Shown one piece after another: positions 1-64,000 of a stretch of DNA of 64,000 nt. The notes under the pieces are model-generated. The model had not been told where the DNA came from and did not search any database. It worked only from the letters and a program-made list of their open reading frames with translations. Where the stretch lies: positions 1,674,001 to 1,738,000 of the forward strand of contig NZ_CP126970.1 in assembly GCF_030252185.1 (NCBI RefSeq). Direction: 5' to 3'. The stretch's first letter is position 1. Each line of letters starts with the position of its first letter. The DNA is from Corynebacterium suedekumii (GTDB taxonomy: Bacteria; Actinomycetota; Actinomycetes; Mycobacteriales; Mycobacteriaceae). The translations under genes and the position numbers were made by a program.

Positions 1-1
1 C

Positions 2-319
2 AGCGGGAAGCAGCGGATGCTGTTGGCGGCGGAGACGATCCTGTGTCCGACGCCGGGGTGCACGACCTCGGCGGATGAATGTCAGGTGCATCACCTGGTG
101 GCCTGGCAGCATGGCGGGGAGACCAATGTGGCGTCGATGTCGGTGGTGTGTCGGGTGCACAATGCCCGTAACGACGACGATCCTAACGCCCCACCCCGCA
201 ACGGTCGCCTGGAACGGCAGGACGGTGGGGTGGTGTTCCACCCGCCTGACGGGCGGGCGGTGGAGACGAATCGGCACCCCATCCGGGAGCTGTCAGCGAT
301 GGCACTGGTCAGAGGGTGA
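2..319 (+). CDS. HNH endonuclease domain protein, C-terminal part (5' end outside window)
   Basis: The reading frame is open from the first complete codon, so the gene starts upstream of the window; 105 residues are visible. They contain a CPTPGC zinc-type pair, a VHH core at about base 86-94, W-HGG-TN, and a C-R-HN-RND end. This is the usual HNH nuclease fold at the C-terminus of the DUF222/HNH proteins that occur in many copies in corynebacteria and mycobacteria. The first ATG inside the frame (17) would cut the domain and is not taken as the start. The 3' end overlaps the convergent antiporter gene by 11 bases. The biological role of this family is unclear; some members may belong to mobile elements. 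Confidence 0.8.
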   Translation, partial: SGKQRMLLAAETILCPTPGCTTSADECQVHHLVAWQHGGETNVASMSVVCRVHNARNDDDPNAPPRNGRLERQDGGVVFHPPDGRAVETNRHPIRELSAMALVRG

Positions 320-1781
320 GCGTCCCGTTGACCAGGCCCACCACCGCCACCACCGCGGCGACGAGAATTACGGCGACGACGACCCACTCGAAGGCGTTGA
401 AGGATCGTTCGCCGGCACGTCGACGCGTCCACATATAGGGGATCAGGCCCGGGGCGACCGCGAGGGCGCCGAACAACAGGAAGGTCAGATCCGCCGCATA
501 GACGAGCCAGCAGGAGTAGATGAAGGCGACGATGGCGACGGCGCGGTGTCGAGTGTTGTCGATGGGGGAGACGTCGGGACCGGAGTCGTCGAAAAGCGTG
601 CCCGCATGCGGGTGGGTGATGCCCCGGCCCCGCACGGTGAGCAGCACCAGGTACAGCGCCGAGAAGAGATACGGCACCAGGTAGAGGACCGTGGCGAGCT
701 GGACCATCGACACGTAGGCCGTCTCGTTGAGGAAGAACAGGATGATCGTCGCCTGGATCACCAGACTGGACACCAGCTGTGCCGCCCACGGGGCGCCGGC
801 GAGATTGACCGCGCCCAGGCGGCGGGGCAGTAGACCGTCGACGGCCATGAGCACAATCGGCTCGGCGCACAGCATCTGCCACGACACGTAGGCGCCGAGC
901 ACCGACAGGCACAGGCCGAGGGAGATCAAAGCACCGCCCCACGGACCGACGACCACCTCGAGGACGGCGGCCATCGAATTGTCCGGCAGGGCGGCCAGCT
1001 CCTCCTGGGTGAGCACACCGTAGGAGAGAGTGGAGACGGTGACCAGCAGGACGAGGACTGTGAGGAAACCGATGATGGTGGCCCGGCCGACGTCGTGACG
1101 CGAACGGGCCTGCTTCGAGTAGACGGATGCCCCTTCGACGCCGATGAACACCCACACCGTGAACAACATGACGCCCTGCACCTGCTCGAACACCGACCCC
1201 GTCGATGACTGCGCACCCCAGAAGTCCCAGGTGAAGCGGTCCCAGCTGAAACCAAGGAACGCGACGAGGATGATGAACGCCGTGATTGGCAGCAGCTTGG
1301 CCACCGTGGTCACCGCATTCATGAACGCCGCCTGGCGGATTCCCCTCGACAGCACGGCGAAGATCAGCCACGTCATCGACGAAACCGCCACCGCCGTGAC
1401 GATCCGGTTGTCCGCACTGAAGAAAGGGACGTAGTGGCCGAGCGTGCCGAAGAACAACGTGGCGTAACCGACCTGGGCGATCACCGACCCCAGCCAGTAG
1501 CCCCAGCCCGAGGTGAACCCGATGTAGTCACCCAGGCCGGCGCGGACGTAGGAGTACACGCCCGAATCCAGATGCGGCTTGCGCACCGCGAGGATCTGGA
1601 ACACGAAGGCGATGGCGAGCATGCCCACACCCGAAATCGCCCACCCGATGAGCGTCGCTCCCGGGCCGGCCGCCGAGGCCGCATTCTGCGGCAGGGAGAA
1701 GATGCCCGAACCCACCGTCGAACCGACGATGAGAGCAACCAGAGTCCACACCGTCACGGTGTGCGTACGAGTCAATGTCAC
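309..1781 (-). CDS. APC-family basic amino acid antiporter/permease
   Basis: This is a 490-residue integral membrane protein with about 12-13 hydrophobic segments. The N-terminus has the APC signature GSTVGSGIFSLP (about residues 20-31) on the first membrane helix, where the substrate amine is normally bound. Length and N-terminal pattern fit the arginine:ornithine antiporter / lysine permease branch (ArcD and LysI type), so exchange or uptake of lysine, arginine or ornithine at the cytoplasmic membrane is likely; the exact substrate cannot be read from sequence. The GTG start at 1781 lies 6 bases after a TAAGGT box on the minus strand, consistent with a leaderless transcript. It is divergent from mazG. 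Confidence 0.85.
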   Translation of the reverse strand: MTLTRTHTVTVWTLVALIVGSTVGSGIFSLPQNAASAAGPGATLIGWAISGVGMLAIAFVFQILAVRKPHLDSGVYSYVRAGLGDYIGFTSGWGYWLGSVIAQVGYATLFFGTLGHYVPFFSADNRIVTAVAVSSMTWLIFAVLSRGIRQAAFMNAVTTVAKLLPITAFIILVAFLGFSWDRFTWDFWGAQSSTGSVFEQVQGVMLFTVWVFIGVEGASVYSKQARSRHDVGRATIIGFLTVLVLLVTVSTLSYGVLTQEELAALPDNSMAAVLEVVVGPWGGALISLGLCLSVLGAYVSWQMLCAEPIVLMAVDGLLPRRLGAVNLAGAPWAAQLVSSLVIQATIILFFLNETAYVSMVQLATVLYLVPYLFSALYLVLLTVRGRGITHPHAGTLFDDSGPDVSPIDNTRHRAVAIVAFIYSCWLVYAADLTFLLFGALAVAPGLIPYMWTRRRAGERSFNAFEWVVVAVILVAAVVAVVGLVNGTLTL

Positions 1782-1836
1782 CCGTTCACCTTAGGCGGGC
1801 TGTCCACCGGGGCGGAACTCGCTTTAGGATGAGGCC

Positions 1837-2466
1837 ATGACAGTCCTGCTTCTCGACGACCGCTGGCCCTCCCTCATCCCCATGGAAGCGCACGGCCGAC
1901 TGGCGGGACCCGTGTCCTTCACCGACGAGATCCCGGTCCGGGTGCGGTGGAACTTCGACTCCTTCGTCGCCCCCGAGGGGCCCGGCGTCCTGGTGAGCAC
2001 CAATGAAGACGACCCCCAGGTTGTCCGGCGGATCGTGGCCGGTGAACCGGTCATCGAGGCGGAATCGCGGCGCGACCCGCTTCGGCAGGCGGTCCGGGTC
2101 ATGTCGAGGGCGAGGTCTATAGGCGAGTGGGAGTCCGTCCAGACCCACCGCTCCCTGCTGCCCTTCCTCGCCGAGGAATCCCAGGAGTTCGCCGACGCTG
2201 TCGTCGAATGGGAGGTTGACGGCGACGAGGTGAAACTGCGCACCGAGCTGGGCGACGTCCTGCTCCAGGTGCTGTTCCACGCCGAACTCGCGTCCCGCCG
2301 AGGGGCGTTCGACTTCGCGGACGTCGCAGACAGTTTCGTGGCCAAGCTGCGGTCGCGGGCCCCCTACCTCTTCGACGGGTCGACGCGGATGGTCAGCGAG
2401 GCGGAGCAGCACCGGCTGTGGCAGATGGGTAAGGCCCGGGAGAATCAGCTTCCCCCGGGCCGGTAG
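1837..2466 (+). CDS. mazG: MazG-type nucleoside triphosphate pyrophosphohydrolase
   Basis: MazG hydrolyses (d)NTPs to monophosphate and pyrophosphate and helps clear abnormal nucleotides. The 209-residue protein carries the metal-binding pattern EESQE (113-117) followed by ELGD (137-140), then the histidine-rich helix after VLLQVLFHAE. The first ~85 residues are a less conserved N-terminal extension; the two-domain E. coli-type protein is longer. ATG 1837 follows a TAGGAT box (1825-1830) by 6 bases, so the mRNA is probably leaderless. It lies upstream of the transglycosylase and eno, an order I also recall around mazG-lpqU-eno in mycobacteria. Confidence 0.85.
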   Translation: MTVLLLDDRWPSLIPMEAHGRLAGPVSFTDEIPVRVRWNFDSFVAPEGPGVLVSTNEDDPQVVRRIVAGEPVIEAESRRDPLRQAVRVMSRARSIGEWESVQTHRSLLPFLAEESQEFADAVVEWEVDGDEVKLRTELGDVLLQVLFHAELASRRGAFDFADVADSFVAKLRSRAPYLFDGSTRMVSEAEQHRLWQMGKARENQLPPGR

Positions 2467-2475
2467 GTCAGGCTG

Positions 2476-2889
2476 CTACTTCGGCTGGAGGGTGCTGGAG
2501 AGGTTGGTCAGGATGTCCTGGATGTCGCCGAGGTTGGAGCTGCCGGGGATCAGGGACTGCGGGTCCGGCTTGACGGTGCCGCAGGCGACAGCCTTGTCGG
2601 CGATCTGACCGGCGAACTGGGCGCTGAGGAGGTAGGTGCGCGGGTCGGTGATGGTCAGCGGCTTGGCTTCATCGCGGATCTGCTTGGCCAGGTCGGAGCG
2701 GGTGGTGGTGCCGTCGATGGTGAAGGCGCCCCGCAGGATCGGGTCGGCGACACGGCAGTCGGTTGTGGCGATGGCCCGTTCGACGAGGCCGAGACCGCCG
2801 CCGAGCTGGGCGGAGGCGGCGGGGGCGAGGCCGGTGACGGCGATGGTGGTGGCTGCTACGGTTGCGAGGGTACGGCGGGTGATGTTCAT
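2476..2889 (-). CDS. Small secreted protein of unknown function
   Basis: The 137-residue product has a twin-arginine-like start (ITRRTLATVAATTIAVTGL) and an ASA-Q cleavage site near residue 27, so it is exported. The mature part is about 110 residues with two cysteines (in TDCRVAD and VACGTV) that may form a disulfide. I recognise no domain; it resembles small secreted corynebacterial proteins. It converges on mazG with only 9 bases between the stops, and its 5' end faces the transglycosylase gene across an A/T-richer promoter region. Confidence 0.75.
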   Translation of the reverse strand: MNITRRTLATVAATTIAVTGLAPAASAQLGGGLGLVERAIATTDCRVADPILRGAFTIDGTTTRSDLAKQIRDEAKPLTITDPRTYLLSAQFAGQIADKAVACGTVKPDPQSLIPGSSNLGDIQDILTNLSSTLQPK

Positions 2890-3068
2890 GGGGTGGGTTC
2901 TCTTTCGATAGGGCCAGGTGGTCTCCGCACAGCATCATATGTTATTGAAGTGGCTGATGTGACTGGAGTGGTAGTGTCGGCGGGGCGACGGGGGTAGTGG
3001 ATCACACTGGCGTCGTCGACGGCGGGGGTTGGCGCGACCCCATCGAGGGGGCGGTAGGATCGGTCGCC

Positions 3069-3857
3069 ATGAGTGCGGGCACGAGACGAGCAATGGGGTG
3101 CGGCCTCGGGGTGATTCTGGCGCTCATCATGGTCATTTCCCTGGTGGGGTGGGCGTTGTCTTTTCTCGATGTGTCGAGTCCGATGCGGCAGCTGCAGCCG
3201 GTGCCGGACAACGTTCCGCCGGCGGCGGGTGCCGAGGTCCCGGGCATCGACGTCCACGCGCCCGGCCGCACGAGCGACAAGCTCAGTTTCTGGGCGGAGC
3301 CCCTGGCGGCGGAGACGGACATCCCGGAGCCGGCGTTGCGGGCGTACGGCAATGCGGAGCTCATCGCCCGGGACGCGTGGCCGGAGTGCAACCTGGAGTG
3401 GAACACGCTGGCGGGTATCGGCTGGGTGGAGACGCGGCACGGCACGTATTCGGGGGACTACTTCAATCGTCCGCAGATCAATGCGGAGGGGATCGCGGAT
3501 CCGCCGATCATCGGTATCCCTCTCGACGGGGGGCCGGGGGTCGCCGAGATCGCCGACACGGACGGTGGCCGGCTGGACAATGACACGGAGTTCGATCGGG
3601 CGGTGGGGCCGATGCAGTTCATTCCGGAGTCGTGGCGTCGATACGGGTTGGACGCCAGCGGTGACGGGTACGCGGATCCGCACCAGATCGACGATGCGGC
3701 GTTGGGGTCGGCGCATCTGTTGTGTTCGGACGGCCGGGACCTGTCGGTGCCGGAGGACTGGACGCAGGCGATCTACTCGTACAACCGGTCGCGGGATTAT
3801 CTGATCAATGTGCGGGACGCGGCGGCGTCGTATGCGTTGCGTCAGCCGGCCCGGTAG
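3069..3857 (+). CDS. Secreted lytic murein transglycosylase (LpqU-like)
   Basis: The product has 262 residues from ATG 3069. An N-terminal membrane or signal segment (about 9-32) is followed by an SLT-type transglycosylase domain: the catalytic Glu is probably in GIGWVETRHG, and AVGPMQFIPESWRRYG and QAIYSYNRS are the typical downstream motifs. Such enzymes cleave the MurNAc-GlcNAc bond in peptidoglycan to form 1,6-anhydro ends outside the membrane. An in-frame upstream start at 2997 exists but would place 24 extra residues before the signal. Position directly before eno matches mycobacterial lpqU; no lipobox is visible here. Confidence 0.85.
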   Translation: MSAGTRRAMGCGLGVILALIMVISLVGWALSFLDVSSPMRQLQPVPDNVPPAAGAEVPGIDVHAPGRTSDKLSFWAEPLAAETDIPEPALRAYGNAELIARDAWPECNLEWNTLAGIGWVETRHGTYSGDYFNRPQINAEGIADPPIIGIPLDGGPGVAEIADTDGGRLDNDTEFDRAVGPMQFIPESWRRYGLDASGDGYADPHQIDDAALGSAHLLCSDGRDLSVPEDWTQAIYSYNRSRDYLINVRDAAASYALRQPAR

Positions 3858-3897
3858 GGGTCACACCCCGTGCGGGGAGGTTTTCTGGAAGAATTGA

Positions 3898-5256
<1,359 letters not shown>

Positions 5257-5274
5257 ACGCCCGTCGCTTTTCGA

Positions 5275-5303
5275 CGCCCCGCTGTCCCAGCGGGGCGTTT
5301 CCC
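5275..5303 (+). terminator. Rho-independent terminator after eno
   Basis: A perfect 9-bp inverted repeat (CGCCCCGCT at 5275-5283 and AGCGGGGCG at 5289-5297) with a 5-base loop is followed by TTTCCC. It lies 18 bases after the eno stop, so eno is probably a separate unit from ftsB. Confidence 0.8.
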
Positions 5304-5329
5304 TTCTCCGGTATAGAATCGGAGGTCCT

Positions 5330-5818
5330 ATGGCTGAGCAGAATCGCACCTCCACCCGCAGCCGGCTGACCGTGCCGGTGGTCTCCCGCGATTCCGCCGA
5401 GCGGACCCCGCGTCGTCCGAAGCGTCCGAAGGTGCGGTTGGGGACCGCGGAGATCGGTGTGCTCGTGGTGGTGACCATCTTCATCCTCTTCACCATCGCC
5501 GTGCCGCTGCAGAACTTCTTCCAGGGCCGTTCGGAGATCGCCCGGCTCAACGAGTCGATCGCGATGAAGCAGGCGGAGAAGGAACGGCTGCTCACGGAGA
5601 TCGACAAGTATCAGGAGGAGGCGTACATCCGGGAGGAGGCGCGGCGTCGATTAGGGCTGATCGAGCCGGGGGAGACGGCCTTCCGCATCATTGATCCCCG
5701 CATGGAGCAGGACACCACGGTGACCACCTCGCAGGAGGAACTGGCGGCGGAGCGGACATGGTACGAGATCCTGTGGGACTCCGTCGCGACCCCGCCGCTG
5801 GGCGACATGGAAGAATGA
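5330..5818 (+). CDS. ftsB: Septum formation initiator FtsB/DivIC family protein
   Basis: This is a bitopic division protein of 162 residues: basic cytoplasmic N-terminus (1-40), one membrane helix (about 42-60), then an extracytoplasmic coiled coil (about 63-105) ending in the conserved REEARRRLGLIEPGE. FtsB-type proteins bridge FtsL/FtsQ and activate septal peptidoglycan synthesis. ATG 5330 is preceded by GGAGG (5321-5325). The stop overlaps an ATGA for the next gene. The codon at 5651 is TTA, a rare leucine codon here; the only tRNA-Leu in the window reads exactly this codon. Confidence 0.88.
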   Translation: MAEQNRTSTRSRLTVPVVSRDSAERTPRRPKRPKVRLGTAEIGVLVVVTIFILFTIAVPLQNFFQGRSEIARLNESIAMKQAEKERLLTEIDKYQEEAYIREEARRRLGLIEPGETAFRIIDPRMEQDTTVTTSQEELAAERTWYEILWDSVATPPLGDMEE

Positions 5819-5823
5819 TCGCC

Positions 5824-6381
5824 ATGAGTGTCAACGAAGAAGATCTCGCGGCCGTCGGCAAGCAGCTCGGACGCGAACCGCGCGGCGTCATCGACATCGC
5901 CTACCGCACCCCCGACGGCGCCCCCGGCGTGGTCACCACCTCGCCGAAGCTTCCCGACGGCACCCCGTTCCCCACCCTCTACTACCTCACCGAACCGCGT
6001 CTGACCGCCGAGGCCTCCCGCCTCGAGGTCGCGCAGGTGATGAAGTGGATGGAGGCACGCCTGGGCACCGACGCCGATCTCGCCGCCGACTACCGCGCCG
6101 CCCACGAACACTTCCTGGCCACCCGCAACGCCCTCGAGGACCTGGGCACCGACTTCTCCGGCGGCGGCATGCCCGACCGCGTCAAGTGCCTCCACGTCCT
6201 CATCGCCTACGCCCTCGCCGAGGGCCCGGGCCGGGTCCGCCTCGGCACCGAGGCCGTCGCGCTCGCCGCCGACCGCGGTGGCCTGCGCGGCACCGCCATC
6301 CCCGCCGACTGGCCCACCTGCGAGTCCCTCGGCATCGACGCCCACCAGTTCGACGAGCACTACCAGGAGTCCGCCCGATGA
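5824..6381 (+). CDS. DUF501 family protein
   Basis: The product of about 185 residues is a typical DUF501 protein, with PRGVIDIAYR, TPFPTLYYLTEPRL near the front and MPDRVKCLHVLIAYALA in the middle. The two Cys residues (VKCLH and PTCESLG) are conserved in this actinobacterial family as I recall it. No biochemical role is established. Start 5824 is favoured; an in-frame ATG at 5815 overlaps the ftsB stop and is equally possible. It overlaps ppx by 4 bases (ATGA), so ftsB, DUF501 and ppx are translationally coupled. Confidence 0.85.
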   Translation: MSVNEEDLAAVGKQLGREPRGVIDIAYRTPDGAPGVVTTSPKLPDGTPFPTLYYLTEPRLTAEASRLEVAQVMKWMEARLGTDADLAADYRAAHEHFLATRNALEDLGTDFSGGGMPDRVKCLHVLIAYALAEGPGRVRLGTEAVALAADRGGLRGTAIPADWPTCESLGIDAHQFDEHYQESAR

Positions 6382-7337
6382 CCAGGGTCGCCGCCGTCGA
6401 CTGTGGCACCAACTCCATCCGCCTGCTCATCTGCGACGTCTCCGGGACGTCGATCACCGAGATCCACCGCACCATGGAGATCGTCCGCCTCGGGCAGGGC
6501 GTCGACGCCACCGGCGAACTCGACCCCGAGGCCATCGAACGCACCCGCGTCGCCCTGGCCCACTACGTCGACATCATGGAGTTCGAACAGGTCAGGGCCG
6601 TCCGCATGGTCGCCACCTCCGCCACCCGCGACGCCGCCAACCGGGAGGACTTCTTCCGCATGACCGGCGAGCTCCTCGGCCGCATCACCCCCGGCGCCCG
6701 CGCCGAGGTCATCTCCGGTGAGGAGGAGGCGGAACTCTCCTTCGCCGGCGCCATCACCGATCTTGCCGACGACCGCGGCCCCTTCTGCGTCATCGACCTC
6801 GGCGGCGGATCCACCGAGTTCATCGTCGGCACCGCCGACGGTGAGATCCTCGGCGCCCACTCCGCCCAGATGGGCTGCGTCCGCATCACCGAACGCATCA
6901 TGCGCTCCGACCCGCCGACCGAGACCGAGACCGAGATCGCCCGCGACTACGTCGCCGAACGGCTCGCCGACGTGGTGAGCATCGTGCCCGTCGATAAGGC
7001 GAGGACCTTCGTCGGCGTCGCCGGCACCTTCACCACCCTGTCCGCCCTGGCCCAGGGCCTGGAGAGCTACGACCCCGTCGAGATCCACTCCTCGGTCCTG
7101 CGGTTCTCCGCCCTCCGCGTCCTCACCCAGGAGATTCGCCGCCAGACCGCGGAGACCCGCGCCCTGAACCCGGTCGTCCATCCGGGGCGTGCCGACGTCA
7201 TCGGCGGTGGCAGCATCATCGTCGACGGCATCATGGACATGATCGAGAAGCAGTCGGGCGTCGACAGCTTCGTCATCAGCGAGAAGGACATTCTCGACGG
7301 AATCGTCGCCGGCCTGGCGGCGCAGCTTCCGGACTGA
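6378..7337 (+). CDS. ppx: Exopolyphosphatase / pppGpp phosphohydrolase (Ppx/GppA family)
   Basis: The enzyme belongs to the ASKHA ATPase fold and removes terminal phosphate from polyphosphate or pppGpp. The 319-residue product has the phosphate-1 loop DCGTNSIRLLI (8-18), the SATRDA segment (81-86), catalytic glutamates in SGEEEAEL (113-120) and the phosphate-2 loop DLGGGSTEF (140-148). It lacks the long C-terminal extension of E. coli Ppx, like the short actinobacterial Ppx1/Ppx2 types. ATG 6378 overlaps the DUF501 stop. Which of polyP or pppGpp it prefers cannot be told. Confidence 0.9.
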   Translation: MTRVAAVDCGTNSIRLLICDVSGTSITEIHRTMEIVRLGQGVDATGELDPEAIERTRVALAHYVDIMEFEQVRAVRMVATSATRDAANREDFFRMTGELLGRITPGARAEVISGEEEAELSFAGAITDLADDRGPFCVIDLGGGSTEFIVGTADGEILGAHSAQMGCVRITERIMRSDPPTETETEIARDYVAERLADVVSIVPVDKARTFVGVAGTFTTLSALAQGLESYDPVEIHSSVLRFSALRVLTQEIRRQTAETRALNPVVHPGRADVIGGGSIIVDGIMDMIEKQSGVDSFVISEKDILDGIVAGLAAQLPD

Positions 7338-7343
7338 TCCCCC

Positions 7344-7667
7344 GTGGAGATGGTGCGGGCCACGTCCTGGACCAGCGTGGCCTGCGGGGTGAGCATCCTC
7401 GTCTGTGCGCTCCTGGTTCTCGCGTTCCCGGTACCGCAGAGCGTGGGCCCGGCCCTCGTCGACGTGCTGTACATCTTCCCGGGGTTCCCTGGTGCGGTGG
7501 CGGCCGTGATCGCGGTGAGCCGGTGGCGTCGCCTCGTCCCGTCGATGGTGTTGCCCGGGCAGGTGCTCAGTCTGCTGCTACCGCTTGTCATCCTGGCGGT
7601 CGCGGTGTCACCGTGGGCCACCGGGTGGGAGCTGCTCGCCCTGCCGCTGGCCTTCGCGGTGGGTTAG
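7344..7667 (+). CDS. Small membrane protein of unknown function
   Basis: The product has 107 residues with three to four hydrophobic stretches (about 10-30, 38-58, 68-88 and the C-terminal end), so it sits in the membrane. It starts at GTG 7344, six bases after the ppx stop, and is probably the last gene of the ftsB-DUF501-ppx unit. An alternative GTG lies at 7356. I recognise no family. A tRNA gene follows on the same strand. Confidence 0.6.
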   Translation: MEMVRATSWTSVACGVSILVCALLVLAFPVPQSVGPALVDVLYIFPGFPGAVAAVIAVSRWRRLVPSMVLPGQVLSLLLPLVILAVAVSPWATGWELLALPLAFAVG

Positions 7668-7714
7668 CTGGCGGTGTTGGTGGGCCTGGTCGCCGGGGGT
7701 CGACGATAGGCGGT

Positions 7715-7720
7715 TAGAAT
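7715..7720 (+). promoter_or_regulatory. Probable -10 box of the tRNA-Leu gene
   Basis: TAGAAT lies 12 bases before the first tRNA base, giving a start about 5 bases upstream of the mature 5' end. No clear -35 box is seen. Confidence 0.5.
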
Positions 7721-7732
7721 GTGTCACCACCA

Positions 7733-7809
7733 GCCCCTATAGCCCAATTGGCAGAGGCAGCCGACTTAAAATCGGCACAGTGTCGGTTCGAGTCCGACTG
7801 GGGGCACCA
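7733..7809 (+). tRNA. tRNA-Leu (anticodon UAA) with short variable loop, CCA encoded
   Basis: The cloverleaf can be drawn in full: acceptor GCCCCTA/TGGGGGC (7733-7739, 7799-7805), a D-stem of 3 pairs from 7742, anticodon stem GCCGA/TCGGC (7760-7764, 7772-7776) with loop CTTAAAA, T-stem GTCGG/CCGAC with loop TTCGAGT, discriminator A7806 and encoded CCA (7807-7809). The anticodon is UAA, which reads the leucine codon UUA. Leucine tRNAs are normally class II with a long variable arm, but here only 5 bases (7777-7781) separate anticodon and T stems. Identity as Leu rests on the anticodon and A73 only. Confidence 0.85.
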
Positions 7810-7935
7810 CAGGAGACTGAAATATATCTACACATCAGGAATGCTGGCGCTGAAAAGATGTCGATTACTCGGTAAAAAGCCCGGTTCTTCCTGTGAATAT
7901 AACTGTCCGGGGCGACTTCCCGGCCGGGGTTCGGC

Positions 7936-8610
7936 ATGCTTTCTGCCATGGACGGAAATGTGTGGACACGGGTGCTGTATGAGCCTGACCGTGACGAGTC
8001 AGGGGCGGTGACGGTGCCGGGTACCGCGGTCGTCGATGAGGTGAGGCGACGGTTGGCGGCGCCGGTGGTGCCGTCGGCGCCGGTGGAGACGGTGGTGGGG
8101 GACGTGGGGGCGTCGATAAGCGGGGTCGGGGACCGGTGCGTGCGGGTGTCGGTCACTGATCTCGATGGGCTGCGGGAGGCGGCGTGGGAGGCGGGCCTCG
8201 GGCTCGTCGATGAGCAGCGTGGTGTGGTGGGGGTGTTCGGGGATGAGGATCCGCGGATCACACGGCGCAGCAGTGGCCGCGAGGGGGAGACGGCGTCTCG
8301 GTCGGGGCTGTCGAGCCTGCTGGCGCAGGCGCGGCAGGATGAGCTGGCCGGTAATCCGGACGGCCTGGACGATGTCTACCGTGGATTCGTCGTGCTCACG
8401 GACCAGGACCGCAGTACGGCGGAGCTCAGGTGTTCGGCGCGGGCCGCGTACCGGGGCGCGCGTGAGCTGTTCCAGGTGGAGGTGCGTGACGGCGTCCGCC
8501 ACGTCATGGCGATGGTCGACGGGGACGAGGCGGAGGAACTGCTGCGCCGGTGGATGGACGGGGACGTGACGTTGCTCAGTGATCCGCGGTGGCGGCCAAT
8601 CGACGGATGA
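7936..8610 (+). CDS. Hypothetical protein
   Basis: The 224-residue protein has actinobacterial codon use and no membrane segment or signal peptide. It begins with a strand-rich part (to about 110) and ends with an alpha/beta part carrying VYRGFVVLTDQDRSTAELRC and a C-terminal MAMVDGDEAEELLRRW. I do not recognise the family. A second start at 7948 is possible; neither has a good ribosome site. Its 3' end overlaps the convergent deaminase gene by 35 bases. The 126 bases between it and the tRNA are unusually A/T-rich and hold nothing I can name. Confidence 0.65.
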   Translation: MLSAMDGNVWTRVLYEPDRDESGAVTVPGTAVVDEVRRRLAAPVVPSAPVETVVGDVGASISGVGDRCVRVSVTDLDGLREAAWEAGLGLVDEQRGVVGVFGDEDPRITRRSSGREGETASRSGLSSLLAQARQDELAGNPDGLDDVYRGFVVLTDQDRSTAELRCSARAAYRGARELFQVEVRDGVRHVMAMVDGDEAEELLRRWMDGDVTLLSDPRWRPIDG

Positions 8611-9052
8611 GCTTCTCCACGACCGCGGCGAGCTCCTCGTCCGGACCGTCGACGACGGCACCGGGGATCACCTGCGCGATGGGCAGGACGGCGCTCGGGG
8701 AGGGCGTGGTGCTCCAGCCGGCGATCTGGGCGGAGGAGGCGGCGTAGACGATGCGTCCGAGCCCGACCCAGCCGTGCGCGGCGGCGCACATCGCGCAGTG
8801 CTCGCCGGAGGTGTAGACCACGGCCGTCGCCCGCTGGCCGGGGGTGAGGTTCCCGGCGGCCCACCGGGCGATGGCGAACTCGGGGTGCCGGGTCCGGTCG
8901 CCGCCGGAGACGTGGTTGCGGTCGGCGAACAGTTCCTCCCCGTCCGCGGAGACGAGGACGGATCCGTAGGGTTCGTCGCCGGCGTCGAGGGCCTCGCGGG
9001 CCAGATCGACGGTGCGGCGCAGCCAGGTCCGGTCGTTGTCGCTGATGCTCAT
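8576..9052 (-). CDS. Nucleoside/cytosine deaminase family protein
   Basis: This is a zinc-dependent hydrolytic deaminase of the cytidine/deoxycytidylate superfamily, 158 residues from ATG 9052. The zinc site is intact: HPE (His56, catalytic Glu58) and CAMC (Cys86, Cys89), with the typical VVYTSGEHCAMCAAAHGWVGLGRIVY block. The C-terminal helix suits the guanine deaminase/cytosine deaminase-like branch rather than tRNA adenosine deaminase, because TadA-type RNA-binding residues are not evident. The substrate is uncertain. It is divergent from the oxidoreductase gene across 27 bases. Confidence 0.85.
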   Translation of the reverse strand: MSISDNDRTWLRRTVDLAREALDAGDEPYGSVLVSADGEELFADRNHVSGGDRTRHPEFAIARWAAGNLTPGQRATAVVYTSGEHCAMCAAAHGWVGLGRIVYAASSAQIAGWSTTPSPSAVLPIAQVIPGAVVDGPDEELAAVVEKLIRRLAATADH

Positions 9053-9079
9053 GTCCGCCAGGATAGCTAGGTTGGGGGC

Positions 9080-9988
9080 ATGCGCATCTTCGGTTTCACC
9101 GCCCACGGAGGCCCTGAGGTCCTCGGTTTCCTCGACGTCCCGCAGCCGGAGCCCGGCCCCGGGCAGGTGCTCATCGAGGTGGCGGCGACGTCCGTCAACC
9201 CCGGTGACCTCAACACCCGGGAGGGGAGCAACGACTTCGAGATCGTCTTCCCCATGGCGTTCGGCCGGGAGGCGGCGGGCACCGTGGTGGGTACCGGGGA
9301 GGTGGTGTTCGGTTCGGCGGCGTCGGGGCACGGTACCTTCGGCACCCACGCGCTTCTCGACGCCGCCTCCGTCGCCCCCGTGCCGCCCGGCCTGGATGTC
9401 CGGGACGCGGCGTGCATCCCGGTGGCCTACGGCACCGCGTGGGACGCCCTCGACCAGCTGGATCTGCCGGATGGGGCGACCCTCGTCGTGCTCGGGGCCG
9501 GCGGGGGAGTGGGCACCGCGATCACCCCGCTCGCGGTGGCCCGCGGCCTGAGGGTCATCGGGGTGGCCTCGGCGGGCAAACAGGAACTGGTCGAGTCCCT
9601 CGGCGCCCGCCACGTCGTCTCGGGTGAGGGCTGGGTGGACCGGGTCCGGGCGGTGGCGGCAGCACCGGACGCCCTGTTCGACGTGGTCGGCGGGGAGGTG
9701 CTGCGCGAGGGGGCGTCGCTGACCGACCGGCTGGTGTCCGTGGCCGACAAGCCACTGGTGAAGGAACTCGGTGGTACCGATGTCACCCGCCGGCGCACCC
9801 GGGAGGTCTTCGGCGCGATCGCCGAGACGCTGGCCCGGGGCGGGGCGGCCGTCACGGTCGGGGCGGTCTACCCCTTCGAGCAGGCCACCGAGGCGGTGGC
9901 CGAGGTGGAGGACGGCCACGCCGTGGGCAAGGTGGTGGTCACCGTCGGTGAGACAGCTCCTCCTCGATACTCGGCCACAACCGGCTGA
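9080..9988 (+). CDS. NADP-dependent quinone/zinc-type oxidoreductase (MDR superfamily)
   Basis: The 302-residue protein has an N-terminal GroES-like domain (GPEVLGFLDVPQPEPGPGQVLIEV, NPGD) and a Rossmann domain with GAGGGVG (139-145). No catalytic zinc ligands are present, which places it with quinone reductases/enoyl reductases rather than alcohol dehydrogenases. It reduces an unknown carbonyl or quinone substrate with NADPH in the cytosol. Only about 27 bases separate its start from the divergent deaminase. Its 3' end overlaps the convergent CNNM gene by 50 bases. Confidence 0.85.
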   Translation: MRIFGFTAHGGPEVLGFLDVPQPEPGPGQVLIEVAATSVNPGDLNTREGSNDFEIVFPMAFGREAAGTVVGTGEVVFGSAASGHGTFGTHALLDAASVAPVPPGLDVRDAACIPVAYGTAWDALDQLDLPDGATLVVLGAGGGVGTAITPLAVARGLRVIGVASAGKQELVESLGARHVVSGEGWVDRVRAVAAAPDALFDVVGGEVLREGASLTDRLVSVADKPLVKELGGTDVTRRRTREVFGAIAETLARGGAAVTVGAVYPFEQATEAVAEVEDGHAVGKVVVTVGETAPPRYSATTG

Positions 9989-10985
9989 GGATGTCGTCCC
10001 AGGTGATCACACCGACGACCTCGCCGGGCTCATCGGCGACCCCGTCATCGGGGACGACGATGGCCACCTGCTCGTTGTTGCCGCGCATGATGTTGAGCGC
10101 CTCCGACATCGTCGTCGACTGGGGCAGCGTGAGCGCGGGCCGCGAGTAGCGGTCCGCCGGGGTATCCGCGTCGGCGAGCAGGGTGTCGCGGACGTGGACG
10201 AGGTGAGGGGCGGGATCGGTGGCGGATGCGGGGGCGTCGATAAGCACCCGCATGGACCCCGTGGACCGGGAACGGTCCTGCACCTGCGCCACCATCGCAT
10301 CGGACGGCAGCAGCGTGCGCGGAGTGACGGCCTCACCGACGGAGGCGAACTCGAGGGCGATGACACCGGAGATCTGTGACGCCGAGGCATCGTCGAGGGC
10401 GCCGGAGTCACGGGAGTGCTCCACGAGACTACGCAGCATGTCCGCGTCATAGCCCTTCGCGGCGGCCCGCTCGACCGGCTCCTCGCCGGCCTTCTTCACC
10501 AGCTTGTTGGCCATCTGGTTGATCCACGTCAGCAACGGACGGAACACCGCGATGAACCCGCGGGCCGGCCGGGCGATGACCCGGATCGCGGACTCCGGGT
10601 GGGCTATCGCCCACGACTTCGGGGCCATCTCGCCGACGACCAGGTGCAGGAACGTGACGATGAACAGCGACAGCGCGAAGGACACCGCGTAGCCCACGGA
10701 ATCCGGCAGCGCGCCGAACGCCGGCTCAATGAGATGGTGCACCCACGGCTTGGTGATCGCGCCGAGGGCGAACGTGGCCGCCGTGATGCCCAGCTGGGCA
10801 CCGGCGAGCATGACGGTCAACTCGTTGAGGCTGCGCAGCGCCGCGCGTGACGACGCCGACGACTCCGCCGTCTCCTCCAACCGGTTACGGCGGGCGGCGA
10901 GCAGCGAGAACTCGATGACGACGAAGAAGGCCGACGCCACGATGATGAGCACCGTGACAGGTAGGGCGATGTACCAGTTCATCAT
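9939..10985 (-). CDS. CNNM/CorC-type membrane protein with CBS domains (second of pair)
   Basis: The 348-residue product has a DUF21 transmembrane domain (about 1-180: one N-terminal helix, then GAQLGITAATFALG and further helices) and a tandem CBS module (about 205-335). The C-terminal CorC_HlyC transporter-associated domain found in its upstream partner is missing. CNNM proteins are implicated in magnesium and other divalent cation efflux, with CBS domains sensing Mg-ATP. The start overlaps the stop of the preceding CNNM gene by 4 bases (ATGA), so the two are one operon and may form a heteromer. Confidence 0.88.
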   Translation of the reverse strand: MMNWYIALPVTVLIIVASAFFVVIEFSLLAARRNRLEETAESSASSRAALRSLNELTVMLAGAQLGITAATFALGAITKPWVHHLIEPAFGALPDSVGYAVSFALSLFIVTFLHLVVGEMAPKSWAIAHPESAIRVIARPARGFIAVFRPLLTWINQMANKLVKKAGEEPVERAAAKGYDADMLRSLVEHSRDSGALDDASASQISGVIALEFASVGEAVTPRTLLPSDAMVAQVQDRSRSTGSMRVLIDAPASATDPAPHLVHVRDTLLADADTPADRYSRPALTLPQSTTMSEALNIMRGNNEQVAIVVPDDGVADEPGEVVGVITWDDILSRLWPSIEEELSHRR

Positions 10986-12343
10986 GAGCGCTCCTCCTCG
11001 ATCAGTTCGATGCGGACCTCCGACGGAACGTGGCGGTCCACCTCCTCCACACTCATGCGCAGGGTGCGCACGGGGGCATCCTCACCATCGATGTAGTCCT
11101 CCGGTTCGGGCTCCAGCTCGATGTCGTGGACCTCACCCTCCTCGACCAGGCCGCCGGTGTGGGAGATGAGCAGACCCGAGATCGTCTCGAAGTCACCCTG
11201 GGGCAGGTCATGGCCGATGGCACGCTCGATCTCGTCGAGCGGGGTGTCACCGTCGACGAGCCACTCATCCTCGTCCGTGGCGGTGATGTCCTCCGACATC
11301 TCCCCGTCGTGCTCGTCACCGACGTCGCCGAGGATCTCCTCGGCCAGGTCCTCGATGGTGATGATGCCGACGAAACCGCCGTACTCGTCGATGACGCACG
11401 CCAACTTCTGCTGCGCCTCCTCCAGAGCGGTCACCGCATCGGGCAGGGACATGAGCTCCGGGACGACCACGACATCCCGCATGATCGCGGTGACGGTCGT
11501 CGCCTCCGGCAGGGTGCTGTCCAGCACGTCGATGAGGTGGACGAGGCCGACCGGATTGTGGTCGTCGTCGATGACGGGGTAGCGGGTGTGCTCGGTGGAC
11601 ATCAGGGCCCGCACCTCACCGATGGTGGTGGCAGGCTCGACGACATCGGCACGCGAACGGGGGACCATGGCGTGCTCGACATCATGGTCGGGGAAATCCA
11701 GCAGGCGGTCGAGCACCAGGAAGGTACCCGGATCCAGTTCACCGCTGTCACGGGAGCTGGACACGATGTGGCCCAGATCCTCGGCGGTGGCGGTGGAGTC
11801 GACGTCCTCGACCGGCTCGATCCGCAGCAGGCGGAGCAGAGCGTTGGAGGAGACGTCGAAGAAACGGATCAACCAGCCGAACACGGCCAGGTAGATCGAC
11901 GTCGACCGGGCCATCGCCAGGGAGGACTTCAACGGGGCGGCGATGGTGTAGTTCTTCGGGAAGAGCTCACCGAAGATCATCTGCACGACCGTGGAGACGA
12001 CGAGCGCCAGGACGGTGCCGACGCCCACGGACACGGCGGTGGGCACACCCACGCCGCCGAGCAGGACACCGAGGGATTCACCCACCAGCGGCTCGGCGAT
12101 GAAACCGACGAGCAGGCCCGTCACGGTGATGCCCAGCTGGGCGCCGGAGAGCATGAACGACGTCCGGTTGGTCACCTTGAGGGCGGCCTTCGCCTTGTCG
12201 TCGCCGTTGTCGGCCCGGGTCCGCAGTTCATTGCGGTCCACGGACATGTACGCGAACTCCTGGGCCACGAAGTAACCGTTGGCCGCGATGATGAGGCCGA
12301 TGATGACAAGGCCGAGAAGGAGTGTCAACACTGCTGTGATCAT
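10982..12343 (-). CDS. CNNM/CorC-type membrane protein with CBS and CorC_HlyC domains (first of pair)
   Basis: This 453-residue protein has the full architecture: DUF21 membrane domain (about 1-200 with EFAYMSVDRNELR and SGAQLGITVTGLL), paired CBS domains (about 215-340, ARYPVIDDDHNPVGLVHL-like and CVIDEYGGFVGIITIEDLAEEI) and a C-terminal CorC_HlyC domain (about 360-450). Such tandem long/short CNNM pairs are common in actinobacteria and are thought to act in Mg2+/Co2+ homeostasis. It starts at ATG 12343 and reads away from the BAX-inhibitor-like gene. Confidence 0.9.
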   Translation of the reverse strand: MITAVLTLLLGLVIIGLIIAANGYFVAQEFAYMSVDRNELRTRADNGDDKAKAALKVTNRTSFMLSGAQLGITVTGLLVGFIAEPLVGESLGVLLGGVGVPTAVSVGVGTVLALVVSTVVQMIFGELFPKNYTIAAPLKSSLAMARSTSIYLAVFGWLIRFFDVSSNALLRLLRIEPVEDVDSTATAEDLGHIVSSSRDSGELDPGTFLVLDRLLDFPDHDVEHAMVPRSRADVVEPATTIGEVRALMSTEHTRYPVIDDDHNPVGLVHLIDVLDSTLPEATTVTAIMRDVVVVPELMSLPDAVTALEEAQQKLACVIDEYGGFVGIITIEDLAEEILGDVGDEHDGEMSEDITATDEDEWLVDGDTPLDEIERAIGHDLPQGDFETISGLLISHTGGLVEEGEVHDIELEPEPEDYIDGEDAPVRTLRMSVEEVDRHVPSEVRIELIEEERS

Positions 12344-12444
12344 GCCGCCCCCTCGCCTGTGACACCGGTGGAACTGGTCAGGGGGCGGAATGTACTTCGA
12401 GGAGGCTCCACTTGGGAGAGTTCACCTACGCTTTCGATCATGTG

Positions 12445-12473
12445 TTGACACGGGAACAGCGAACAGCATACAT
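12445..12473 (+). promoter_or_regulatory. Near-consensus sigma-70-type promoter for the BAX-inhibitor-like gene
   Basis: TTGACA (12445-12450) is followed after exactly 17 bases by ATACAT (12468-12473). This is the best -35/-10 pair seen in the window. It leaves a 5' leader of about 95 bases before GTG 12573. Confidence 0.55.
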
Positions 12474-12572
12474 GGCACCGCGTCACCCGGGGAACTATTT
12501 TCTGGCTTGCTACGTTGTAGTGGGTACAAGCAAACAATGGATCGACTCGATCAGAAAGGACCGGGCCTACAC

Positions 12573-13403
12573 GTGCGTAGCAGCAACCCTGTCATGAATT
12601 CACTCTCCAGTGCCAAGGGCGGTGCCCAGCGCGGCGCCTTCGAGGTTGGCGGACCGCAGGGTTACCAGGACCCCTACGCCGGTTACGGCCAGGCTCCGGC
12701 ACAGGCCACGGGTGAGCGGCCGATGACCGTCGACGACGTCGTGTCCAAGACCGGCATGACCCTCGGCGTCATCGTCCTGTTCGCCGTCGTCAACTTCGGT
12801 ATCTCCCTGGTCAGCCCGGGTCTGGCGGTCCTGCTCACCATCGCCGGTGCCATCGGCGGCCTGGTGACGGTGCTCATCGCCACCTTCGGCAAGAAGTACG
12901 GCTCCGCCGCCGTCACCCTCATCTACGCGGCCTTCGAGGGCCTGTTCGTCGGCGGCATCTCGCTGCTGTTCTCCGGCATGCTCTTCGGTGACGCCAACGG
13001 CGGTGTCCTCATCGGACAGGCCGTCCTGGGCACCCTGGGTGTCTTCCTCGGCATGCTCTTCGTCTACAAGACCGGTGCCGTCAAGGTCACCCCGAAGTTC
13101 AACCGCATCCTCACCGGCGCCATCGTCGGCGTCCTCGTCCTCGCCGTGGGTAACCTCCTGCTGGCCCTGATCACCGGTGCGAACCCGCTGCGTGACGGTG
13201 GCATGCTCGCCATCATCTTCTCCCTCGTCTGCATTGGTCTGGCGGCGATGAGCTTCCTCTCAGACTTCGACGCCGCCGACAAGATGATCCGTGCCGGAGC
13301 ACCGTCCAAGATGGCGTGGGGTGTCGCCCTCGGCCTGGCCGTGACCCTGGTCTGGCTCTACACCGAGATCCTGCGACTGCTGTCCTACTTCCGCAGTAAC
13401 TGA
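12573..13403 (+). CDS. BAX inhibitor-1/YccA-family membrane protein
   Basis: This is a 276-residue protein with a Gly/Tyr/Gln-rich N-terminal tail (about 1-60) followed by seven hydrophobic helices. Helices carry the family features MTLIYAAFEGLFVGGIS and FLSDFDAADKMI near the C-terminus; acidic residues in this last segment form the Ca2+/pH-sensing pair in BI-1 proteins. Bacterial relatives are uncharacterised calcium-leak-type channels. GTG 12573 gives the family N-terminus (RSSNPV); an in-frame ATG at 12537 would add 12 residues. A T-rich terminator follows. Confidence 0.85.
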   Translation: MRSSNPVMNSLSSAKGGAQRGAFEVGGPQGYQDPYAGYGQAPAQATGERPMTVDDVVSKTGMTLGVIVLFAVVNFGISLVSPGLAVLLTIAGAIGGLVTVLIATFGKKYGSAAVTLIYAAFEGLFVGGISLLFSGMLFGDANGGVLIGQAVLGTLGVFLGMLFVYKTGAVKVTPKFNRILTGAIVGVLVLAVGNLLLALITGANPLRDGGMLAIIFSLVCIGLAAMSFLSDFDAADKMIRAGAPSKMAWGVALGLAVTLVWLYTEILRLLSYFRSN

Positions 13404-13418
13404 TCCTGACCATGACGA

Positions 13419-13444
13419 AAGGCCCGCCGGAGCGGGCCTTTTTT
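13419..13444 (+). terminator. Rho-independent terminator
   Basis: AAGGCCCGC / GCGGGCCTT (13419-13427, 13432-13440) with a CGGA loop runs into TTTTTT. The A-rich 5' flank means it could also end the convergent lipoprotein transcript. Confidence 0.85.
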
Positions 13445-13460
13445 CATGCGGTCAGCAGGT

Positions 13461-13925
13461 CTACAGGACGATGTCGCGCCCGTCGACGGTGATGGTGCTG
13501 AACACCTCGCCACCGGAGCCGGCGACCGGGTCGGAGAGCTCGACCTCGACGTCGTCCGTCGTGGAGACGGACCCACCCGACGTCCGGGTTTCCCGGGCGG
13601 CGGTACCGACGGCTGTCTCCTCGTCCCAGTCCGTCCACTCGATGTCCACGACGCGATCATCGTCATCGGTGCACGACAGGGACAACGAGTCCGGGGCATG
13701 CTCCGGGGTGCCCACGCAGTCGATGACCCCGGGCAGGTCGGCAGAGACAGTGAGGGTGGCGGGGGTCGAGCTGGACGTGCCGGAGGATGTCGGAGCGGCC
13801 ACGAACTCCGTGGCCGTGTCCACCTTGCGGTCGGAAGGGTTCTCGTTCGGTGGACTGCAGGCGGACAGCACGACACCCAGGCCGATGATGCCTGCAACGG
13901 CGGCCTGGGTGGAGCGGGAGATCAT
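13461..13925 (-). CDS. Putative lipoprotein, sister of the adjacent gene
   Basis: The 154-residue product has a signal peptide ending in a lipobox (LSAC, lipidated Cys23), so it should be anchored outside the cytoplasmic membrane. Directly after the Cys comes SPPNENPSDRKVDTATEF, nearly identical to the neighbouring lipoprotein. The remaining ~110 residues hold two cysteines (IDCVGTP, LSCTDD) and a D/E-rich strand pattern; no known domain. Start ATG 13925 is 4 bases after the stop of the upstream gene, so the two are co-transcribed. Confidence 0.8.
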   Translation of the reverse strand: MISRSTQAAVAGIIGLGVVLSACSPPNENPSDRKVDTATEFVAAPTSSGTSSSTPATLTVSADLPGVIDCVGTPEHAPDSLSLSCTDDDDRVVDIEWTDWDEETAVGTAARETRTSGGSVSTTDDVEVELSDPVAGSGGEVFSTITVDGRDIVL

Positions 13926-13929
13926 GTGG

Positions 13930-14247
13930 CTAGCCGGTGAAGGTGGCGGTCGGCTGCGCCGGTGTGACCGGTGCCTCGCCGACGGCCGGGTCCTCGACAC
14001 CGGTGCCGGTCTCGGCCTCGGTGGGCTCACCGACGCCCGGCTCGGTCATGCCGGGCTCGGCGACCTCGGAGGAGGAGACGACGGAGGAGGAGCTGTCAGC
14101 CTCACCGGCCGGTGCCTGGAACTCGGTCGCGGTGTCGACCTTGAGGTCGGACGGGTTCTCATTCGGCGGGGTGCAGGCGGCCAGAGCCAGCGCGAGGGTG
14201 GCGGCGCCGGCGACTGCTGCGGCCTTGCGGGTGAAGATGCGGGACAT
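13930..14247 (-). CDS. Putative lipoprotein with acidic, Pro/Thr/Ser-rich tail
   Basis: The product has 105 residues: a signal peptide with lipobox LAAC (Cys25), then TPPNENPSDLKVDTATEF, then a low-complexity tail rich in E, P, G, T and S. The tail looks disordered and could span the cell wall. ATG 14247 is chosen because GAGGAG precedes it by about 6 bases; an upstream in-frame start would add 8 residues before the basic signal region. It lies downstream of greA on the same strand and upstream of its sister gene. Confidence 0.75.
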   Translation of the reverse strand: MSRIFTRKAAAVAGAATLALALAACTPPNENPSDLKVDTATEFQAPAGEADSSSSVVSSSEVAEPGMTEPGVGEPTEAETGTGVEDPAVGEAPVTPAQPTATFTG

Positions 14248-14286
14248 GGTGAAGCTCCTCCGTGTGGTCACTGTTTGTAGATGAGA

Positions 14287-14805
14287 TTACTTCGCGGTGC
14301 GCGGCGTGGCAGCGAGTTGGGAATCATAGGGGGCAGCCGACTCCAGGGTCACCGTGATGACGGTGCCGTTGGGGGCGGTGTACTCCCGGGTCTCACCCTC
14401 GTGGGCGCCCAGCAGCGCGGCACCGAGGGGAGAGGCCTCGGAGTAGGTCTCCAGGTCCTTGTTGTCGGAGGCTGCGGCGCGGGTGCCGATGAGGAAGGTC
14501 TCCTTGTCGTCCTCGTTCCCGTTGTAGTAGACGTGCACGACGGATCCGACCAGGGCGACACCCTCGACGACGTGGTCACGCTCGGTGGTGGAGTTGGCCA
14601 GGATCTCGGAGATCTGCTTGATGCGGGCCTCCTCCTGGTCCTGCATCTCACGCGCGGCGTCGTAGCCGGCGTTCTCCTTGAGGTCGCCTTCCTCGCGTCG
14701 CTCGTTGATCTCGGCGGCGACGACCGGTCGGTGGTCGATCAGTGCCTGAAGCTCCGACTCGAGCTTCGCCTTGGTCTCCGGAGTGATGTACTGCTTGTCT
14801 GCCAT
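14287..14805 (-). CDS. greA: Transcription elongation factor GreA
   Basis: GreA binds the RNA polymerase secondary channel and stimulates cleavage of backtracked RNA. The 172-residue product has the N-terminal coiled coil with YITPETKAKLESELQAL, the tip motif RREEGDLKENAGYDAARE (acidic Asp/Glu at the hairpin tip), and a C-terminal FKBP-like domain containing YSEASPLGAALLGA. ATG 14805 has GGAAGG about 10 bases upstream. A terminator-like hairpin lies in its leader. Confidence 0.95.
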   Translation of the reverse strand: MADKQYITPETKAKLESELQALIDHRPVVAAEINERREEGDLKENAGYDAAREMQDQEEARIKQISEILANSTTERDHVVEGVALVGSVVHVYYNGNEDDKETFLIGTRAAASDNKDLETYSEASPLGAALLGAHEGETREYTAPNGTVITVTLESAAPYDSQLAATPRTAK

Positions 14806-14843
14806 GCCGTGCCTGCCTTCCCTGCGTACCCGGTGGGAGGGCA

Positions 14844-14873
14844 CAAAAACTTAGCGGGGGCGGTCTGCCCCCG
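14844..14873 (-). terminator. Terminator-like hairpin in the greA leader
   Basis: On the minus strand CGGGGGC (14873-14867) pairs with GCCCCCG (14861-14855), followed by CTAAG and a T-run (14849-14845). A good -10 box TAAAAT (14914-14909) sits upstream, just after the DUF4307 stop, so the hairpin is either the end of DUF4307 mRNA or a premature terminator inside the greA 5' leader. Confidence 0.6.
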
Positions 14874-14939
14874 TCCATCACCCACCGGAGTGATCAATTC
14901 CCAGGGATTTTAACACAGGCACCCCGGGCGGCCCGTCAC

Positions 14940-15401
14940 CTACTCCTCGACGGTGAGGTAGCTCGGCATGCTGGTCGAACAGCCGTAGACACCGCCGGAG
15001 ACGGGCAGGTCGCGGGACGGGATGTCCACCTCGAAGCGTTCGACGGTCTCGCCGCCGGCGGGGACGAGGAACTCGCGACGCCCGACCTCGGCCATTCCGT
15101 AGTTGAGGGAGGTGACGATGCAGTAGGAGGGAACCGTGGTGTCCTCGCGGGTGACGTCGACCCACAGGCGCATCGTCTCGTCGTCGATGCGTTCGTGGGA
15201 GACCATGGCGACGGAGACGTCGACGGCGTTGCGGTTCATCATGTACCGGCCCACGGCCAGCACCACGGCGATGACCACGAGGACGGCCACGACGGCGATG
15301 ATCTTGCCGGCGATGCCGCCCGGCTTCTTCGGCAGCGGCGACGAGGCAGAGGAGTCGCTGCCGTAGCGGGAGGCGGGGCGGCGGGCGGCGGGAGTGCTCA
15401 T
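14940..15401 (-). CDS. DUF4307 membrane-anchored protein
   Basis: The product has 153 residues: a Ser/Pro/Arg-rich cytoplasmic N-terminus, one membrane helix (about 31-51), then an extracytoplasmic beta-rich domain with two cysteines (SYCIV, YGCSTS) probably in a disulfide. The fold and place beside greA and opposite mca match the DUF4307 family in mycobacteria and corynebacteria. Function is unknown. It is divergent from mca. Confidence 0.85.
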   Translation of the reverse strand: MSTPAARRPASRYGSDSSASSPLPKKPGGIAGKIIAVVAVLVVIAVVLAVGRYMMNRNAVDVSVAMVSHERIDDETMRLWVDVTREDTTVPSYCIVTSLNYGMAEVGRREFLVPAGGETVERFEVDIPSRDLPVSGGVYGCSTSMPSYLTVEE

Positions 15402-15501
15402 CTTCTACCTTCGTCAGCGATTCAGTTGGGATCATCCTAACGGATGACCGGGATGCACCGGCCCGCCGGTGGACCCATTAGGATGGGTGAGGTTATGCCT
15501 G

Positions 15502-15541
15502 CAGTGCCCATCAGTGCCCATCAGTGCCCTGCAGTGTCCCC
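15502..15541. repeat. Four 10-bp tandem repeats upstream of mca
   Basis: CAGTGCCCAT occurs twice exactly (15502-15511, 15512-15521), then CAGTGCCCTG (15522-15531) and CAGTGTCCCC (15532-15541). The period equals about one helix turn. It ends 24 bases before the mca start. Confidence 0.85.
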
Positions 15542-15565
15542 GTATCGGAAAGGTAGCGAAGTCTC

Positions 15566-16468
15566 GTGAGCGGATTCCGGCTCCTGGCCATCCACGCCCA
15601 CCCCGACGATGAAGCGTCGAAGGGTGCCGCCACCACCGCGAAATACGCCGCGAACGGTGATCGCGTCATGGTGCTGACCTGCACCGGCGGCGAACGGGGG
15701 GACATCCTCAACCCGGCGATGGACCGCCCCGGCGTGCTCGAGAACATGGTGTCCATCCGTCGCGACGAAATGGCCGCCGCCGCGGCCGCCCTCGGTGTGG
15801 AGCATGTGTGGCTCGGCCACGAGGACTCCGGCCTGCCGCAGGGTGATCCGTTGCCGCCGCTGCCGGAGGGGTGTTTCGCCCTCGAGGACGGCCGTGAGGT
15901 GGCCAAGGAGATGGTGCAGGTCATCCGGGAGTTCCGCCCGCACGTCATCATCACCTACGACGAGAACGGCGGCTACCCGCACCCGGATCACCTCAAGGTG
16001 CACGAGGCGTCCATGATCGCGTGGGAGAAGGCCGGCGACGCGGAGTTCGCGCCCGAGCTCGGGAAGCCCTGGACCCCGCTGAAGCTGTACTACACGCACG
16101 GATTCGTCCACCAGCGGATGCGGATGTTCCACGACAAGCTCATCTCCGAGGGCAAGACCAGCCCGTACGGTGCGATGCTGGAGCGCTGGGAGCGCAACCC
16201 GGCCGACATCATGGCGCGGGTGACCACCCAGGTGGAGTGCGCGGACTTCTTCCCCCACCGGGACAAGGCGCTGCTGGCCCACGCCACCCAGATTGATCCG
16301 GCCGGGGCGTTCCTGGCCACGCCGGTGGAGGTGCAGCAGGAGTTGTGGCCCACCGAGGAGTTCGAGCTGGCCCGCACTCGGGTGGCCACGTCGCTGCCGG
16401 AGGATGACCTGTTCGCCGGCATCACGCTTGACACCGGCGACTATCCTGAAGAAAACACCGGCAAGTAG
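15566..16468 (+). CDS. mca: Mycothiol S-conjugate amidase
   Basis: Mca cleaves mycothiol S-conjugates to GlcN-Ins and a mercapturic acid that is exported, which detoxifies electrophiles. The 300-residue metallo-amidase has the LmbE/MshB zinc site: AHPDDE (11-16; His12, Asp15) and HPDHLKVH (about 142-149). ERGD and the tail with HFFPHRDKALLAHATQ-like residues favour Mca over MshB. GTG 15566 follows GGAAAGG. The next gene starts 5 bases after the stop, so the two form an operon. Confidence 0.92.
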   Translation: MSGFRLLAIHAHPDDEASKGAATTAKYAANGDRVMVLTCTGGERGDILNPAMDRPGVLENMVSIRRDEMAAAAAALGVEHVWLGHEDSGLPQGDPLPPLPEGCFALEDGREVAKEMVQVIREFRPHVIITYDENGGYPHPDHLKVHEASMIAWEKAGDAEFAPELGKPWTPLKLYYTHGFVHQRMRMFHDKLISEGKTSPYGAMLERWERNPADIMARVTTQVECADFFPHRDKALLAHATQIDPAGAFLATPVEVQQELWPTEEFELARTRVATSLPEDDLFAGITLDTGDYPEENTGK

Positions 16469-16473
16469 GAAGA

Positions 16474-16800
16474 GTGCCCGTCGTGTCCATTCCCGTCACT
16501 GACCACCTCCAGACCCTCGCCCTGCATGCGCAGTCGGCGCTGGTGATCGCCCAGCAGCAGCAGGGTGGACCGCTGGGCCCCGAGTTCGGCAAGGCCTCGC
16601 CCATCGGGTTGACCATCCTCGCCGGGATGGGTGTGCTGGTCATCTTCATCGGCTGGTCCCTGGCCCGCCGGTACAGCCGGTACAACCGGCGTCGTGTCTT
16701 CGCCGAGCAGCACGGGCTGGACGTCTTCGACGTCGAGGCCGTGGACCGGGCCATGGCGGAGGCCGGGGTCCTCGACCAGCGGAAGAAACGCTGGTTCTGA
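16474..16800 (+). CDS. Small single-pass membrane protein downstream of mca
   Basis: The product has 108 residues with a Gln-rich N-terminal region, one membrane helix (about 44-64), and a basic cytoplasmic tail with RRYSRYNRRR and VEAVDRAMAEAGVLDQ. A short membrane protein in the same place after mca is found in mycobacteria as I recall; function unknown. GTG 16474 starts 5 bases after mca. The DAHP synthase leader follows. Confidence 0.75.
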   Translation: MPVVSIPVTDHLQTLALHAQSALVIAQQQQGGPLGPEFGKASPIGLTILAGMGVLVIFIGWSLARRYSRYNRRRVFAEQHGLDVFDVEAVDRAMAEAGVLDQRKKRWF

Positions 16801-16814
16801 CCGGAGTCGCGTGG

Positions 16815-16820
16815 TAGCAT
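16815..16820 (+). promoter_or_regulatory. -10 box for a leaderless DAHP synthase leader transcript
   Basis: TAGCAT is followed after 7 bases by ATG 16828. This is the leaderless spacing seen at several genes here, so transcription likely starts at the A of the leader-peptide start codon. Confidence 0.6.
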
Positions 16821-16827
16821 GACCGGC

Positions 16828-16917
16828 ATGTTCGTCCAGCGATTTTATTTTGGTGAGGCTCCGGGGCTGTATCGCAGCCACGACCGCCTCGCCGTTCCGT
16901 ATGCACTGAGGGCATAA
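16828..16917 (+). CDS. Phe/Tyr-rich leader peptide of DAHP synthase
   Basis: This is a 29-codon reading frame ending in TAA. It encodes a Phe-Tyr-Phe cluster at residues 6-8 (MFVQRFYF...) plus Phe2, Tyr15 and Tyr25. Five or more aromatic residues in 29, placed before a transcription terminator and the first enzyme of aromatic amino acid synthesis, fit a classical attenuation leader peptide in which slow decoding of Phe or Tyr codons controls read-through. An in-frame ATG at 16819 would add three residues but lies in the -10 region. Confidence 0.7.
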   Translation: MFVQRFYFGEAPGLYRSHDRLAVPYALRA

Positions 16918-16988
16918 CACGGATCGACGAACACCCCGGAGCCTGAAGCAGCACCTCCCCGAGAAATCGGGTGAGGGGCTGCTTTTTT
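16857..16988 (+). promoter_or_regulatory. Attenuator region with competing stems and a terminal terminator
   Basis: Three pairings can be seen. GGTGAGGC (16852-16859) pairs with GCCTCGCC (16886-16893). GGCTCCGGGG (16857-16866) pairs perfectly with CCCCGGAGCC (16934-16943). The strong terminator stem 16947-16962 / 16967-16982 (GAAA loop) is followed by TTTTTT (16983-16988). The first two share bases and exclude each other, and both lie where a ribosome on the leader peptide would sit. The exact antiterminator is not resolved by eye. Confidence 0.65.
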
Positions 16989-17023
16989 GTTACCCCGAAC
17001 CCGAACCAGAAAGGCCCAGCCCC

Positions 17024-18136
17024 ATGAGCGCCCCCGTCTCCCTCGACAATTCCCCCTCCACCTCCAACCAGCGTGTCCGCGCGTTCCATGACCTGCCCAG
17101 TCCGGCGCAGGTGCAGGCGGAGCAGCCGTTGACACCCGAGCAGCTGGCCGCGGTCGCGCGGGACCGGCAGGACATCGCGGACATCTTCGCCGGTGACGAT
17201 GACCGCCTGGTGGTGGTCGTCGGGCCGTGTTCGATCCATGATCCGGTCGCCGCGGCGGACTACGCCAACCGGCTGGCACCGCTGGCCCGCCGGCTGGATG
17301 AGGATCTCAAGGTGGTGATGCGGGTGTACTTCGAGAAGCCGCGCACCACGGTGGGGTGGAAGGGGCTGATCAACGATCCGCACCTGAACAACACCTTCGA
17401 CGTCGCGCACGGGCTGCAGCTGGCGCGGACGGTGCTCACCGAGGTGGTCAACCTGGGGTTGCCCACGGCGTGTGAGTTCCTCGAGCCGAATTCGCCGCAG
17501 TACTACGCAGATGCGGTGGCGTGGGGTGCCATCGGTGCGCGGACGACGGAGTCGCAGGTGCACCGGCAGCTGGCGTCGGGGATGTCCATGCCCATCGGGT
17601 TCAAGAACGGGACGGACGGCAACATCCAGGTCGCGCTCGACGCGGTGTCGGCGGCGGCGAAGCCGCACTTCTTCTTCGGCACCTCCGATGACGGGCACCC
17701 GGCGGTGGTGGAGACGGCCGGTAACGGCAACTGCCATGTCATCCTGCGTGGGGGAAGTGCGGGCCCGAACTTCGACGCGGAGTCGGTGGGGCGGGTCGTC
17801 GCGAAGCTGGGGGAACGGGGCCAGACGCCGCGGTTGATGATCGACGCCTCCCACGCCAACTCGAACAAGGACCATGTGCGCCAGGCGGAGGTCGTGCGGG
17901 ACGTCGCGACGCAGATCGCGGCGGGCGGGGAGGCGATCGCCGGGGTGATGATGGAGTCCTTCCTCGTCGCCGGCGCGCAGAGCCTGGACCCGGCGAAGTT
18001 GCGGATCAACGGCGGTGAGGGGCTGGTGTACGGGCAGTCGGTGACGGATGCGTGCATGGACGTCGACACCACCGTCGACCTGCTCGCGGAGCTCGCCGCC
18101 GCGGTCCGTGCCCGCCGGGAGGCCGCTGCGGGATAG
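17024..18136 (+). CDS. 3-deoxy-7-phosphoheptulonate synthase, class I (AroF/AroG type)
   Basis: DAHP synthase condenses phosphoenolpyruvate and erythrose 4-phosphate, the entry step of the shikimate pathway. The 370-residue class I enzyme has GPCSIHDP, the KPRTTVGWKGLINDP block, GARTTESQ, IGFKNGTDG, the metal-site segment HFFFGT and LMIDASHANSNK. Class I members are feedback-inhibited by Phe, Tyr or Trp; the leader peptide suggests Phe/Tyr control here. It ends 10 bases before the Z-prenyl synthase gene. Confidence 0.93.
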   Translation: MSAPVSLDNSPSTSNQRVRAFHDLPSPAQVQAEQPLTPEQLAAVARDRQDIADIFAGDDDRLVVVVGPCSIHDPVAAADYANRLAPLARRLDEDLKVVMRVYFEKPRTTVGWKGLINDPHLNNTFDVAHGLQLARTVLTEVVNLGLPTACEFLEPNSPQYYADAVAWGAIGARTTESQVHRQLASGMSMPIGFKNGTDGNIQVALDAVSAAAKPHFFFGTSDDGHPAVVETAGNGNCHVILRGGSAGPNFDAESVGRVVAKLGERGQTPRLMIDASHANSNKDHVRQAEVVRDVATQIAAGGEAIAGVMMESFLVAGAQSLDPAKLRINGGEGLVYGQSVTDACMDVDTTVDLLAELAAAVRARREAAAG

Positions 18137-18146
18137 ACTGTGAGGC

Positions 18147-18913
18147 GTGAAAATGTCGCGCCTTCTCTATCCCCTCTACGAGGCTCGCCTGCTGCGTGAG
18201 CTCAAGGGCCTGCGGCAGCCGAAGCACATCGCCATCATGGCCGACGGCAACCGGCGGTGGGCCCGGGAGGCCGGGCACGCCGACATCAGCCACGGCCACC
18301 GGGTGGGCGCGAAGAAGATCGGTGAGGTCGTCCACTGGTGCGACGAGACCGAGGTGGAGGTCATCACCGTCTACCTGCTGTCCACCGAGAATCTCAGCCG
18401 TGAGGCCGCGGAACTGACCCTGCTGTTCGGCATCATCGGTGACGTGGTCGACGAGCTCTCCGGTGAGGACTACACCTGCCGCGTCCGCCTCGTCGGGCAC
18501 CTGGAGTTGCTGCCGCCGGAGGTGGCCTCCCGCCTGCGGACCTCCGCGGCGCCGACGAGGAGCGCACCGGCATCACCGTCAACATCGCCGTCGGCTACGG
18601 CGGGCGCCAGGAGATCGTCGACGCGGTGCGTGACCTCATCGACGAGGAGATCGCCGCCGGCACCCCGGCCACCGACCTGGCCGCCAAGGTCACCGCCGAC
18701 TCCCTGTCCACCCACCTGTACACCTCGGGCCAGCCGGACCCGGACCTGGTGATCCGCACCTCCGGCGAGCAGCGGCTGTCCGGTTTCCTGCTGTGGCAGG
18801 CCGCCTACTCGGAGATCTGGTTCACCGACACCTACTGGCCCGCCTTCCGCCGCCTCGACCTGCTGCGCGCCCTGCGCGAGTACTCCCGCCGCTCCCGACG
18901 ATTCGGAAAATGA
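18147..18913 (+). pseudogene. uppS: Short-chain Z-isoprenyl diphosphate synthase, frame broken by a 1-base loss
   Basis: The product would be a cis-prenyltransferase that extends (E,E)- or geranyl diphosphate for decaprenyl carriers, like the Z-FPP synthase next to mca in mycobacteria. The first frame gives good similarity to about residue 130 (IAIMADGNRRWAR with catalytic Asp33, LLSTENLSR). From about 18545 similarity continues only in the next frame ([19 protein letters not shown], then [11 protein letters not shown]). One missing base near 18531-18560 explains this; adding one gives about 255 residues, the usual length. It is either a real inactivation or a sequence error. Confidence 0.85.
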
Positions 18914-18924
18914 TCAGGAGAATC

Positions 18925-19449
18925 ATGACCGCCACCGTGCTCTACCAGTCCTTCTACGGCTCCACCCGCCAGTACGCCGAGGCTCTCGCGAGCCAGCTGG
19001 GCACCGTCGCGCAGGAGATCCCGGAGGATCCCTCGCGTATCGACGTCCCCCCTGCCGCACCCCTCATCGTCCTCTCCCCGGTGCACGGCCCCGCCGTCGC
19101 CGGTGCGGACCTGCTGAAGAAGCTGGATCTCACCGGCACCCCGGCCGCCCTGTGCTCCGTCGGCATGACCCTGTCGGAGGAGGCCCGCGACAAGGACCGC
19201 TCCGCCGGGCTGCTCGGCGAGAAGAAGGACGCGGTCACCCGCTTCTACCTGCCCGGACGCATGAACTACTCGGAACTGACGGGCAGACACCGCACCATCA
19301 TGCGCACCATCATCACCGCGATCCGCATGAAGCCGGGCAAGTCCGACAATGACCGGGCGATGATCGACGCCAACGACCGCGACGTCGACCGCGTCGACCT
19401 CGCGGAGCTGGACCCGGTCGTGGCGTGGGCCCGGGCCAACGGCGCCTAG
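18925..19449 (+). CDS. Flavodoxin-domain protein
   Basis: The 174-residue protein starts with the flavodoxin FMN-phosphate loop ([17 protein letters not shown], residues 5-21) and has [10 protein letters not shown] where the second flavin loop lies. The C-terminal half ([27 protein letters not shown]) resembles the HemG/menaquinone-dependent protoporphyrinogen oxidase group, but the reaction is not certain. ATG 18925 has AGGAG (18916-18920) upstream; a start at 18910 would overlap the uppS stop. It is convergent with coaA and overlaps it by 4 bases. Confidence 0.75.
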
Positions 19450-20372
19450 ATCTTGCGCATCCGCACCCGCTCGACGAGGTGATCGGCGCCCTTGCGCAGC
19501 ACCAGGGAGGCCCGCACCCGGGTGGGCAGGATGTTCTCCACCAGGTTGGGCAGGTTGATGGACTGCCAGATCTCGCGCGCCTCGGCGGCGGCCCGCTCAT
19601 CACCTAAGTCGGCGTAGTGGGAGAAGTGCGCTCCGGGCTCCCGGAACGCGGTGGTGCGTAGCTGGAGGAAGCGGTCGATGTACCACTTCTCGATGTCCTC
19701 GGTCCGCGCATCGACGTACACCGAGAAGTCGAACAGGTCCGAGATCATCAGCGTCGGGCCGGTCTGCAGCACGTTGAGGCCCTCGACGATGAGGATGTCC
19801 GGCTGGGAGACCGTCTGCACCTGGTCCGGCACCCGGTCGTAGAGGCGGTGGGAGTAGACGGGCGCATCGACGGAACGGGAGCCGGCCTTGACGTCGGTGA
19901 CGAACCGCAGCAGCGCCCGCTGGTCGTAGGACTCCGGGAAACCCTTGCGTTTCATGATGCCCCGGGCGTTGAGCTCCGCGGCCGGCAGCAGGAACCCGTC
20001 GGTGGTGACCAGGTCCACCCGCGGGTGCGAGTCCCAGCGCTGCAGCAGCACCTGCAGCAGGCGGGCGGTGGTGGACTTGCCCACCGCGACGGAGCCGGCG
20101 ACGCCGATGATGAAGGGCACGTGCCCGGAGGAGTTGCCCAGGAACGTCTCGGTCGCGGCGATGAGCTTCTGCCGGGCCGAGACCTGCAGGTGGATGAGTC
20201 GCGAGAGCGGCAGATAGACCTCCGCGACCTCCTCGAGGTCGATGTTCTCGCCGATACCGCGCAGCTCCTCGACCTCGTCGGCGGTGAGCACCTGGGGCAT
20301 GGACTTACGCAGGGCGCGCCACGAGGCACGGTCGAAATCCACGTAGGGGGAGCTGTCCTTGGGGCGCGACAT
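19446..20372 (-). CDS. coaA: Pantothenate kinase, type I
   Basis: CoaA phosphorylates pantothenate, the first step of coenzyme A synthesis. The 308-residue protein has the P-loop [11 protein letters not shown] (91-101), VTTDGFLLP, the [11 protein letters not shown] block, and the C-terminal HFSHYADL region of prokaryotic type I enzymes that are inhibited by CoA. ATG 20372 follows GGAGG closely; ATG 20381 is a possible alternative. It is divergent from glyA across 130 bases. Confidence 0.93.
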
Positions 20373-20449
20373 GGCCTCCATTGTGTCACCGGGCACGCTG
20401 CGGACCCGGTTCGGGGGTATCGGGCAGCGATGGGCCGGTGACGGGGCGG

Positions 20450-20455
20450 TAAGCT
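20450..20455 (+). promoter_or_regulatory. Probable glyA -10 box
   Basis: TAAGCT sits 47 bases before ATG 20503, giving a leader of about 40 bases that includes GAAAGG (20482-20487). No clear -35 is visible. Confidence 0.45.
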
Positions 20456-20502
20456 TCACAGGCGACTGCCGTGAACTCACCGAAAGGTTGGCCCTTACCC
20501 CC

Positions 20503-21801
20503 ATGTCCTACGCACCCGATGATCTGCGCTACCAGGAACTGTCCGTGCTTGATCCGGAGGTGGCCGCGGCCATCGACGGTGAGCTGCACCGTCAGCGCGA
20601 CACCCTCGAGATGATCGCCTCCGAGAACTTCGTGCCGCGCGCCGTGCTGCAGGCACAGGGCTCGGTGTTCACCAACAAGTACGCCGAGGGCTACCCGGGC
20701 CGCCGCTACTACGGCGGCTGCGAGAACGCCGACATCGTCGAGGACCTGGCCCGCAACCGTGCCAAGGAGCTGTTCGACGCCGAGTTCGCCAATGTCCAGC
20801 CCCACTCCGGCGCCCAGGCCAACGCCGCCGTCCTCCACGCCCTGGCCGATGCCGGCGACAAGATCATGGGTCTGTCCCTGGCCCACGGTGGTCACCTCAC
20901 CCACGGCATGAAGCTCAACTTCTCCGGCAAGCTCTACGAGGTCGTCGCCTACGAGGTCGACCCGGAGACCATGCGCATCGACATGGACCGCGTCCGCGAG
21001 CAGGCCCTCGCCGAGCGCCCCAAGGTCCTCATCGCCGGCTGGTCCGCCTACCCGCGCACCCTCGATTTCGAGGCGTTCCGCTCCATCGCCGACGAGATCG
21101 GTGCCGCCCTGTGGACCGACATGGCCCACTTCGCCGGCCTCGTCGCCGCCGACCTGCACCCCTCCCCGGTGCCGTACTCCGACGTCGTGTCCTCCACCGT
21201 GCACAAGACCCTCGGCGGCCCGCGTTCCGGTCTCATCCTGGCCAAGCAGGACTGGGCGAAGAAGCTCAACTCCGCCGTCTTCCCCGGCCAGCAGGGCGGC
21301 CCGCTCATGCACGTCATCGCCGCCAAGGCCGTGGCGCTGAAGATCGCCGCCACCGAGGACTTCCGTGAGCGCCAGGCCCGCACCATCGAGGGTGCGAAGA
21401 TCCTCGCCGAGCGCCTCACCGCCAGTGACGCGAAGGCCGCCGGCGTCGACGTGCTCACCGGCGGCACCGACGTCCACCTCGTCCTCGCCGACCTGCGCAA
21501 CTCCGAGATGGACGGCCAGCAGGCCGAGGACCTCCTCCACGAGGTGGGCATCACCGTCAACCGCAACGCCGTGCCGAACGACCCGCGCCCGCCGATGGTC
21601 ACCTCCGGCCTGCGCATCGGCACCCCGGCCCTGGCCACCCGTGGCTTCGACACCGCCGCGTTCACCGAGGTCGCCGACATCATCGGCACCGCCCTCGCGC
21701 AGGGCAGGAACGCCGACGTGGACTCGCTGCGCGGCCGCGTGGGCAAGCTCGCCGAGCAGTACCCGCTGTACGACGGCCTGGAGGACTGGAAGCTCCACTA
21801 G
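20503..21801 (+). CDS. glyA: Serine hydroxymethyltransferase
   Basis: GlyA makes glycine and 5,10-methylene-tetrahydrofolate from serine. The 432-residue PLP enzyme has [44 protein letters not shown], the PLP-lysine motif [16 protein letters not shown] and [13 protein letters not shown] 20503 gives the family length; a TTG at 20488 directly after GAAAGG is an alternative start. Folate-linked neighbours (pabAB and a pabC-like gene, 14 bases downstream) suggest a one-carbon/folate unit. Confidence 0.96.
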
Positions 21802-21815
21802 GCCCACTGGGCGCC

Positions 21816-23759
21816 ATGCGCATCCTGGTCATCGACAACGTCGACTCCTTCACCTTCAACCTCGTCGCCTACGTCGAGGACGTCACCGGCACCACGCCCA
21901 CGGTCATCCGCAACGATGAACCGGGCTGGGACGCCGGTCGGGTGGCCGAGTTCGACGCGGTGATCATCTCGCCCGGCCCCGGCCGTCCCGACCGGCCGGG
22001 CGACATCGGCATCGGCCTCGAGGTGCTTCGCGACGCCCGCGTCCCCGTCCTCGGCGTCTGCCTCGGCCACCAGGCCCTCGCGCACGCCTGGGGTGGGGAG
22101 ATCTCGCTCGCCCCGACCCCGGTCCACGGTCGGGTCTCCGCGGTCCACCACGACGGCACCGGCCTGTTCGCCGGCCTGCCGCCGCGTATCGACGTCGTCC
22201 GCTACCACTCCCTCGTGGTCACCACCGTGCCCGAGGTTCTCGAGGTCACCGCCCGCACCGACGACGGCCTGGTCATGTGCCTGGCCCACCGGCACCTGCC
22301 GCAGTGGGGCGTGCAGTTCCACCCCGAGTCGATCGGCGGGTTCGACGGGCACGCGATCATCGCCTCCTTCCTCCGGCTGGCCGCCGAACGCAACCGGCGC
22401 TCCCGTTCCCGGTGGCGGCTGCACACCGTCACCGTCGACGCCGAGGTGTCGGGGGAGGCCGTCCAGGAACTGCTGGCGGAGAACTCCTTCTGGCTCGACT
22501 CCACCACCACCGACCACGGCACCGGGCGTTTCTCCTACCTCGGCGACGGCTCCGGCCCCCTGGCCCGGGTGTGGACCGGGCGGGCGGGCACCGTCCTGGA
22601 CACCCTCGCCGCGGACCTGGCCGCCAACACCATCGACGCGGGCGACGTGGACTTCGACTTCACCTGCGGATGGGTCGGCTGGCTCGGCTATGAACTCAAG
22701 TCCGAGTGCGGCGGGGCGGCAGCGCATACGTCCCGCTACCCGGACGTCGGCTTGATCTTCGCCGACCGGGCCGTGGTCATCGACCACGCCCTGCAGCGCA
22801 CCCACGTCATCGCGCTCATCGGCTCGGAGCATGACGCCGCCCAGCGGGCGTGGTGCGCGGAGACCGCGCAGCTGGTGGCGGAGCTGACGGAGCCGGTGGT
22901 CTCGGCTGTGGTGGGGCACGGGGGCGTCGATACGCTGCGGGCACGGCACCCGCGGGAGGAATACCTCGACCTGGTGGACAGCTGCCTGGCGGAAATCCGC
23001 ATGGGTGAGACCTACGAGGTGTGTCTGACCAACGAGCTCACCGCCGACGGCACCTTCGGGGCAGGGGCGTACACGGCGCTGCGGGCGGCCAACCCCACCC
23101 CCTTCGGCTCCCTGCTGCGCATTGGCGGGGTCACGGTGCTCTCCTCCACACCCGAACGTTTCCTGCGGGTCAGTGCCGGCGGGGTCGTGGAGTCCCGGCC
23201 CATCAAGGGCACCCGACCGCGCGGTGCGGACCCCCGGGAGGATGCCCGGCTGCGTTCGGACCTGGCGGTCAGCGCCAAGGACCGGGCCGAGAACCTCATG
23301 ATCGTCGACCTCGTGCGCAACGACCTCACCCGCATCGCCGAACCCGGGAGTGTGCGCGCCCAACCGCTGTTCCAGGTCGAGTCCTACGCCACCGTCCACC
23401 AGCTGGTGAGCACCGTCACCTGCCGGCTCGGTGAGGGGCGCACGGCCGTGGACACGGTGCGCGCCTGCTTCCCGGGCGGATCCATGACCGGCGCCCCGAA
23501 GTTGCGGACGATGGACATCATCGACCGGCTCGAGGGTGGACCCCGGGGCATCTACTCCGGGGCGATCGGCTACTTCTCGCTCAACGGCGCGATGGACCTG
23601 GCCATGGTCATCCGGACGATCGTCGCCACCCCGGACGGCGTGAGCTACGGCGTCGGCGGGGCGGTCATCGCCCTGTCGGACCCGCCCGGCGAGTACGAGG
23701 AGACGGTGACCAAGTCCGCACCGCTGCTGCGGCTGCTCGGCCAGGAGTTTCCCGCATGA
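21816..23759 (+). CDS. pabAB: Aminodeoxychorismate synthase, fused PabA-PabB
   Basis: This is a fusion of 647 residues. The glutaminase part (about 1-190) has GVCLGHQALAH with nucleophile Cys82 and HPES (His169, Glu171). The chorismate-binding part (about 215-647) has ESRPIKGTRPRG, RAENLMIVDLVRNDL, FPGGSMTGAPK and IYSGAIGY. The enzyme aminates chorismate to 4-amino-4-deoxychorismate for p-aminobenzoate and folate. The PIKGT lysine marks aminodeoxychorismate synthase rather than anthranilate synthase. It overlaps the next gene by 4 bases. Confidence 0.93.
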   Translation: MRILVIDNVDSFTFNLVAYVEDVTGTTPTVIRNDEPGWDAGRVAEFDAVIISPGPGRPDRPGDIGIGLEVLRDARVPVLGVCLGHQALAHAWGGEISLAPTPVHGRVSAVHHDGTGLFAGLPPRIDVVRYHSLVVTTVPEVLEVTARTDDGLVMCLAHRHLPQWGVQFHPESIGGFDGHAIIASFLRLAAERNRRSRSRWRLHTVTVDAEVSGEAVQELLAENSFWLDSTTTDHGTGRFSYLGDGSGPLARVWTGRAGTVLDTLAADLAANTIDAGDVDFDFTCGWVGWLGYELKSECGGAAAHTSRYPDVGLIFADRAVVIDHALQRTHVIALIGSEHDAAQRAWCAETAQLVAELTEPVVSAVVGHGGVDTLRARHPREEYLDLVDSCLAEIRMGETYEVCLTNELTADGTFGAGAYTALRAANPTPFGSLLRIGGVTVLSSTPERFLRVSAGGVVESRPIKGTRPRGADPREDARLRSDLAVSAKDRAENLMIVDLVRNDLTRIAEPGSVRAQPLFQVESYATVHQLVSTVTCRLGEGRTAVDTVRACFPGGSMTGAPKLRTMDIIDRLEGGPRGIYSGAIGYFSLNGAMDLAMVIRTIVATPDGVSYGVGGAVIALSDPPGEYEETVTKSAPLLRLLGQEFPA

Positions 23760-24490
23760 TTTACCGCTGGAACGGTGCGCGGCTGGTGGAGTGCGCGGAA
23801 CCGTCGACGCCACCGGACGTGGTTGACTCCTGGGTGCAACGGGACGGTCACCGCTGCGCCACCGAGGCACGGCACCGGGAACGATTCGCCGCGAACGTCC
23901 CCGGGGCAGGGGAGTTCCTTGATGCGGTGTTCGCCCACCCCTGGCCGACGGAGCAGGCGTGGTTCCCGCGGATCGAAGCCCACGGACACGACCTCTACCT
24001 CCGCGTCCGCCCCGCACCACCGGTGCGGACCACCACCGTCCTGTGGATCCCACCCGATCCGGACCCCCGTCGGGTGCCCGGTGTCAAAGGCCCGGATCTC
24101 GCCGTGCTCGGAGAGCTGCGCCGTCAGGCACAGTCATTCGGCGCCGACGACGCTCTGCTGTGGACCCCGGACCGCCTCGGTCGCCTTGTCGCGGAGGCGG
24201 CGAACAGCGCGGTGGCCTGGTGGGAGGACGACCACCTCATGTTTCCCCAGCACCCGGGCCAGTTGCCCTCGGTGACCGCCGGAGCGACCGCGGACATGAT
24301 CTCCGGAGTCGGATCCCGGCCGATCACGGTCGAGGAACTCATGGCCTGCCCCGTCTGGGCGGGCAGCGCCCTGCACGGGTGGACCGAGGTCGTCGGCTGG
24401 GTCGGGCCGGCGGGGGAGTGCCTTCCGGCCGTCCGGGCGGACACGCCGATGACGGCGGAGCAGGTGTCGACGTTGCTGCGGTGGGGGTGA
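23756..24490 (+). CDS. PabC-like aminodeoxychorismate lyase / class IV aminotransferase homolog
   Basis: The 244-residue fold-type IV PLP protein contains the likely PLP lysine in VPGVKGPDLAVLGELRRQA and the family block EAANSAVAWWEDDHLMFPQHPGQLPSVT. It would convert aminodeoxychorismate to p-aminobenzoate and pyruvate, completing the step started by PabAB, with which it is translationally coupled (ATGA overlap). Similarity to model PabC is modest and the C-terminal half diverges, so the lyase function rests largely on context. Confidence 0.75.
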   Translation: MIYRWNGARLVECAEPSTPPDVVDSWVQRDGHRCATEARHRERFAANVPGAGEFLDAVFAHPWPTEQAWFPRIEAHGHDLYLRVRPAPPVRTTTVLWIPPDPDPRRVPGVKGPDLAVLGELRRQAQSFGADDALLWTPDRLGRLVAEAANSAVAWWEDDHLMFPQHPGQLPSVTAGATADMISGVGSRPITVEELMACPVWAGSALHGWTEVVGWVGPAGECLPAVRADTPMTAEQVSTLLRWG

Positions 24491-24576
24491 GGGTGGCGGC
24501 CCTGTCTGCAGTCAACTCCGGAACCGGGCCCTGAGGGGGTCGGATGAGGGTGGTTTCGGAGCTGAATGCAGCGGTC

Positions 24577-25158
24577 TCACACCCGCCAGTCGCCGAGCGC
24601 ACCTTCCAGGGCACCCAGGGCCGCCTCGATGAGCGGCCAGCGCTCATCCTCCGGGCAACCGGCCTCGTGCCAGCGGCGGGCCACGCGGTCGAGGAAGCCG
24701 ACCCAGCCCCGCAGGGCCCAGTCGTGCCGCGCCACGCCCGTGGTGCCGAGCAGTTCCGCCAGGCGGGTGACGAGGTCGGCGCGGGCGTCGTCCCGCACAG
24801 CCCGGGTGGCGGACGGTTCGCCGGGCCCGGAGATGAGGCTGGAGTCGGTGCGTACGTGGTCGAGGTGGACGATGAGCAGTTCCCGGACCCGGTCGCGGAC
24901 GGGTTGGCCGGGGGCCAGCTGCCCGACGGCGGCGTCCTGGGCGGCGTGGAGGCGGGACACGGCGTCGGCGACGACGGCGGCGTGGAGGCCGGCCTTGGCG
25001 GAGAAGTAGTGGAAGACCAGTGCCTGGGAGCTGCCGGAGGCGGCGGCGATGGCGGGGACCGACACCTCGGGGTAGGGGGCGGCGGCGAAGGCGTCGCGGG
25101 CGGCGTCGAGAATGACGGCGCGACGTTCGGCGGTGCTGAGGCGTCGGCGGGTGCTCAC
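24577..25158 (-). CDS. TetR-family transcriptional regulator
   Basis: The product has about 193 residues. The N-terminal helix-turn-helix (ILDAARDAFAAAPYPEVSVPAIAAASGSSQALVFHYF, about 14-50) is typical of TetR; the rest is an all-helical ligand and dimer domain. GTG 25158 is preferred because TATGCT lies 8 bases upstream on the minus strand (leaderless); TTG 25167 would add three residues. It is divergent from the amylase-like gene, and the 73-base gap with TTGAGT...ACTCAA half-sites probably holds its operator, so it likely controls both genes. Confidence 0.85.
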   Translation of the reverse strand: MSTRRRLSTAERRAVILDAARDAFAAAPYPEVSVPAIAAASGSSQALVFHYFSAKAGLHAAVVADAVSRLHAAQDAAVGQLAPGQPVRDRVRELLIVHLDHVRTDSSLISGPGEPSATRAVRDDARADLVTRLAELLGTTGVARHDWALRGWVGFLDRVARRWHEAGCPEDERWPLIEAALGALEGALGDWRV

Positions 25159-25231
25159 GGTTGACAAGCATAGCCGCTATTGAGTTAGAGTCAGTAATCA
25201 GTTATTGATCCCCACTCAACAGGAGTTTTCC

Positions 25232-26428
25232 ATGACGCTGCTCGATCACGCCGTCATCTGGCACGTCTATCCGCTCGGAGCTACCGGCGCCCCGACACGG
25301 GACTGGGGCGAGGAGGCGCACGCCCACCGCCTGCCCAGGCTCATCGACTGGCTCGACTATGTCGTCGAACTCGGCTGCGACACCCTGCTGCTCGCCCCGA
25401 TCTTCGACTCCGTCTCCCACGGCTACGACACCCTCGACCACTACCGCATCGACCCGCGCCTGGGCGACGAGGCCGACTTCGACCGCCTCATCGCCGAGTG
25501 CCGTTCCCGCGGGATCAGCGTGCTTCTCGACGGCGTGTTCAACCACGTCGCCGCCACCCATCCCATGGTGGCCGGTGGCGGCCCCGTCAAACGCGACGGC
25601 GACGGCAACCCCGTCGGCTGGGAGGGCCACGGCGACCTCGTGGAGCTGGACCACTCCGACCCCCGCACCGTGGACTTCGTCGCGGAGATCATGGAGTACT
25701 GGTTGGCCCGCGGCATCGCCGGCTGGCGCCTCGACGTCGCCTACGCCGTCCCGACCGACTTCTGGGCGCAGGTCACCGACCGGGTGCGGGCCACCTACCC
25801 GGACGCGGTCTTCCTCGGGGAGATCATCCACGGCGACTACCTCGGCCTCATCCACGACGGGCACCTGGACACCGTCACCCAGTACGAACTGTGGAAGGGC
25901 ATCTGGTCGGCGATCCAGAACGTCAACTTCTGGGAGCTCGACCATGCCCTCGGCCGCCACAACGAATTCGTGCAGGGTGGGTTCATGCAGACCTTCGTGG
26001 GCAACCATGACACCGACCGCATCGCCAGCGTCGTCGGTGACGCCGGTGCCGCGGTGGCCGCCATGCTCCTGTTCACCCTGCCCGGTGTGCCCAGCATCTA
26101 CTACGGCGACGAGCAGGCCTTCCGCGGCGAGAAGGGGGAGGGTTTCTCCACCGACGACGACCTCCGTCCGACTCTGCCGGACACCCCGGCCGGGCTGGCG
26201 CCGGAGGGGGAGTGGATGCATGCCCTGTACCGGCAGCTCATCGGCATGCGTCGCCGCCACCCGTGGCTGACGCGGGCGCGGGTCGAGGTCACCGACAAGC
26301 AGAACGAGCACATCTCCTACACCGTGACCGACGGGGAGCACCGCTGCGAGGTGACGGTGACCTTGCAGCCGGAGGTGACGGCACAGATCCGTTTCGACGA
26401 CGGCGAGGACGCCACCTTCACCTGGTGA
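25232..26428 (+). CDS. Alpha-amylase-family glycoside hydrolase (GH13-like)
   Basis: This is a cytosolic (beta/alpha)8 enzyme of 398 residues with no signal peptide. The four GH13 regions are present: DGVFNH (100-105), GWRLDVA with nucleophile Asp168, FLGEIIHG with acid/base Glu197, and FVGNHDTDR with Asp260. It probably acts on small alpha-glucosides, trehalose or maltooligosaccharides. ATG 25232 is preceded by AGGAG (25221-25225). The C-terminal beta-domain is short. Confidence 0.85.
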   Translation: MTLLDHAVIWHVYPLGATGAPTRDWGEEAHAHRLPRLIDWLDYVVELGCDTLLLAPIFDSVSHGYDTLDHYRIDPRLGDEADFDRLIAECRSRGISVLLDGVFNHVAATHPMVAGGGPVKRDGDGNPVGWEGHGDLVELDHSDPRTVDFVAEIMEYWLARGIAGWRLDVAYAVPTDFWAQVTDRVRATYPDAVFLGEIIHGDYLGLIHDGHLDTVTQYELWKGIWSAIQNVNFWELDHALGRHNEFVQGGFMQTFVGNHDTDRIASVVGDAGAAVAAMLLFTLPGVPSIYYGDEQAFRGEKGEGFSTDDDLRPTLPDTPAGLAPEGEWMHALYRQLIGMRRRHPWLTRARVEVTDKQNEHISYTVTDGEHRCEVTVTLQPEVTAQIRFDDGEDATFTW

Positions 26429-26442
26429 CCCGGACACGACGA

Positions 26443-26473
26443 AGCCCCGACCACCGTGACGGTGGTCGGGGCT
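26443..26473. terminator. Bidirectional hairpin between convergent genes
   Basis: A perfect 15-bp inverted repeat (26443-26457 and 26459-26473) with a one-base centre lies between the amylase gene and the convergent transporter. There is no long T-run on either side, so termination may be partial. Confidence 0.65.
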
Positions 26474-26512
26474 CTCGACGTCGGGGAGAGACTCAGTGGA
26501 GCGTGGGGGCTC

Positions 26513-27949
26513 CTACTTGGTGTTCAGGGCGGGCTCCACGGCGGGGTCGCGGTGCTCCGGCTCCTTGGTCATCATGACCTCGGCGGCGGCCGGGGACTTC
26601 GGGATCAGGGCGGTGGCGATGGCACCGATGAGGGCCGCACCGGCGAAGAGCCAGAAGGAGACGGTCGGGCCGAAGCCGGCGCCGATGATGAGGCCGCCGA
26701 TGGCCGGGCCGAAGATGCCACCCAGGCGACCGAAGCCGGCACACCAGGCCACGCCGGCGGCGCGGGCGGCGGTGCCGAAGTAGTTGGAGGTCAGGCCGTA
26801 GGTGAGGACCTGGGTGCCTAGGACGCCGATGCCGGCGAGGGCGATGAGCGGGTACATCGGGGCGACGGTGTTGAACACCGGCAGGATGGCCAGGGAGATG
26901 GCGGCCAGCAGGAAGGTCGAGGTGATGACCGTCTTGGCGCCGATGCGGTCGGCGAAGCGGGCGGCGATGAGGCCACCGACGACGGCGCCACCGTTGAGGG
27001 CCAGCAGGGAGTACAGGGAGTCATGGCTGGAGGCGCCGTTGGCCTGCATGATCTTCGGCAGCCAGGTGTTGAGGCCGTAGGTGGAGAGCAGACCGATGAA
27101 GGACATGGCGCCGATGAGCGCGGTACCGGGGAGGTAGGAGCGGGAGAAGATGCCCGCGAAGCCGGTCTTCTCCAGGTCGCGCTGCTTGTCGGTGGTGGCG
27201 GCGATCTCCTCGGCGGTGGGCTCGGCCTTGTCGGCGACGATGAACTGCTCCTCCGGCAGGCCGAAGCGGGCACAGACGGAGAGGGCGTCGGCCTTGCGGC
27301 CACGGGCGACGAGCCAACGCGGGGACTCCGGCAGGGCGAAGAAGGCGAGCGGCAGCAGGAACAGCAGCGGGGTGGCGCCGATCATGAACAGGCCGCGCCA
27401 GCCGATGGCGTCCTCGAGGACGAGGGCGAGCAGGGAGGCCATGACGCCGCCGGCGGGGACGCCGGAGTAGACGATGGCGTTGAAGAGGTTCTTGCGGTTC
27501 GCCGGTGCGAACTCGGCGATGATGGCGCCACCGGTGGCGACGATCATGCCGACGCCGAGGCCGGTGAGGAAGCGCAGGAGACCGAACATGAAGATGGAGC
27601 TGGTCAGGGCGGTCAGGCCCATGCCCACGGAGAACCAGACGATGGCGGTGAGCATGACCTTGCGGCGACCGAGGCGGTCACCGACGGCACCGGCGGACAG
27701 GGCGCCGATCATCACGCCGATCATGGCGTAGGAGCCCAGGGTGCCGGCGACGGCCGGGGAGAGCTGGCCGATGTGGCTCGGATCCTCGAGGAGGGTGTTG
27801 AGGACGGCGCCGTAGATGACGAGGTCGTAGCCGTCGAAGAGGATGGAGATGCCGACGACCGCGAGCACGAGGTACACCGTGCGGCGGTGGGCGGCGGAGG
27901 CCCAGGTGGAGCCGGCGTTGCGGGACGCCGGGGTTGCGGTAGAGGTCAT
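26513..27949 (-). CDS. MFS transporter, aromatic acid:H+ symporter (AAHS) type
   Basis: The product is a 478-residue, 12-helix transporter. The first helix carries LFDGYDLVIYGAVL, the D-G-Y/F-D signature of AAHS proteins such as PcaK and BenK; between helices 2 and 3 is GDRLGRRKVML. It probably imports benzoate, protocatechuate, vanillate or a similar aromatic acid with protons; no catabolic gene is adjacent. ATG 27949 has AAGGAT upstream. The 318-base upstream region holds repeated motifs that may be regulatory. Confidence 0.87.
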   Translation of the reverse strand: MTSTATPASRNAGSTWASAAHRRTVYLVLAVVGISILFDGYDLVIYGAVLNTLLEDPSHIGQLSPAVAGTLGSYAMIGVMIGALSAGAVGDRLGRRKVMLTAIVWFSVGMGLTALTSSIFMFGLLRFLTGLGVGMIVATGGAIIAEFAPANRKNLFNAIVYSGVPAGGVMASLLALVLEDAIGWRGLFMIGATPLLFLLPLAFFALPESPRWLVARGRKADALSVCARFGLPEEQFIVADKAEPTAEEIAATTDKQRDLEKTGFAGIFSRSYLPGTALIGAMSFIGLLSTYGLNTWLPKIMQANGASSHDSLYSLLALNGGAVVGGLIAARFADRIGAKTVITSTFLLAAISLAILPVFNTVAPMYPLIALAGIGVLGTQVLTYGLTSNYFGTAARAAGVAWCAGFGRLGGIFGPAIGGLIIGAGFGPTVSFWLFAGAALIGAIATALIPKSPAAAEVMMTKEPEHRDPAVEPALNTK

Positions 27950-28205
27950 GTCGATCCTTCTGTTGGTGCGGTGTTGTATCTCTCTGTGACGAAGAGGATG
28001 TGGGTAATTAAATAGTGGTCTGGGCCACATGAAACTAGGGGAATCCCTATGGACATCCCAGGGGTGTCCGTGCGAGATTTGGGCCCGGCAGCGCTCTTAG
28101 CTGGGAATATGAGGGTTGAGCTGCATCGGGAGATAATCCCGGGGGTGTCGGGATGTCCCGGGGGTGCAGAAACCGGTTTCCCGCCCCACCCCTGTCCGGG
28201 GTGAA
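27950..28205. promoter_or_regulatory. Upstream region of the aromatic acid transporter with three near-identical motifs
   Basis: This non-coding stretch has the A/T-rich candidate promoter of the transporter (around 27985-28015) and three similar boxes: ATCCCAGGGGTGTC (28055), ATCCCGGGGGTGTC (28136) and TGTCCCGGGGGTGCA (28154). Their repetition suggests binding sites for one regulator; none I know matches. Confidence 0.4.
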
Positions 28206-28245
28206 CAAAGGGCGCTGGGCGAACACGACGGTTCGCCCAGCGCCC
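28206..28245 (-). terminator. Terminator of the DUF5997 gene
   Basis: GGGCGCTGGGCGAAC (28210-28224) pairs perfectly with 28231-28245. On the minus strand it is followed by TTTGTT, 23 bases after the DUF5997 stop. Confidence 0.75.
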
Positions 28246-28267
28246 TTGACTGCGGATTCGGTGGTGA

Positions 28268-28651
28268 CTACTCCTCGTCGGGAGAGTCGGCGGACGCCTG
28301 CTCCCGGCCCTCCGCCAGCTGGGTGCGCGCCGTGCGCAGCCACGCTGGCTGATCGGCCAGCAGATCCTTGATCTCCGCGGTGGTCAGCGGACGGTCCATG
28401 TCATTGCGCTTGAGCGCGGCAATGGTGATGCCGAGCTTCTGCGCCACCACCGGCCGGGGGTGTGGGCCGGTCCGGCGCAGCTCCGCCAGCCACTCCGGCG
28501 GGTTCTCCAGCATCTGCTTGAGCTCGGCATGGGTGACGGCGCCTGACTGGAACTCCTCGGGAGTCGCGGGCAGATAGATACCCAGCTTCTTCGCCGCCGT
28601 GGCGGGCTTCATCGCGGTACCGGACGGCTGACGTGCAGAATCATCATTCAC
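28268..28651 (-). CDS. DUF5997 family protein
   Basis: The product has 127 residues from GTG 28651 (or 114 from ATG 28612). It is helical and basic, with two similar segments: KLGIYLPATPEEFQSGAVTHAEL...NPPEWLAELRRTGPHPR and KLGITIAALKRNDMDRPLTTAEIKDLLADQPAWLRTAR. The repeated KLGI...P..L..NPP/DQPAWL pattern looks like a duplicated helical unit. No function is known. It is divergent, across only 24 bases, from the LysR-effector-domain gene, a pairing that may be functional. Confidence 0.75.
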   Translation of the reverse strand: MNDDSARQPSGTAMKPATAAKKLGIYLPATPEEFQSGAVTHAELKQMLENPPEWLAELRRTGPHPRPVVAQKLGITIAALKRNDMDRPLTTAEIKDLLADQPAWLRTARTQLAEGREQASADSPDEE

Positions 28652-28675
28652 ATGGCCAACGGTAGCATTACCTGC
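28652..28675. promoter_or_regulatory. 24-bp divergent promoter, leaderless in at least one direction
   Basis: On the plus strand TAGCAT (28663-28668) stands 7 bases before ATG 28676. On the minus strand TACCGT (28664-28659) stands 7 bases before GTG 28651. The two -10 boxes overlap, so the two transcripts would compete for polymerase. Confidence 0.5.
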
Positions 28676-29338
28676 ATGTTGGCCCTGAGTTTCGTCACCG
28701 GCACCGAACCCGGCAAGTGGTTCGAGCGCTTCCGGGAGCGCACCACCCACGGCGAGCTTCTCGCCACCGGCTCGGACGATCCGCTCACCGAGCTTCTCGA
28801 CGCCCGCGCCACCCTCACCCTGCTCCGCCTGCCGGAGGCCCGCCTCACCGACGAGCTTCGGCGGGACCTCCATGTGGTCACCCTCTACTCCGAGACGCCC
28901 GGGATCGCGCTGCCGAAGGACAGCGAGCTCACCCTCCTCGACCGGCTCACCCCGGCGGACATCGACGGCGAGATCATCCACTACGACGGTACGGACGCGA
29001 CCGCCGTCCGGGACGCGCTGCCGGTCGTCGCCGCCAACGTCGGTGTCGTCATCGCGCCCCGTCCGCTGCTCAAGGTCCTGTCCCGCAAACAGATCGAGCA
29101 CCGCGAGTACGACAGTCCCGACCATCGGCCCACCGAGATCGCGCTCGTGTGGCGGCGGGCCGACGACTCCGAGGCGATCCAGGACTTCGTGGGCATCGCC
29201 AAGGGACGCACCGTCAACTCCTCCCGGCAGGCGGCCCCGAAGCGCAGCGCCCGTGAGAAGGCGCTGGCGAAGCAGGCACGGCGGGGCGATGCTCCGCCGA
29301 AGCGGGCAGGCAGGGGCGGGGGACGGCGGCGTCGATAA
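28676..29338 (+). CDS. LysR-type substrate-binding domain protein without DNA-binding domain
   Basis: The product has 220 residues. It begins directly with the effector-binding fold (LALSFVTGTEPGKWFERFRER; DPLTELLDARATLTLLRLP; DLHVVTLYSETPGIALPKDSEL; EIALVWRRADDSEAIQDFVGIAKGR), which in LysR regulators follows a ~60-residue winged helix that is absent here. The C-terminus is a very basic tail ([11 protein letters not shown]) that could bind nucleic acid instead. ATG 28676 fits a leaderless start. It may sense a small ligand and act with the divergent DUF5997 protein. Confidence 0.75.
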   Translation: MLALSFVTGTEPGKWFERFRERTTHGELLATGSDDPLTELLDARATLTLLRLPEARLTDELRRDLHVVTLYSETPGIALPKDSELTLLDRLTPADIDGEIIHYDGTDATAVRDALPVVAANVGVVIAPRPLLKVLSRKQIEHREYDSPDHRPTEIALVWRRADDSEAIQDFVGIAKGRTVNSSRQAAPKRSAREKALAKQARRGDAPPKRAGRGGGRRRR

Positions 29339-29533
29339 GTAACCGGAAGTTCATCTTCCACCCATGTAATTTCCACCCGCCCGCACTATTCTGAGGGCAA
29401 CCGGACGGCAGCAGCTGACCGGCCCGCGACCGTCGTCAGTCGGTGCCGGCCCGACGGATCGTGCCACCTGGAGCGTTCACGAGCAGGGGTGGCCCGGGTA
29501 CCCGGGGCGCCGCGCACATGGGGAGCCACCAGC

Positions 29534-30904
29534 ATGTTCGACTCGACCACCGACTACCTGCCCACCCGCGACCTCGACACCCACGCAGCCACCACCACCC
29601 GCACCTACGTCATCGACACGTCCGTCCTCCTGTCGGACCCGTGGGCGTTGCGGAAGTTCGCGGAACACCACGTCGTCCTGCCGGTCGTCGTGGTCACCGA
29701 ACTCGAGGGCAAGCGCCACCACCCCGAACTCGGCTGGTTCGCCCGCCAGGCCCTGCGCATGCTCGAGGACCTGCGCTCCACCTACGAACGCCTCGACCAG
29801 CCGGTCCCCGTCAACACCGACGGCGGGACCCTGCGCGTCGAACTCAACCACCAGGACCAGTCGCTGCTGCCCGCCGCCTTCCGCGGCACCGAGGGGGATC
29901 ACCGCATCCTCGCCTGCGCCCTCAACCTCCAGCACGAGGGACACGACACGACCCTGGTGACCAAGGACGTGCCCCTGCGCGTCAAGGCCGGCTCCGTCGG
30001 CCTGCCCGCGGACGAGTACCACGCCCAGGACGTCGTCCTCACCGGCTACAGCGGGATGGCCACCGTCTACACCGACGCGGCGACCATCGACACCCTCTTC
30101 CGCGAGGGCCGCTGCGAGCTCGACGATACGGTGATGACCGAGGCCGGCACCTACGTCGCCGAACTGCCCGTCCACTGCGGCGTCACCCTCACCGCCGCCA
30201 CCCAGTCCGCCCTCGGCCGGATGATGCCCGACGGGTCCATCCGCCTCATCCGCGGCGACCAGAACGCCTTCGGCCTTCAGGGCCGTTCCGCCGAGCAGCG
30301 CATCGCGCTCGACCTGCTGCTCGACGAGAACGTGGGCATCGTCTCCATCGGCGGCCGCGCCGGCACCGGCAAGTCCGCTCTCGCCCTGTGCGCCGGCCTC
30401 GAGGCAGTGCTCGAGCGCGGGGAGCACCGCCGCATCGTCGTCTTCCGCCCGCTCTACGCCGTCGGCGGCCAGAACCTCGGCTACCTCCCCGGCTCCGAGA
30501 TGGAGAAGATGAACCCCTGGGCGCAGGCCGTCTACGACACCCTCGACGGGCTGGTCTCCGACAACGCCATGGCCGAGATCCAGGCCCGCGACCTCATCGA
30601 GGTCCTGCCGCTGACCCACATCCGCGGCCGCTCCCTGCACGACACCTTCGTCATCGTCGACGAGGCCCAGTCCCTGGAGCGCAACGTCCTGCTCACCGTC
30701 CTCTCCCGCCTCGGCCGGGGCTCACGGGTCATCCTCACCCACGATGTCGCCCAGCGCGACAACCTCCGTGTCGGACGTCACGACGGAGTCCAGGCGGTCA
30801 TCGAGAAGCTCAAGGGCCACGAACTGTTCGCCCACATCACCCTGCAACGATCCGAACGCTCCGCCATCGCCGAACTGGTCACCGACCTGCTCGAGGAGAA
30901 TTGA
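29534..30904 (+). CDS. phoH2: PIN-PhoH fusion protein (PhoH2), ribonuclease/ATPase
   Basis: The 456-residue protein joins an N-terminal PIN ribonuclease domain (about 22-165; acidic residues Asp28, Glu56, Asp122, Asp145) to a PhoH ATPase (about 240-456) with P-loop GRAGTGKS (274-281) and Walker [10 protein letters not shown]. Mycobacterial PhoH2 is an ATP-dependent RNA helicase and ribonuclease, so an RNA-decay role is likely. ATG 29534 is chosen at the start of family similarity. The ~140-base region between the TATTCT box (29386-29391) and the start is a long leader. Confidence 0.9.
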
Positions 30905-30976
30905 CCGGACGCCACGCACGAATGAAACCCACCCTGCGTTTGCGGTGTGGGACAAGGCTGGGAGACAATCGCGGAC

Positions 30977-31561
30977 ATGGCAGAAGCGACATTCACGCTC
31001 CGTCCGATCCGACCGGAGGACTACCGGCAGGTTCGGAACATCTACGAGATGGGCCTGGAGTCCGGGCACGCCACCTATGAGACGACCGCACCCACCTGGG
31101 AGCAGTTCACCCGGTCGAAGATCATGGAGACAGTGTTCGTGGCCGTGGACGACGAGGACCCCGAGAAACTCCTCGGCTGGGTCTCCGCCGCCCCCATCTC
31201 CTCCCGCTCGGTCTTCCACGGCGTGGTGGAGAACTCCATCTACACCCACCCCGACGCCCGCGGCCGCGGTGTCGCCGGCGCGCTGCTGGACAAACTCATC
31301 GAGACCTGCCGCGACCTGCACAAGTGGGGCATCCACGCCTGGGTGTTCCCGGAGAACGAGGGCTCGGCCGGGCTGCATAGATCCCGTGGCTTCCAGAAGG
31401 TGGGCACCTACCACCACCTGGCCAAGATGACCTACGGCGACATGGCCGGCCAGTACCGCGACACCGACATCTACGAACTCCTCCTGCCCAAGCCGGAGGA
31501 GAAGGCCGAGGCCGGCGTCGTCGAGCTGCCGGTCGAGTCAGTCGAGGCAGCCCGGGCCTGA
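30977..31561 (+). CDS. GNAT-family N-acetyltransferase
   Basis: The product has 194 residues. The acetyl-CoA binding motif A is GVVENSIYTHPDARGRGVAGALLDKLIE (R-G-R-G-V-A-G), followed by GIHAWVFPENEGSAGLHRSRGFQKVGTYHHLAKM, which resembles phosphinothricin/methionine-sulfoximine acetyltransferases. The natural substrate may be such an amine or another small molecule. The last ~25 residues are an acidic extension. ATG 30977 follows GACAAT (30964-30969) by 7 bases. Confidence 0.85.
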   Translation: MAEATFTLRPIRPEDYRQVRNIYEMGLESGHATYETTAPTWEQFTRSKIMETVFVAVDDEDPEKLLGWVSAAPISSRSVFHGVVENSIYTHPDARGRGVAGALLDKLIETCRDLHKWGIHAWVFPENEGSAGLHRSRGFQKVGTYHHLAKMTYGDMAGQYRDTDIYELLLPKPEEKAEAGVVELPVESVEAARA

Positions 31562-31676
31562 CTGCCCGCGGCCCCCGTTCACCGGTGGGCCTACGCTGCC
31601 AGGCTCGCGCATCCTGGTCCCGGAACAGGCTGATTCCCCGATTCTGACCCGCAGATGCGCGAATCGCGCCACCGGG

Positions 31677-33236
31677 TTACTCCACCGTCTCCTTGAGCAC
31701 GTCCTCGCGCACCGGGAAGAGGATGAGCAGGGCAATGACAGCCAACGGCACCATGAGCAGGAACACCGGGGTGAGGCCGTCGTTGTAGCTGACCAGGACG
31801 GCGTCGCGGACGGCGTCGGGAAGCTGGCTCACGGAAGCCGGGGTGAGCGAGTTGGCGGCACCACCTTCGGCGCTGAACTGTGCGGCCATCTCGGCGCCCT
31901 CGGGACCCAGCTGGGCGAACGCGCCGGGCAGGTTCTGGGCCAGGTTGTTCTGCAGGTTGTGGATGAACAGGGAGCCGACCAGGGAGGCACCGAGGGAGGA
32001 GCCGATCTGGCGGAAGAAGTTGTTCGTCGCCGTGGCGGTGCCCACGACCTGGATGGGGAAGGAGTTCTGGACGATGAGGACCAGGACCTGCATGACCAGG
32101 CCCAGGCCGAAACCGAAGAGGAAGAACACCAGGCCGAGCTGGACCAGGGTGGTCTCCACGGTCAGGCGGGACAGGAGGAACAGGGCGACGGCGACGACGG
32201 CCATGCCGACCAGGGGATAGGTCTTGTAGTGGCCGGACTTGGCGATGATGAAGCCGACGACCGTGGAGGTGCCGATCATGCCGATCATCATGGGGATCAT
32301 CATGAGGCCGGCGTTGGTCGGGGTCAGCGTGTGCACCATCTGCAGGTAGGTGGGCAGGTAGCCGAGCGCGCCGACCATGGCCAGGCCGAGGACGGTGCCG
32401 GCGGCGGTGGTGAGGACCATGTTGCGGTTGCGGAACAGGGTCAGGGGGATGAGCGGGTCCGCGACCTTGAGTTCGGTGATGACGAAGGCGATCGCGCCCA
32501 CGACGGTGAGGGCGGCCAGGCCGAGGATGGTGGGGGAGTTCCACTCGTACTGCGTACCACCCCAGGTGGTGAGCAGGATGAGGGAGAACGTGGTCACGGC
32601 CATGAGCATGGTGCCCAGCCAGTCGAAACGGCGGGCGGAGGCGGAGCCGGTGCGCAGGTGGAGCACGAGCAGGGAGACGATGAAGGCGATGATTCCCAGC
32701 GGCACGTTGATCCACAGGCCCCAGCGCCAGCCGGGCCCGTCGGTGAACCAGCCGCCGAGAACGGGGCCGAGGACGGAGCTGACGCCGAACACGGCGCCCA
32801 TGACGCCCATGTACTTGCCGCGCTGGCGGGCGGGGACGACCTCGGCGATGATCGCCTGCGAGGTGACCATCATGCCACCGCCGCCGAAGCCCTGGATGGC
32901 GCGGGCGACGATGAGCATCTCCATTGACTGGGCGGTGGCGCCGAGGATGGAGCCGACGATGAACACGGCGATGCCGAACAGGTAGAGCCACTTGCGGCCA
33001 ACCATGTCACCGACCTTGCCGAAGATGGGCATGGCGATGGTCATGGTGACCAGGAAGGCGGAGATGACCCAGCTCATGTGGTCGACGCCACCGAGCTCGC
33101 CGACGATGGTCGGCAGCGCGGTGGAGAAGATCATCTGGCCGAGCGAGCTCATGAGCATCGACGTGATGAGGGCACCGAAGATGAGACCGACCCGGGGTGC
33201 CGTGCCGGTGGGGGTGGTCTGGGTCGTGGTGGTCAC
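31677..33236 (-). CDS. MFS drug exporter, DHA2 (EmrB/QacA) type
   Basis: This is a 519-residue, 14-helix proton-coupled exporter. Motif A GKVGDMVGRKWLYLFGI follows helix 2, and motif C-like GVSSVLGPVLGGWFTDGPGWRWGLWINVPLG in helix 5 marks drug/H+ antiporters. Between helices 13 and 14 is a ~70-residue extracytoplasmic loop. GTG 33236 overlaps the stop of the TetR gene by 4 bases, so regulator and exporter form one operon controlled from the palindrome at 33920-33937. Confidence 0.9.
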   Translation of the reverse strand: MTTTTQTTPTGTAPRVGLIFGALITSMLMSSLGQMIFSTALPTIVGELGGVDHMSWVISAFLVTMTIAMPIFGKVGDMVGRKWLYLFGIAVFIVGSILGATAQSMEMLIVARAIQGFGGGGMMVTSQAIIAEVVPARQRGKYMGVMGAVFGVSSVLGPVLGGWFTDGPGWRWGLWINVPLGIIAFIVSLLVLHLRTGSASARRFDWLGTMLMAVTTFSLILLTTWGGTQYEWNSPTILGLAALTVVGAIAFVITELKVADPLIPLTLFRNRNMVLTTAAGTVLGLAMVGALGYLPTYLQMVHTLTPTNAGLMMIPMMIGMIGTSTVVGFIIAKSGHYKTYPLVGMAVVAVALFLLSRLTVETTLVQLGLVFFLFGFGLGLVMQVLVLIVQNSFPIQVVGTATATNNFFRQIGSSLGASLVGSLFIHNLQNNLAQNLPGAFAQLGPEGAEMAAQFSAEGGAANSLTPASVSQLPDAVRDAVLVSYNDGLTPVFLLMVPLAVIALLILFPVREDVLKETVE

Positions 33237-33892
33237 CAGGTCAGCTCCTTTGCCAGGGTGGTGATGTTCTCGCCGGCCTGCAGGAGCAGGCGGGTCCGCT
33301 CGGAGGCGGAGGTGAACGCGGGGGTGGTCATGTGCAGCCAGACCGATTCGCGGATGAGGCCGTTGATGATGGTGGCCTCGGTGTCCAGGGGGACGTCGGG
33401 AAGCTTCCGGTCGCCGGGGTGCCGGGTGAGGTGTTCGGTGATGAGTTCGCGCATGAGCAGGGACTGCTCGCGGAAGCGGTTGAGCGACATCACCGCCACC
33501 GCTGGTTCGTTGGCCAGGATCTGGTGACGTCGGGTGCGTAGGGTGGCCACGAACTCCTCGTCGGCGCCCTGTTCGATGGTGACGTCCTCGGCCTCGGTGG
33601 TGGTGGCGATGATGTTCTCCAGGGCGGAGCGGACGAGGTTGTCGGAGGGTTCGGTGAGGAACTGCTCGCGACGGTCGTCGCTGAGCGCCATGGGGGAGGG
33701 GCCGAGGATGGCCTCGTCCTTGGAGTCCATGTAGTTGAAGAAGGTGCGGCGGCTGATTTCGGCGTCGCGGCAGATGTCGTCGACGGTGACGTTGGCGAAA
33801 CCGTGGGCGACCACCAGGGAGGTGGCGGCGTCCTCGATGCGCCGGCGGGTGCGCCGGCGGTTGCGTTCGCGCAGGGGGGTCTCATTACTCAC
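33233..33892 (-). CDS. TetR-family repressor of the exporter operon
   Basis: The product has about 219 residues. The helix-turn-helix is at about 13-50 (RIEDAATSLVVAHGFANVTVDDICRDAEISRRTFFNYM), preceded by a strongly basic arm RERNRRRTRRR. The C-terminal ligand domain presumably binds the exporter's substrate. GTG 33892 is favoured (TAGTGT at 33908-33903 upstream); GTG 33904 is an alternative. A perfect palindrome just upstream is its probable operator, giving autorepression. Confidence 0.87.
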   Translation of the reverse strand: MSNETPLRERNRRRTRRRIEDAATSLVVAHGFANVTVDDICRDAEISRRTFFNYMDSKDEAILGPSPMALSDDRREQFLTEPSDNLVRSALENIIATTTEAEDVTIEQGADEEFVATLRTRRHQILANEPAVAVMSLNRFREQSLLMRELITEHLTRHPGDRKLPDVPLDTEATIINGLIRESVWLHMTTPAFTSASERTRLLLQAGENITTLAKELTW

Positions 33893-33919
33893 GGACGGCA
33901 ACACTACACCCGGTGCACC

Positions 33920-33937
33920 TTTGCACTCAAGTGCAAA
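33920..33937. promoter_or_regulatory. Palindromic TetR operator
   Basis: TTTGCACTCAAGTGCAAA has perfect 8-bp arms and a 2-base centre. It lies just upstream of the TAGTGT -10 box of the tetR-exporter operon, where bound protein would block polymerase. It is also 88 bases before the divergent gene at 34026. Confidence 0.75.
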
Positions 33938-34025
33938 CTTTTACCACGGTATACGGACGATGGATGCGCCCCGACGCATCCGGTGATAGCGTCAGCCACA
34001 CACGCCGTCGACCTGGGAGGCCCGC

Positions 34026-34985
34026 ATGTTCTTCCGCCGCCGCTCCCGGTCAGCACGCAATGAGCCCGACCCCCACTTCCCCGGCATGACCGTCAAGGAG
34101 GCCGAGCAGTTGCGCTCCGCACTGCGCACCCGGGTCGCCGAATCGGGAGGCAGCCTCCGCATCGACGGGCTCCACGGCATCATCGACCATTCCCGCCACG
34201 GCCGCGTCACCCTCAACCTGGAGAACCTCGTCCGGGATGTCGCCCACTCCCAGCACCCCAAGGCGGCGACGACGCTCACCCGCTCCTTCCTCGACGCGAT
34301 GCTCAACGCCAACCGCGTCGCCGGCCTCGACACCGCCGAGCTCTACGCCGGCCTGCGGATGCGCATCGCCCCGATCCGCGGCCTGGTCACCGAGGAAGCG
34401 GACATCATCCACTCCGCCACCGTCCACCGCTTCACCGACGACACCGCCGTCACCCTGGTCCTGGACACCGCCACCTCCATCCAGACCATGCCGCTCGACC
34501 GGCTGCGCCGCATCGACGAACTGGACACCCTCATCCGCGCCGCCCGCACGAACCTCCACCGGGAGCTTCTCGACGCCCACATCATCACCCACCAGCACCC
34601 CGGCAGCGAGGCACATCCCGGCGCCCGATTCCGGTCCTTCGAGTCCGAGAACTACTACATCGCCTCCACCCCGATCTTCCTCGAGGAGATGCTGCAGAGA
34701 TGGGCTCCTGACCTGGACCTGAGCCGGGGAGTGCTCTTCGCCATGCCCACCCGGCACATCCTGCTCGCCCGGGACGTCACCACCGGGGAGGACCTGCTCG
34801 AGGGGCTCGGCCGGATGGCGCCGGTCGCCGCGCACATCGCCGCCGACGGAGCCCACGCTGTCTCACCGCTGCTCCATCTGTTCCACGACGGCGAGGTGGA
34901 GACCCTGTCCACCTTCGACGACACGGCCAGGGAACTGAAGATCCTGCCCACGCCCTACCTGCTGGAACTGATCAGCGAGAAATGA
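34026..34985 (+). CDS. Hypothetical cytosolic protein, possibly DUF1444-like
   Basis: The 319-residue protein has no membrane segment. An N-terminal part (HFPGMTVKEAEQLRSALRTRV) is followed by a central segment and a C-terminal block (YYIASTPIFLEEMLQRWAPDLDLSRGVLFAMPTRHILLARDV) whose pattern, strand-PTRH-strand, recalls the DUF1444/YtpQ family; this link is weak. GGGAGG precedes ATG 34026. Divergent from the tetR operon; shares a terminator with fumC. Confidence 0.65.
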   Translation: MFFRRRSRSARNEPDPHFPGMTVKEAEQLRSALRTRVAESGGSLRIDGLHGIIDHSRHGRVTLNLENLVRDVAHSQHPKAATTLTRSFLDAMLNANRVAGLDTAELYAGLRMRIAPIRGLVTEEADIIHSATVHRFTDDTAVTLVLDTATSIQTMPLDRLRRIDELDTLIRAARTNLHRELLDAHIITHQHPGSEAHPGARFRSFESENYYIASTPIFLEEMLQRWAPDLDLSRGVLFAMPTRHILLARDVTTGEDLLEGLGRMAPVAAHIAADGAHAVSPLLHLFHDGEVETLSTFDDTARELKILPTPYLLELISEK

Positions 34986-34990
34986 CACGA

Positions 34991-35027
34991 CCCGCCTCCC
35001 TCACCGCAGTGCGGTGAGGGAGGCGGG
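34991..35027. terminator. Bidirectional terminator hairpin
   Basis: A perfect 17-bp inverted repeat (34991-35007 and 35011-35027) with a 3-base loop lies between two convergent genes. No T-run is present on either strand. Confidence 0.7.
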
Positions 35028-35050
35028 GCGTCGATACGCGAGCGCGGGTG

Positions 35051-36454
35051 TTACTTGTCGCGGTCGGTGTTGGCCATCGAGAGGACGTCGAGGCGCTTGT
35101 CCAGCTCCTCCTCGGTGAGCTTGTCACCGTCGACGAAGCCCATGTCGATGACGGTCTGGCGGATGGTCTTGCCCTCCTTGAGGGCGGTCTTGGCCACCTT
35201 CGCGGCGTTCTCGTAACCGATCGCCGAGTTCAGCGGGGTGACGATCGACGGGGAGGACTCGGCCAGGGTCTTCATGCGCTCCTCGTTCGGCTCGATGCCG
35301 TCGACGAGACGCTCCGCGAACACGCGGGCGGTGTTGGCCAGCAGGCGGGAGGACTCGAGCACGTTGCGGGCCATCACCGGGATGAACACGTTGAGCTCGA
35401 ACTGGCCCTGGGTACCGGCGAACGCCACGGCGGCGTCATTGCCGATGACCTGCGCGGAGACCTGGGTGGCGGTCTCACACAGCACCGGGTTGACCTTGCC
35501 CGGCATGATGGAGGAGCCCGGCTGCAGGTCCGGCAGGTGGATCTCGGCGAAACCGGTGAGCGGGCCGGAACCCATGAGGCGGATGTCGTTGGCGATCTTG
35601 TACAGGGAGACGGCCACGACGCGCATGGCGCCGGAGAACTCGACGAGGGCGTCGCGGTTGGCCTGCGCCTCGAAGTGGTTCTCCGCCTCGGACAGCTGCT
35701 GCACACCGGAGAGGTTCTTCAGCTCCTCGGTGACCTTCGCGCCGAAGTCGGCCGGGGTGTTGAGGCCGGTGCCCACGGCGGTGCCGCCGATCGGCAGCTC
35801 ACCCAGGCGGGCCACGGTGGCCTCGATGCGCTCGATGCCCAGCTCGATCTGGCGGGCGTAGCCGGAGAATTCCTGGCCCAGGGTGACCGGGACGGCGTCC
35901 ATGAGGTGGGTGCGGCCGGACTTGACCACGGACTTCCACTCAGCGGCCTTCTTCGCCAGGGACTCGTGCAGCACCTTCAGGCCCGGGATGAGGTCGTTGA
36001 CCGCGGCCTCGGTGGCGGCGACATGGGTCGCGGTGGGGAAGGTGTCGTTGGAGGACTGACCCATGTTGACATGGTCGTTCGGGTGGACCTCGACGCCGTT
36101 GGCCTTCGCGATGGACGCGATGACCTCATTGGTGTTCATGTTCGAGGAGGTACCGGAACCGGTCTGGAACACGTCGATCGGGAACTCGGCGTCGTGCTTA
36201 CCGTCCGCGATCTCCTTCGCGGCGGCGACGATCGCGTCGGCCTGCTCGGCCGGCAGGTCACCGGACTCCTTGTTGACGATCGCGCAGGCCGCCTTGAGCA
36301 GACCCATCGCACGGATCTGAGCGGACTCCAGGCCACGCCCGGAAATGGGGAAGTTCTCCACGGCACGCTGGGTCTGGGCACGCCACAGGGCGTTGACCGG
36401 GACCTTGACCTCGCCCATGGTGTCGTGTTCGATGCGGAATTCCTGCTCGGTCAT
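35051..36454 (-). CDS. fumC: Fumarate hydratase, class II
   Basis: FumC interconverts fumarate and malate in the TCA cycle without an iron-sulfur cluster. The 467-residue product has the [16 protein letters not shown]-terminus, [41 protein letters not shown] with the catalytic His, and the signature [11 protein letters not shown]. It lies downstream of glpX on the same strand, 133 bases apart, an order also common in corynebacteria. Confidence 0.96.
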
Positions 36455-36587
36455 GGATAACCACCTTTATGTCTGGAAGTGTCGTGAAAAATCTGACAGG
36501 GGCCCGGCGGGGAAAGTACGGACCTGCGGTGGGCCGCCGGGGAAGTGCCCACCACAGTATGACGGATCGGGGATCCGCGGGATCCGA

Positions 36588-37601
36588 CTAGGCGGACGGT
36601 TCCTTGGTGTAGTCCACCACGGAGTACTCCTGCAGCTTGGCCAGCTGGTGGCGGGACTCGACGTAACGGACGGTGCCGGACTTGGAACGCATGACCAGCG
36701 AACGGGTCGTCGCGCCGTTGGCACGGTAGGAGACGCCGCGGAGCATGTCGCCGTTGGTCACGCCGGTGGCCGCGAAGTAGCAGTTGTCGGAGGAGACCAG
36801 GTCGTTGATGCCCAGGACGGCGTCGAGGTCGAGGCCGGCGTCACGGGCGCGGCCCGCCTCAGCATCGTCGATCGGCCACAGCTTGCCCTGGATCTCGCCG
36901 CCCATGCACTTGAGGGCGCAGGCGGTGATGATGCCCTCCGGGGTGCCGCCGATGCCCATGGCCATGTCGATGGAGTTGGAGTCCTGGGCGGCGGCGATCG
37001 CACCGGCGACGTCACCGTCGGAGATCAGGCGGACCTTCGCGCCCGCGCGACGGATGTCGGCGATGAGCTCGAGGTGGCGGGGGCGGTCAAGCACGACGAT
37101 GGTGACGTCTGCCGGCAGGATGCCCTTGGCCTTGGCCACGGCGTTGATGTTGTGGGCGACCGGGGCCTCAATGTCAATGGTGCCCGCAGCCTCCGGGCCG
37201 ACGGCGATCTTGTCCATGTAGAACACGGCGGACGGGTCATACATCGAGCCGCGCTCGGCGGCGGCGATGACGGAGATGGCGTTCGGGCGACCCTCGGCCA
37301 TGAGCGTCGTGCCGTCGACCGGGTCGACCGCGATGTCCACCTCGGCGCCCTCGCCGTTGCCCACACGCTCACCGTTGTAGAGCATCGGGGCCTCGTCCTT
37401 CTCGCCCTCGCCGATGACGACGACACCGTTCATGTTCACGGAGTTGATGAGCTGACGCATGGCGTCCACCGCTGCACCGTCACCCTCCTCCTTCATGCCA
37501 CGGCCGACCCAACGGCCGGAGGCGAGGGCCGCCGCCTCGGTGACACGGACCAGCTCCATCGCGAGGTTACGATCCGGGAGTTCGGCGTGTGGTGCGTTCA
37601 T
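36588..37601 (-). CDS. glpX: Fructose-1,6-bisphosphatase, class II
   Basis: GlpX dephosphorylates fructose 1,6-bisphosphate in gluconeogenesis. The 337-residue enzyme has the metal and catalytic pattern: [29 protein letters not shown] (Asp-Pro-Val-Asp-Gly-Thr) and [23 protein letters not shown] 37601 is preceded by AGGAGG at about 8 bases. It is divergent from the DUF4245 gene across 219 bases, as in related genomes. Confidence 0.95.
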
Positions 37602-37820
37602 TAATTCGGCCTCCTGCAGGCGATGGGGATTGTGCGCGCTCGATGGTGGTGCATGTGTTGATCGTGCGTGACGGGACTTCCCCCGTCACCCCATATATTG
37701 TTCCACTTCCGGCCGGTCCCCGGTGCCGTTTGACCACCCGAAAGAGGGGGATTGTGGCCACATCCGTGCTCCGTGCCCCGCTATTCCGGGATTTCACCCG
37801 CTCATGACATACTTGGGCGC

Positions 37821-38399
37821 GTGGCAGCAGAGGGAAAACCCAGGATCTATCAGGGCGGCCGGGACATGATGTTGTCCCTCGCCGTCATCATCGTGGCGAT
37901 GGTGGTCACCGTCGGCGCGACCGGCCTGTGCACCTATGAGCCGGGTACTCCGGAGAACGGCCCCGTCCGGGAGGTCGACGCGACCTCCTTCATGGGCATG
38001 GAGGCCCGCGCCTCCCAGTTCCCCGTGTACCTGCCGGCCGACCCGGAGGGGTGGACCCCGAACTCGGCGCGGCGTTCCTACCTCAACCAGACGCCGGCAC
38101 CGGTCGTCGGCTGGGTCACCGCCGACGGCGGCTACATCCAGATGACCCAGACCGATCAGCCGCTTGACGACGCGGTGAAGGGCATCGATGACGATCCCCG
38201 CCAGCACGACCGCACCGTCGACGTCGCCGGCCAGCCCGTCGAGGTCTACCACTCCGACGAGTCCGACGTCCGCGACCTCTACGCCGTCGACCTCGGCGAG
38301 ACCCGGATCCTCTACACCGGCGCCGCCTCCGACGAGGAGTTCCGCGAGATCATCGAGGCGACCGTCACCTCCGAACCGCTGCCGGGCGCCACCGGTTAG
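37821..38399 (+). CDS. DUF4245 membrane-anchored protein
   Basis: The 192-residue protein has a short N-terminus (KPRIYQGGRDMMLSL), one membrane helix (about 18-38) and an extracytoplasmic alpha/beta domain with FPVYLPADPEGWTPNSARRSYL and a DUF4245-type core. The family sits opposite glpX in actinobacteria; its role is unknown. GTG 37821 follows CATACT (37808-37813) by 7 bases, pointing to a leaderless mRNA; an upstream in-frame start lacks family similarity. Confidence 0.85.
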   Translation: MAAEGKPRIYQGGRDMMLSLAVIIVAMVVTVGATGLCTYEPGTPENGPVREVDATSFMGMEARASQFPVYLPADPEGWTPNSARRSYLNQTPAPVVGWVTADGGYIQMTQTDQPLDDAVKGIDDDPRQHDRTVDVAGQPVEVYHSDESDVRDLYAVDLGETRILYTGAASDEEFREIIEATVTSEPLPGATG

Positions 38400-38409
38400 A
38401 AGCGGGGGA

Positions 38410-38443
38410 GAAGGGGCCGGGCGTGTGCCCGGCCCCTTCTTTC
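38410..38443 (+). terminator. Rho-independent terminator after the DUF4245 gene
   Basis: GAAGGGGCCGGGC (38410-38422) and its complement (38427-38439) with loop GTGT, then TTTC. It sits between convergent genes, and the A-rich minus flank is weak. Confidence 0.8.
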
Positions 38444-38450
38444 ATGTCCG

Positions 38451-40382
38451 CTACTGCCCGCGTCGGCGGGTCAGCAGGTAACCGACCACACCGAGCACCG
38501 CGAGCAGCACCGCACCGAGCACCACCCACAGGACCGGGAACCCGGCATCCTCGTCGGCGGTGGCCTCCGCGTCAGCGTCGGTGTCCGTCTCCTCCGCCCC
38601 CTCACTCGGCTGCGCCGAGGTGCTTGTCGACGCCGCCTCCACCGGCGTGAACGTCGGCGCCGGGACCGGCTCGCCGACGGCGTCCGCCTTGAGCAGGTAG
38701 GTCAGCGGGGGCAGTTCGGTGCCGGCGTCGATCTCGGCCTGGCTGAATATCTCGTCGTACTTCACCGCGAGGTACTGGGTGCCGTCCTGCCAGACACGAG
38801 CAGCATCCGAGTCCGGGGAACCCTCCCCGGCGGCCCCTCCGAACCGGTTGGTGAACAGGATCGGAGCGTCATATCCACCGGAGTACTCGTTGTCTCGGCG
38901 CACCGGCATGTTGTTGCCGCGCGTCACCTCAGCACGCGCTTCGTTGTAGGCGGTGAATGACAACATGGAGGACACCGAAGGAGCCTCGAAGCCGGTGGCT
39001 TCGTCGACGATCGTCGCGGAGTAACCCAGCTGCTGACCCTGCTCAACGGGAATGCGGAAGAACTGTGTCTCACCGGGAACGATGTCCGCCCGGACACTGT
39101 CACCTGCGTTCAACTCCGTGGCGTCGGTGAACCAGACACCGGGGGTGACCTCGCCGGCGTCCGGTGACGGGGCTCCGATGTCGGGAGCGTCCCCGGCGGA
39201 ATCGACCGGGTCGGGAACGCCGGAGACGTCGGGGATCCCGAGACGGGTGACCGTGACATCGATCTCGACGTCCTCGTCTGGGCGCCAGTCACCGCTTCGC
39301 TCAAGAGAGATGTCCAGGGAACCGGTGTCGCAGTCTTCGCCGATGACGGTGGAGTACACCGTGGAGGTCTGGTAGCCGGCCATGGCCGGATCGGCGCTCA
39401 GATTTTCGTCAAGCTCACAGTTCTGCCCACCGCCCTCGAGGTTGGGGCGCAGCGCCATCCGGCCTTGGCCCCAGTTGTCCAGTTGGGGCAGCTGCGTGGT
39501 CTGCGCCGTGACGATGACACGCTCCCCCTCGGCAACCGGGGTGGTGAACCACGTGGAAGTGGCGGATGAACGGGAACCCGACTCCGGGGCCGGGAGGGTT
39601 GTCCGGAAGGCGTCAGTACCGCGGCCCACCTCGGCCGCGTCCTCTACTACGGCTCCGCCCTCGATCAGCTCCAGGTCGGATTCATAGGCGCGGTACGTGC
39701 GATTGGTGGCGCGGTTCATCTCCTCGGCCAGTGATTCGGCGTCGGAGGCGTCGGCATAGGTACCGCCAGCGGCCTCCGCGATGCACTGCAGTTCTTCGCG
39801 GGCAGCCGGGTCGACGTTGAAGCCGACGGTGTTGATCACTAGGTCGACTCCCTGCTGCTTGAGTTCCTCAGCAACCTCGCACACCGGTGGCGGGGTGCAC
39901 GTGGCGATGCCGTCAGAGACCAGCACGATGGTGCGGGCACCGTCGTCGGGAAGTTCGTCGGCAGCCGCCCGCAGTGCGTCACCGATGGGGGTGTAGCCGC
40001 GCGGTTCGAGGGATTCGACGTGGTCGATCATCTCGGCTGAGTTGCCCGACTCCGGCCCGGTGACCACGGTGATGTCACGGCAACCGGCGTCGTAGTCCTC
40101 AGGCGTCTCACCGGTGTTGCCGCCGTAGATGACCAGACCGAGGGGCGCGTCGTCCCCGGCACCCTCGATGAAGGTGCGGGAGGCGTCCCGGGCGGCGTCG
40201 ATACGCGTCTGTCCACCGGCGTCGTTGTTGACCATGGAGCCGGAGGAGTCGAGGACGACCATGGTCGGGGCGAGGCCGGACTGTTCGTCCTGCGCTGTGG
40301 CGGTCGGCGAGACGGTTGCTGCGAGCAGGAGCGTGCCGAGCGTGGCCGCCCAGCGTCGGATCGGTCGGGTGCGCTGTGTCAT
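38451..40382 (-). CDS. Secreted VWA-domain protein with C-terminal membrane anchor
   Basis: The product has 643 residues: signal peptide (about 1-30, cleavage after TATA), a von Willebrand factor A domain (about 37-220) with the MIDAS motif VLDSSGSM and conserved Thr/Asp (GYTPIGDAL, VLVSDGIATC), a long beta-rich region (about 250-570), a Ser/Thr/Glu-rich linker, and a terminal membrane helix followed by RRRGQ. The VWA part probably binds a protein partner through Mg2+ at the cell surface. Transcribed 14 bases downstream of a close paralog. Confidence 0.85.
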   Translation of the reverse strand: MTQRTRPIRRWAATLGTLLLAATVSPTATAQDEQSGLAPTMVVLDSSGSMVNNDAGGQTRIDAARDASRTFIEGAGDDAPLGLVIYGGNTGETPEDYDAGCRDITVVTGPESGNSAEMIDHVESLEPRGYTPIGDALRAAADELPDDGARTIVLVSDGIATCTPPPVCEVAEELKQQGVDLVINTVGFNVDPAAREELQCIAEAAGGTYADASDAESLAEEMNRATNRTYRAYESDLELIEGGAVVEDAAEVGRGTDAFRTTLPAPESGSRSSATSTWFTTPVAEGERVIVTAQTTQLPQLDNWGQGRMALRPNLEGGGQNCELDENLSADPAMAGYQTSTVYSTVIGEDCDTGSLDISLERSGDWRPDEDVEIDVTVTRLGIPDVSGVPDPVDSAGDAPDIGAPSPDAGEVTPGVWFTDATELNAGDSVRADIVPGETQFFRIPVEQGQQLGYSATIVDEATGFEAPSVSSMLSFTAYNEARAEVTRGNNMPVRRDNEYSGGYDAPILFTNRFGGAAGEGSPDSDAARVWQDGTQYLAVKYDEIFSQAEIDAGTELPPLTYLLKADAVGEPVPAPTFTPVEAASTSTSAQPSEGAEETDTDADAEATADEDAGFPVLWVVLGAVLLAVLGVVGYLLTRRRGQ

Positions 40383-40396
40383 GGGCGTGGTCCTTT

Positions 40397-42345
40397 CTAG
40401 TTCCGGCGTGCCCGGGTGAGGACGTACCCGACGGCGCCGAGGGCGGCGAGGATGATGAGGCCGACGATGATCCAGACCACCGGGCTGGTTCCGGAGTCCT
40501 GGCGGTCGGCGACGGCCCGGGCGTCGGTGTCCTCCGGCGATTCGGTGTCCTCGGCCGGGGCGGAGGTGGCGGAGGTTGATCCCTCCCCGGGGAAGGAGGC
40601 GAATTCCGGCCCGGGGACCACCTGGCCGGTGGTGTTCACGGTCATGATGTAGGTCACGGGCGGGAGCTGGGAGGAAGCGTCGATGTCACCCTGCTCGGGG
40701 TCTTCGTACCGGACGGTGAGGTACTGGTCGCCGTCCTGCCAATAATCGCCGGTCCGGTAGGTCTCTCCAGATCCAAATCGGTGGTCGAAGAGGATCCGCT
40801 CGTTGTATTCGAAGGGAAGTTCCTCGTTTTCGGCTACCCGCACGTACGAGTCTGACAGGTCGATGCCAGCCCGGGCCTCGTTGTAGGCGTTGAGAAAAAT
40901 AGTCTGACGAAAACCTCCCCGGCGATCGAAGTCATTGGCCTCCTCGACCACCCGGATGCGTCCGTTGACCTTCTGGCCGTACTCGGCGGGAATCTTGAAG
41001 AACTGGGTCTCCCCGGGAACGATGTCGGCGGTGACCATCTCACCCGGGGTCAGTTCGGCGGCATCGGTGAACCAGATGCCGGGCGTGATGGGCTCGGGTT
41101 CGTCGGAGGTCAGTCGAGGGATGGAGTCGCTCTCCTCCGACGCACTGGTGGAGTTGTCGGTGTTCGGCGCGTCGCGGCCGTCGGCGAGGGTGAACGGCGG
41201 GATGCGGGTGATGGTCACCTCGGCGTCCACTTCCTCGTCCCACCGCTGGTTGCCGCTGCGCTCGATGTTGAGCAGGATCTCGTCGGTGTCGCAGTCCTCG
41301 CCAACCTCATCCGAATAGGCGGTGCCCGTGACCACCTGGTTGGTGTCCAGATCCAGCTCAGACTCCATGTCCATCCGGCAGGACTTCTGATCATCCGGAT
41401 TCGTCATGTCCAGGAGCAGCGCCAGCCGGTCGTTCTTGTTCACGGTCGGGGCCTGCACCGTCTGCGCGGAGACGACGACCCGCTCGCCCGGTCGGACGGG
41501 CAGATAGAAGTAGGAGCTGGTTCGTTCACCGCTGGTCGGTGGCTTCTCGTCGAAGGGTGTCAGGCTGGTGAGGAAGGTGGTGGTGTCGAGGGGGACGGTG
41601 TCGGCTTTGAGGTCGTCGGCGGCGGCGGGGATGCGTTCGGCGTCGGACTGGTAGGCGCGGTAGCCGCGGGTGGCGGCGCGTTTGAGTTCGTCGGCGAGGG
41701 TGTCGGCGTCGGAGGCGTCGGCGTAGGTGCCGCCGGCTGCGTCGGCGATGCATTCGAGTTCTTCGCGGGCGGCGTCGTCGACGTTGAAGCCGACGGTGTT
41801 GATGATGATGTCGACGCCCTGATCGGCGAGGTCCTCGGCAACCTCGCAGACCGGGGTGGGGTGCAGGTGGCGATGCCGTCGGAGACCAGGACGATGGTGC
41901 CTCCGGAGTCGGGGAGTTCGTCGGCGGCGGTGCGGAGGGATTCGCCGATGGGGGTGTAACCGCGGGCGTCGAGGTCGTCGATGTGATCTTTGATCTGGTC
42001 GGCGGTGTCGTTGCCCGGGGCGGTGACCATGGTGATGTCGCGGCAGCCGGCGTCGTATTCTTCGGGGGTGTCGCCGGTGTTGCCGCCGTAGGTGACGAGG
42101 CCGAGGTCGAGGGTGCCGTCGACTTCGTCGATGAAGGTGTGGGCGGCGTCGCGGGCGGCGTCGATACGTGTCTGTCCGCCGGCGTCGTCGGCGGTCATGG
42201 AGCCGGAGGAGTCGAGGACGAGCATGGTGGGGGAGCCGCGTCGTTCGTCTTCTGCAGTGGCGGTGGGGATGAGGGCGGTGGTGGTCAGGAGGGCGGCCGC
42301 GCCCGCAGCCGCCCACCTCCGAATGAGACTGTTCGTGCTGGTCAT
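40397..42345 (-). pseudogene. Paralogous secreted VWA-domain protein, frame broken in a G/C run
   Basis: This gene has the same plan as the downstream gene: signal peptide, MIDAS (VLDSSGSM), beta-rich region, and C-terminal helix with RARRN. The frame is intact from ATG 42345 to the GIATCTPP motif, then continues one frame over as PVCEVAEDLADQGVDIIINT. Comparison with the paralog shows that one C is missing from the CCCC run at 41853-41861 (G-run on the plus strand). Restored, it would be about 649 residues. A homopolymer error or phase-variable slip is as likely as true decay. Confidence 0.85.
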
Positions 42346-42425
42346 GCGCGACTCCCGGTGTCAGTTTATGGCATCGATAGTTGTGTAGAGAAACACATTA
42401 CCGGCCGGTCCCGGGGCCCGCAGGA

Positions 42426-42680
42426 CTACTCCTCGGCCTCTGCGGAACCCAGGGCCTCCTCAACCCGGCGGGCCGCGCCGTCGAGGTGCTGCTCACACCG
42501 CTTGGCCAGCGCCTCGCCACGCTCCCAGTACTTTAGCGATTCATCCAGGCCCATCTGGCCGAGTTCGAGGATCTTCACGGTTTCGACGAGTTCGTCGCGG
42601 GCCTGCTCGTAGGACAGCGTCTCCACGGCCGGGAGGGCGTCGTCGGTGGCCTGGCCGGTGCCGATGGTGTTGTCGTTCAT
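42426..42680 (-). CDS. xseB: Exodeoxyribonuclease VII small subunit
   Basis: The 84-residue helical protein has the XseB core [43 protein letters not shown]. XseB binds the XseA catalytic subunit to form the single-strand-specific nuclease. It begins 10 bases after the xseA stop, with GGAGAG upstream of ATG 42680. Confidence 0.92.
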
Positions 42681-42690
42681 GGTCTCTCCT

Positions 42691-43932
42691 TTAATCTGCC
42701 GGGGTGGTGGACATGCCGGCGGCGGTGATGGAGCCGTCGGCGACGCGGATGCGCAGCTGGCTGCCCGGTGGGGCCTGGTCGATGCTCATGACCACCTCGG
42801 GGTCGGAGCCGTCGCGGGGGACGACCTGGACCACGGAGTAGCCGCGGGCCAGAGTGTTCGCCGGGCCCAGGGCGGAGACCTGGCTGCGGAGGGCGGCGAC
42901 CCGGGCGGTTTCGCGGTCGAGGAGCACGCGGACGTCGCGACGCATCATCGCCCGCGCGCGCTGCACCTCTTCACGACGCCGCGTGATCGGTGTCAGCGGA
43001 TCCGCCAGCACCGGCCGCGAACGCATGGCCGCCAGACCCTGGCGCTCCCGCTGCACCCAGCCGCGCAGCGCCGCCGCCATCCGGGTCCGGGCCTCCGCGA
43101 CGAGGGCGCGTTCCTCCGCCACGTCCGGGACGACCCGCTTGGCGGCGTCCGTCGGGGTGGCGGCGCGCAGGTCCGCGACGTTGTCCAGGACCGGGTTGTC
43201 CGGCTCGTGCCCGATCGCGGAGACCACCGGCGTGCCGGCGGCGGCGACGGCGCGCTGGAGTGCCTCCTCCGAGAAGGGCAGCAGGTCCTCCACGCTGCCC
43301 CCGCCGCGGGCGATGATGATGACGTCGACGGTCGGGTCGGCGTCGAGAAGCGACAGGGCCTCGAGGATCTGCGGCACCGCCGTCGCCCCCTGCACCGCCG
43401 TGTTGATGACGCGGAAGTCCACCGCCGGCCACCGGTCCTTCGCGACCGACAGGACGTCACGTTCCGCCGCCGACCCGCGACCGGTGATCAGTCCCACCCG
43501 CTGCGGCAGATATGGCAGACGTCGCTTCCTGGCCGGGTCGAACAACCCCTCGCGCGCCAGCTGGGACCGCAGTGCCTCGATGCGGGCGAGCAGCTCACCG
43601 ATGCCCACCGGGCGGATCTCCGTCACCCACAGAGAGAAGGAGCCACGCCCCTCGTAGAACGCCGGCCGGCCGTGCACGATGACCCGGTCACCGTCCTTGA
43701 GCGGCGAGACCATCCCCTTGAGCAGGCTCGTCGACGCCGTCAGCTGCACCGACGTCTCCGACTCCGTGTCACGCAACGTCAGATAGGACAGCTTCCACGT
43801 CGGCTTCATGTTCACCTGCGTCAGCTGACCCTCCACCCACAGCGAACCCAGACGCTGGATCCAGCCCTTGACCTCCGCATTGACCTTGCGGACGGGCCAC
43901 GGGGCCTCCGGGGAACTCGGACTACCGGCCAT
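42691..43932 (-). CDS. xseA: Exodeoxyribonuclease VII large subunit
   Basis: XseA is the catalytic subunit (413 residues): an N-terminal OB fold (about 10-105; [26 protein letters not shown]) and a nuclease domain with [29 protein letters not shown] and [20 protein letters not shown] segments. It degrades single-stranded DNA to oligonucleotides in repair. Operon with xseB; divergent from ispH across 83 bases. Confidence 0.94.
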
Positions 43933-44015
43933 GCGGCGATCAACCTCCGGGAACTCGGCGGGCGGGGACGGCCCAATTCTAGGCTTTAACCGCGGGGTTG
44001 GTTAGGGTGGGGGCC

Positions 44016-44969
44016 ATGAGCGAAGCAGAGAAGAAGGTCCTCCTGGCAGCCCCCCGTGGTTACTGCGCCGGCGTGGACCGCGCCGTCGAGACGGTGGAGA
44101 AGGCCCTGGAGAAGTACGGCGCACCCGTCTACGTGCGCAAGGAGATCGTCCACAACCGGTACGTCGTCGACTCCCTCGCTGACCGCGGCGCCATCTTCGT
44201 CGACGAGGCCGACGCCGTCCCCGAGGGAGCCCACCTGGTGTTCTCCGCCCACGGCGTCTCCCCGGCCGTCCACGCCCAGGCCCGCGCACTCAACCTGCAG
44301 ACCCTCGACGCCACCTGCCCGCTGGTGACCAAGGTCCACAACGAGGCCAAGCGCTTCGCCCGCGACGGCTTCCAGATCCTCCTCGTCGGCCACGAGGGCC
44401 ACGAGGAGGTCGAGGGCACCGCCGGAGAGGCCCCCGAGGTCACCCACCTCGTCGACGGCCTCGAGGGCGTCGACGCCCTGCCGGACTTCCCGGACACCCA
44501 GCCCCTGGTGTGGCTGTCCCAGACCACCCTCTCGGTGGACGAGACCATGCAGATCGTGGTCAAACTCAAGGAACGCTTCCCGCATCTGCAGGACCCGCCG
44601 TCCGACGACATCTGCTACGCCACCCAGAACCGCCAGGTCGCCGTCAAGGCCATCTCCGAGCGATGCGACCTCATGATCGTCGTCGGCTCTCAGAACTCCT
44701 CCAACTCCAAGCGCCTCGTCGAGGTCGCCCTCGAGGCCGGCTCCCGCGCCTCCCATCTCGTCGACTACGCCCACCAGATTGATGAGGCCTGGCTCGAGGG
44801 TGTCGAGACCGTCGGCGTCACCTCCGGTGCCTCCGTCCCGGAGATCCTCGTGCGCGACGTCCTGGAGTTCCTCGCCGAGCGTGGATTCACCTCCGTCGAC
44901 GAGATCACCACCGCCTCCGAGAAGATCGTCTTCTCCCTGCCCCGCGACCTGCGCCCGGCGAGGACCTAG
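44016..44969 (+). CDS. ispH: 4-hydroxy-3-methylbut-2-enyl diphosphate reductase
   Basis: IspH is the last MEP-pathway enzyme; its [4Fe-4S] protein makes IPP and DMAPP. The 317-residue product has the three cluster cysteines Cys17 ([12 protein letters not shown]), Cys101 (DATCPLV) and Cys199 ([11 protein letters not shown]), and the catalytic SAHG and [10 protein letters not shown] blocks. ATG 44016 lies 7 bases after TAGGGT (44003-44008), so it is probably leaderless; a start at 43998 would lie upstream of that box. Confidence 0.95.
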
Positions 44970-44983
44970 CGTCTGTTTCCGTC

Positions 44984-45080
44984 GGCCGTCCTGCGGGACT
45001 CGGGATCAGCCTGTCGGGAGGACGGCCCGTAAGTGAGCCGGGACTCGGGATCACGACTCATCCCGACAGACTGATCCCGA
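44984..45080. repeat. Compact intergenic element with nested direct and inverted repeats
   Basis: Between ispH and the convergent DUF6542 gene three repeat relations interlock: the inverted pair GGCCGTCCT (44984-44992) / AGGACGGCC (45019-45027), the direct repeat GGGACTCGGGATCA (44995-45008 and 45040-45053), and the 20-bp inverted pair 45000-45019 / 45061-45080 with one mismatch (TCGGGATCAGCCTGTCGGGA type). No reading frame is present. Confidence 0.8.
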
Positions 45081-45104
45081 ATTCCGTCGCTTACCAGACA
45101 CAGA

Positions 45105-45142
45105 ACTGCGCCCCACCGAGCACTGTCTCGGTGGGGCGCAGT
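45105..45142. terminator. Bidirectional hairpin before the DUF6542 stop
   Basis: A perfect 16-bp inverted repeat (45105-45120 and 45127-45142) with loop CACTGT lies between convergent ispH and DUF6542. No T-run follows. Confidence 0.7.
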
Positions 45143-45153
45143 CGTGATCGAGG

Positions 45154-46002
45154 TCAGGAGTACAGGTCGTCGTCCAGGCGGCGGCGTCGACGACGCGGCG
45201 GTGCCGGCGGTTCCTGCTCGACCCGGGGGATCTCGCGGGTCCGGGGCTCGGGACGGGAATCGGGACGGGGTTCCTGGCGGGGAGCCATCCGACGGACCTC
45301 CGGTTCGCGGACCGGGCGCGGCCGACCACGATGACCGTCGGCCTCCGGGGCACGTCGGGGAGCCTCCTGTCGTCGCCGAACCTGGGGCTCACGCGGCTCG
45401 CGGGGTGCCCGCGTCGTGCGGGAACGGTCGCGTTCCCGGTTGCGGGCGAGCAGCTCCTCGACGGTGACCTGGTTGGCGCGGCTGCGGGCGCGGGAGACAG
45501 TGTCCCGGTTGCGACGGTCGGCCTCGGCGGTCCGGCGGCGGACCTCGATGGCGGATTCTTCGCGGGCCCGGCCGTTGCGGCGCAGCAGCCAGATACGGAC
45601 GGCGGCGATGATCGCGGCGACGAGGGTGACGCCGCCGAGGACCGGGAAGAACTGGGCCAGGGGGTAGATTGCGGTGACGATGGAGGTGGTGGAGAACGCC
45701 GGGGTGCCGTCGCTGGCCAGTGATCGGCCGACCATCCAGGAGGTGAGGACCGTCATGGTGCCGAAGAGCAGCGGCATGGAGGCGATGGTGAGGAAGAGTC
45801 CGCGGGCCTCGGTGGCCAGGGCGACGATGATGCCGGCCACCGCGAAGCACAGGAGGAACGGCCAGCCGATGGCCTGGGCGTTGATGCTCAGCAGGAGGCC
45901 GGTGATCAGCGCCGCGAGGACGATGGCGATGCCGGACCAGGTGGGCAGGCCGGTGGTTCCGGGCTGCTGCCGTCTGCTGCTCCTGGGGGACGATGAGGAC
46001 AC
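45154..46002 (-). CDS. DUF6542 membrane protein with basic Pro/Arg-rich tail
   Basis: The product has 282 residues. Four hydrophobic helices occupy about 22-140; the C-terminal 140 residues are a highly charged, disordered Arg/Glu/Pro-rich cytoplasmic tail ending in RRRRRRLDDDLYS. A DUF6542 protein near ispH/xseAB is recurrent in corynebacteria. Function unknown; the tail may bind nucleic acid or a division or wall factor. GTG 46002. Confidence 0.75.
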   Translation of the reverse strand: MSSSSPRSSRRQQPGTTGLPTWSGIAIVLAALITGLLLSINAQAIGWPFLLCFAVAGIIVALATEARGLFLTIASMPLLFGTMTVLTSWMVGRSLASDGTPAFSTTSIVTAIYPLAQFFPVLGGVTLVAAIIAAVRIWLLRRNGRAREESAIEVRRRTAEADRRNRDTVSRARSRANQVTVEELLARNRERDRSRTTRAPREPREPQVRRRQEAPRRAPEADGHRGRPRPVREPEVRRMAPRQEPRPDSRPEPRTREIPRVEQEPPAPPRRRRRRLDDDLYS

Positions 46003-46013
46003 AAGGGTCTATC

Positions 46014-47087
46014 CTAGCGGGGCTGATCTTCATCAGGGAAAGGCGCGACCTGAGTCGGGGTGCGGGGGCGCACCGTCACCTGTTCGGGTTCGGTGGCGCG
46101 TCGGTCGCTGCGGGTGGGCACGTCGAGGTCGGCCAGACGCCGTGCGGTGACCATGACGCGGGAGTCGAGGGATCCGAGGGTGGCGTTGTAGGCCTCGATG
46201 GTCTTCTCCAATTGGCGGCCCACCCGGTGGTAGTGCTCGCCCATGGTGCCCAGCCGGGTGTAGAGCTCACGGCCCAGCTGCTGGATCTCGCGCGCTTTGT
46301 CGGTGATGTCCTCCTGTCGCCAGCCCAGTGCCACGGTGCGCAGGAGGGCGAAGAGGGTGGTGGGGGTGGCGACGACGATGTTGCGGGAGAAGGCGTATTC
46401 GAGCAGTTCGGGGTCGATGGACAGGGCGGCGTCGAGGAAGGGGTCGGCGGGGACGAAGAGGACGACGAATTCCGGGGTGGGGTCGAAGGCGTCGATGTAG
46501 CCCTTGGCGGAGAGTTGGGTGATGTGGGTGCGCAGCAGGTGGGCGTGGCGGCGCAGGTAGGCGGCGTTCTCCTCGGGGTCGTCCGAGTCCAGGGCGTCGA
46601 GGTAGGAGCTGAAGGGGACTTTGGCGTCGACGATGATGTTCCGGCCGCCGGCGAGGTGGACCACGAGGTCGGGGCGGACGAGTTGGCCGTTGAAGCGGGC
46701 GGTGACCTGGGTGTCGAAGTCGCAGTGGCGGACCATGCCGCCGAGTTCGACGACCCGCTCGAGCTGGATCTCGCCCCAGCGGCCGCGGATCTGCGGGGCG
46801 CGTAGTGCGGTGACCAGCTGGTCGGTCCGGTCGGTCAGGCGGGTGGAGGTCCGTGTCATGGCCTGGACCTGGCTGGCCAGGGAGGAGTAGACGGTGGCGC
46901 GGTCCTGTTCGAGGGCACGGAGTTGTCCGCCGATGGTGGTCACGGCCTCGTGGATCGGGGCGAGGGATCGCTGGAGGTCGGGGGTCTGCGGCTCGGCGGC
47001 CGGGGGACGCCGGTACGCGTGGGCCAGCCAGCCGAGGACGATGCCGAGGAGGAGGCCGATGGCCAGGACGGAGAGCGTGGAACCCAT
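46014..47087 (-). CDS. rmuC: RmuC-family DNA recombination protein
   Basis: The product has 357 residues: an N-terminal membrane helix (about 5-25), a coiled coil (about 40-90), then the RmuC nuclease-like domain with GRWGEIQLERVVELGGM, RPDLVVHLAGGRNIIVDAKVPFSSYLDAL and FVPADPFLDAAL. RmuC limits recombination at inverted repeats; its core belongs to the restriction-endonuclease-like fold (IIVDAKVP). It lies between the AI-2E and DUF6542 genes on the same strand. Confidence 0.9.
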   Translation of the reverse strand: MGSTLSVLAIGLLLGIVLGWLAHAYRRPPAAEPQTPDLQRSLAPIHEAVTTIGGQLRALEQDRATVYSSLASQVQAMTRTSTRLTDRTDQLVTALRAPQIRGRWGEIQLERVVELGGMVRHCDFDTQVTARFNGQLVRPDLVVHLAGGRNIIVDAKVPFSSYLDALDSDDPEENAAYLRRHAHLLRTHITQLSAKGYIDAFDPTPEFVVLFVPADPFLDAALSIDPELLEYAFSRNIVVATPTTLFALLRTVALGWRQEDITDKAREIQQLGRELYTRLGTMGEHYHRVGRQLEKTIEAYNATLGSLDSRVMVTARRLADLDVPTRSDRRATEPEQVTVRPRTPTQVAPFPDEDQPR

Positions 47088-47122
47088 GAGGTCAGCGTGT
47101 CACACGCCTCGGACACGGGCGC

Positions 47123-48541
47123 TTATCGACGCCCGATCCTCCCGAACAGCTTTTCGATCCGCCGGTTGGTCAGCACGTTGCGGCCGAAACTGAAACCGGT
47201 CCGGGTGGGGGTGTCGGGCTCGTCGGTGGGCTCGTCCTCGTCGTCGGGTTCGTTGAGGTAGACGACGGAGTTGCGCCAGCTATCCCGCTGGAGTCGTCCC
47301 TCTTCCTCGGCGATCTTTCCGGCGAGTTCGCCCTCCGGGGTGGCGAAGCTGATCTGGTGGGCCAGTTTCTCGCCGGAGCGCAGTGCGGTCATGTCGAGGA
47401 GGTAGCGGAAGGCGACGGCGATCATCGCGGCGACGGGCACGGCGAGGAAGGAGCCGAGCAGGCCGAACAGGCCGCCGCCAATGGTGACGGAGACCAGCAC
47501 GATGACCGGGTGCAGGTCCATCGCCCTGGACTGCAGCCAGGGGGAGAGGATGTTGCCCTCGAGCTGCTGGACGGCGAGCACGATGCCGAGGACGATGAGT
47601 GCCTCGGTGAAGCCGAGGGAGACCAGGGCCACGAGGACGGACAGGGCGCCGGCGACGATCGCGCCGACGTAAGGGATGAAGCCAGCGATGAAGGTGATCA
47701 CGCCGAGTGCCATGGCCATGGGGACGCCGAGGATGACCAGGCCGACGGTGATGAAGAACGCGTCGACGAAGGAGACCACCGCCTGCGCCCGGATGAAGCC
47801 GCCGAGGGTGGTCCAGCCACGGGTGAGTCCTTCGGTGAGGTGCCAGCCGACGCGGCGGCCGGCGACGTTGCGGACCCAGGGCAGGAAGCGGTGGCCGTCC
47901 TTGAGGAAGAAGAAGGTGAGGACGAGGACGACGAAGAGCGTGATGACGATGGAGGTCACCGTGCTCACGCCGGAGACGATGCTCCCGGCGATGGCACCGG
48001 CCTGGTCCTGCAGCCACGAGGCGATGTCGTTGACCATCGAGTCGATGTTCTCGCCGTCGAGGTTGAGCGGCGGGCCCTGGGCCCACAGCTGCAGTCGCTG
48101 GATGCCTTCGAAGGTCTGCAGGTAGAGAACCTGGGACTGGCGGGCGATGTCGGGGGCGATGAACCAGATGAGGGTGCCGAAGGCCCCGAAGAAACCGAGG
48201 ATGGAGATGACGGCCGCCAGCGCGCTCGGCAGGCCCTTGCTGCGCATCCACGCGGTGGGCGGGGCGAGGACCGTGCAGACGATGAGGGCGAAGGCCACGG
48301 GCAGGACGCCCTGGCCGACCTGCTTGAGCATGTACCAGGCGCCCCAGATGAAGGCGGCGATGATGAGCGCGCGAAGCGCCCACATGGCGAAGGATTTGAC
48401 CCATTCCGCCACGACGATGGAGCGGTCGATCTGGTCGCGTGGGGCGTTGCGCGCCTCGACCGCCGCCAGCTGTTCCTCGGTGAGGGTGCTGGCGGCGGTG
48501 GAGGTTGTGGACTCGGGGCTCTGGTCTGTCACAGCCACCAT
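47123..48541 (-). CDS. AI-2E family transporter (PerM/YdiK-like)
   Basis: The product has 472 residues with seven to eight membrane helices (about 50-400). The family block GWTTLGGFIRAQAVVSFVDAFFITVGLVILGVPMAMALGVITFIAGFIPYVGAIVAG is intact. Despite the name, the substrate is unproven; relatives include Na+/H+ antiporters and putative autoinducer exporters. An acidic N-terminal part and a DEDE-rich linker near residue 440 flank the membrane core. The GTG start at 48541 and its ribosome site were not examined closely. Confidence 0.87.
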   Translation of the reverse strand: MVAVTDQSPESTTSTAASTLTEEQLAAVEARNAPRDQIDRSIVVAEWVKSFAMWALRALIIAAFIWGAWYMLKQVGQGVLPVAFALIVCTVLAPPTAWMRSKGLPSALAAVISILGFFGAFGTLIWFIAPDIARQSQVLYLQTFEGIQRLQLWAQGPPLNLDGENIDSMVNDIASWLQDQAGAIAGSIVSGVSTVTSIVITLFVVLVLTFFFLKDGHRFLPWVRNVAGRRVGWHLTEGLTRGWTTLGGFIRAQAVVSFVDAFFITVGLVILGVPMAMALGVITFIAGFIPYVGAIVAGALSVLVALVSLGFTEALIVLGIVLAVQQLEGNILSPWLQSRAMDLHPVIVLVSVTIGGGLFGLLGSFLAVPVAAMIAVAFRYLLDMTALRSGEKLAHQISFATPEGELAGKIAEEEGRLQRDSWRNSVVYLNEPDDEDEPTDEPDTPTRTGFSFGRNVLTNRRIEKLFGRIGRR

Positions 48542-48579
48542 CTTGCCTGACCGTGCCTGTTTCAGTCAGATTCGGGTCG

Positions 48580-48747
48580 CTAGCGCAGTTCCTGCTCGAC
48601 GAGGATCGCGTCGCGGGCGTACTCGGCGTCGCCGTGGATGCCGGACATGTCGTCGGGGTTGCGGCGCAGGTGAAGGGCGCTGGCGACCAGTCCGCCCCAG
48701 ATGACGACCATGAACAGGACCATCATCATGATTGCGATGCCACTCAT
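48580..48747 (-). CDS. metS: Methionine/alanine importer small subunit MetS
   Basis: This is a 55-residue protein: one N-terminal membrane helix very rich in Met, Ile and Val (about 2-24, MSGIAIMMMVLFMVVIWGG), then a hydrophilic tail with RRNPDDMSGIHGD. C. glutamicum MetS is a similar small subunit needed for sodium-dependent methionine import by MetP. ATG 48747 overlaps the metP stop (ATGA), so the pair is translationally coupled. Confidence 0.88.
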   Translation of the reverse strand: MSGIAIMMMVLFMVVIWGGLVASALHLRRNPDDMSGIHGDAEYARDAILVEQELR

Positions 48748-50429
48748 GCGGTCTCTCCATTCTCAGTGTGGGTGGTGCGGGCGGTGGGGGAGGTGGGGGA
48801 GGTGCGGGGTGCGGCAGGCGGGGCGTCGACAAGCGACTGGTCGCTGTAGCGGCGCGGCTCGCGCACGGTGCGGCGGATGTCCGGGTCGACGCCGAAGTCG
48901 GAACCGGGCGGGCCGTGGAGCGGGGTGTCACCGCGCCACGGGAAGATCGACAGGGCCATGGCGAGCAGGACGATGAGGGCGATGACGGCCCAACCGTAGA
49001 GGGCGACCTGGCCGGCGGTGTAGCCGCCGTAACCCTCGCGGATCAGGGTGATCAGCTCCTGGATGAGGGTGAAGCCCAGGACCAGGGTGGTGACGTTAAC
49101 CACGCAGATGCGCCAGACGGTGCCCACCCGGAAGGAGGAGACGGCGTTGAGGTGGGTGCCGAACTCGTCGATACGCCGCAGGATCCAGTCGAGGATGATG
49201 ACGGAGATCAGGGCGATGGCGACGATGCCGACGTTGTTGGTGAACTTGTCCATCACGTCGAGCGCCATGAGGCCGGAGGTGGTGGAGAACAGGCCGAGCG
49301 ACAGCAGCGCCATGAACGTGCCGATGCCGATGGCCACCGACTTACGCGGGAGGTTGAACTTGTCCTTGATCGCGGAGACCACGACTTCCATGAGGGAGAA
49401 CAGGGAGGTGAAGCCCGCGATGGTCAGGGAGGCGAAGAAGAGGAAGCCGAAGGCCGGGCCGAACGCCATCTCGTTGATGATCGCCGGGAAGGCGACGAAG
49501 GCCAGGCCGATGCCCGAGGTGGCGACCTCGTCGACGGCCACCGACTGCTGGACCGCCATGAAGCCGAGCGCCGCGAAGACGCCGATGCCCGCCAGGACCT
49601 CGAAGGAGGAGTTGGCGAACGCGGTGGTCAGGCCGGTACCCGTGAGGTTGGAACGGGGGCGCAGGTAGGAGGAGTAGGTGAGCATGATGCCGAAACCGAC
49701 GGACAGGGAGAAGAAGATCTGCCCGTAGGCGGCGACCCACACCGTCGGGTTGGTCAGCGCGCCCCAGTCCGGGGTGAACAGGGCGTCGAGGCCGGTGGCC
49801 GCGCCGGGCAGGAGAACCGCCTGGACGACCACGATGAGGAAGAGCACCACGAGGATCGGGATGAAGAACGTGGCCACCTTACCGATGCCCTTGTCCACCC
49901 CGATCGCCAGCACGACGATCGCGGCGATCCACACGAGGGCCAGGGCCAGTGCGATCTGCGGGACGAAGTCGGTGGAGAACGTCGCCGTCTCATCGAACTG
50001 CAGGAACTCACCGAAGAAGTAGGAGTCCGGGTCTGAGCCCCACGCCTTGGTGAAGGACTTCACCGCGTACAGGCCCGCCCAACCGATGATGGCGGCGTAG
50101 TAGATGGTGATGAAGAACGCCACACCCACCTGGATCCAGCCGACCGGCTCCGCCCAGCTCTTGACCCGGCGGAACACCAGCGGCGCGGAGCCGCGGTAGC
50201 GGTGGCCGAGCGCGTAGTCCAGGAACAGCAGCGGAATGCCGGCCGTGAGCAGCGCGATGAGGTAGGGGATGAGGAAGGCGCCGCCGCCGTTGTCGTACGC
50301 GACATACGGGAAGCGCCAGATGTTGCCGAGGCCCACGGCGGAGCCGATGGCGGCGAAGAGGAACGCCCACCGCGAGGAGAACACCTCGCGGCGCTGGGTC
50401 TGCCCAGCCTGGGAAGTGGTGTCGGACAT
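48744..50429 (-). CDS. metP: Sodium-dependent methionine/alanine importer MetP (NSS family)
   Basis: The product is a 561-residue transporter with 12 helices of the neurotransmitter:sodium symporter fold. Helix 1 has the NSS signature RWAFLFAAIGSAVGLGNIWRFPYVAYDNGGGAFLIPYL, which forms the Na+ and substrate site; helix 6 shows FFSLSVGFGIMLTYSSY. C. glutamicum MetP imports methionine and alanine with MetS. ATG 50429 is preceded by GAGG-type sites. The 206 bases upstream hold a TATTAGAT -10-like box (about 50550) but no riboswitch I can recognise. Confidence 0.9.
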   Translation of the reverse strand: MSDTTSQAGQTQRREVFSSRWAFLFAAIGSAVGLGNIWRFPYVAYDNGGGAFLIPYLIALLTAGIPLLFLDYALGHRYRGSAPLVFRRVKSWAEPVGWIQVGVAFFITIYYAAIIGWAGLYAVKSFTKAWGSDPDSYFFGEFLQFDETATFSTDFVPQIALALALVWIAAIVVLAIGVDKGIGKVATFFIPILVVLFLIVVVQAVLLPGAATGLDALFTPDWGALTNPTVWVAAYGQIFFSLSVGFGIMLTYSSYLRPRSNLTGTGLTTAFANSSFEVLAGIGVFAALGFMAVQQSVAVDEVATSGIGLAFVAFPAIINEMAFGPAFGFLFFASLTIAGFTSLFSLMEVVVSAIKDKFNLPRKSVAIGIGTFMALLSLGLFSTTSGLMALDVMDKFTNNVGIVAIALISVIILDWILRRIDEFGTHLNAVSSFRVGTVWRICVVNVTTLVLGFTLIQELITLIREGYGGYTAGQVALYGWAVIALIVLLAMALSIFPWRGDTPLHGPPGSDFGVDPDIRRTVREPRRYSDQSLVDAPPAAPRTSPTSPTARTTHTENGETA

Positions 50430-50635
50430 GGAGGTACCTGTCTGGTCCGGAGGGAAAGACGTCCTTGCTTCTCGACGCCCGGGGGTGGCAGGCGGCACGC
50501 AGCGGTGACATCGAAGGCATCAGCGTCGGAGTGTGACGCATCTAATATTCGGTGCGCAGATCATATAACGCGGGCGGTCAGGGCACCAACAGGGGTCCGC
50601 AGGGGTGAAATCCCAGGCTGCTAGGATGAACGCCC

Positions 50636-51742
50636 GTGAGCCTTACTCTTGGAATCGTCGGCCTGCCCAACGTGGGCAAGTCCACCCTGTTCAACGCCCT
50701 GACCCGCAACGACGTCCTCGCGGCGAACTACCCGTTCGCCACCATCGAGCCCAACGTCGGCCTCGTCGAGCTTCCTGACGGCCGCCTGGGCCGCCTCGCC
50801 GAGATCTTCGGCTCCGAGCGGATCCTCCCGGCGACGGTGTCCTTCGTGGACATCGCCGGCATCGTCAAGGGCGCCTCCGAGGGTGAGGGCATGGGCAACG
50901 CCTTCCTGGCCAACATCCGCGAGGCCGACGCCATCTGCCAGGTCGTCCGCGCCTTCGACGACGAGAACGTCATCCACGTCGACGGCGAGGTCAACCCCAC
51001 CTCCGACATCTCCGTCATCAACACCGAGCTCATCCTCGCCGACCTCCAGACCGTGGAGAAGGCACTCCCGCGCCTGGAGAAGGACGCCCGCAAGGACAAG
51101 TCGCTCGCGGACGTCGTCGCCGAGGTCCAGAAGGCACAGGTTGTGCTGGAGGACGACCGGACCCTGTTCTCCGCCGCGAAGAACGGTGAGCTGGATCTGG
51201 GTCTGATCCGCGACCTCCACCTCATGACCGCCAAGCCCTTCCTCTACGTCTTCAACTCCGACGAAGGCGTGCTCACCGACGAGTCCCGCAAGGCCGAGCT
51301 CGCCGCCCTGGTCGCCCCCGCCGACTGCGTCTTCCTTGACGCCAAGACCGAGACCGAGCTGCTCGAACTCGACGAGGACGAGGCCGCCGAACTCCTCGAG
51401 TCCGTCGGCCAGAACGAGCCCGGGCTGCACTCCCTGGCCCGCGCCGGCTTCGAGACCCTCGGCCTGCAGACCTACCTCACCGCCGGCCCCAAGGAATCCC
51501 GCGCCTGGACCATCCGCAAGGGCGACACCGCCCCCCAGGCCGCCGGTGTCATCCACACCGACTTCGAACGCGGCTTCATCAAGGCCGAGATCGTCTCCTT
51601 CGACGACCTCGACGCCGCCGGCTCCATGAACGACGCCAAAGCCCAGGGCAAGGTCCGCCAGGAAGGCAAGGACTACGTCATGGCAGACGGCGACGTGGTG
51701 GAGTTCCGTCACGGAGGGCCATCTGGAAGTGGCAAGAAGTGA
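50636..51742 (+). CDS. ychF: Redox-responsive ATPase YchF (Obg family)
   Basis: The 368-residue P-loop protein has G1 GLPNVGKST (10-18), G3 DIAGIVKGASEGEGMGN, an ATP-favouring NVNQ/NSDE-type G4 region and the C-terminal TGS-like domain with TAGPKESRAWTIRKG and VIHTDFERGFIKAE. YchF hydrolyses ATP and binds ribosomes. GTG 50636 has TAGGAT (50622-50627) 8 bases upstream. It is the last gene of the conserved chromosomal part before the accessory region. Confidence 0.95.
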   Translation: MSLTLGIVGLPNVGKSTLFNALTRNDVLAANYPFATIEPNVGLVELPDGRLGRLAEIFGSERILPATVSFVDIAGIVKGASEGEGMGNAFLANIREADAICQVVRAFDDENVIHVDGEVNPTSDISVINTELILADLQTVEKALPRLEKDARKDKSLADVVAEVQKAQVVLEDDRTLFSAAKNGELDLGLIRDLHLMTAKPFLYVFNSDEGVLTDESRKAELAALVAPADCVFLDAKTETELLELDEDEAAELLESVGQNEPGLHSLARAGFETLGLQTYLTAGPKESRAWTIRKGDTAPQAAGVIHTDFERGFIKAEIVSFDDLDAAGSMNDAKAQGKVRQEGKDYVMADGDVVEFRHGGPSGSGKK

Positions 51743-51829
51743 TGCGACGAGCGCTCCCGCACGCTGCCGACTCGCGGATTTCGGCCCTTCGCTTCTGGCG
51801 CGGGTCAGGATATAGAAGGGTCGGAAAAC

Positions 51830-52543
51830 TTGTCTCCTGATGCATGGATATCAGTCGGCGTTGTCGTAGTACTTATAGGGGTCGGCCTCTGGCGGTGGAA
51901 TGTAGTCAATCGGCCAGCGCTCACAGATGCGCGCTGCGAAGAGTTATCGGCCCTGGTTGTTGAAGATCTGTTCGAGCACGCGTCCGACGCTGGTGTGATC
52001 GTTCAACTCTATGCCGCATACTGGCGTCAGGCTGGACTCACCGACTCCGAGTGGATCTATCTCTGTCGTTGGATGAACTCGCGGGGGCTCACCTGTACAC
52101 CAAACGGCTGGGGTTGGATTGAGATCATTCTTGGCACCCCACCGGCGGGATTGGCGCTGACGCAGAAATCATGGGGTTTGACTATGGATAGTCGACGTCA
52201 ACCAAACATCTCTATTGGCGACGTTCAGGGCCATGTCAATTTCGGCAGACATCAGATCGTGATCTCGGGGCAGAGTCTGAGTGGCGATGACCTACGTGAC
52301 CTCGTCGCGGCGCTTCGTGACGATGCGCATAGGCTGCCGGAGCCAGACGCATCATCGGCCCTGGCCGCAGCGGAGTCCCTGCAAGGTGTAGTAGATGGAC
52401 GGACGCCAGACACGTCGCCAGAAGCTGCCGGTGCTCTAGCATGGGTGCGCAAGCGGGCATCGGAGTCAGTTGGCAATGCTGGTGGAGCTGCGTTGTGGGC
52501 TGGAACTGTGGCAGTGGCAAAGATTCTTGGGTGGGTCTCCTGA
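51830..52543 (+). CDS. Unknown membrane-anchored protein of the accessory region
   Basis: The product has 237 residues from TTG 51830 (TATAGA box about 15 bases before). Layout: one N-terminal membrane helix (about 7-23), a helical part with LCRWMNSRGLTC (about 35-110), a Gly-rich strand motif NISIGDVQGHVNFGRHQIVISG (about 124-145), a helical stretch, and a hydrophobic Ala/Gly C-terminal helix (about 205-237). Codon use is less GC-biased than in neighbours, suggesting transfer. I do not recognise a family; the strand motif plus hydrophobic end recalls adaptor/effector proteins of defence systems, but that is only an impression. Confidence 0.55.
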   Translation: MSPDAWISVGVVVVLIGVGLWRWNVVNRPALTDARCEELSALVVEDLFEHASDAGVIVQLYAAYWRQAGLTDSEWIYLCRWMNSRGLTCTPNGWGWIEIILGTPPAGLALTQKSWGLTMDSRRQPNISIGDVQGHVNFGRHQIVISGQSLSGDDLRDLVAALRDDAHRLPEPDASSALAAAESLQGVVDGRTPDTSPEAAGALAWVRKRASESVGNAGGAALWAGTVAVAKILGWVS

Positions 52544-52883
52544 TCGCGTCCATGCAGCTGGTGGTGTTGATAGGCAACGTGGTCGAGTTCAAGTTCAACG
52601 TCAAGCGTCTGCTGGCTCGAATGCGAGGGCGGTCCCGGAGAAATCCGGGCCGCCTTTTCGCTTGCTCAGGGCGGAGAACCGTGGAAAGGGGATCTGATTT
52701 TCCGCTCGGGCTGCCAAAACTACGAACGCGGATCACATGTCAGTGGTTGGTACCCCAGAGGTCGATCGCCGCGACTCCCGTCCACTCTTTAGCGGCTTCC
52801 GGTGAGATGTAGTTACTTTCATTTTCCCCTCATCGATGTTTCATCTGCCCGAAATACGCTCCGTTATTGTGAAGCAAAACAGC
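52544..52883. other. Intergenic stretch with a terminator, no supported gene
   Basis: The first ~110 bases end in a terminator (52628-52658). The remainder to the ligase-like gene is A/T-richer and has no reading frame with coding character; the promoter of the next gene is probably within 52800-52875 (candidate TATTGT at 52865). Confidence 0.4.
52628..52658 (+). terminator. Rho-independent terminator
   Basis: GGCGGTCCCGGA (52628-52639) pairs with TCCGGG-CCGCC (52644-52654) with one bulge, loop GAAA, then TTTT. It ends the transcript of the unknown gene at 51830. Confidence 0.7.
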
Positions 52884-53597
52884 ATGAAGCGTCGTCCGAC
52901 CCGTGCCACGCCGTCCCGGGGAAAGCCGGTGACGGTCGACGGATGGGACATCAAACCGCTCCATACTCCGTGGCTGGGGCCAGAGTTGTCGCTCGATGAG
53001 GCTCTGAAACTGCACGTCCCGCCACTGGAGAGGGGGCAGGTTTTCGTCCTGAGTGAGAAGGTGGTCGTCATGTTGACGGGACGTTCGCTGCCGATCGCCG
53101 ACTATGAGCCGGGCAGGCTCGCCAAGCTTCTCGTCCGGTTCGTCAAGCCCCGGCCCGGGTCGCGAGGCCTCTCAGTTCCGCAGAAGATGGAGTATGTCGT
53201 CCGTAACGTCGGCATTCTCAGGGTCGTCGCTGCGGCTGTGGCGGGCGCGGTCACCCGGGCGTGTGGTGTCCGTGGCACCTTCTACAGGATTGCCGGCCCC
53301 GTGGCCCGTGACCTCGACGGGGGCCGCCCACCTTTCGAGCACCTCCTTTTCCCGCCACTCAACCGGGAGGATGGCGAAGCCATTTGTGAGGACGTTGCCG
53401 CCGTGCTGGATACACCGGTGGTCATCGCAGATCTCAATGACTTCGGCGGTTCCATTCGTGCGCGCTCAGCTGACGCCCCGGATATGGACACGCTGATGAG
53501 GGTGTTGCGCACCAATCCGCTGGGGCAGCGGGATACCCGCACGCCCTTTGCGATCCTCACCGCGCCGGAGCGGTCTCGTTCTGAGGAGCAGAGCTGA
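52884..53597 (+). CDS. CofE-like (F420-0:gamma-glutamyl ligase family) protein
   Basis: The product has about 237 residues. It resembles CofE-type ligases: a proximal ERGQVFVLSEKVVVMLTGRSLP segment (the family's conserved K-V-V...GR), then LVRFVKPRPGSRGLSVPQKMEY, GVRGTFYRIAGPVARDLDG and a C-terminal strand block VVIADLNDFGGS. CofE adds gamma-linked glutamates to F420, but corynebacteria are not known F420 users and no other F420 gene is nearby. Starts at 52836 and 52869 are also in frame. A MurJ-like flippase gene follows after 11 bases, so an envelope role is more likely. Confidence 0.6.
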   Translation: MKRRPTRATPSRGKPVTVDGWDIKPLHTPWLGPELSLDEALKLHVPPLERGQVFVLSEKVVVMLTGRSLPIADYEPGRLAKLLVRFVKPRPGSRGLSVPQKMEYVVRNVGILRVVAAAVAGAVTRACGVRGTFYRIAGPVARDLDGGRPPFEHLLFPPLNREDGEAICEDVAAVLDTPVVIADLNDFGGSIRARSADAPDMDTLMRVLRTNPLGQRDTRTPFAILTAPERSRSEEQS

Positions 53598-53608
53598 GCG
53601 AATCACCC

Positions 53609-55150
53609 GTGCGTTCGTGGAGTGTCCGGCGGGCAGCCGTGCTCGTCGCGGCCCTGACTGTCGGATCCACGGTGCTCGGGTTCCTCCGCGACGTCGTGAT
53701 CGGCGCCGTGTTCGGGGCGGGCCCCAGCCTTGACGCCTACCTGGTCGCGCAGGGAGTCATGAACATCGTCCTTGGTCTCATCTCGGGGGCTATGGCACGT
53801 TCCCTCACTCCCGTCATCGCACGCCAGGCGAATGAGTGCTCGTCGGCTGGTTCCTGCGCCGGGCACCGGACGATCGATGTGGCGGTGACGGTCACGCTGG
53901 TCGTGCTGGGAGTGGTCGGGCTCGTGATGGCGATCTTCACGGCCCCCGTGGTGGGACTGTTGGCTCCAGGTTTTGGTCCTGAACAGACCGAGCTCACTGT
54001 GCTGCTCACGCGAGTGGTGCTCATCGCTACCGTCCTGGTCTCAGGCACCAATCTTCTGGCTGGCGTCGCGCATGCCCATGGCCGGTTCGGTTGGGCCGGA
54101 GCGCAGGGAATCCCCTTCAACATCATCATGATCATCTCCGCTGCAGTCTTCGGACCGCAGTTCGGGGTCGCGGCGCTGGCGGTAGGCTTCGTCGTCGGCT
54201 CACTGGCCCGGTTGCTGCTGCAGTTTGTACCGCTGCGCTCCCTCGGCCTGAAGATCACCCCCAGTCTTGCACTGCGCGATCCGGGTTTCCGCGAGATCAC
54301 CCGGATGCTCCCTCCACTCTTGCTCTCGAGTGCGATCACCAACGTCAATCAGCTCGTTGACCGCGGTGTCGCATCCACCGTGGGTGACGGTGCCATCACC
54401 GCACTTTCTTACGGGTGGCATGTGGTCAACCTTCCCGAGACCGTGATCGTGGCGAGTCTCCTCGTTCCGCTGTACCCGGCCATCGGCGCAGCCGGTGACG
54501 ATCGAATTGAGCTGCGCCGACTCATTCGCCGTGGACTACAGGCCATTCTGACCGCGCTCGCACCCATCGCCGCAGTCCTGGTCGTCGTGGCCCAGCCCAT
54601 CGTGGCCACGCTGTTCGGTTACGGGGCATTCGACGGTGACGCCGTGGATGCCACCGCCACGGCGCTTCGCTGGTATGGGGCTGGCCTGGTCGCATTGGGT
54701 GTGTCGACGTTGTTTGTGCGGGCGAGCCACGCTGTCGGTGACACAGTGCGTCCGGTGATCACGGCAGTTATTGCCATGGCGGTCAACGTGCTGGGAAACC
54801 TGTGGCTCGGCCCGCTGTGGGGTATTCGCGGCATCGCGCTGGCGACCACTGCCTCACTCGTCGTGGCGGCCGTCCTCAATGGGTGGTTCCTGATCCGTCA
54901 TCACGATGCCTTCGACTTTCCGGACCTGGTGAAGGTGAGTGGACGAGTACTTCTCGGGATCACCGCGGCCATCGGGGTCGGGTCGGCTATCAACGCCATC
55001 GTGCCTGACTGGTGGTCACCGCTGCGCGGGTTCGCCGTCAGCGTCCCGATGCTGCTGGTCTTCCTGGGGGTGCTCCGGGTCATCCGTGCCCCGGAGCTCG
55101 GTCTTCTGGGTGAGCTCGTGGGCAGGAGGGGCACACCCGAGCGAGGCTGA
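53609..55150 (+). CDS. MurJ/MviN-like lipid flippase (MOP superfamily)
   Basis: The product has 513 residues with 13-14 membrane helices. N-terminal VGSTVLGFLRDVVIGAVFGAGPSLDAYLVAQGV matches the MurJ motif (R-D-G-A-S-DAY), and the central NVNQLVDRGVASTVGDGAITALSYGWHVVNLP is typical. It lacks the large C-terminal kinase-like extension of the essential mycobacterial MurJ, so it is probably a second flippase moving a different lipid-linked glycan or peptide. Start GTG 53609; almost certainly in one operon with the CofE-like gene. Confidence 0.82.
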   Translation: MRSWSVRRAAVLVAALTVGSTVLGFLRDVVIGAVFGAGPSLDAYLVAQGVMNIVLGLISGAMARSLTPVIARQANECSSAGSCAGHRTIDVAVTVTLVVLGVVGLVMAIFTAPVVGLLAPGFGPEQTELTVLLTRVVLIATVLVSGTNLLAGVAHAHGRFGWAGAQGIPFNIIMIISAAVFGPQFGVAALAVGFVVGSLARLLLQFVPLRSLGLKITPSLALRDPGFREITRMLPPLLLSSAITNVNQLVDRGVASTVGDGAITALSYGWHVVNLPETVIVASLLVPLYPAIGAAGDDRIELRRLIRRGLQAILTALAPIAAVLVVVAQPIVATLFGYGAFDGDAVDATATALRWYGAGLVALGVSTLFVRASHAVGDTVRPVITAVIAMAVNVLGNLWLGPLWGIRGIALATTASLVVAAVLNGWFLIRHHDAFDFPDLVKVSGRVLLGITAAIGVGSAINAIVPDWWSPLRGFAVSVPMLLVFLGVLRVIRAPELGLLGELVGRRGTPERG

Positions 55151-55245
55151 GTCCGGAGCCGATGGTGCAGGGGCTGGCTGTCACCGTCGGGTTACCCAGA
55201 CTCGCAGGCCCTGCGGACTATGCGGGCTCAGGTAGGGTGCGCCGT

Positions 55246-55686
55246 ATGACGTTCACTGTGTACCTTTCCGGCGAGATCCACACTGACTGGCGCGACGAGA
55301 TCCAGCGCGGCGCCGACGCTGCCGGCCTGGACGTGGTGTTCACCGCGCCGGTGACCGATCATCCGGCCAGTGACGCCGCCGGTGATCACCTGGGTGAGAC
55401 GCCCAGCAAGTTCTGGCGCGATCACCAGTCCTCGAAGGTCAATGCCATCCGCACGCGCACCCTCATCGAGGACGCCGACATGGTCGTCGTGCGTTTCGGC
55501 AGCGAGTACAAGCAGTGGAACGCCGCCTTCGACGCCGGCTACTGCGCCGCGCTGAGCACGCCTTATGTCACGCTTCACGACGCCGACATCGTCCACCCCC
55601 TCAAAGAAGTTGACGCCGCCGCACAGGCCTGGTGTACGACCACCGATCAGGTGGTGGAGATTCTGCGTTACGTGCTCAAGGCGTAG
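55246..55686 (+). CDS. YtoQ family protein
   Basis: The product has 146 residues, alpha/beta, related to the nucleoside 2-deoxyribosyltransferase-like fold: FTVYLSGEIHTDWRDEI, APVTDHPASDAAGD, WRDHQSSKVNAIRTRTLIEDADMVVVRFGSEYKQWNAAFDAGYC. Function unproven; a role in nucleoside metabolism is possible. ATG 55246 lies 7 bases after TAGGGT (55233-55238). The following 230 bases hold no gene I can support. Confidence 0.85.
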   Translation: MTFTVYLSGEIHTDWRDEIQRGADAAGLDVVFTAPVTDHPASDAAGDHLGETPSKFWRDHQSSKVNAIRTRTLIEDADMVVVRFGSEYKQWNAAFDAGYCAALSTPYVTLHDADIVHPLKEVDAAAQAWCTTTDQVVEILRYVLKA

Positions 55687-55918
55687 ATCGGCAGGAATCG
55701 GACCGTCTCCGGGGTGTCCGTCTTGCGGATCAATGAGGGTGCGCCCCTGAGTGCGTACTGGACAGTGGTGTAGTCCACCGACACCAAGGCCCTGACCGAG
55801 AGGGGCGGGAACCGTGGGCCGGCCACCTTTGTGAAACCGCCATTATGGCCCCGAGAGTATTCGTTCGCCGGGGTGTGGTGTTCGTCCATTTCGCGGTGTC
55901 ATCGGCGCCGTGCCAGAG

Positions 55919-55950
55919 TTAACGCCTAGCGTTAATAACGCGTCTCGTTA
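55919..55950 (+). promoter_or_regulatory. Double palindromic operator of the higBA module
   Basis: TTAACGCCTAGCGTTAA (55919-55935; 7-bp arms) is followed directly by TAACGCGTCTCGTTA (55936-55950; 5-bp arms). They share the half-site TAACG/CGTTA. The -10 box TATAGT (55951-55956) follows at once, so bound antitoxin would block initiation. Confidence 0.75.
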
Positions 55951-55962
55951 TATAGTGGACCT

Positions 55963-56244
55963 GTGATCGTCTCTTTCGCCGACCGCGACGCTGAACGTCT
56001 GTTCTTGAGAAAGCGTGTCAGACGTCTCGACCCGCGCGTGCACAGGAAGGCGCTCATGAAGCTGTTGCTGCTCGATGCCGTCCACGAGCTCGGCGAGCTC
56101 CGCATTCCACCGGGCAATCGTCTGGAAGCGCTCAAGGGCGACCGGATTGGTCAGCACAGCATCCGAATCAACGACCAGTGGCGGATCTGCTTCGTCTGGA
56201 CTGTCGCGGGTCCGAGCGAAGTTGAGATCGTCGACTATCACTAG
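55963..56244 (+). CDS. higB: HigB-type mRNA interferase toxin
   Basis: The product has 93 residues of the RelE/HigB fold: IVSFADRDAERLFLRK, a basic helix, and the core RLEALKGDRIGQHSIRINDQWRICFVW...VEIVDYH. RIND-WRICF is the family's catalytic strand. It cleaves mRNA on the ribosome unless bound by HigA. GTG 55963 lies 6 bases after TATAGT, so the operon is leaderless. Toxin-first order is typical of higBA. Confidence 0.9.
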   Translation: MIVSFADRDAERLFLRKRVRRLDPRVHRKALMKLLLLDAVHELGELRIPPGNRLEALKGDRIGQHSIRINDQWRICFVWTVAGPSEVEIVDYH

Positions 56245-56254
56245 GAGGTGCGAC

Positions 56255-56551
56255 ATGGACGACAAGATTCCCCCGATCCATCCGGGTGAGATCCTCATGG
56301 AGGAGTTCCTCGGACCGATGGGCGTGACTCAGCATCGGTTGGCAGTGTCCATCGGTGTCCCGCCGCGTCGGATCAACGAGATCGTGCACGGCAAGCGTCG
56401 GATCACGGCTGATACGGCTCTGCGTCTGGGACGCTACTTCGGCATGAGCGCGCAGTTCTGGATCAACCTCCAGTCTCATTACGACCTTGAGGTCGAGAGG
56501 GACGCGCTTGGCGACACTCTCGATGACATCGAGCCGCTGCAGTCCGCGTGA
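56255..56551 (+). CDS. higA: HigA-type antitoxin (XRE helix-turn-helix)
   Basis: The product has 98 residues: PPIHPGEILMEEFLGPMGVTQHRLAVSIGVPPRRINEIVHGKRRITADTALRLGRYFGMSAQFWINLQ is the VapI/HigA signature with an XRE DNA-binding domain. It neutralises HigB and represses from the double palindrome at 55919-55950. ATG 56255 has AGGAGG (56243-56248) and starts 10 bases after higB. Confidence 0.92.
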   Translation: MDDKIPPIHPGEILMEEFLGPMGVTQHRLAVSIGVPPRRINEIVHGKRRITADTALRLGRYFGMSAQFWINLQSHYDLEVERDALGDTLDDIEPLQSA

Positions 56552-56668
56552 CGGAGAGTGAGCGAGTTGACCTGACGCTCGGGTTGCAGGGAAGTGAGGA
56601 CTCGGCGGCGGTACCGCCAAGAAGGTGGCGGAGATCCCCGCCGGTGGCACCAGGTAGCGTTCGAGGCC

Positions 56669-56974
56669 ATGGATATCATTCTCACCGGTGAACTGACCTG
56701 CCGCACGGAGGCGGAAATGGACGTCGTCCGTGAGTACCTTCCCCGGTACGTGGGGCTGACCCGCGCTGAGCCCGGGTGTCTGGAGTTCGAGGTCCTCCCC
56801 GTGGCTGATTCACTGACCTGGAAGGTTCGGGAACGGTTCATCGGTGAGGCGGCGTTTCGTGCCCATCAGCAGCGGGTCGCCTCCAGCGCGTGGGGCCGGG
56901 CGACGGCCGGCATCGAGCGCCGCTACGAAGTGCAGGGTCTGGCCGGCGCCGGGGCACAGACCCCTGACAGTTAG
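56669..56974 (+). CDS. Antibiotic biosynthesis monooxygenase (ABM)-domain protein
   Basis: The product has 101 residues of a ferredoxin-like ABM fold: ILTGELTCRTEAEMDVVREYLPRYVGLTRAEPGCLEFEVLPVADSLTWKVRERFIGEAAFRAHQQRV. Relatives include the quinol monooxygenase YgiN and heme-degrading enzymes; the substrate is unknown. ATG 56669 follows TAGCGT by 8 bases. The next gene starts 9 bases after the stop. Confidence 0.8.
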   Translation: MDIILTGELTCRTEAEMDVVREYLPRYVGLTRAEPGCLEFEVLPVADSLTWKVRERFIGEAAFRAHQQRVASSAWGRATAGIERRYEVQGLAGAGAQTPDS

Positions 56975-56983
56975 GCTAGGTTC

Positions 56984-57301
56984 ATGACCTCACCCGACAA
57001 CATCCTCCTCTACCTGGCTGAACGCGAGGAGCAGCAGGTGCGGGAGGTGTTCACACACCTGGCGGAGTGGGGGTTTCCCGCGCAGCAGCAGACGCCCCAC
57101 ATCACGGTGACGTTCGCTCGGCGGATGGGAGGGGGCGTCGTCACGCAGGCAGCGAAGCTGCTTCCCCCGTTGATACCGGCCACCTTCCAGCGGGTGGGCA
57201 CCGTCGTCTTCGGCACGAAGAAGAAGCAGACCGTCGCCTGGCTGCTCGAGACCTCCCGACTTTTATCAAAATGGTGTGACGCGGAACATATTGACGCGTA
57301 G
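56984..57301 (+). pseudogene. 2'-5' RNA ligase family protein, 5' part, cut by an insertion element
   Basis: This is the N-terminal part of a LigT/2'-5' RNA ligase-like protein (MTSPDNILLYLAEREEQ) with the first HxT motif PHITVT (His39-Ile-Thr41). After residue 90 the element's left end supplies 15 foreign residues and a stop (57299-57301). The second HxT motif is missing, so this product should be inactive. The 3' part lies beyond the element at 58926-59363. Confidence 0.9.
57088..57256 (+). repeat. Left copy of a 167-169-bp direct repeat flanking the insertion element
   Basis: These 169 bases are identical to 58925-59093 on the other side of the element. They are host sequence (middle of the RNA ligase gene) duplicated by insertion. 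The last two C bases may belong to the element's inverted end, so the true duplication is 167 or 169 bp. Confidence 0.95.
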
Positions 57302-58924
57302 GCCAGTAGATTCGCGTGCTCCGGGAAGAAATTGCCGCACTAAGGGGGTGGGGTTCGGGGTGGGCGGTTAGATTGATTTTCATGAGCCCGTACATCCGCA
57401 CTGTGCGCACCGCCTCCGGGGCGACTGCCGTGCAGGTCGTCTACTCGGAAAAGCGTGGCTCTAAGAGCATGAAGCACCTCGGCTCGGCGCACACCGACGA
57501 AGATCTTGCCCTGTTGAAGGCCCAGGCCCGACGCCTGGTCGACGGCGACCAGATGAGCCTGGCTCTTGGTGTGGACACCACACCTTCCGGCAGCGGGTCG
57601 GTGGATGCGCCGGTCCCGATCACCTCGGAACGCGCTGGTCACCTCCTCGACGTCATCCACCATGCCTACACCGAACTGGGTTTGGATACAGCCACCGGCG
57701 GTGACCAGGTGTTCCGGGATCTGCTCATCGCCCGGATCGTGCAGCCAGGCTCAGTATTCGACAGCATCGAAACCCTCGCGGAACTCGGCGTGGCCTCCGC
57801 CAGCTATCCCACCATCAACCGGCGGCTACCGGCCTACGCGACCGGTGGCTTCAGGGATGCTCTCACCCGGGCCTGCGCCACGCATGCCGGTATCGGCCCC
57901 GGAGTCCTGGTTCTTTTTGATGTCACCACCTTGTATTTCGAAACCGACGAAGGTGATGACTTCCGCAAACCAGGCTTTTCCAAGGAACGCCGACTCGAAC
58001 CGCAGATCACCGTCGGCCTGCTCTCCGATGCCCACGGCTTCCCGCTGGCCGTGGGTGCGTTTGAAGGGAACATGGCCGAAACCCGCACGATGCTGCCCAT
58101 GATCAGAAACTTCCAGGATGCCTACGGCGTGGAGGATGTCACCGTCGTCGCGGACGCTGGGATGTTCTCTGCCGGTAACAAGGCCGCGATCATCGAGGCC
58201 GGCCTGCACTACATCCTCGGTGTGAAATTCAAAGACATCCCCTACCCGGTGGCGCAGTGGCGTAAACACCATCCCGGCCAGGACTACGAGGACAAACAGA
58301 TCTGGACCTACGCCGACCGGACAGGGCGTGGCCCCGACGGCGTGCCGCACTCGGTTACCTACTACCAGTACTCCTGGGACAGGGCACGCCGCACGCTCAA
58401 GGGTATTGATGAGCAGGTCGCCAAAGCGGAGAAGGCCGTGGCCGGCAAGCTGCCAGTCAAGCGCAACCGGTTCGTGGACCTCAAGGCGCCGAACAAACAG
58501 GTCAACTGGACGTTGGTGGACAAGAACAAAGCCCTGGCAGGGATCAAGGGGTACGAGACCTCCCGGGTGGACCTGCCCGCGGAACAGGTCATCCACGCCT
58601 ACCGGCAGCTGCTCAAGATCGAGAAGGCTTTCCGGATGTCGAAGTCCGATCTCAAGGCCCGGCCGATCTACCACCACAAACGAGAATCCATCGAGGCACA
58701 CCTGAGCGTGGTGATGGCCGCGATGGCTGTGGGCCATCTGCTGGAGGAACGCTCGGGGTTGTCGTTGAAGCGGCTGGTGCGGACGTTGAGGAAGTACCGG
58801 ACCTTCCAGGTGCAGGTCGCGGGGCAGACGATCCACGCGGCGTCACCGGTGCCCACAGACATTGCCGAACTGATCGCCGGGATCCAGGGCGACTGACTTC
58901 CGCACTAATTTGATAAAAGTCGGG
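57255..58924 (+). mobile_element. Insertion sequence of the IS1634/IS1549 type
   Basis: The element is about 1,670 bp with perfect 16-bp terminal inverted repeats CCCGACTTTTATCAAA (57255-57270; complement at 58909-58924). It holds one DDE transposase gene. Flanks are 167-169-bp direct repeats instead of the usual few bases. Long, variable target duplications are reported for IS1549 of M. smegmatis and IS1634 of Mycoplasma, which fits this transposase. Confidence 0.93.
57382..58896 (+). CDS. IS1634-family (IS4-like) DDE transposase
   Basis: The product has 504 residues. The catalytic triad can be placed: Asp in LVLFDVTTLYFE, Asp in VTVVADAGMFSAG, and Glu in LLKIEKAFRMSKSDLKARPIYHHKRESIEAHLSVV (the Y-2-R-3-E-6-K-type IS4 signature region). 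ATG 57382 lies 7 bases after TAGATT (57369-57374), suggesting a leaderless mRNA. The gene is full length and looks active. Confidence 0.93.
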   Translation: MSPYIRTVRTASGATAVQVVYSEKRGSKSMKHLGSAHTDEDLALLKAQARRLVDGDQMSLALGVDTTPSGSGSVDAPVPITSERAGHLLDVIHHAYTELGLDTATGGDQVFRDLLIARIVQPGSVFDSIETLAELGVASASYPTINRRLPAYATGGFRDALTRACATHAGIGPGVLVLFDVTTLYFETDEGDDFRKPGFSKERRLEPQITVGLLSDAHGFPLAVGAFEGNMAETRTMLPMIRNFQDAYGVEDVTVVADAGMFSAGNKAAIIEAGLHYILGVKFKDIPYPVAQWRKHHPGQDYEDKQIWTYADRTGRGPDGVPHSVTYYQYSWDRARRTLKGIDEQVAKAEKAVAGKLPVKRNRFVDLKAPNKQVNWTLVDKNKALAGIKGYETSRVDLPAEQVIHAYRQLLKIEKAFRMSKSDLKARPIYHHKRESIEAHLSVVMAAMAVGHLLEERSGLSLKRLVRTLRKYRTFQVQVAGQTIHAASPVPTDIAELIAGIQGD

Positions 58925-59093
58925 GCAGACGCCCCACATCACGGTGACGTTCGCTCGGCGGATGGGAGGGGGCGTCGTCACGCAGGCAGCGAAGCTGCTT
59001 CCCCCGTTGATACCGGCCACCTTCCAGCGGGTGGGCACCGTCGTCTTCGGCACGAAGAAGAAGCAGACCGTCGCCTGGCTGCTCGAGACCTCC
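58925..59093 (+). repeat. Right copy of the 167-169-bp direct repeat
   Basis: The sequence is identical to 57088-57256. It re-supplies codons about 35-91 of the RNA ligase gene to its 3' part. Confidence 0.95.
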
Positions 59094-59363
59094 GATGAGC
59101 TGGAGATCGCCGCCCGGGGGATCAGCGCGCTCAACCCGGAGGGACGTGGCCCCCGGTGGACGCCGCATCTGACGATGGGCCTGCGCCTGCCGAGGGAGAT
59201 CGTACCCGACTACATCCGGGCCCTGGATGAGATCACCCCGCCTGAACTCATGAAGCTCACGGCCGTCCGGGCGGCTCTGTGGCGACCGTCGATCCAGGAA
59301 CTGACGGTTCTCGCCGGGGGCGGACCTGGCGGGGACCCTCGGGTCGTCTCCCCGCAGGACTGA
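58926..59363 (+). pseudogene. 2'-5' RNA ligase family protein, 3' part
   Basis: This part holds residues from about 36 to the end of the ligase: both HxT motifs (PHITVT and PHLTMG) are present because the first is inside the duplicated repeat. Without the native N-terminus, the only plausible start is GTG 58944, which loses the first HxT. The reconstructed gene (56984-57254 plus 59092-59363) keeps one frame and gives 180 residues, the normal family length. Confidence 0.88.
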
Positions 59364-59391
59364 CGGTTGCACCGTTCCCGGAGCCAGTGAC

Positions 59392-59649
59392 TCACCCATA
59401 GTGATACCGGCACGCGGCGATCCGGACCTCTGTCTCCGTGTGTTTGTAGACGAGCCGATGCTCGTCGGTGATCCGGCGCAACCAGTATCCGGCGAAGTCA
59501 TGCTTGAGAGGCTCGGGCTTCCCGATACCCTCATTGCCGTTCCGGACGATGTCCTTGAGGAGCAGATTGATGCGCTTCAGGGTCTTTCTGTCCTGGGCCT
59601 GCCACCAGAGGTAATCGGCCCAGGCGTTTTCATCCCACACGAGGAGCAT
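59392..59649 (-). CDS. yoeB: YoeB/Txe-type mRNA interferase toxin
   Basis: The product has 85 residues, a complete YoeB: LVWDENAWADYLWWQAQDRKTLKRINLLLKDI, then KPEPLKHDFAGYWLRRITDEHRLVYK and the C-terminal CRYHYG. The Glu/Arg/His/Tyr residues used in ribosome-dependent mRNA cleavage are all present. It begins 4 bases after the antitoxin stop. Confidence 0.94.
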   Translation of the reverse strand: MLLVWDENAWADYLWWQAQDRKTLKRINLLLKDIVRNGNEGIGKPEPLKHDFAGYWLRRITDEHRLVYKHTETEVRIAACRYHYG

Positions 59650-59653
59650 TGTT

Positions 59654-59911
59654 CTAGTTGGTCTCGATCACGTCGTGGGCGTCGCCGCGTCCACCCTCCA
59701 GCCGTTCCATGGCGTCGAACAGGCGTCGGGCATTGGCGGGGGAGCGCATGAGGTATGCGGTCTCGCGGAGTGATTCATAGTCGGCGAGCGACACCATGAC
59801 CACTGGCTCGTGGCCGGCGCGGGTGATCACCACCGCCTCGCGATCATCGGTGACGGAATCGAGCACTTTCGCGTAGTTGGCTCGCGACTCCGTGTAACTC
59901 ATTGTTCTCAT
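59654..59911 (-). CDS. yefM: YefM/Phd-type antitoxin
   Basis: The product has 85 residues: MSYTESRANYAKVLDSVTDDREAVVITRAGHEPVVMVSLADYESLRETAYLMRSPANARRLFDAM is the YefM signature. The N-terminus binds DNA, the C-terminal tail wraps YoeB. ATG 59911 has AGGAGG 5 bases upstream (minus strand); ATG 59902 is an alternative. Autoregulated from repeated TGTAC sites at 59922-59938. Confidence 0.93.
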   Translation of the reverse strand: MRTMSYTESRANYAKVLDSVTDDREAVVITRAGHEPVVMVSLADYESLRETAYLMRSPANARRLFDAMERLEGGRGDAHDVIETN

Positions 59912-59921
59912 GGAGACCTCC

Positions 59922-59938
59922 TGTACGGGTAACTGTAC
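59922..59938 (-). promoter_or_regulatory. YefM operator
   Basis: Two TGTAC cores (59922-59926 and 59934-59938) are spaced by 12 bases, start to start. E. coli YefM binds TGTACA cores with the same 12-bp spacing. The site lies directly upstream of the yefM ribosome site. Confidence 0.7.
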
Positions 59939-60049
59939 GGATGTTCTGCGAGCGAGACAATCCCTCACGAAGTCACAATCCTGCGACGTCCCGCCTGAGG
60001 TGCCCCGGCCAACCGAGCACCTCATCCCGGGTGGAGGCGACGTGCAACT

Positions 60050-60280
60050 GAGTCTGCCGGGGCAGAGGACGCGCTCCAAGAACTGATCCGGTGTGGCCAG
60101 CGGGCTGGGGCGTTCCGGGTCGAGGTGGACCCGGAGTGGTTTCTCTCAATGTTCACCTGGCTCCTCGTCGCAGTCGCAGACAGTGTGCGGCTGGGACGCC
60201 TGACCGCCGCGTCCGCCAGGCGGCACCTCATCGACACGGTCCGGGCGGGTGCTGCGATCCGGGGACGACTGAAAATGTCA
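60050..60280 (+). pseudogene. C-terminal remnant of a TetR-family regulator
   Basis: In one frame the translation reads ALQELIRCGQRAGAFRVEVDP followed by EWFLSMFTWLLVAVADSVR and LGRLTAASARRHLIDTVRAG. This is the usual C-terminal helix pair of TetR ligand domains. No helix-turn-helix is found upstream within this region, which instead holds the yefM operator. The rest of 59939-60330 contains no other supported feature except the sulP promoter. Confidence 0.6.
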
Positions 60281-60330
60281 CTGCCGGCGACCCCTGGCAC
60301 AACCCCACCGGGTCCGCGTACCGTCAATTC

Positions 60331-62076
60331 ATGGACACCGACAGGCCTGCATGGGAGCGTCTTCTCCCCGGGATCGCCGTGCTGCGCCGTTATGAACGCG
60401 GCTGGCTCAGCGGGGATGTCATTGCGGGCATCACGGTGGCCGCCTACCTGGTGCCGCAGGTCATGGCCTACGCCGTCATCGCGGGACTGCCCGCGGTCGC
60501 CGGTCTGTGGGCGATCCTGCTGCCCATCCTCGTCTACGCCGTGCTAGGCACATCCCGGAAACTGTCCATCGGTCCGGAGTCGACGACGGCGCTGATGACC
60601 GCGGCGGGTGTCGGCGCGCTCGCCGGTGCCGCCGGGCCGGACCGTTACGCGGAGGTCGCCGCGATCATGGCGATCGCCGTCGGCATCGTCTGCCTGGTCG
60701 GTTACGTGGCGCGGCTGGGCTTCGTGGCCACGCTGCTGTCCCGCCCGGTGCTCATCGGGTACCTCGTCGGTATCGCGGTGCTCATGATCGTCAGTCAGCT
60801 GGGCAAGGTCACCAAGCTGGAGATCGAGGGGGAGAGCACGTGGCGCGAGGTCGCGTCCTTCCTCGGCCAGGTCGGTCAGGCGCATGTGCCCACGGTCATC
60901 CTCGGTCTCGCCGTCCTCATCCTGCTCTACCTGGCCACGTGGCTGATGCCGAAGGTACCGTCCCCGCTCCTGGTGCTCCTGCTCTCCGCGGCGGTGGTGG
61001 CGATCTTCAACCTCGAGCGTCTGGGGCTGGAGGTCATCGGCGAGGTCCCCCAGGGCCTGCCCGCGTTCCGCCTCCCGGACCTCGGGGACCTCGAGGTGTG
61101 GGCGCTGCTGCCGTATGCGCTGGGTATCGCGGTCGTCGGGTTCTCGGACAACATCCTCACCGGCCGGGCGTTCGCCTCGAGCCGCGATGAGGCGATCGAC
61201 TCGAACCAGGAGCTGCTGGCCCTGGGTACCGCGAACGTCGCCACCGGCCTGTTCCAGGGCTTCCCGGTCTCCTCCAGCGGGTCCCGCACCGTGCTCGGCG
61301 ACGCCGCCGGAGCCCGCACCCAGGTCAACTCCCTCGTTGCGCTGGGCGCGGTGGTCATTGTCCTGCTCTTCGCCGGCCCCGTCCTGGAGTCCTTCCCCGA
61401 CGCCGCCCTCGGCGCCCTGGTCATCTACGCCGCGACCAGGCTTATCGACGTCCCCGAAATCCGCCGCATCGCCCGCTTCCGCAAGAGCGAACTGGTGATC
61501 ACCGCCGCCACCGCCGCCGCAGTGGTCGTCTTCGGCGTCCTCGCCGGCATCGGCTTCGCTGTGTCACTGTCGATCCTCGACCTGCTGCGACGCATCACCC
61601 GGCCCGAGGCCGATGTCCTCGGTTACGCGCCGGGTGTCCCGGGAATGCACAGCCTGGAGGACTACCCCGACGCCGACCCGGTCCAGGGGCTCGTGGTGTT
61701 CCGGTACGATTCACCGCTGTTCTTCGCCAACGCCGACAATTTCCTGGAGAAGGCGACGGATGCCGTCGACGAATCCGAGGACCCGGTGGAATGGTTCCTG
61801 CTCAACGCCGAGGCCAACACCGAGATCGACCTCACCGCCGTCGACGCCCTCGAGGAACTGCGCACCCGACTGGAACAACGCGGCATCACCTTCGCCTTCG
61901 CCCGGGTCAAGCAGGACCTCTACCGCCGCCTCGAGCTGACCCCGTTCATCGGGCACATCGGCGAGGAGAACTTCTTCGCCACCCTGCCCACCGCCGTCCG
62001 GGAATACGCCCGCCGTTACCGGGACAAACACGGCGTTCTTCCCGAGGGCGTGCCACCGGAGATCCTCCGGGCCTGA
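60331..62076 (+). CDS. SulP-family anion transporter with STAS domain
   Basis: The product has 581 residues. The membrane domain (about 15-430) has ITVAAYLVPQVMAYAVIAGLPAVAGLWAIL and LSIGPESTTALMTAAG, the SLC26/SulP signature; FQGFPVSSSGSRTVLGDAAGA marks the substrate region. A C-terminal STAS domain (about 460-560) follows, with DSPLFFANADNFLEKATDAV and DLTAVDALEELRTRL. It probably takes up sulfate, bicarbonate or a related anion. ATG 60331 lies 6 bases after TACCGT (60319-60324). Confidence 0.92.
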   Translation: MDTDRPAWERLLPGIAVLRRYERGWLSGDVIAGITVAAYLVPQVMAYAVIAGLPAVAGLWAILLPILVYAVLGTSRKLSIGPESTTALMTAAGVGALAGAAGPDRYAEVAAIMAIAVGIVCLVGYVARLGFVATLLSRPVLIGYLVGIAVLMIVSQLGKVTKLEIEGESTWREVASFLGQVGQAHVPTVILGLAVLILLYLATWLMPKVPSPLLVLLLSAAVVAIFNLERLGLEVIGEVPQGLPAFRLPDLGDLEVWALLPYALGIAVVGFSDNILTGRAFASSRDEAIDSNQELLALGTANVATGLFQGFPVSSSGSRTVLGDAAGARTQVNSLVALGAVVIVLLFAGPVLESFPDAALGALVIYAATRLIDVPEIRRIARFRKSELVITAATAAAVVVFGVLAGIGFAVSLSILDLLRRITRPEADVLGYAPGVPGMHSLEDYPDADPVQGLVVFRYDSPLFFANADNFLEKATDAVDESEDPVEWFLLNAEANTEIDLTAVDALEELRTRLEQRGITFAFARVKQDLYRRLELTPFIGHIGEENFFATLPTAVREYARRYRDKHGVLPEGVPPEILRA

Positions 62077-62081
62077 CCGGG

Positions 62082-62468
62082 CTACCGGTGCGGCAGCTCC
62101 GTCCAGGTGGCCACCACCTCCGGGTCAGCCTTCTCGGCGATCTCGCGGAGCTCGTCGGCGTAGTGGGCGATGGAGTCGAACGCGTCCTGGCCCTGCGAGA
62201 CGATCCAGCCGGTGAGGTGCTGCTCGTTGACCCGCACCGGGGCGGGGAAGCGGCAGCCGCCGGCGTACGCCACGTCGCCGCCGTCGGGGACGAGGTCGGA
62301 GTCGGAGTCCTTCGGCATCGCAGACTGCCAGGCGCTGACCGCCGACCACACGGCGTCGCCATGATCATAGGAGTGCAGATCGAACTGGAGGGTGACCACC
62401 GAGAAGTTGGTCCACTAGGTGGGGCCGAGATGGGACCAGTCGTAATTGAGGGTGTATCTCTGTGCCAT
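62082..62468 (-). pseudogene. Hypothetical protein gene interrupted by an in-frame amber codon
   Basis: From ATG 62468 the frame reads MAQRYTLNYDWSHLGPT, then TAG (62417-62415), then continues as WTNFSVVTLQFDLHSYD and on for 105 more residues to 62082. The downstream part has a coherent sequence (GWIVSQGQDAFDSIAHYADELREIAEKADPEVV). One nonsense change (for example from CAG, GAG or TGG) would explain it; otherwise translation starts at GTG 62399. Family not recognised. Converges on the SulP gene with 5 bases between. Confidence 0.55.
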
Positions 62469-62547
62469 GTCTGCGAGCGTACGCACGCGCCGGACCCATG
62501 CCCACGGTTCCAGCGCCATACGCAGGCGATTCCCTGCCGGCTTCCAG

Positions 62548-62991
62548 TCAGTCCAGAGGTGGTCTGCGGCGACCGGCCTTGATCTCCGAGCGGTGTTGCT
62601 TCGCGGCCCGTCTGCGCTTGACCGATCCCCGGGTCGGCCGGGTCTTCCTGCGGGCGGGTGGAGGAGGGGCGAGGGCTTCCCGCAGCAGGGCCGCCAGGCG
62701 GTTCCGGGCCTCCGTGCGGTTCCGCAGCTGGGAACGTTGCGTGGACACCTGGACGCGCAGCACGGTGCCGGCGAGGCGGTGGTCGAGGTTGCGCAGAACC
62801 CGGCGACGTTGGGCATCGCTGAGAGCGGTGGTGGTCGCGACGTCGATACTCAGCTGCACCTTGCTGTCGGTGGTGTTGACCCCCTGCCCACCGGGTCCGG
62901 AGGACCGGGTGAACTGTTCACTGAGATCGGAGGCGGGGATGACCAGGCAGTCGGGGATCCCGGGGCCGGGGGCGAGGGGCAACGCGTCCAT
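62548..62991 (-). CDS. arfB: Alternative ribosome-rescue factor / peptidyl-tRNA hydrolase ArfB
   Basis: The product has 147 residues: the release-factor catalytic loop GPGGQGVN at about 32-39 (RSSGPGGQGVNTTDSKVQLS), LSDAQRRRVLRNLDHRLAG, and a very basic C-terminal tail (PPPPARRKTRPTRGSVKRRRAAKQHRSEIKAGRRR) that inserts in the mRNA channel. It hydrolyses peptidyl-tRNA on stalled ribosomes. ATG 62991 lies 6 bases after TATACT on the minus strand. Confidence 0.94.
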   Translation of the reverse strand: MDALPLAPGPGIPDCLVIPASDLSEQFTRSSGPGGQGVNTTDSKVQLSIDVATTTALSDAQRRRVLRNLDHRLAGTVLRVQVSTQRSQLRNRTEARNRLAALLREALAPPPPARRKTRPTRGSVKRRRAAKQHRSEIKAGRRRPPLD

Positions 62992-63033
62992 GAGGTGAGT
63001 ATAGGTAGGTCGCCGGGTCGCCCGCGGCCCTGA

Positions 63034-63225
63034 TCAGGCGGACACGTCGAGCTTGTCCTGGACAGCTTCCCGGATCCAGGAGGACACCGAATGGCCGTCG
63101 TCGGCGGCGCGGCGCCTGACTTCCTCATAGACATCCCGGTGGAAGCGGACGGGGATGGGGGAGGTGAGTTCTCCGTTTCGACGTCGAACGGGCACCGGAG
63201 GGGCCGGTGACGGCTCAGTGGTCAT
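63034..63225 (-). CDS. Ribbon-helix-helix domain protein
   Basis: The product has 63 residues. The C-terminal half LTSPIPVRFHRDVYEEVRRRAADDGHSVSSWIREAVQDKL is a CopG/Arc-like RHH DNA-binding unit: a strand, then two helices with Arg-Phe-His on the strand. It may be an autorepressor or antitoxin, but no partner toxin is adjacent. ATG 63225 has GAAAGGA upstream; an in-frame start at 63243 is possible. An A/T-rich promoter region (63290-63350) lies upstream. Confidence 0.8.
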   Translation of the reverse strand: MTTEPSPAPPVPVRRRNGELTSPIPVRFHRDVYEEVRRRAADDGHSVSSWIREAVQDKLDVSA

Positions 63226-63350
63226 GTCGATCCTTTCCTTCATTCGGTGAAAAAGTCGAAGGGTCGATCATTGGAGCTGGCGGCAGGAATGCCCTTCCCG
63301 ACAACTATATATACATGTGTGGGGTCTGTGTGTTACTTCGGAAACATCAG

Positions 63351-64000
63351 TTACCTCCGATGTGGGGGAGCGTCGACCTGGGTGGGGTCCAACCCGCGAC
63401 GACGCAGCTCCTCGGCTGCACGATCCAACCCGCCATGTTCGAGGGCGGCGAGCGCCGTCCGGCCGCTCCACACCGGCCGGCCGAAACGTCGCACCGTGAC
63501 GGACAGGTTACCGGCGAGGTGCTCCAGGTCGCCGGGGACGTTGCGGTGCTCGCTGGGCAGCGGGACGGGGAGCACGAAGGCGTCGTCACGCGGGGCGGTG
63601 GCGGTGACCTCGACGTCCCAGCCGTAACCACGGCCGGTGAGATGCCAGTGCTCGTTGCTGGTGCGGGTCCGGACCGGGCTGACGGCCGGGTTGCCCAGGC
63701 GGAGGACGCGACCATCGGGAAGCCGGACCACGAGCGCGGTGACCTCGACCGTCATGGGGCCGGCGGTGACCAGGCCACCGGCGAAGGCGACGCACACGCC
63801 GGGCTCGCCGAACCCCTGCGCCTGACCCCACCACCAGGAGTCCGGGAACCCCTCCCTGCCCCAGTTCTTCTCGCCGTAGACCTGTGCGCCGTCGAACTCC
63901 CAGGTCTCGTCACCGAGTGTGGCGGTACCGGACGCGCGCCCGCCGAGCAGCCACGGATGCCAGTACTGGTTGAGGCCCGGGATGGTCTGGAAGATGCTCG
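63351..64000 (-). CDS. Tocopherol cyclase-like protein, C-terminal part (5' end outside window)
   Basis: About 216 residues are visible; the frame runs off the window end, so the gene continues beyond base 64000. The part FDGAQVYGEKNWGREGFPDSWWWGQAQGF is the hallmark of the tocopherol cyclase/DUF2804-like calycin-type family (E-K-N-W-G-x-x-F-P-x-x-W-W-W-x-Q). Bacterial members have unknown substrates. The C-terminus with LAALEHGGLDRAAEELRRRGL is poorly conserved. Confidence 0.85.
   Translation of the reverse strand, partial: SIFQTIPGLNQYWHPWLLGGRASGTATLGDETWEFDGAQVYGEKNWGREGFPDSWWWGQAQGFGEPGVCVAFAGGLVTAGPMTVEVTALVVRLPDGRVLRLGNPAVSPVRTRTSNEHWHLTGRGYGWDVEVTATAPRDDAFVLPVPLPSEHRNVPGDLEHLAGNLSVTVRRFGRPVWSGRTALAALEHGGLDRAAEELRRRGLDPTQVDAPPHRR

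Follow-up and report, generated by a model that had tools for sequence, protein, structure and literature searches.

The leader that precedes the DAHP synthase gene aroF of Corynebacterium suedekumii is the ortholog of aroR of C. glutamicum and is as such not new in kind; new here are its homologs elsewhere in the class, in further genera and families, for which Rfam holds no match. We are confident that the element is an attenuator of the aroR kind, controlled by ribosome stalling. Our preferred reading, to which we give a probability of roughly 60%, is that a helix between two distant segments, B and B', acts as the antitermination helix and makes aroF transcription depend on charged tRNA-Phe, with tRNA-Tyr possibly as a second input of the leader.

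The leader was analyzed in a stretch of 64,000 nucleotides of the C. suedekumii chromosome (the window), and its parts are collected in Table 1. A sequence-only reading of this DNA had placed a short frame, a TAGCAT box, two stems and a terminator in front of the gene, and direct reading of the sequence found all of them in place.

Table 1. Parts of the aroF leader locus of C. suedekumii, with their positions in the window
Feature	Position	Strand	Basis
TAGCAT box, followed by seven bases and then ATG (16828-16830)	16815..16820	+	read directly
Leader peptide gene, aroR ortholog, 29 codons and TAA, probably leaderless	16828..16917	+	ortholog frame in 49 of 52 genomes
Segment A TGTTCGTC, takes in part of the start codon; partner A'	16829..16836	+	partial support
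Control codons TTT TAT TTT (Phe6-Tyr7-Phe8), inside the near-invariant CGATTTTATTTT	16843..16851	+	codon counts, 49 leaders
Local hairpin, 5' arm GGTGAGGC, 3 nt overlap with B	16852..16859	+	direct reading
Segment B GGCTCCGGGG	16857..16866	+	covariation
Local hairpin, 3' arm GCCTCGCC	16886..16893	+	direct reading
Segment A' GACGAACA, pairs with A, immediately 5' of B'	16926..16933	+	partial support
Segment B' CCCCGGAGCC, partner of B, abuts the terminator	16934..16943	+	covariation
Intrinsic terminator, GC-rich hairpin and six T	16946..16988	+	direct reading; covarying stem
Type I DAHP synthase gene aroF, the regulated gene	17024..18136	+	Pfam and NCBIfam matches

The frame translates as M F V Q R F Y F G E A P G L Y R S H D R L A V P Y A L R A and ends with TAA at 16915-16917. 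In the window sequence the two arms of the local hairpin pair with each other and B pairs with B', and the two helices are mutually exclusive since 16857-16859 are common to both. The terminator hairpin spans about 16946-16984, with the six T at 16983-16988, and its predicted energy alone is -27.3 kcal/mol. The leader is structured beyond chance: the 203-nt leader RNA folds at -83.4 kcal/mol compared to a shuffled mean of -64.3 (z -5.0), and none of 200 shuffles reached so low an energy. A TANNNT placed exactly 7 nt 5' of an ATG is found for only 8 of the 1647 ATGs on both strands of the window, and a DNA search found the leader once in its own genome. The Rfam covariance models gave no match up to E 1 in the leader region, and ten related loci were without one up to E 0.5. 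The product of the downstream gene, called a DAHP synthase from the first, matches Pfam DAHP_synth_1 and, above the NCBIfam cut-off, TIGR00034 (aroFGH).

Three other features of the window are recorded here. Its only Rfam match at gathering score is a tRNA gene at 7733-7806. An isoprenyl-transferase-like gene, which we take to be UppS-like, lies 3' of aroF at 18147-18913 and is spread over two overlapping plus-strand frames (18147-18752 and 18626-18913), so that its reading frame looks broken, perhaps by a sequencing error or perhaps because it is a pseudogene. On the minus strand, a 409-codon open frame (16646-17875) lies opposite the leader and a large part of aroF and is probably an artefact of high GC content.

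Neshat in 2014 (pmid 24910972) reportedly placed aroR before aroF (cg1129) in C. glutamicum. Leader peptides were described in this species at trpE, leuA, ilvB and aroF, the one at aroF with Phe-Tyr-Phe (Mentz 2013, PMC4046766), and aroR was replaced in an aromatic producer strain (PMC7356990). Gene, F-Y-F motif and attenuator-type leader are thus the same in C. glutamicum and in the window, and the doubt of the sequence-only reading as to whether such a leader had been described is answered by the counterpart reported in PMC4046766. One of the loci that we collected, L096, contains an exact 23-nt match to part of the primer used to delete aroR, which ends one base before the leader ATG (PMC7356990), while the primer stretch at the aroF start has no exact match there; with one stretch exact and the other not, L096 comes from C. 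glutamicum or a near relative. It aligns with the window leader, although the leader is MFVQRFYFGEAPGLYRSHDRLAVPYALRA with the box at 7 nt in the window and MFAARFYFMSGSGAFPRQLAVSRAT with the box at 8 nt in L096.

In order to measure conservation, 201 Corynebacterium genomes were searched; 52 contain a match to the DAHP synthase of the window, the other 149 having no match to this enzyme, and the 330 nt 5' of the enzyme gene were examined in all 52 loci. A frame with the motif R-[FQ]-Y-[FY], which we derived from frames with two adjacent Phe/Tyr and then used for the choice of starts, is present in 49 of the 52, at residues 5-8 and in one case at residues 6-9. The variants at this orthologous place are RFYF (44), RFYY (4) and RQYY (1). 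The 330 nt upstream of the distant DAHP synthases of the three remaining Corynebacterium loci (L131-L133, 54-55% identity) contain no such leader. When TANNNT was searched from 3 to 11 nt before the start codon, its distance was 7 nt in 45 of the 49 leaders, 8 in three and 6 in one. This near-constant spacing fits a transcript beginning at the start codon, and the leader transcript probably has its 5' end on the AUG or one base away from it.

The control codons are conserved down to single bases. The first is TTT in 46 leaders, TTC in two and CAG in one, the second is TAT in all 49, and the third is TTT in 43, TAT in five and TTC in one, with CGA as the preceding Arg codon in 45 of 49. The enzyme gene prefers other synonyms, with TTT and TTC at 30:259 and TAT and TAC at 3:178 in 30 of the 52 loci. 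Codon 2 encodes Phe in 35 leaders and is then always TTC, as pairing between A and A' would require. The length of the leader varies from 13 to 29 codons, the peptide end is not conserved, and a Trp stands 5' of segment B in 16 of the 49. The sequence-only reading had also counted Tyr15 and Tyr25 among the sensing codons. We rejected both, because no other leader of the set of 49 has Tyr at either position. The leader at L117 (genome G014) reads Arg-Gln-Tyr-Tyr and has no Phe before segment B; judged by its codons, it appears to be a natural change of specificity.

As to the proposal that the leader senses both Phe and Tyr, a 2025 review, after Neshat 2014, states for aroR of C. glutamicum that Phe limitation raises aroF transcription (PMC11802643). 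The Tyr half is doubtful, as the same account gives Tyr availability no effect.

Homologous leaders were then sought beyond Corynebacterium. Model R1, built from an alignment of the 49 Corynebacterium leaders (A1) and run on 201 genomes of their own GTDB family, matched 34 genomes in 8 of 31 genera, Corynebacterium included. We read 31 leaders, namely all 29 R1 matches from other genera plus those of a Mycobacterium MAG (L013) and a Mycolicibacterium MAG (L014). The start codon is GTG in 26 and ATG in 5, and TANNNT precedes it by 6 nt in 9, 7 nt in 21 and 8 nt in one; as a box at 5-8 nt was itself required in choosing the starts, what is informative here is how sharply the distance is set. Before an Ala-Pro-Gly stretch (APG) the aromatic residues are Tyr-Trp-Phe in 29 leaders, YYWF in one and WF in one, and the Phe codon is TTT in all 31. 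R1 did not select for this order, since the Corynebacterium leaders on which it was trained do not have it. Nine B:B' pairs are identical in all 31, a uniformity favoured by the pattern used for finding B.

A second model, R2, trained partly on leaders found by R1, was run on 296 genomes of the class and matched 36 of them in 12 of 115 genera: 11 in the own family, 19 in a family designated f21, 4 in a family designated f18, and 2 weak ones (G430 and G478) that we took as chance. A search at the level of the order found the leader before the same enzyme in three genomes of another family, f2. Outside the class nothing convincing was found among 296 genomes, of which five matched, three of them belonging to the own family. 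In 29 further leaders, for which 5-9 nt were allowed in start finding, the box stands at 7 nt in 26, 8 in two and 6 in one. The resulting set of 60 leaders from other genera leaves aside G458, G522, G604, L220, the three f2 leaders and G565 (L216), where the enzyme is present and the B pattern missed the leader.

The aromatic strings differ between families. Outside Corynebacterium the own family has YWF in 38 of 41 leaders, with YYWF, YWFF and WF once each; family f21 has YYF (8), WYF (3), WYWF (2) and YF (2), and family f18 FF (2), YFF (1) and F (1). A type I DAHP synthase gene lies directly 3' of the leader in 56 of the 60, the exceptions being the four f18 leaders. In three of these, at similar loci (L206, L207 and L209), Phe is the only aromatic residue of the leader, and the protein encoded downstream of L206 has a DAHP synthase domain that is partial and closer to a different subtype. 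The fourth, L208 (G609), reads V D R R Y F G F T P P A P ..., with Tyr and Phe and no Trp, and stands before a gene for a type II chorismate mutase, an enzyme of the Phe/Tyr branch. Among 80 other DAHP synthase loci, 13 (L002-L014; E 0.019 for L013) had a match up to E 1, and the remaining 67, including those of Bifidobacterium, Cellulomonas, Arthrobacter and Chloroflexi, had none. Four further candidates were discarded. The weak match in Corynebacterium G006 (E 0.007) has neither B nor B' by pattern and no DAHP synthase in the examined stretch and was ascribed to chance; G917 has no DAHP synthase match in its stretch and no leader, G973 no DAHP synthase match in its stretch, and G742, matched at the order level, neither the enzyme nor a leader.

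The comparison with other corynebacteria that the sequence-only reading had proposed thus yielded the conserved aromatic codons, and it also yielded covarying stems. On A1, RNAalifold predicted B:B' and the terminator stem only, with 16 pairs. We counted covariation on the same alignment with B:B', the terminator and A:A' taken as given, using five measures and 500 shuffles. Paired cells amounted to 92.1% compared to 87.5 in shuffles, cells changed on both sides to 66 compared to 20.6, and the covariation score to 0.223 compared to 0.149; no shuffle came as high on four of the five measures, and 13 of 500 did on the fifth. B:B' is paired in 99.1% of cells, with double changes in 4 of 7 pairs and the compensatory variants GGCTTGCGG/CCGCAAGCC and GGCTTCGGC/GCCGAAGCC in two species each, and the terminator stem is paired in 97.3%, with double changes in 3 of 9 pairs. 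This B:B' covariation and the homologs outside Corynebacterium are absent from the aroR descriptions consulted in PMC4046766.

The other two helices were examined by exchanging partners between species. A:A' is paired in 97.9% of cells at its first two pairs and in 73.6% at the other six (A1). In 44 of 49 leaders segment A does better with its own partner than, on average, with those taken from other species, and p <= 0.05 against shuffles is reached in 18; outside Corynebacterium the signal is weak, the own partner being better in 39 of 60 and p <= 0.05 in 8 of 60. The local hairpin beats swapped partners in 33 of 49, with p <= 0.05 in 21. In the other genera, 30 of 31 leaders have a local partner of 6 bp, G-U included, for the first six bases of B, with a 4-nt loop (GGAGCC in 18, GGGGCC in 9, GGAGTC in 3). 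Because A' adjoins B' in the window, A:A' and B:B' are either exclusive or form a pseudoknot.

Two aspects of the geometry bear on how the switch could work. First, the spacing from the first base of the last codon for an aromatic residue to B is 8 or 9 nt in 48 of the 49 Corynebacterium leaders. In the other genera it is 8 nt in 56 of 60, while their distance from start codon to B varies from 29 to 44 nt. With the former distance nearly fixed and the latter variable, a stalled ribosome would be placed by the codon-to-helix distance. Second, B:B' directly abuts the terminator in 45 of the 49 Corynebacterium leaders, U-tract pairs counted, and in the other genera the gap is none in 11, one base in 10 and two bases in 10 (n=31). 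When folding was computed from the B region on, B:B' and the terminator were predicted together with a mean probability of 0.98 (0.74 for the whole leader); in the other genera B:B' reached 0.99 versus 0.00 for the local hairpin. Since folding favours B:B' with the terminator, the local hairpin could win only by speed or by the position of the ribosome.

A ribosome covers about 15 nt downstream of the first base of its P site. At codon 6 or 7 it would thus reach into the 5' arm of the local hairpin, with B mostly left free, which points to B:B' as the helix of the ON state. With the codons, their spacing, the covariation of B:B' and the terminator and the exclusivity of the two partners of B all read in the sequences, we infer the following order of events. 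A ribosome would load on the bare 5' end and follow RNA polymerase. When Phe-tRNA is plentiful, it would pass codons 6-8 and leave the leader; B would then fold into the local hairpin, A could pair with A', B' would stay free, and the terminator would stop transcription. When Phe-tRNA is scarce, the ribosome would stall on UUU-UAU-UUU and cover A and the 5' arm of the local hairpin, with B largely free ahead of it. B would then pair with B' against the base of the terminator, termination would fail, and aroF would be transcribed. In this scheme the neighbouring helix would block the terminator, with or without the ribosome behind it. Several points stand against it. B:B' as a rule shares no strand with the terminator, so that textbook antitermination is not general, and a stall at codon 2, Phe in 35 of the 49 leaders, would leave the local hairpin free. 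The predicted coexistence of B:B' with the terminator, the gap between them in 20 of 31 leaders of other genera, the modest statistics of A:A' and of the local hairpin, the fifth covariation measure and the missing Tyr effect in C. glutamicum count against it as well. Within these bounds, the sequence-only reading is supported in its central proposal, ribosome-mediated attenuation on a probably leaderless mRNA with Phe-Tyr-Phe as control codons and with mutually exclusive stems. The structure is more than chance (z -5.0, 0/200 shuffles), and the arrangement recurs in 49 of the 52 Corynebacterium genomes with the enzyme.

The main rival keeps the attenuator but assigns B:B' to the OFF state, where it would stack end to end on the terminator and help its formation until a ribosome covers B. 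This agrees with the coexistence of the two helices, which are predicted together and adjoin without a gap in 45 of 49 leaders. A ribosome whose A site holds the last aromatic codon would, at a distance of 8 nt, also be expected to cover the first few bases of B, if the footprint given above applies. The terminator, however, is stable alone (-27.3 kcal/mol in the window), and the local hairpin and A:A' would be left without clear use. As antitermination structures, these two would moreover be favoured once the ribosome is gone, which conflicts with the reported induction by Phe limitation (PMC11802643). We consider this assignment of B:B' unlikely.

The second rival, which we rank slightly lower, is a classical overlapping switch in which an antiterminator takes part of the 5' arm of the terminator. 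It has a precedent in the ilvBNC attenuator of C. glutamicum, which switches via a GCC trinucleotide common to adjacent hairpins (PMC11857589). We searched the 49 leaders for helices with the terminator 5' arm of at least 5 bp and a score of at least 13. The commonest match (nt 35-36) pairs CGGGG at the end of B with CCCCG of the arm and is possible in 13 of 49 leaders, that of the window included; other matches occur in single species and no position is common to more than 13 leaders. As 17 of the 49 have no arm helix of that length and strength, we rejected an overlapping antiterminator as a general rule.

The last two alternatives are both very improbable. In one, the product of the leader is a small protein with a function of its own, and the terminator, a partial one of the ordinary sort, has nothing to do with amino acid sensing, as the conserved N-terminal part might suggest, but the length of 13-29 codons, the peptide end that is not kept, the constrained synonymous choice, the APG stretch spelled by segment B and the aromatic residues kept in another order in other genera all speak against it. 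In the other, a ligand-binding riboswitch or T-box would read tRNA or aromatic compounds without translation; the RNA is structured, a terminator is present and the order A-B-A'-B' could form a pseudoknot, but the region has no Rfam match up to E 1, the start, aromatic codons and stop share one frame in the leaders read, and the distance from the codons to B stays the same where other parts of the leader vary.

We return to the aroR-type attenuator with B:B' as antitermination helix and compare it with known systems. In trpL and pheL of E. coli a ribosome-binding site is present and the antiterminator shares a strand with the terminator. The likeness to these leaders is that stalling at control codons selects between helices and terminator (PMC11802643). 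The ilvBNC attenuator of Corynebacterium is closer, as its leader begins a single base away from the 5' end of the mRNA (PMC11857589, PMC10272879) and its last two hairpins, of an anti-antiterminator, antiterminator and terminator series, are adjacent, as are B:B' and the terminator in the window leader. It differs in sensing branched-chain amino acids and in the GCC shared by its adjacent hairpins (PMC11857589), a shared strand that the Corynebacterium aroF leaders do not have in general. In Acholeplasma, the uORFC-13-1 motif lies upstream of aroF (PMC8632094) and, like the window, combines a Phe-coding upstream ORF and a terminator before a DAHP synthase gene; the likeness is one of description, in another phylum, and its consensus differs by a ribosome-binding site (PMC8632094). 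Other Actinobacteria also have leaderless leader peptides in front of amino acid genes, as reported in Streptomyces lividans (PMC8079986), and Cys-rich leaderless small ORFs in mycobacteria (PMC4633059); they resemble the aroF leader in kind and differ in the amino acids or genes concerned, and among the eight S. lividans leaders named in PMC8079986 none is for Phe or Tyr and none precedes DAHP synthase. Attenuators whose leader peptide is read from an mRNA with no, or almost no, 5' leader are thus not new (ilvBNC, Streptomyces).

Earlier surveys had covered neighbouring ground. Seliverstov 2005 reported no conserved RNA structure before Phe/Tyr operons in the Actinobacteria then studied (PMC1262725), a C. 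diphtheriae transcriptome listed three leader genes, for trp, ilvB and leu (PMC5784534), and a survey of structured RNAs includes a Corynebacterium ilvB motif (PMC11109978). Our searches of openly available full-text papers brought up no Tyr-Trp-Phe leader; subscription papers mostly fall outside such a search, which therefore does not prove absence.

As the window copy is the known attenuator's ortholog, interest lies mainly in the wider family and in the switch geometry. We put at even odds the broader view that the leaders form an old, class-wide family of leaderless attenuators in which a conserved RNA switch is kept, the codons are re-set, and a distal helix blocks an adjacent terminator, as a rule without sharing a strand. 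The re-set codons would be Tyr-Trp-Phe, Phe-Tyr-Phe in Corynebacterium, and Tyr and Phe (with some Trp) or Phe only elsewhere, so that the aromatic codon set changes by lineage at a nearly fixed distance from the same helix. If this is true, Tyr-Trp-Phe, with one codon each, suits an enzyme that serves all three aromatic amino acids, and the helix stops the terminator from next door, not by taking its strand. Two questions are thereby opened to reporter tests: can a single leader sense three amino acids, and can an adjacent helix block a terminator?
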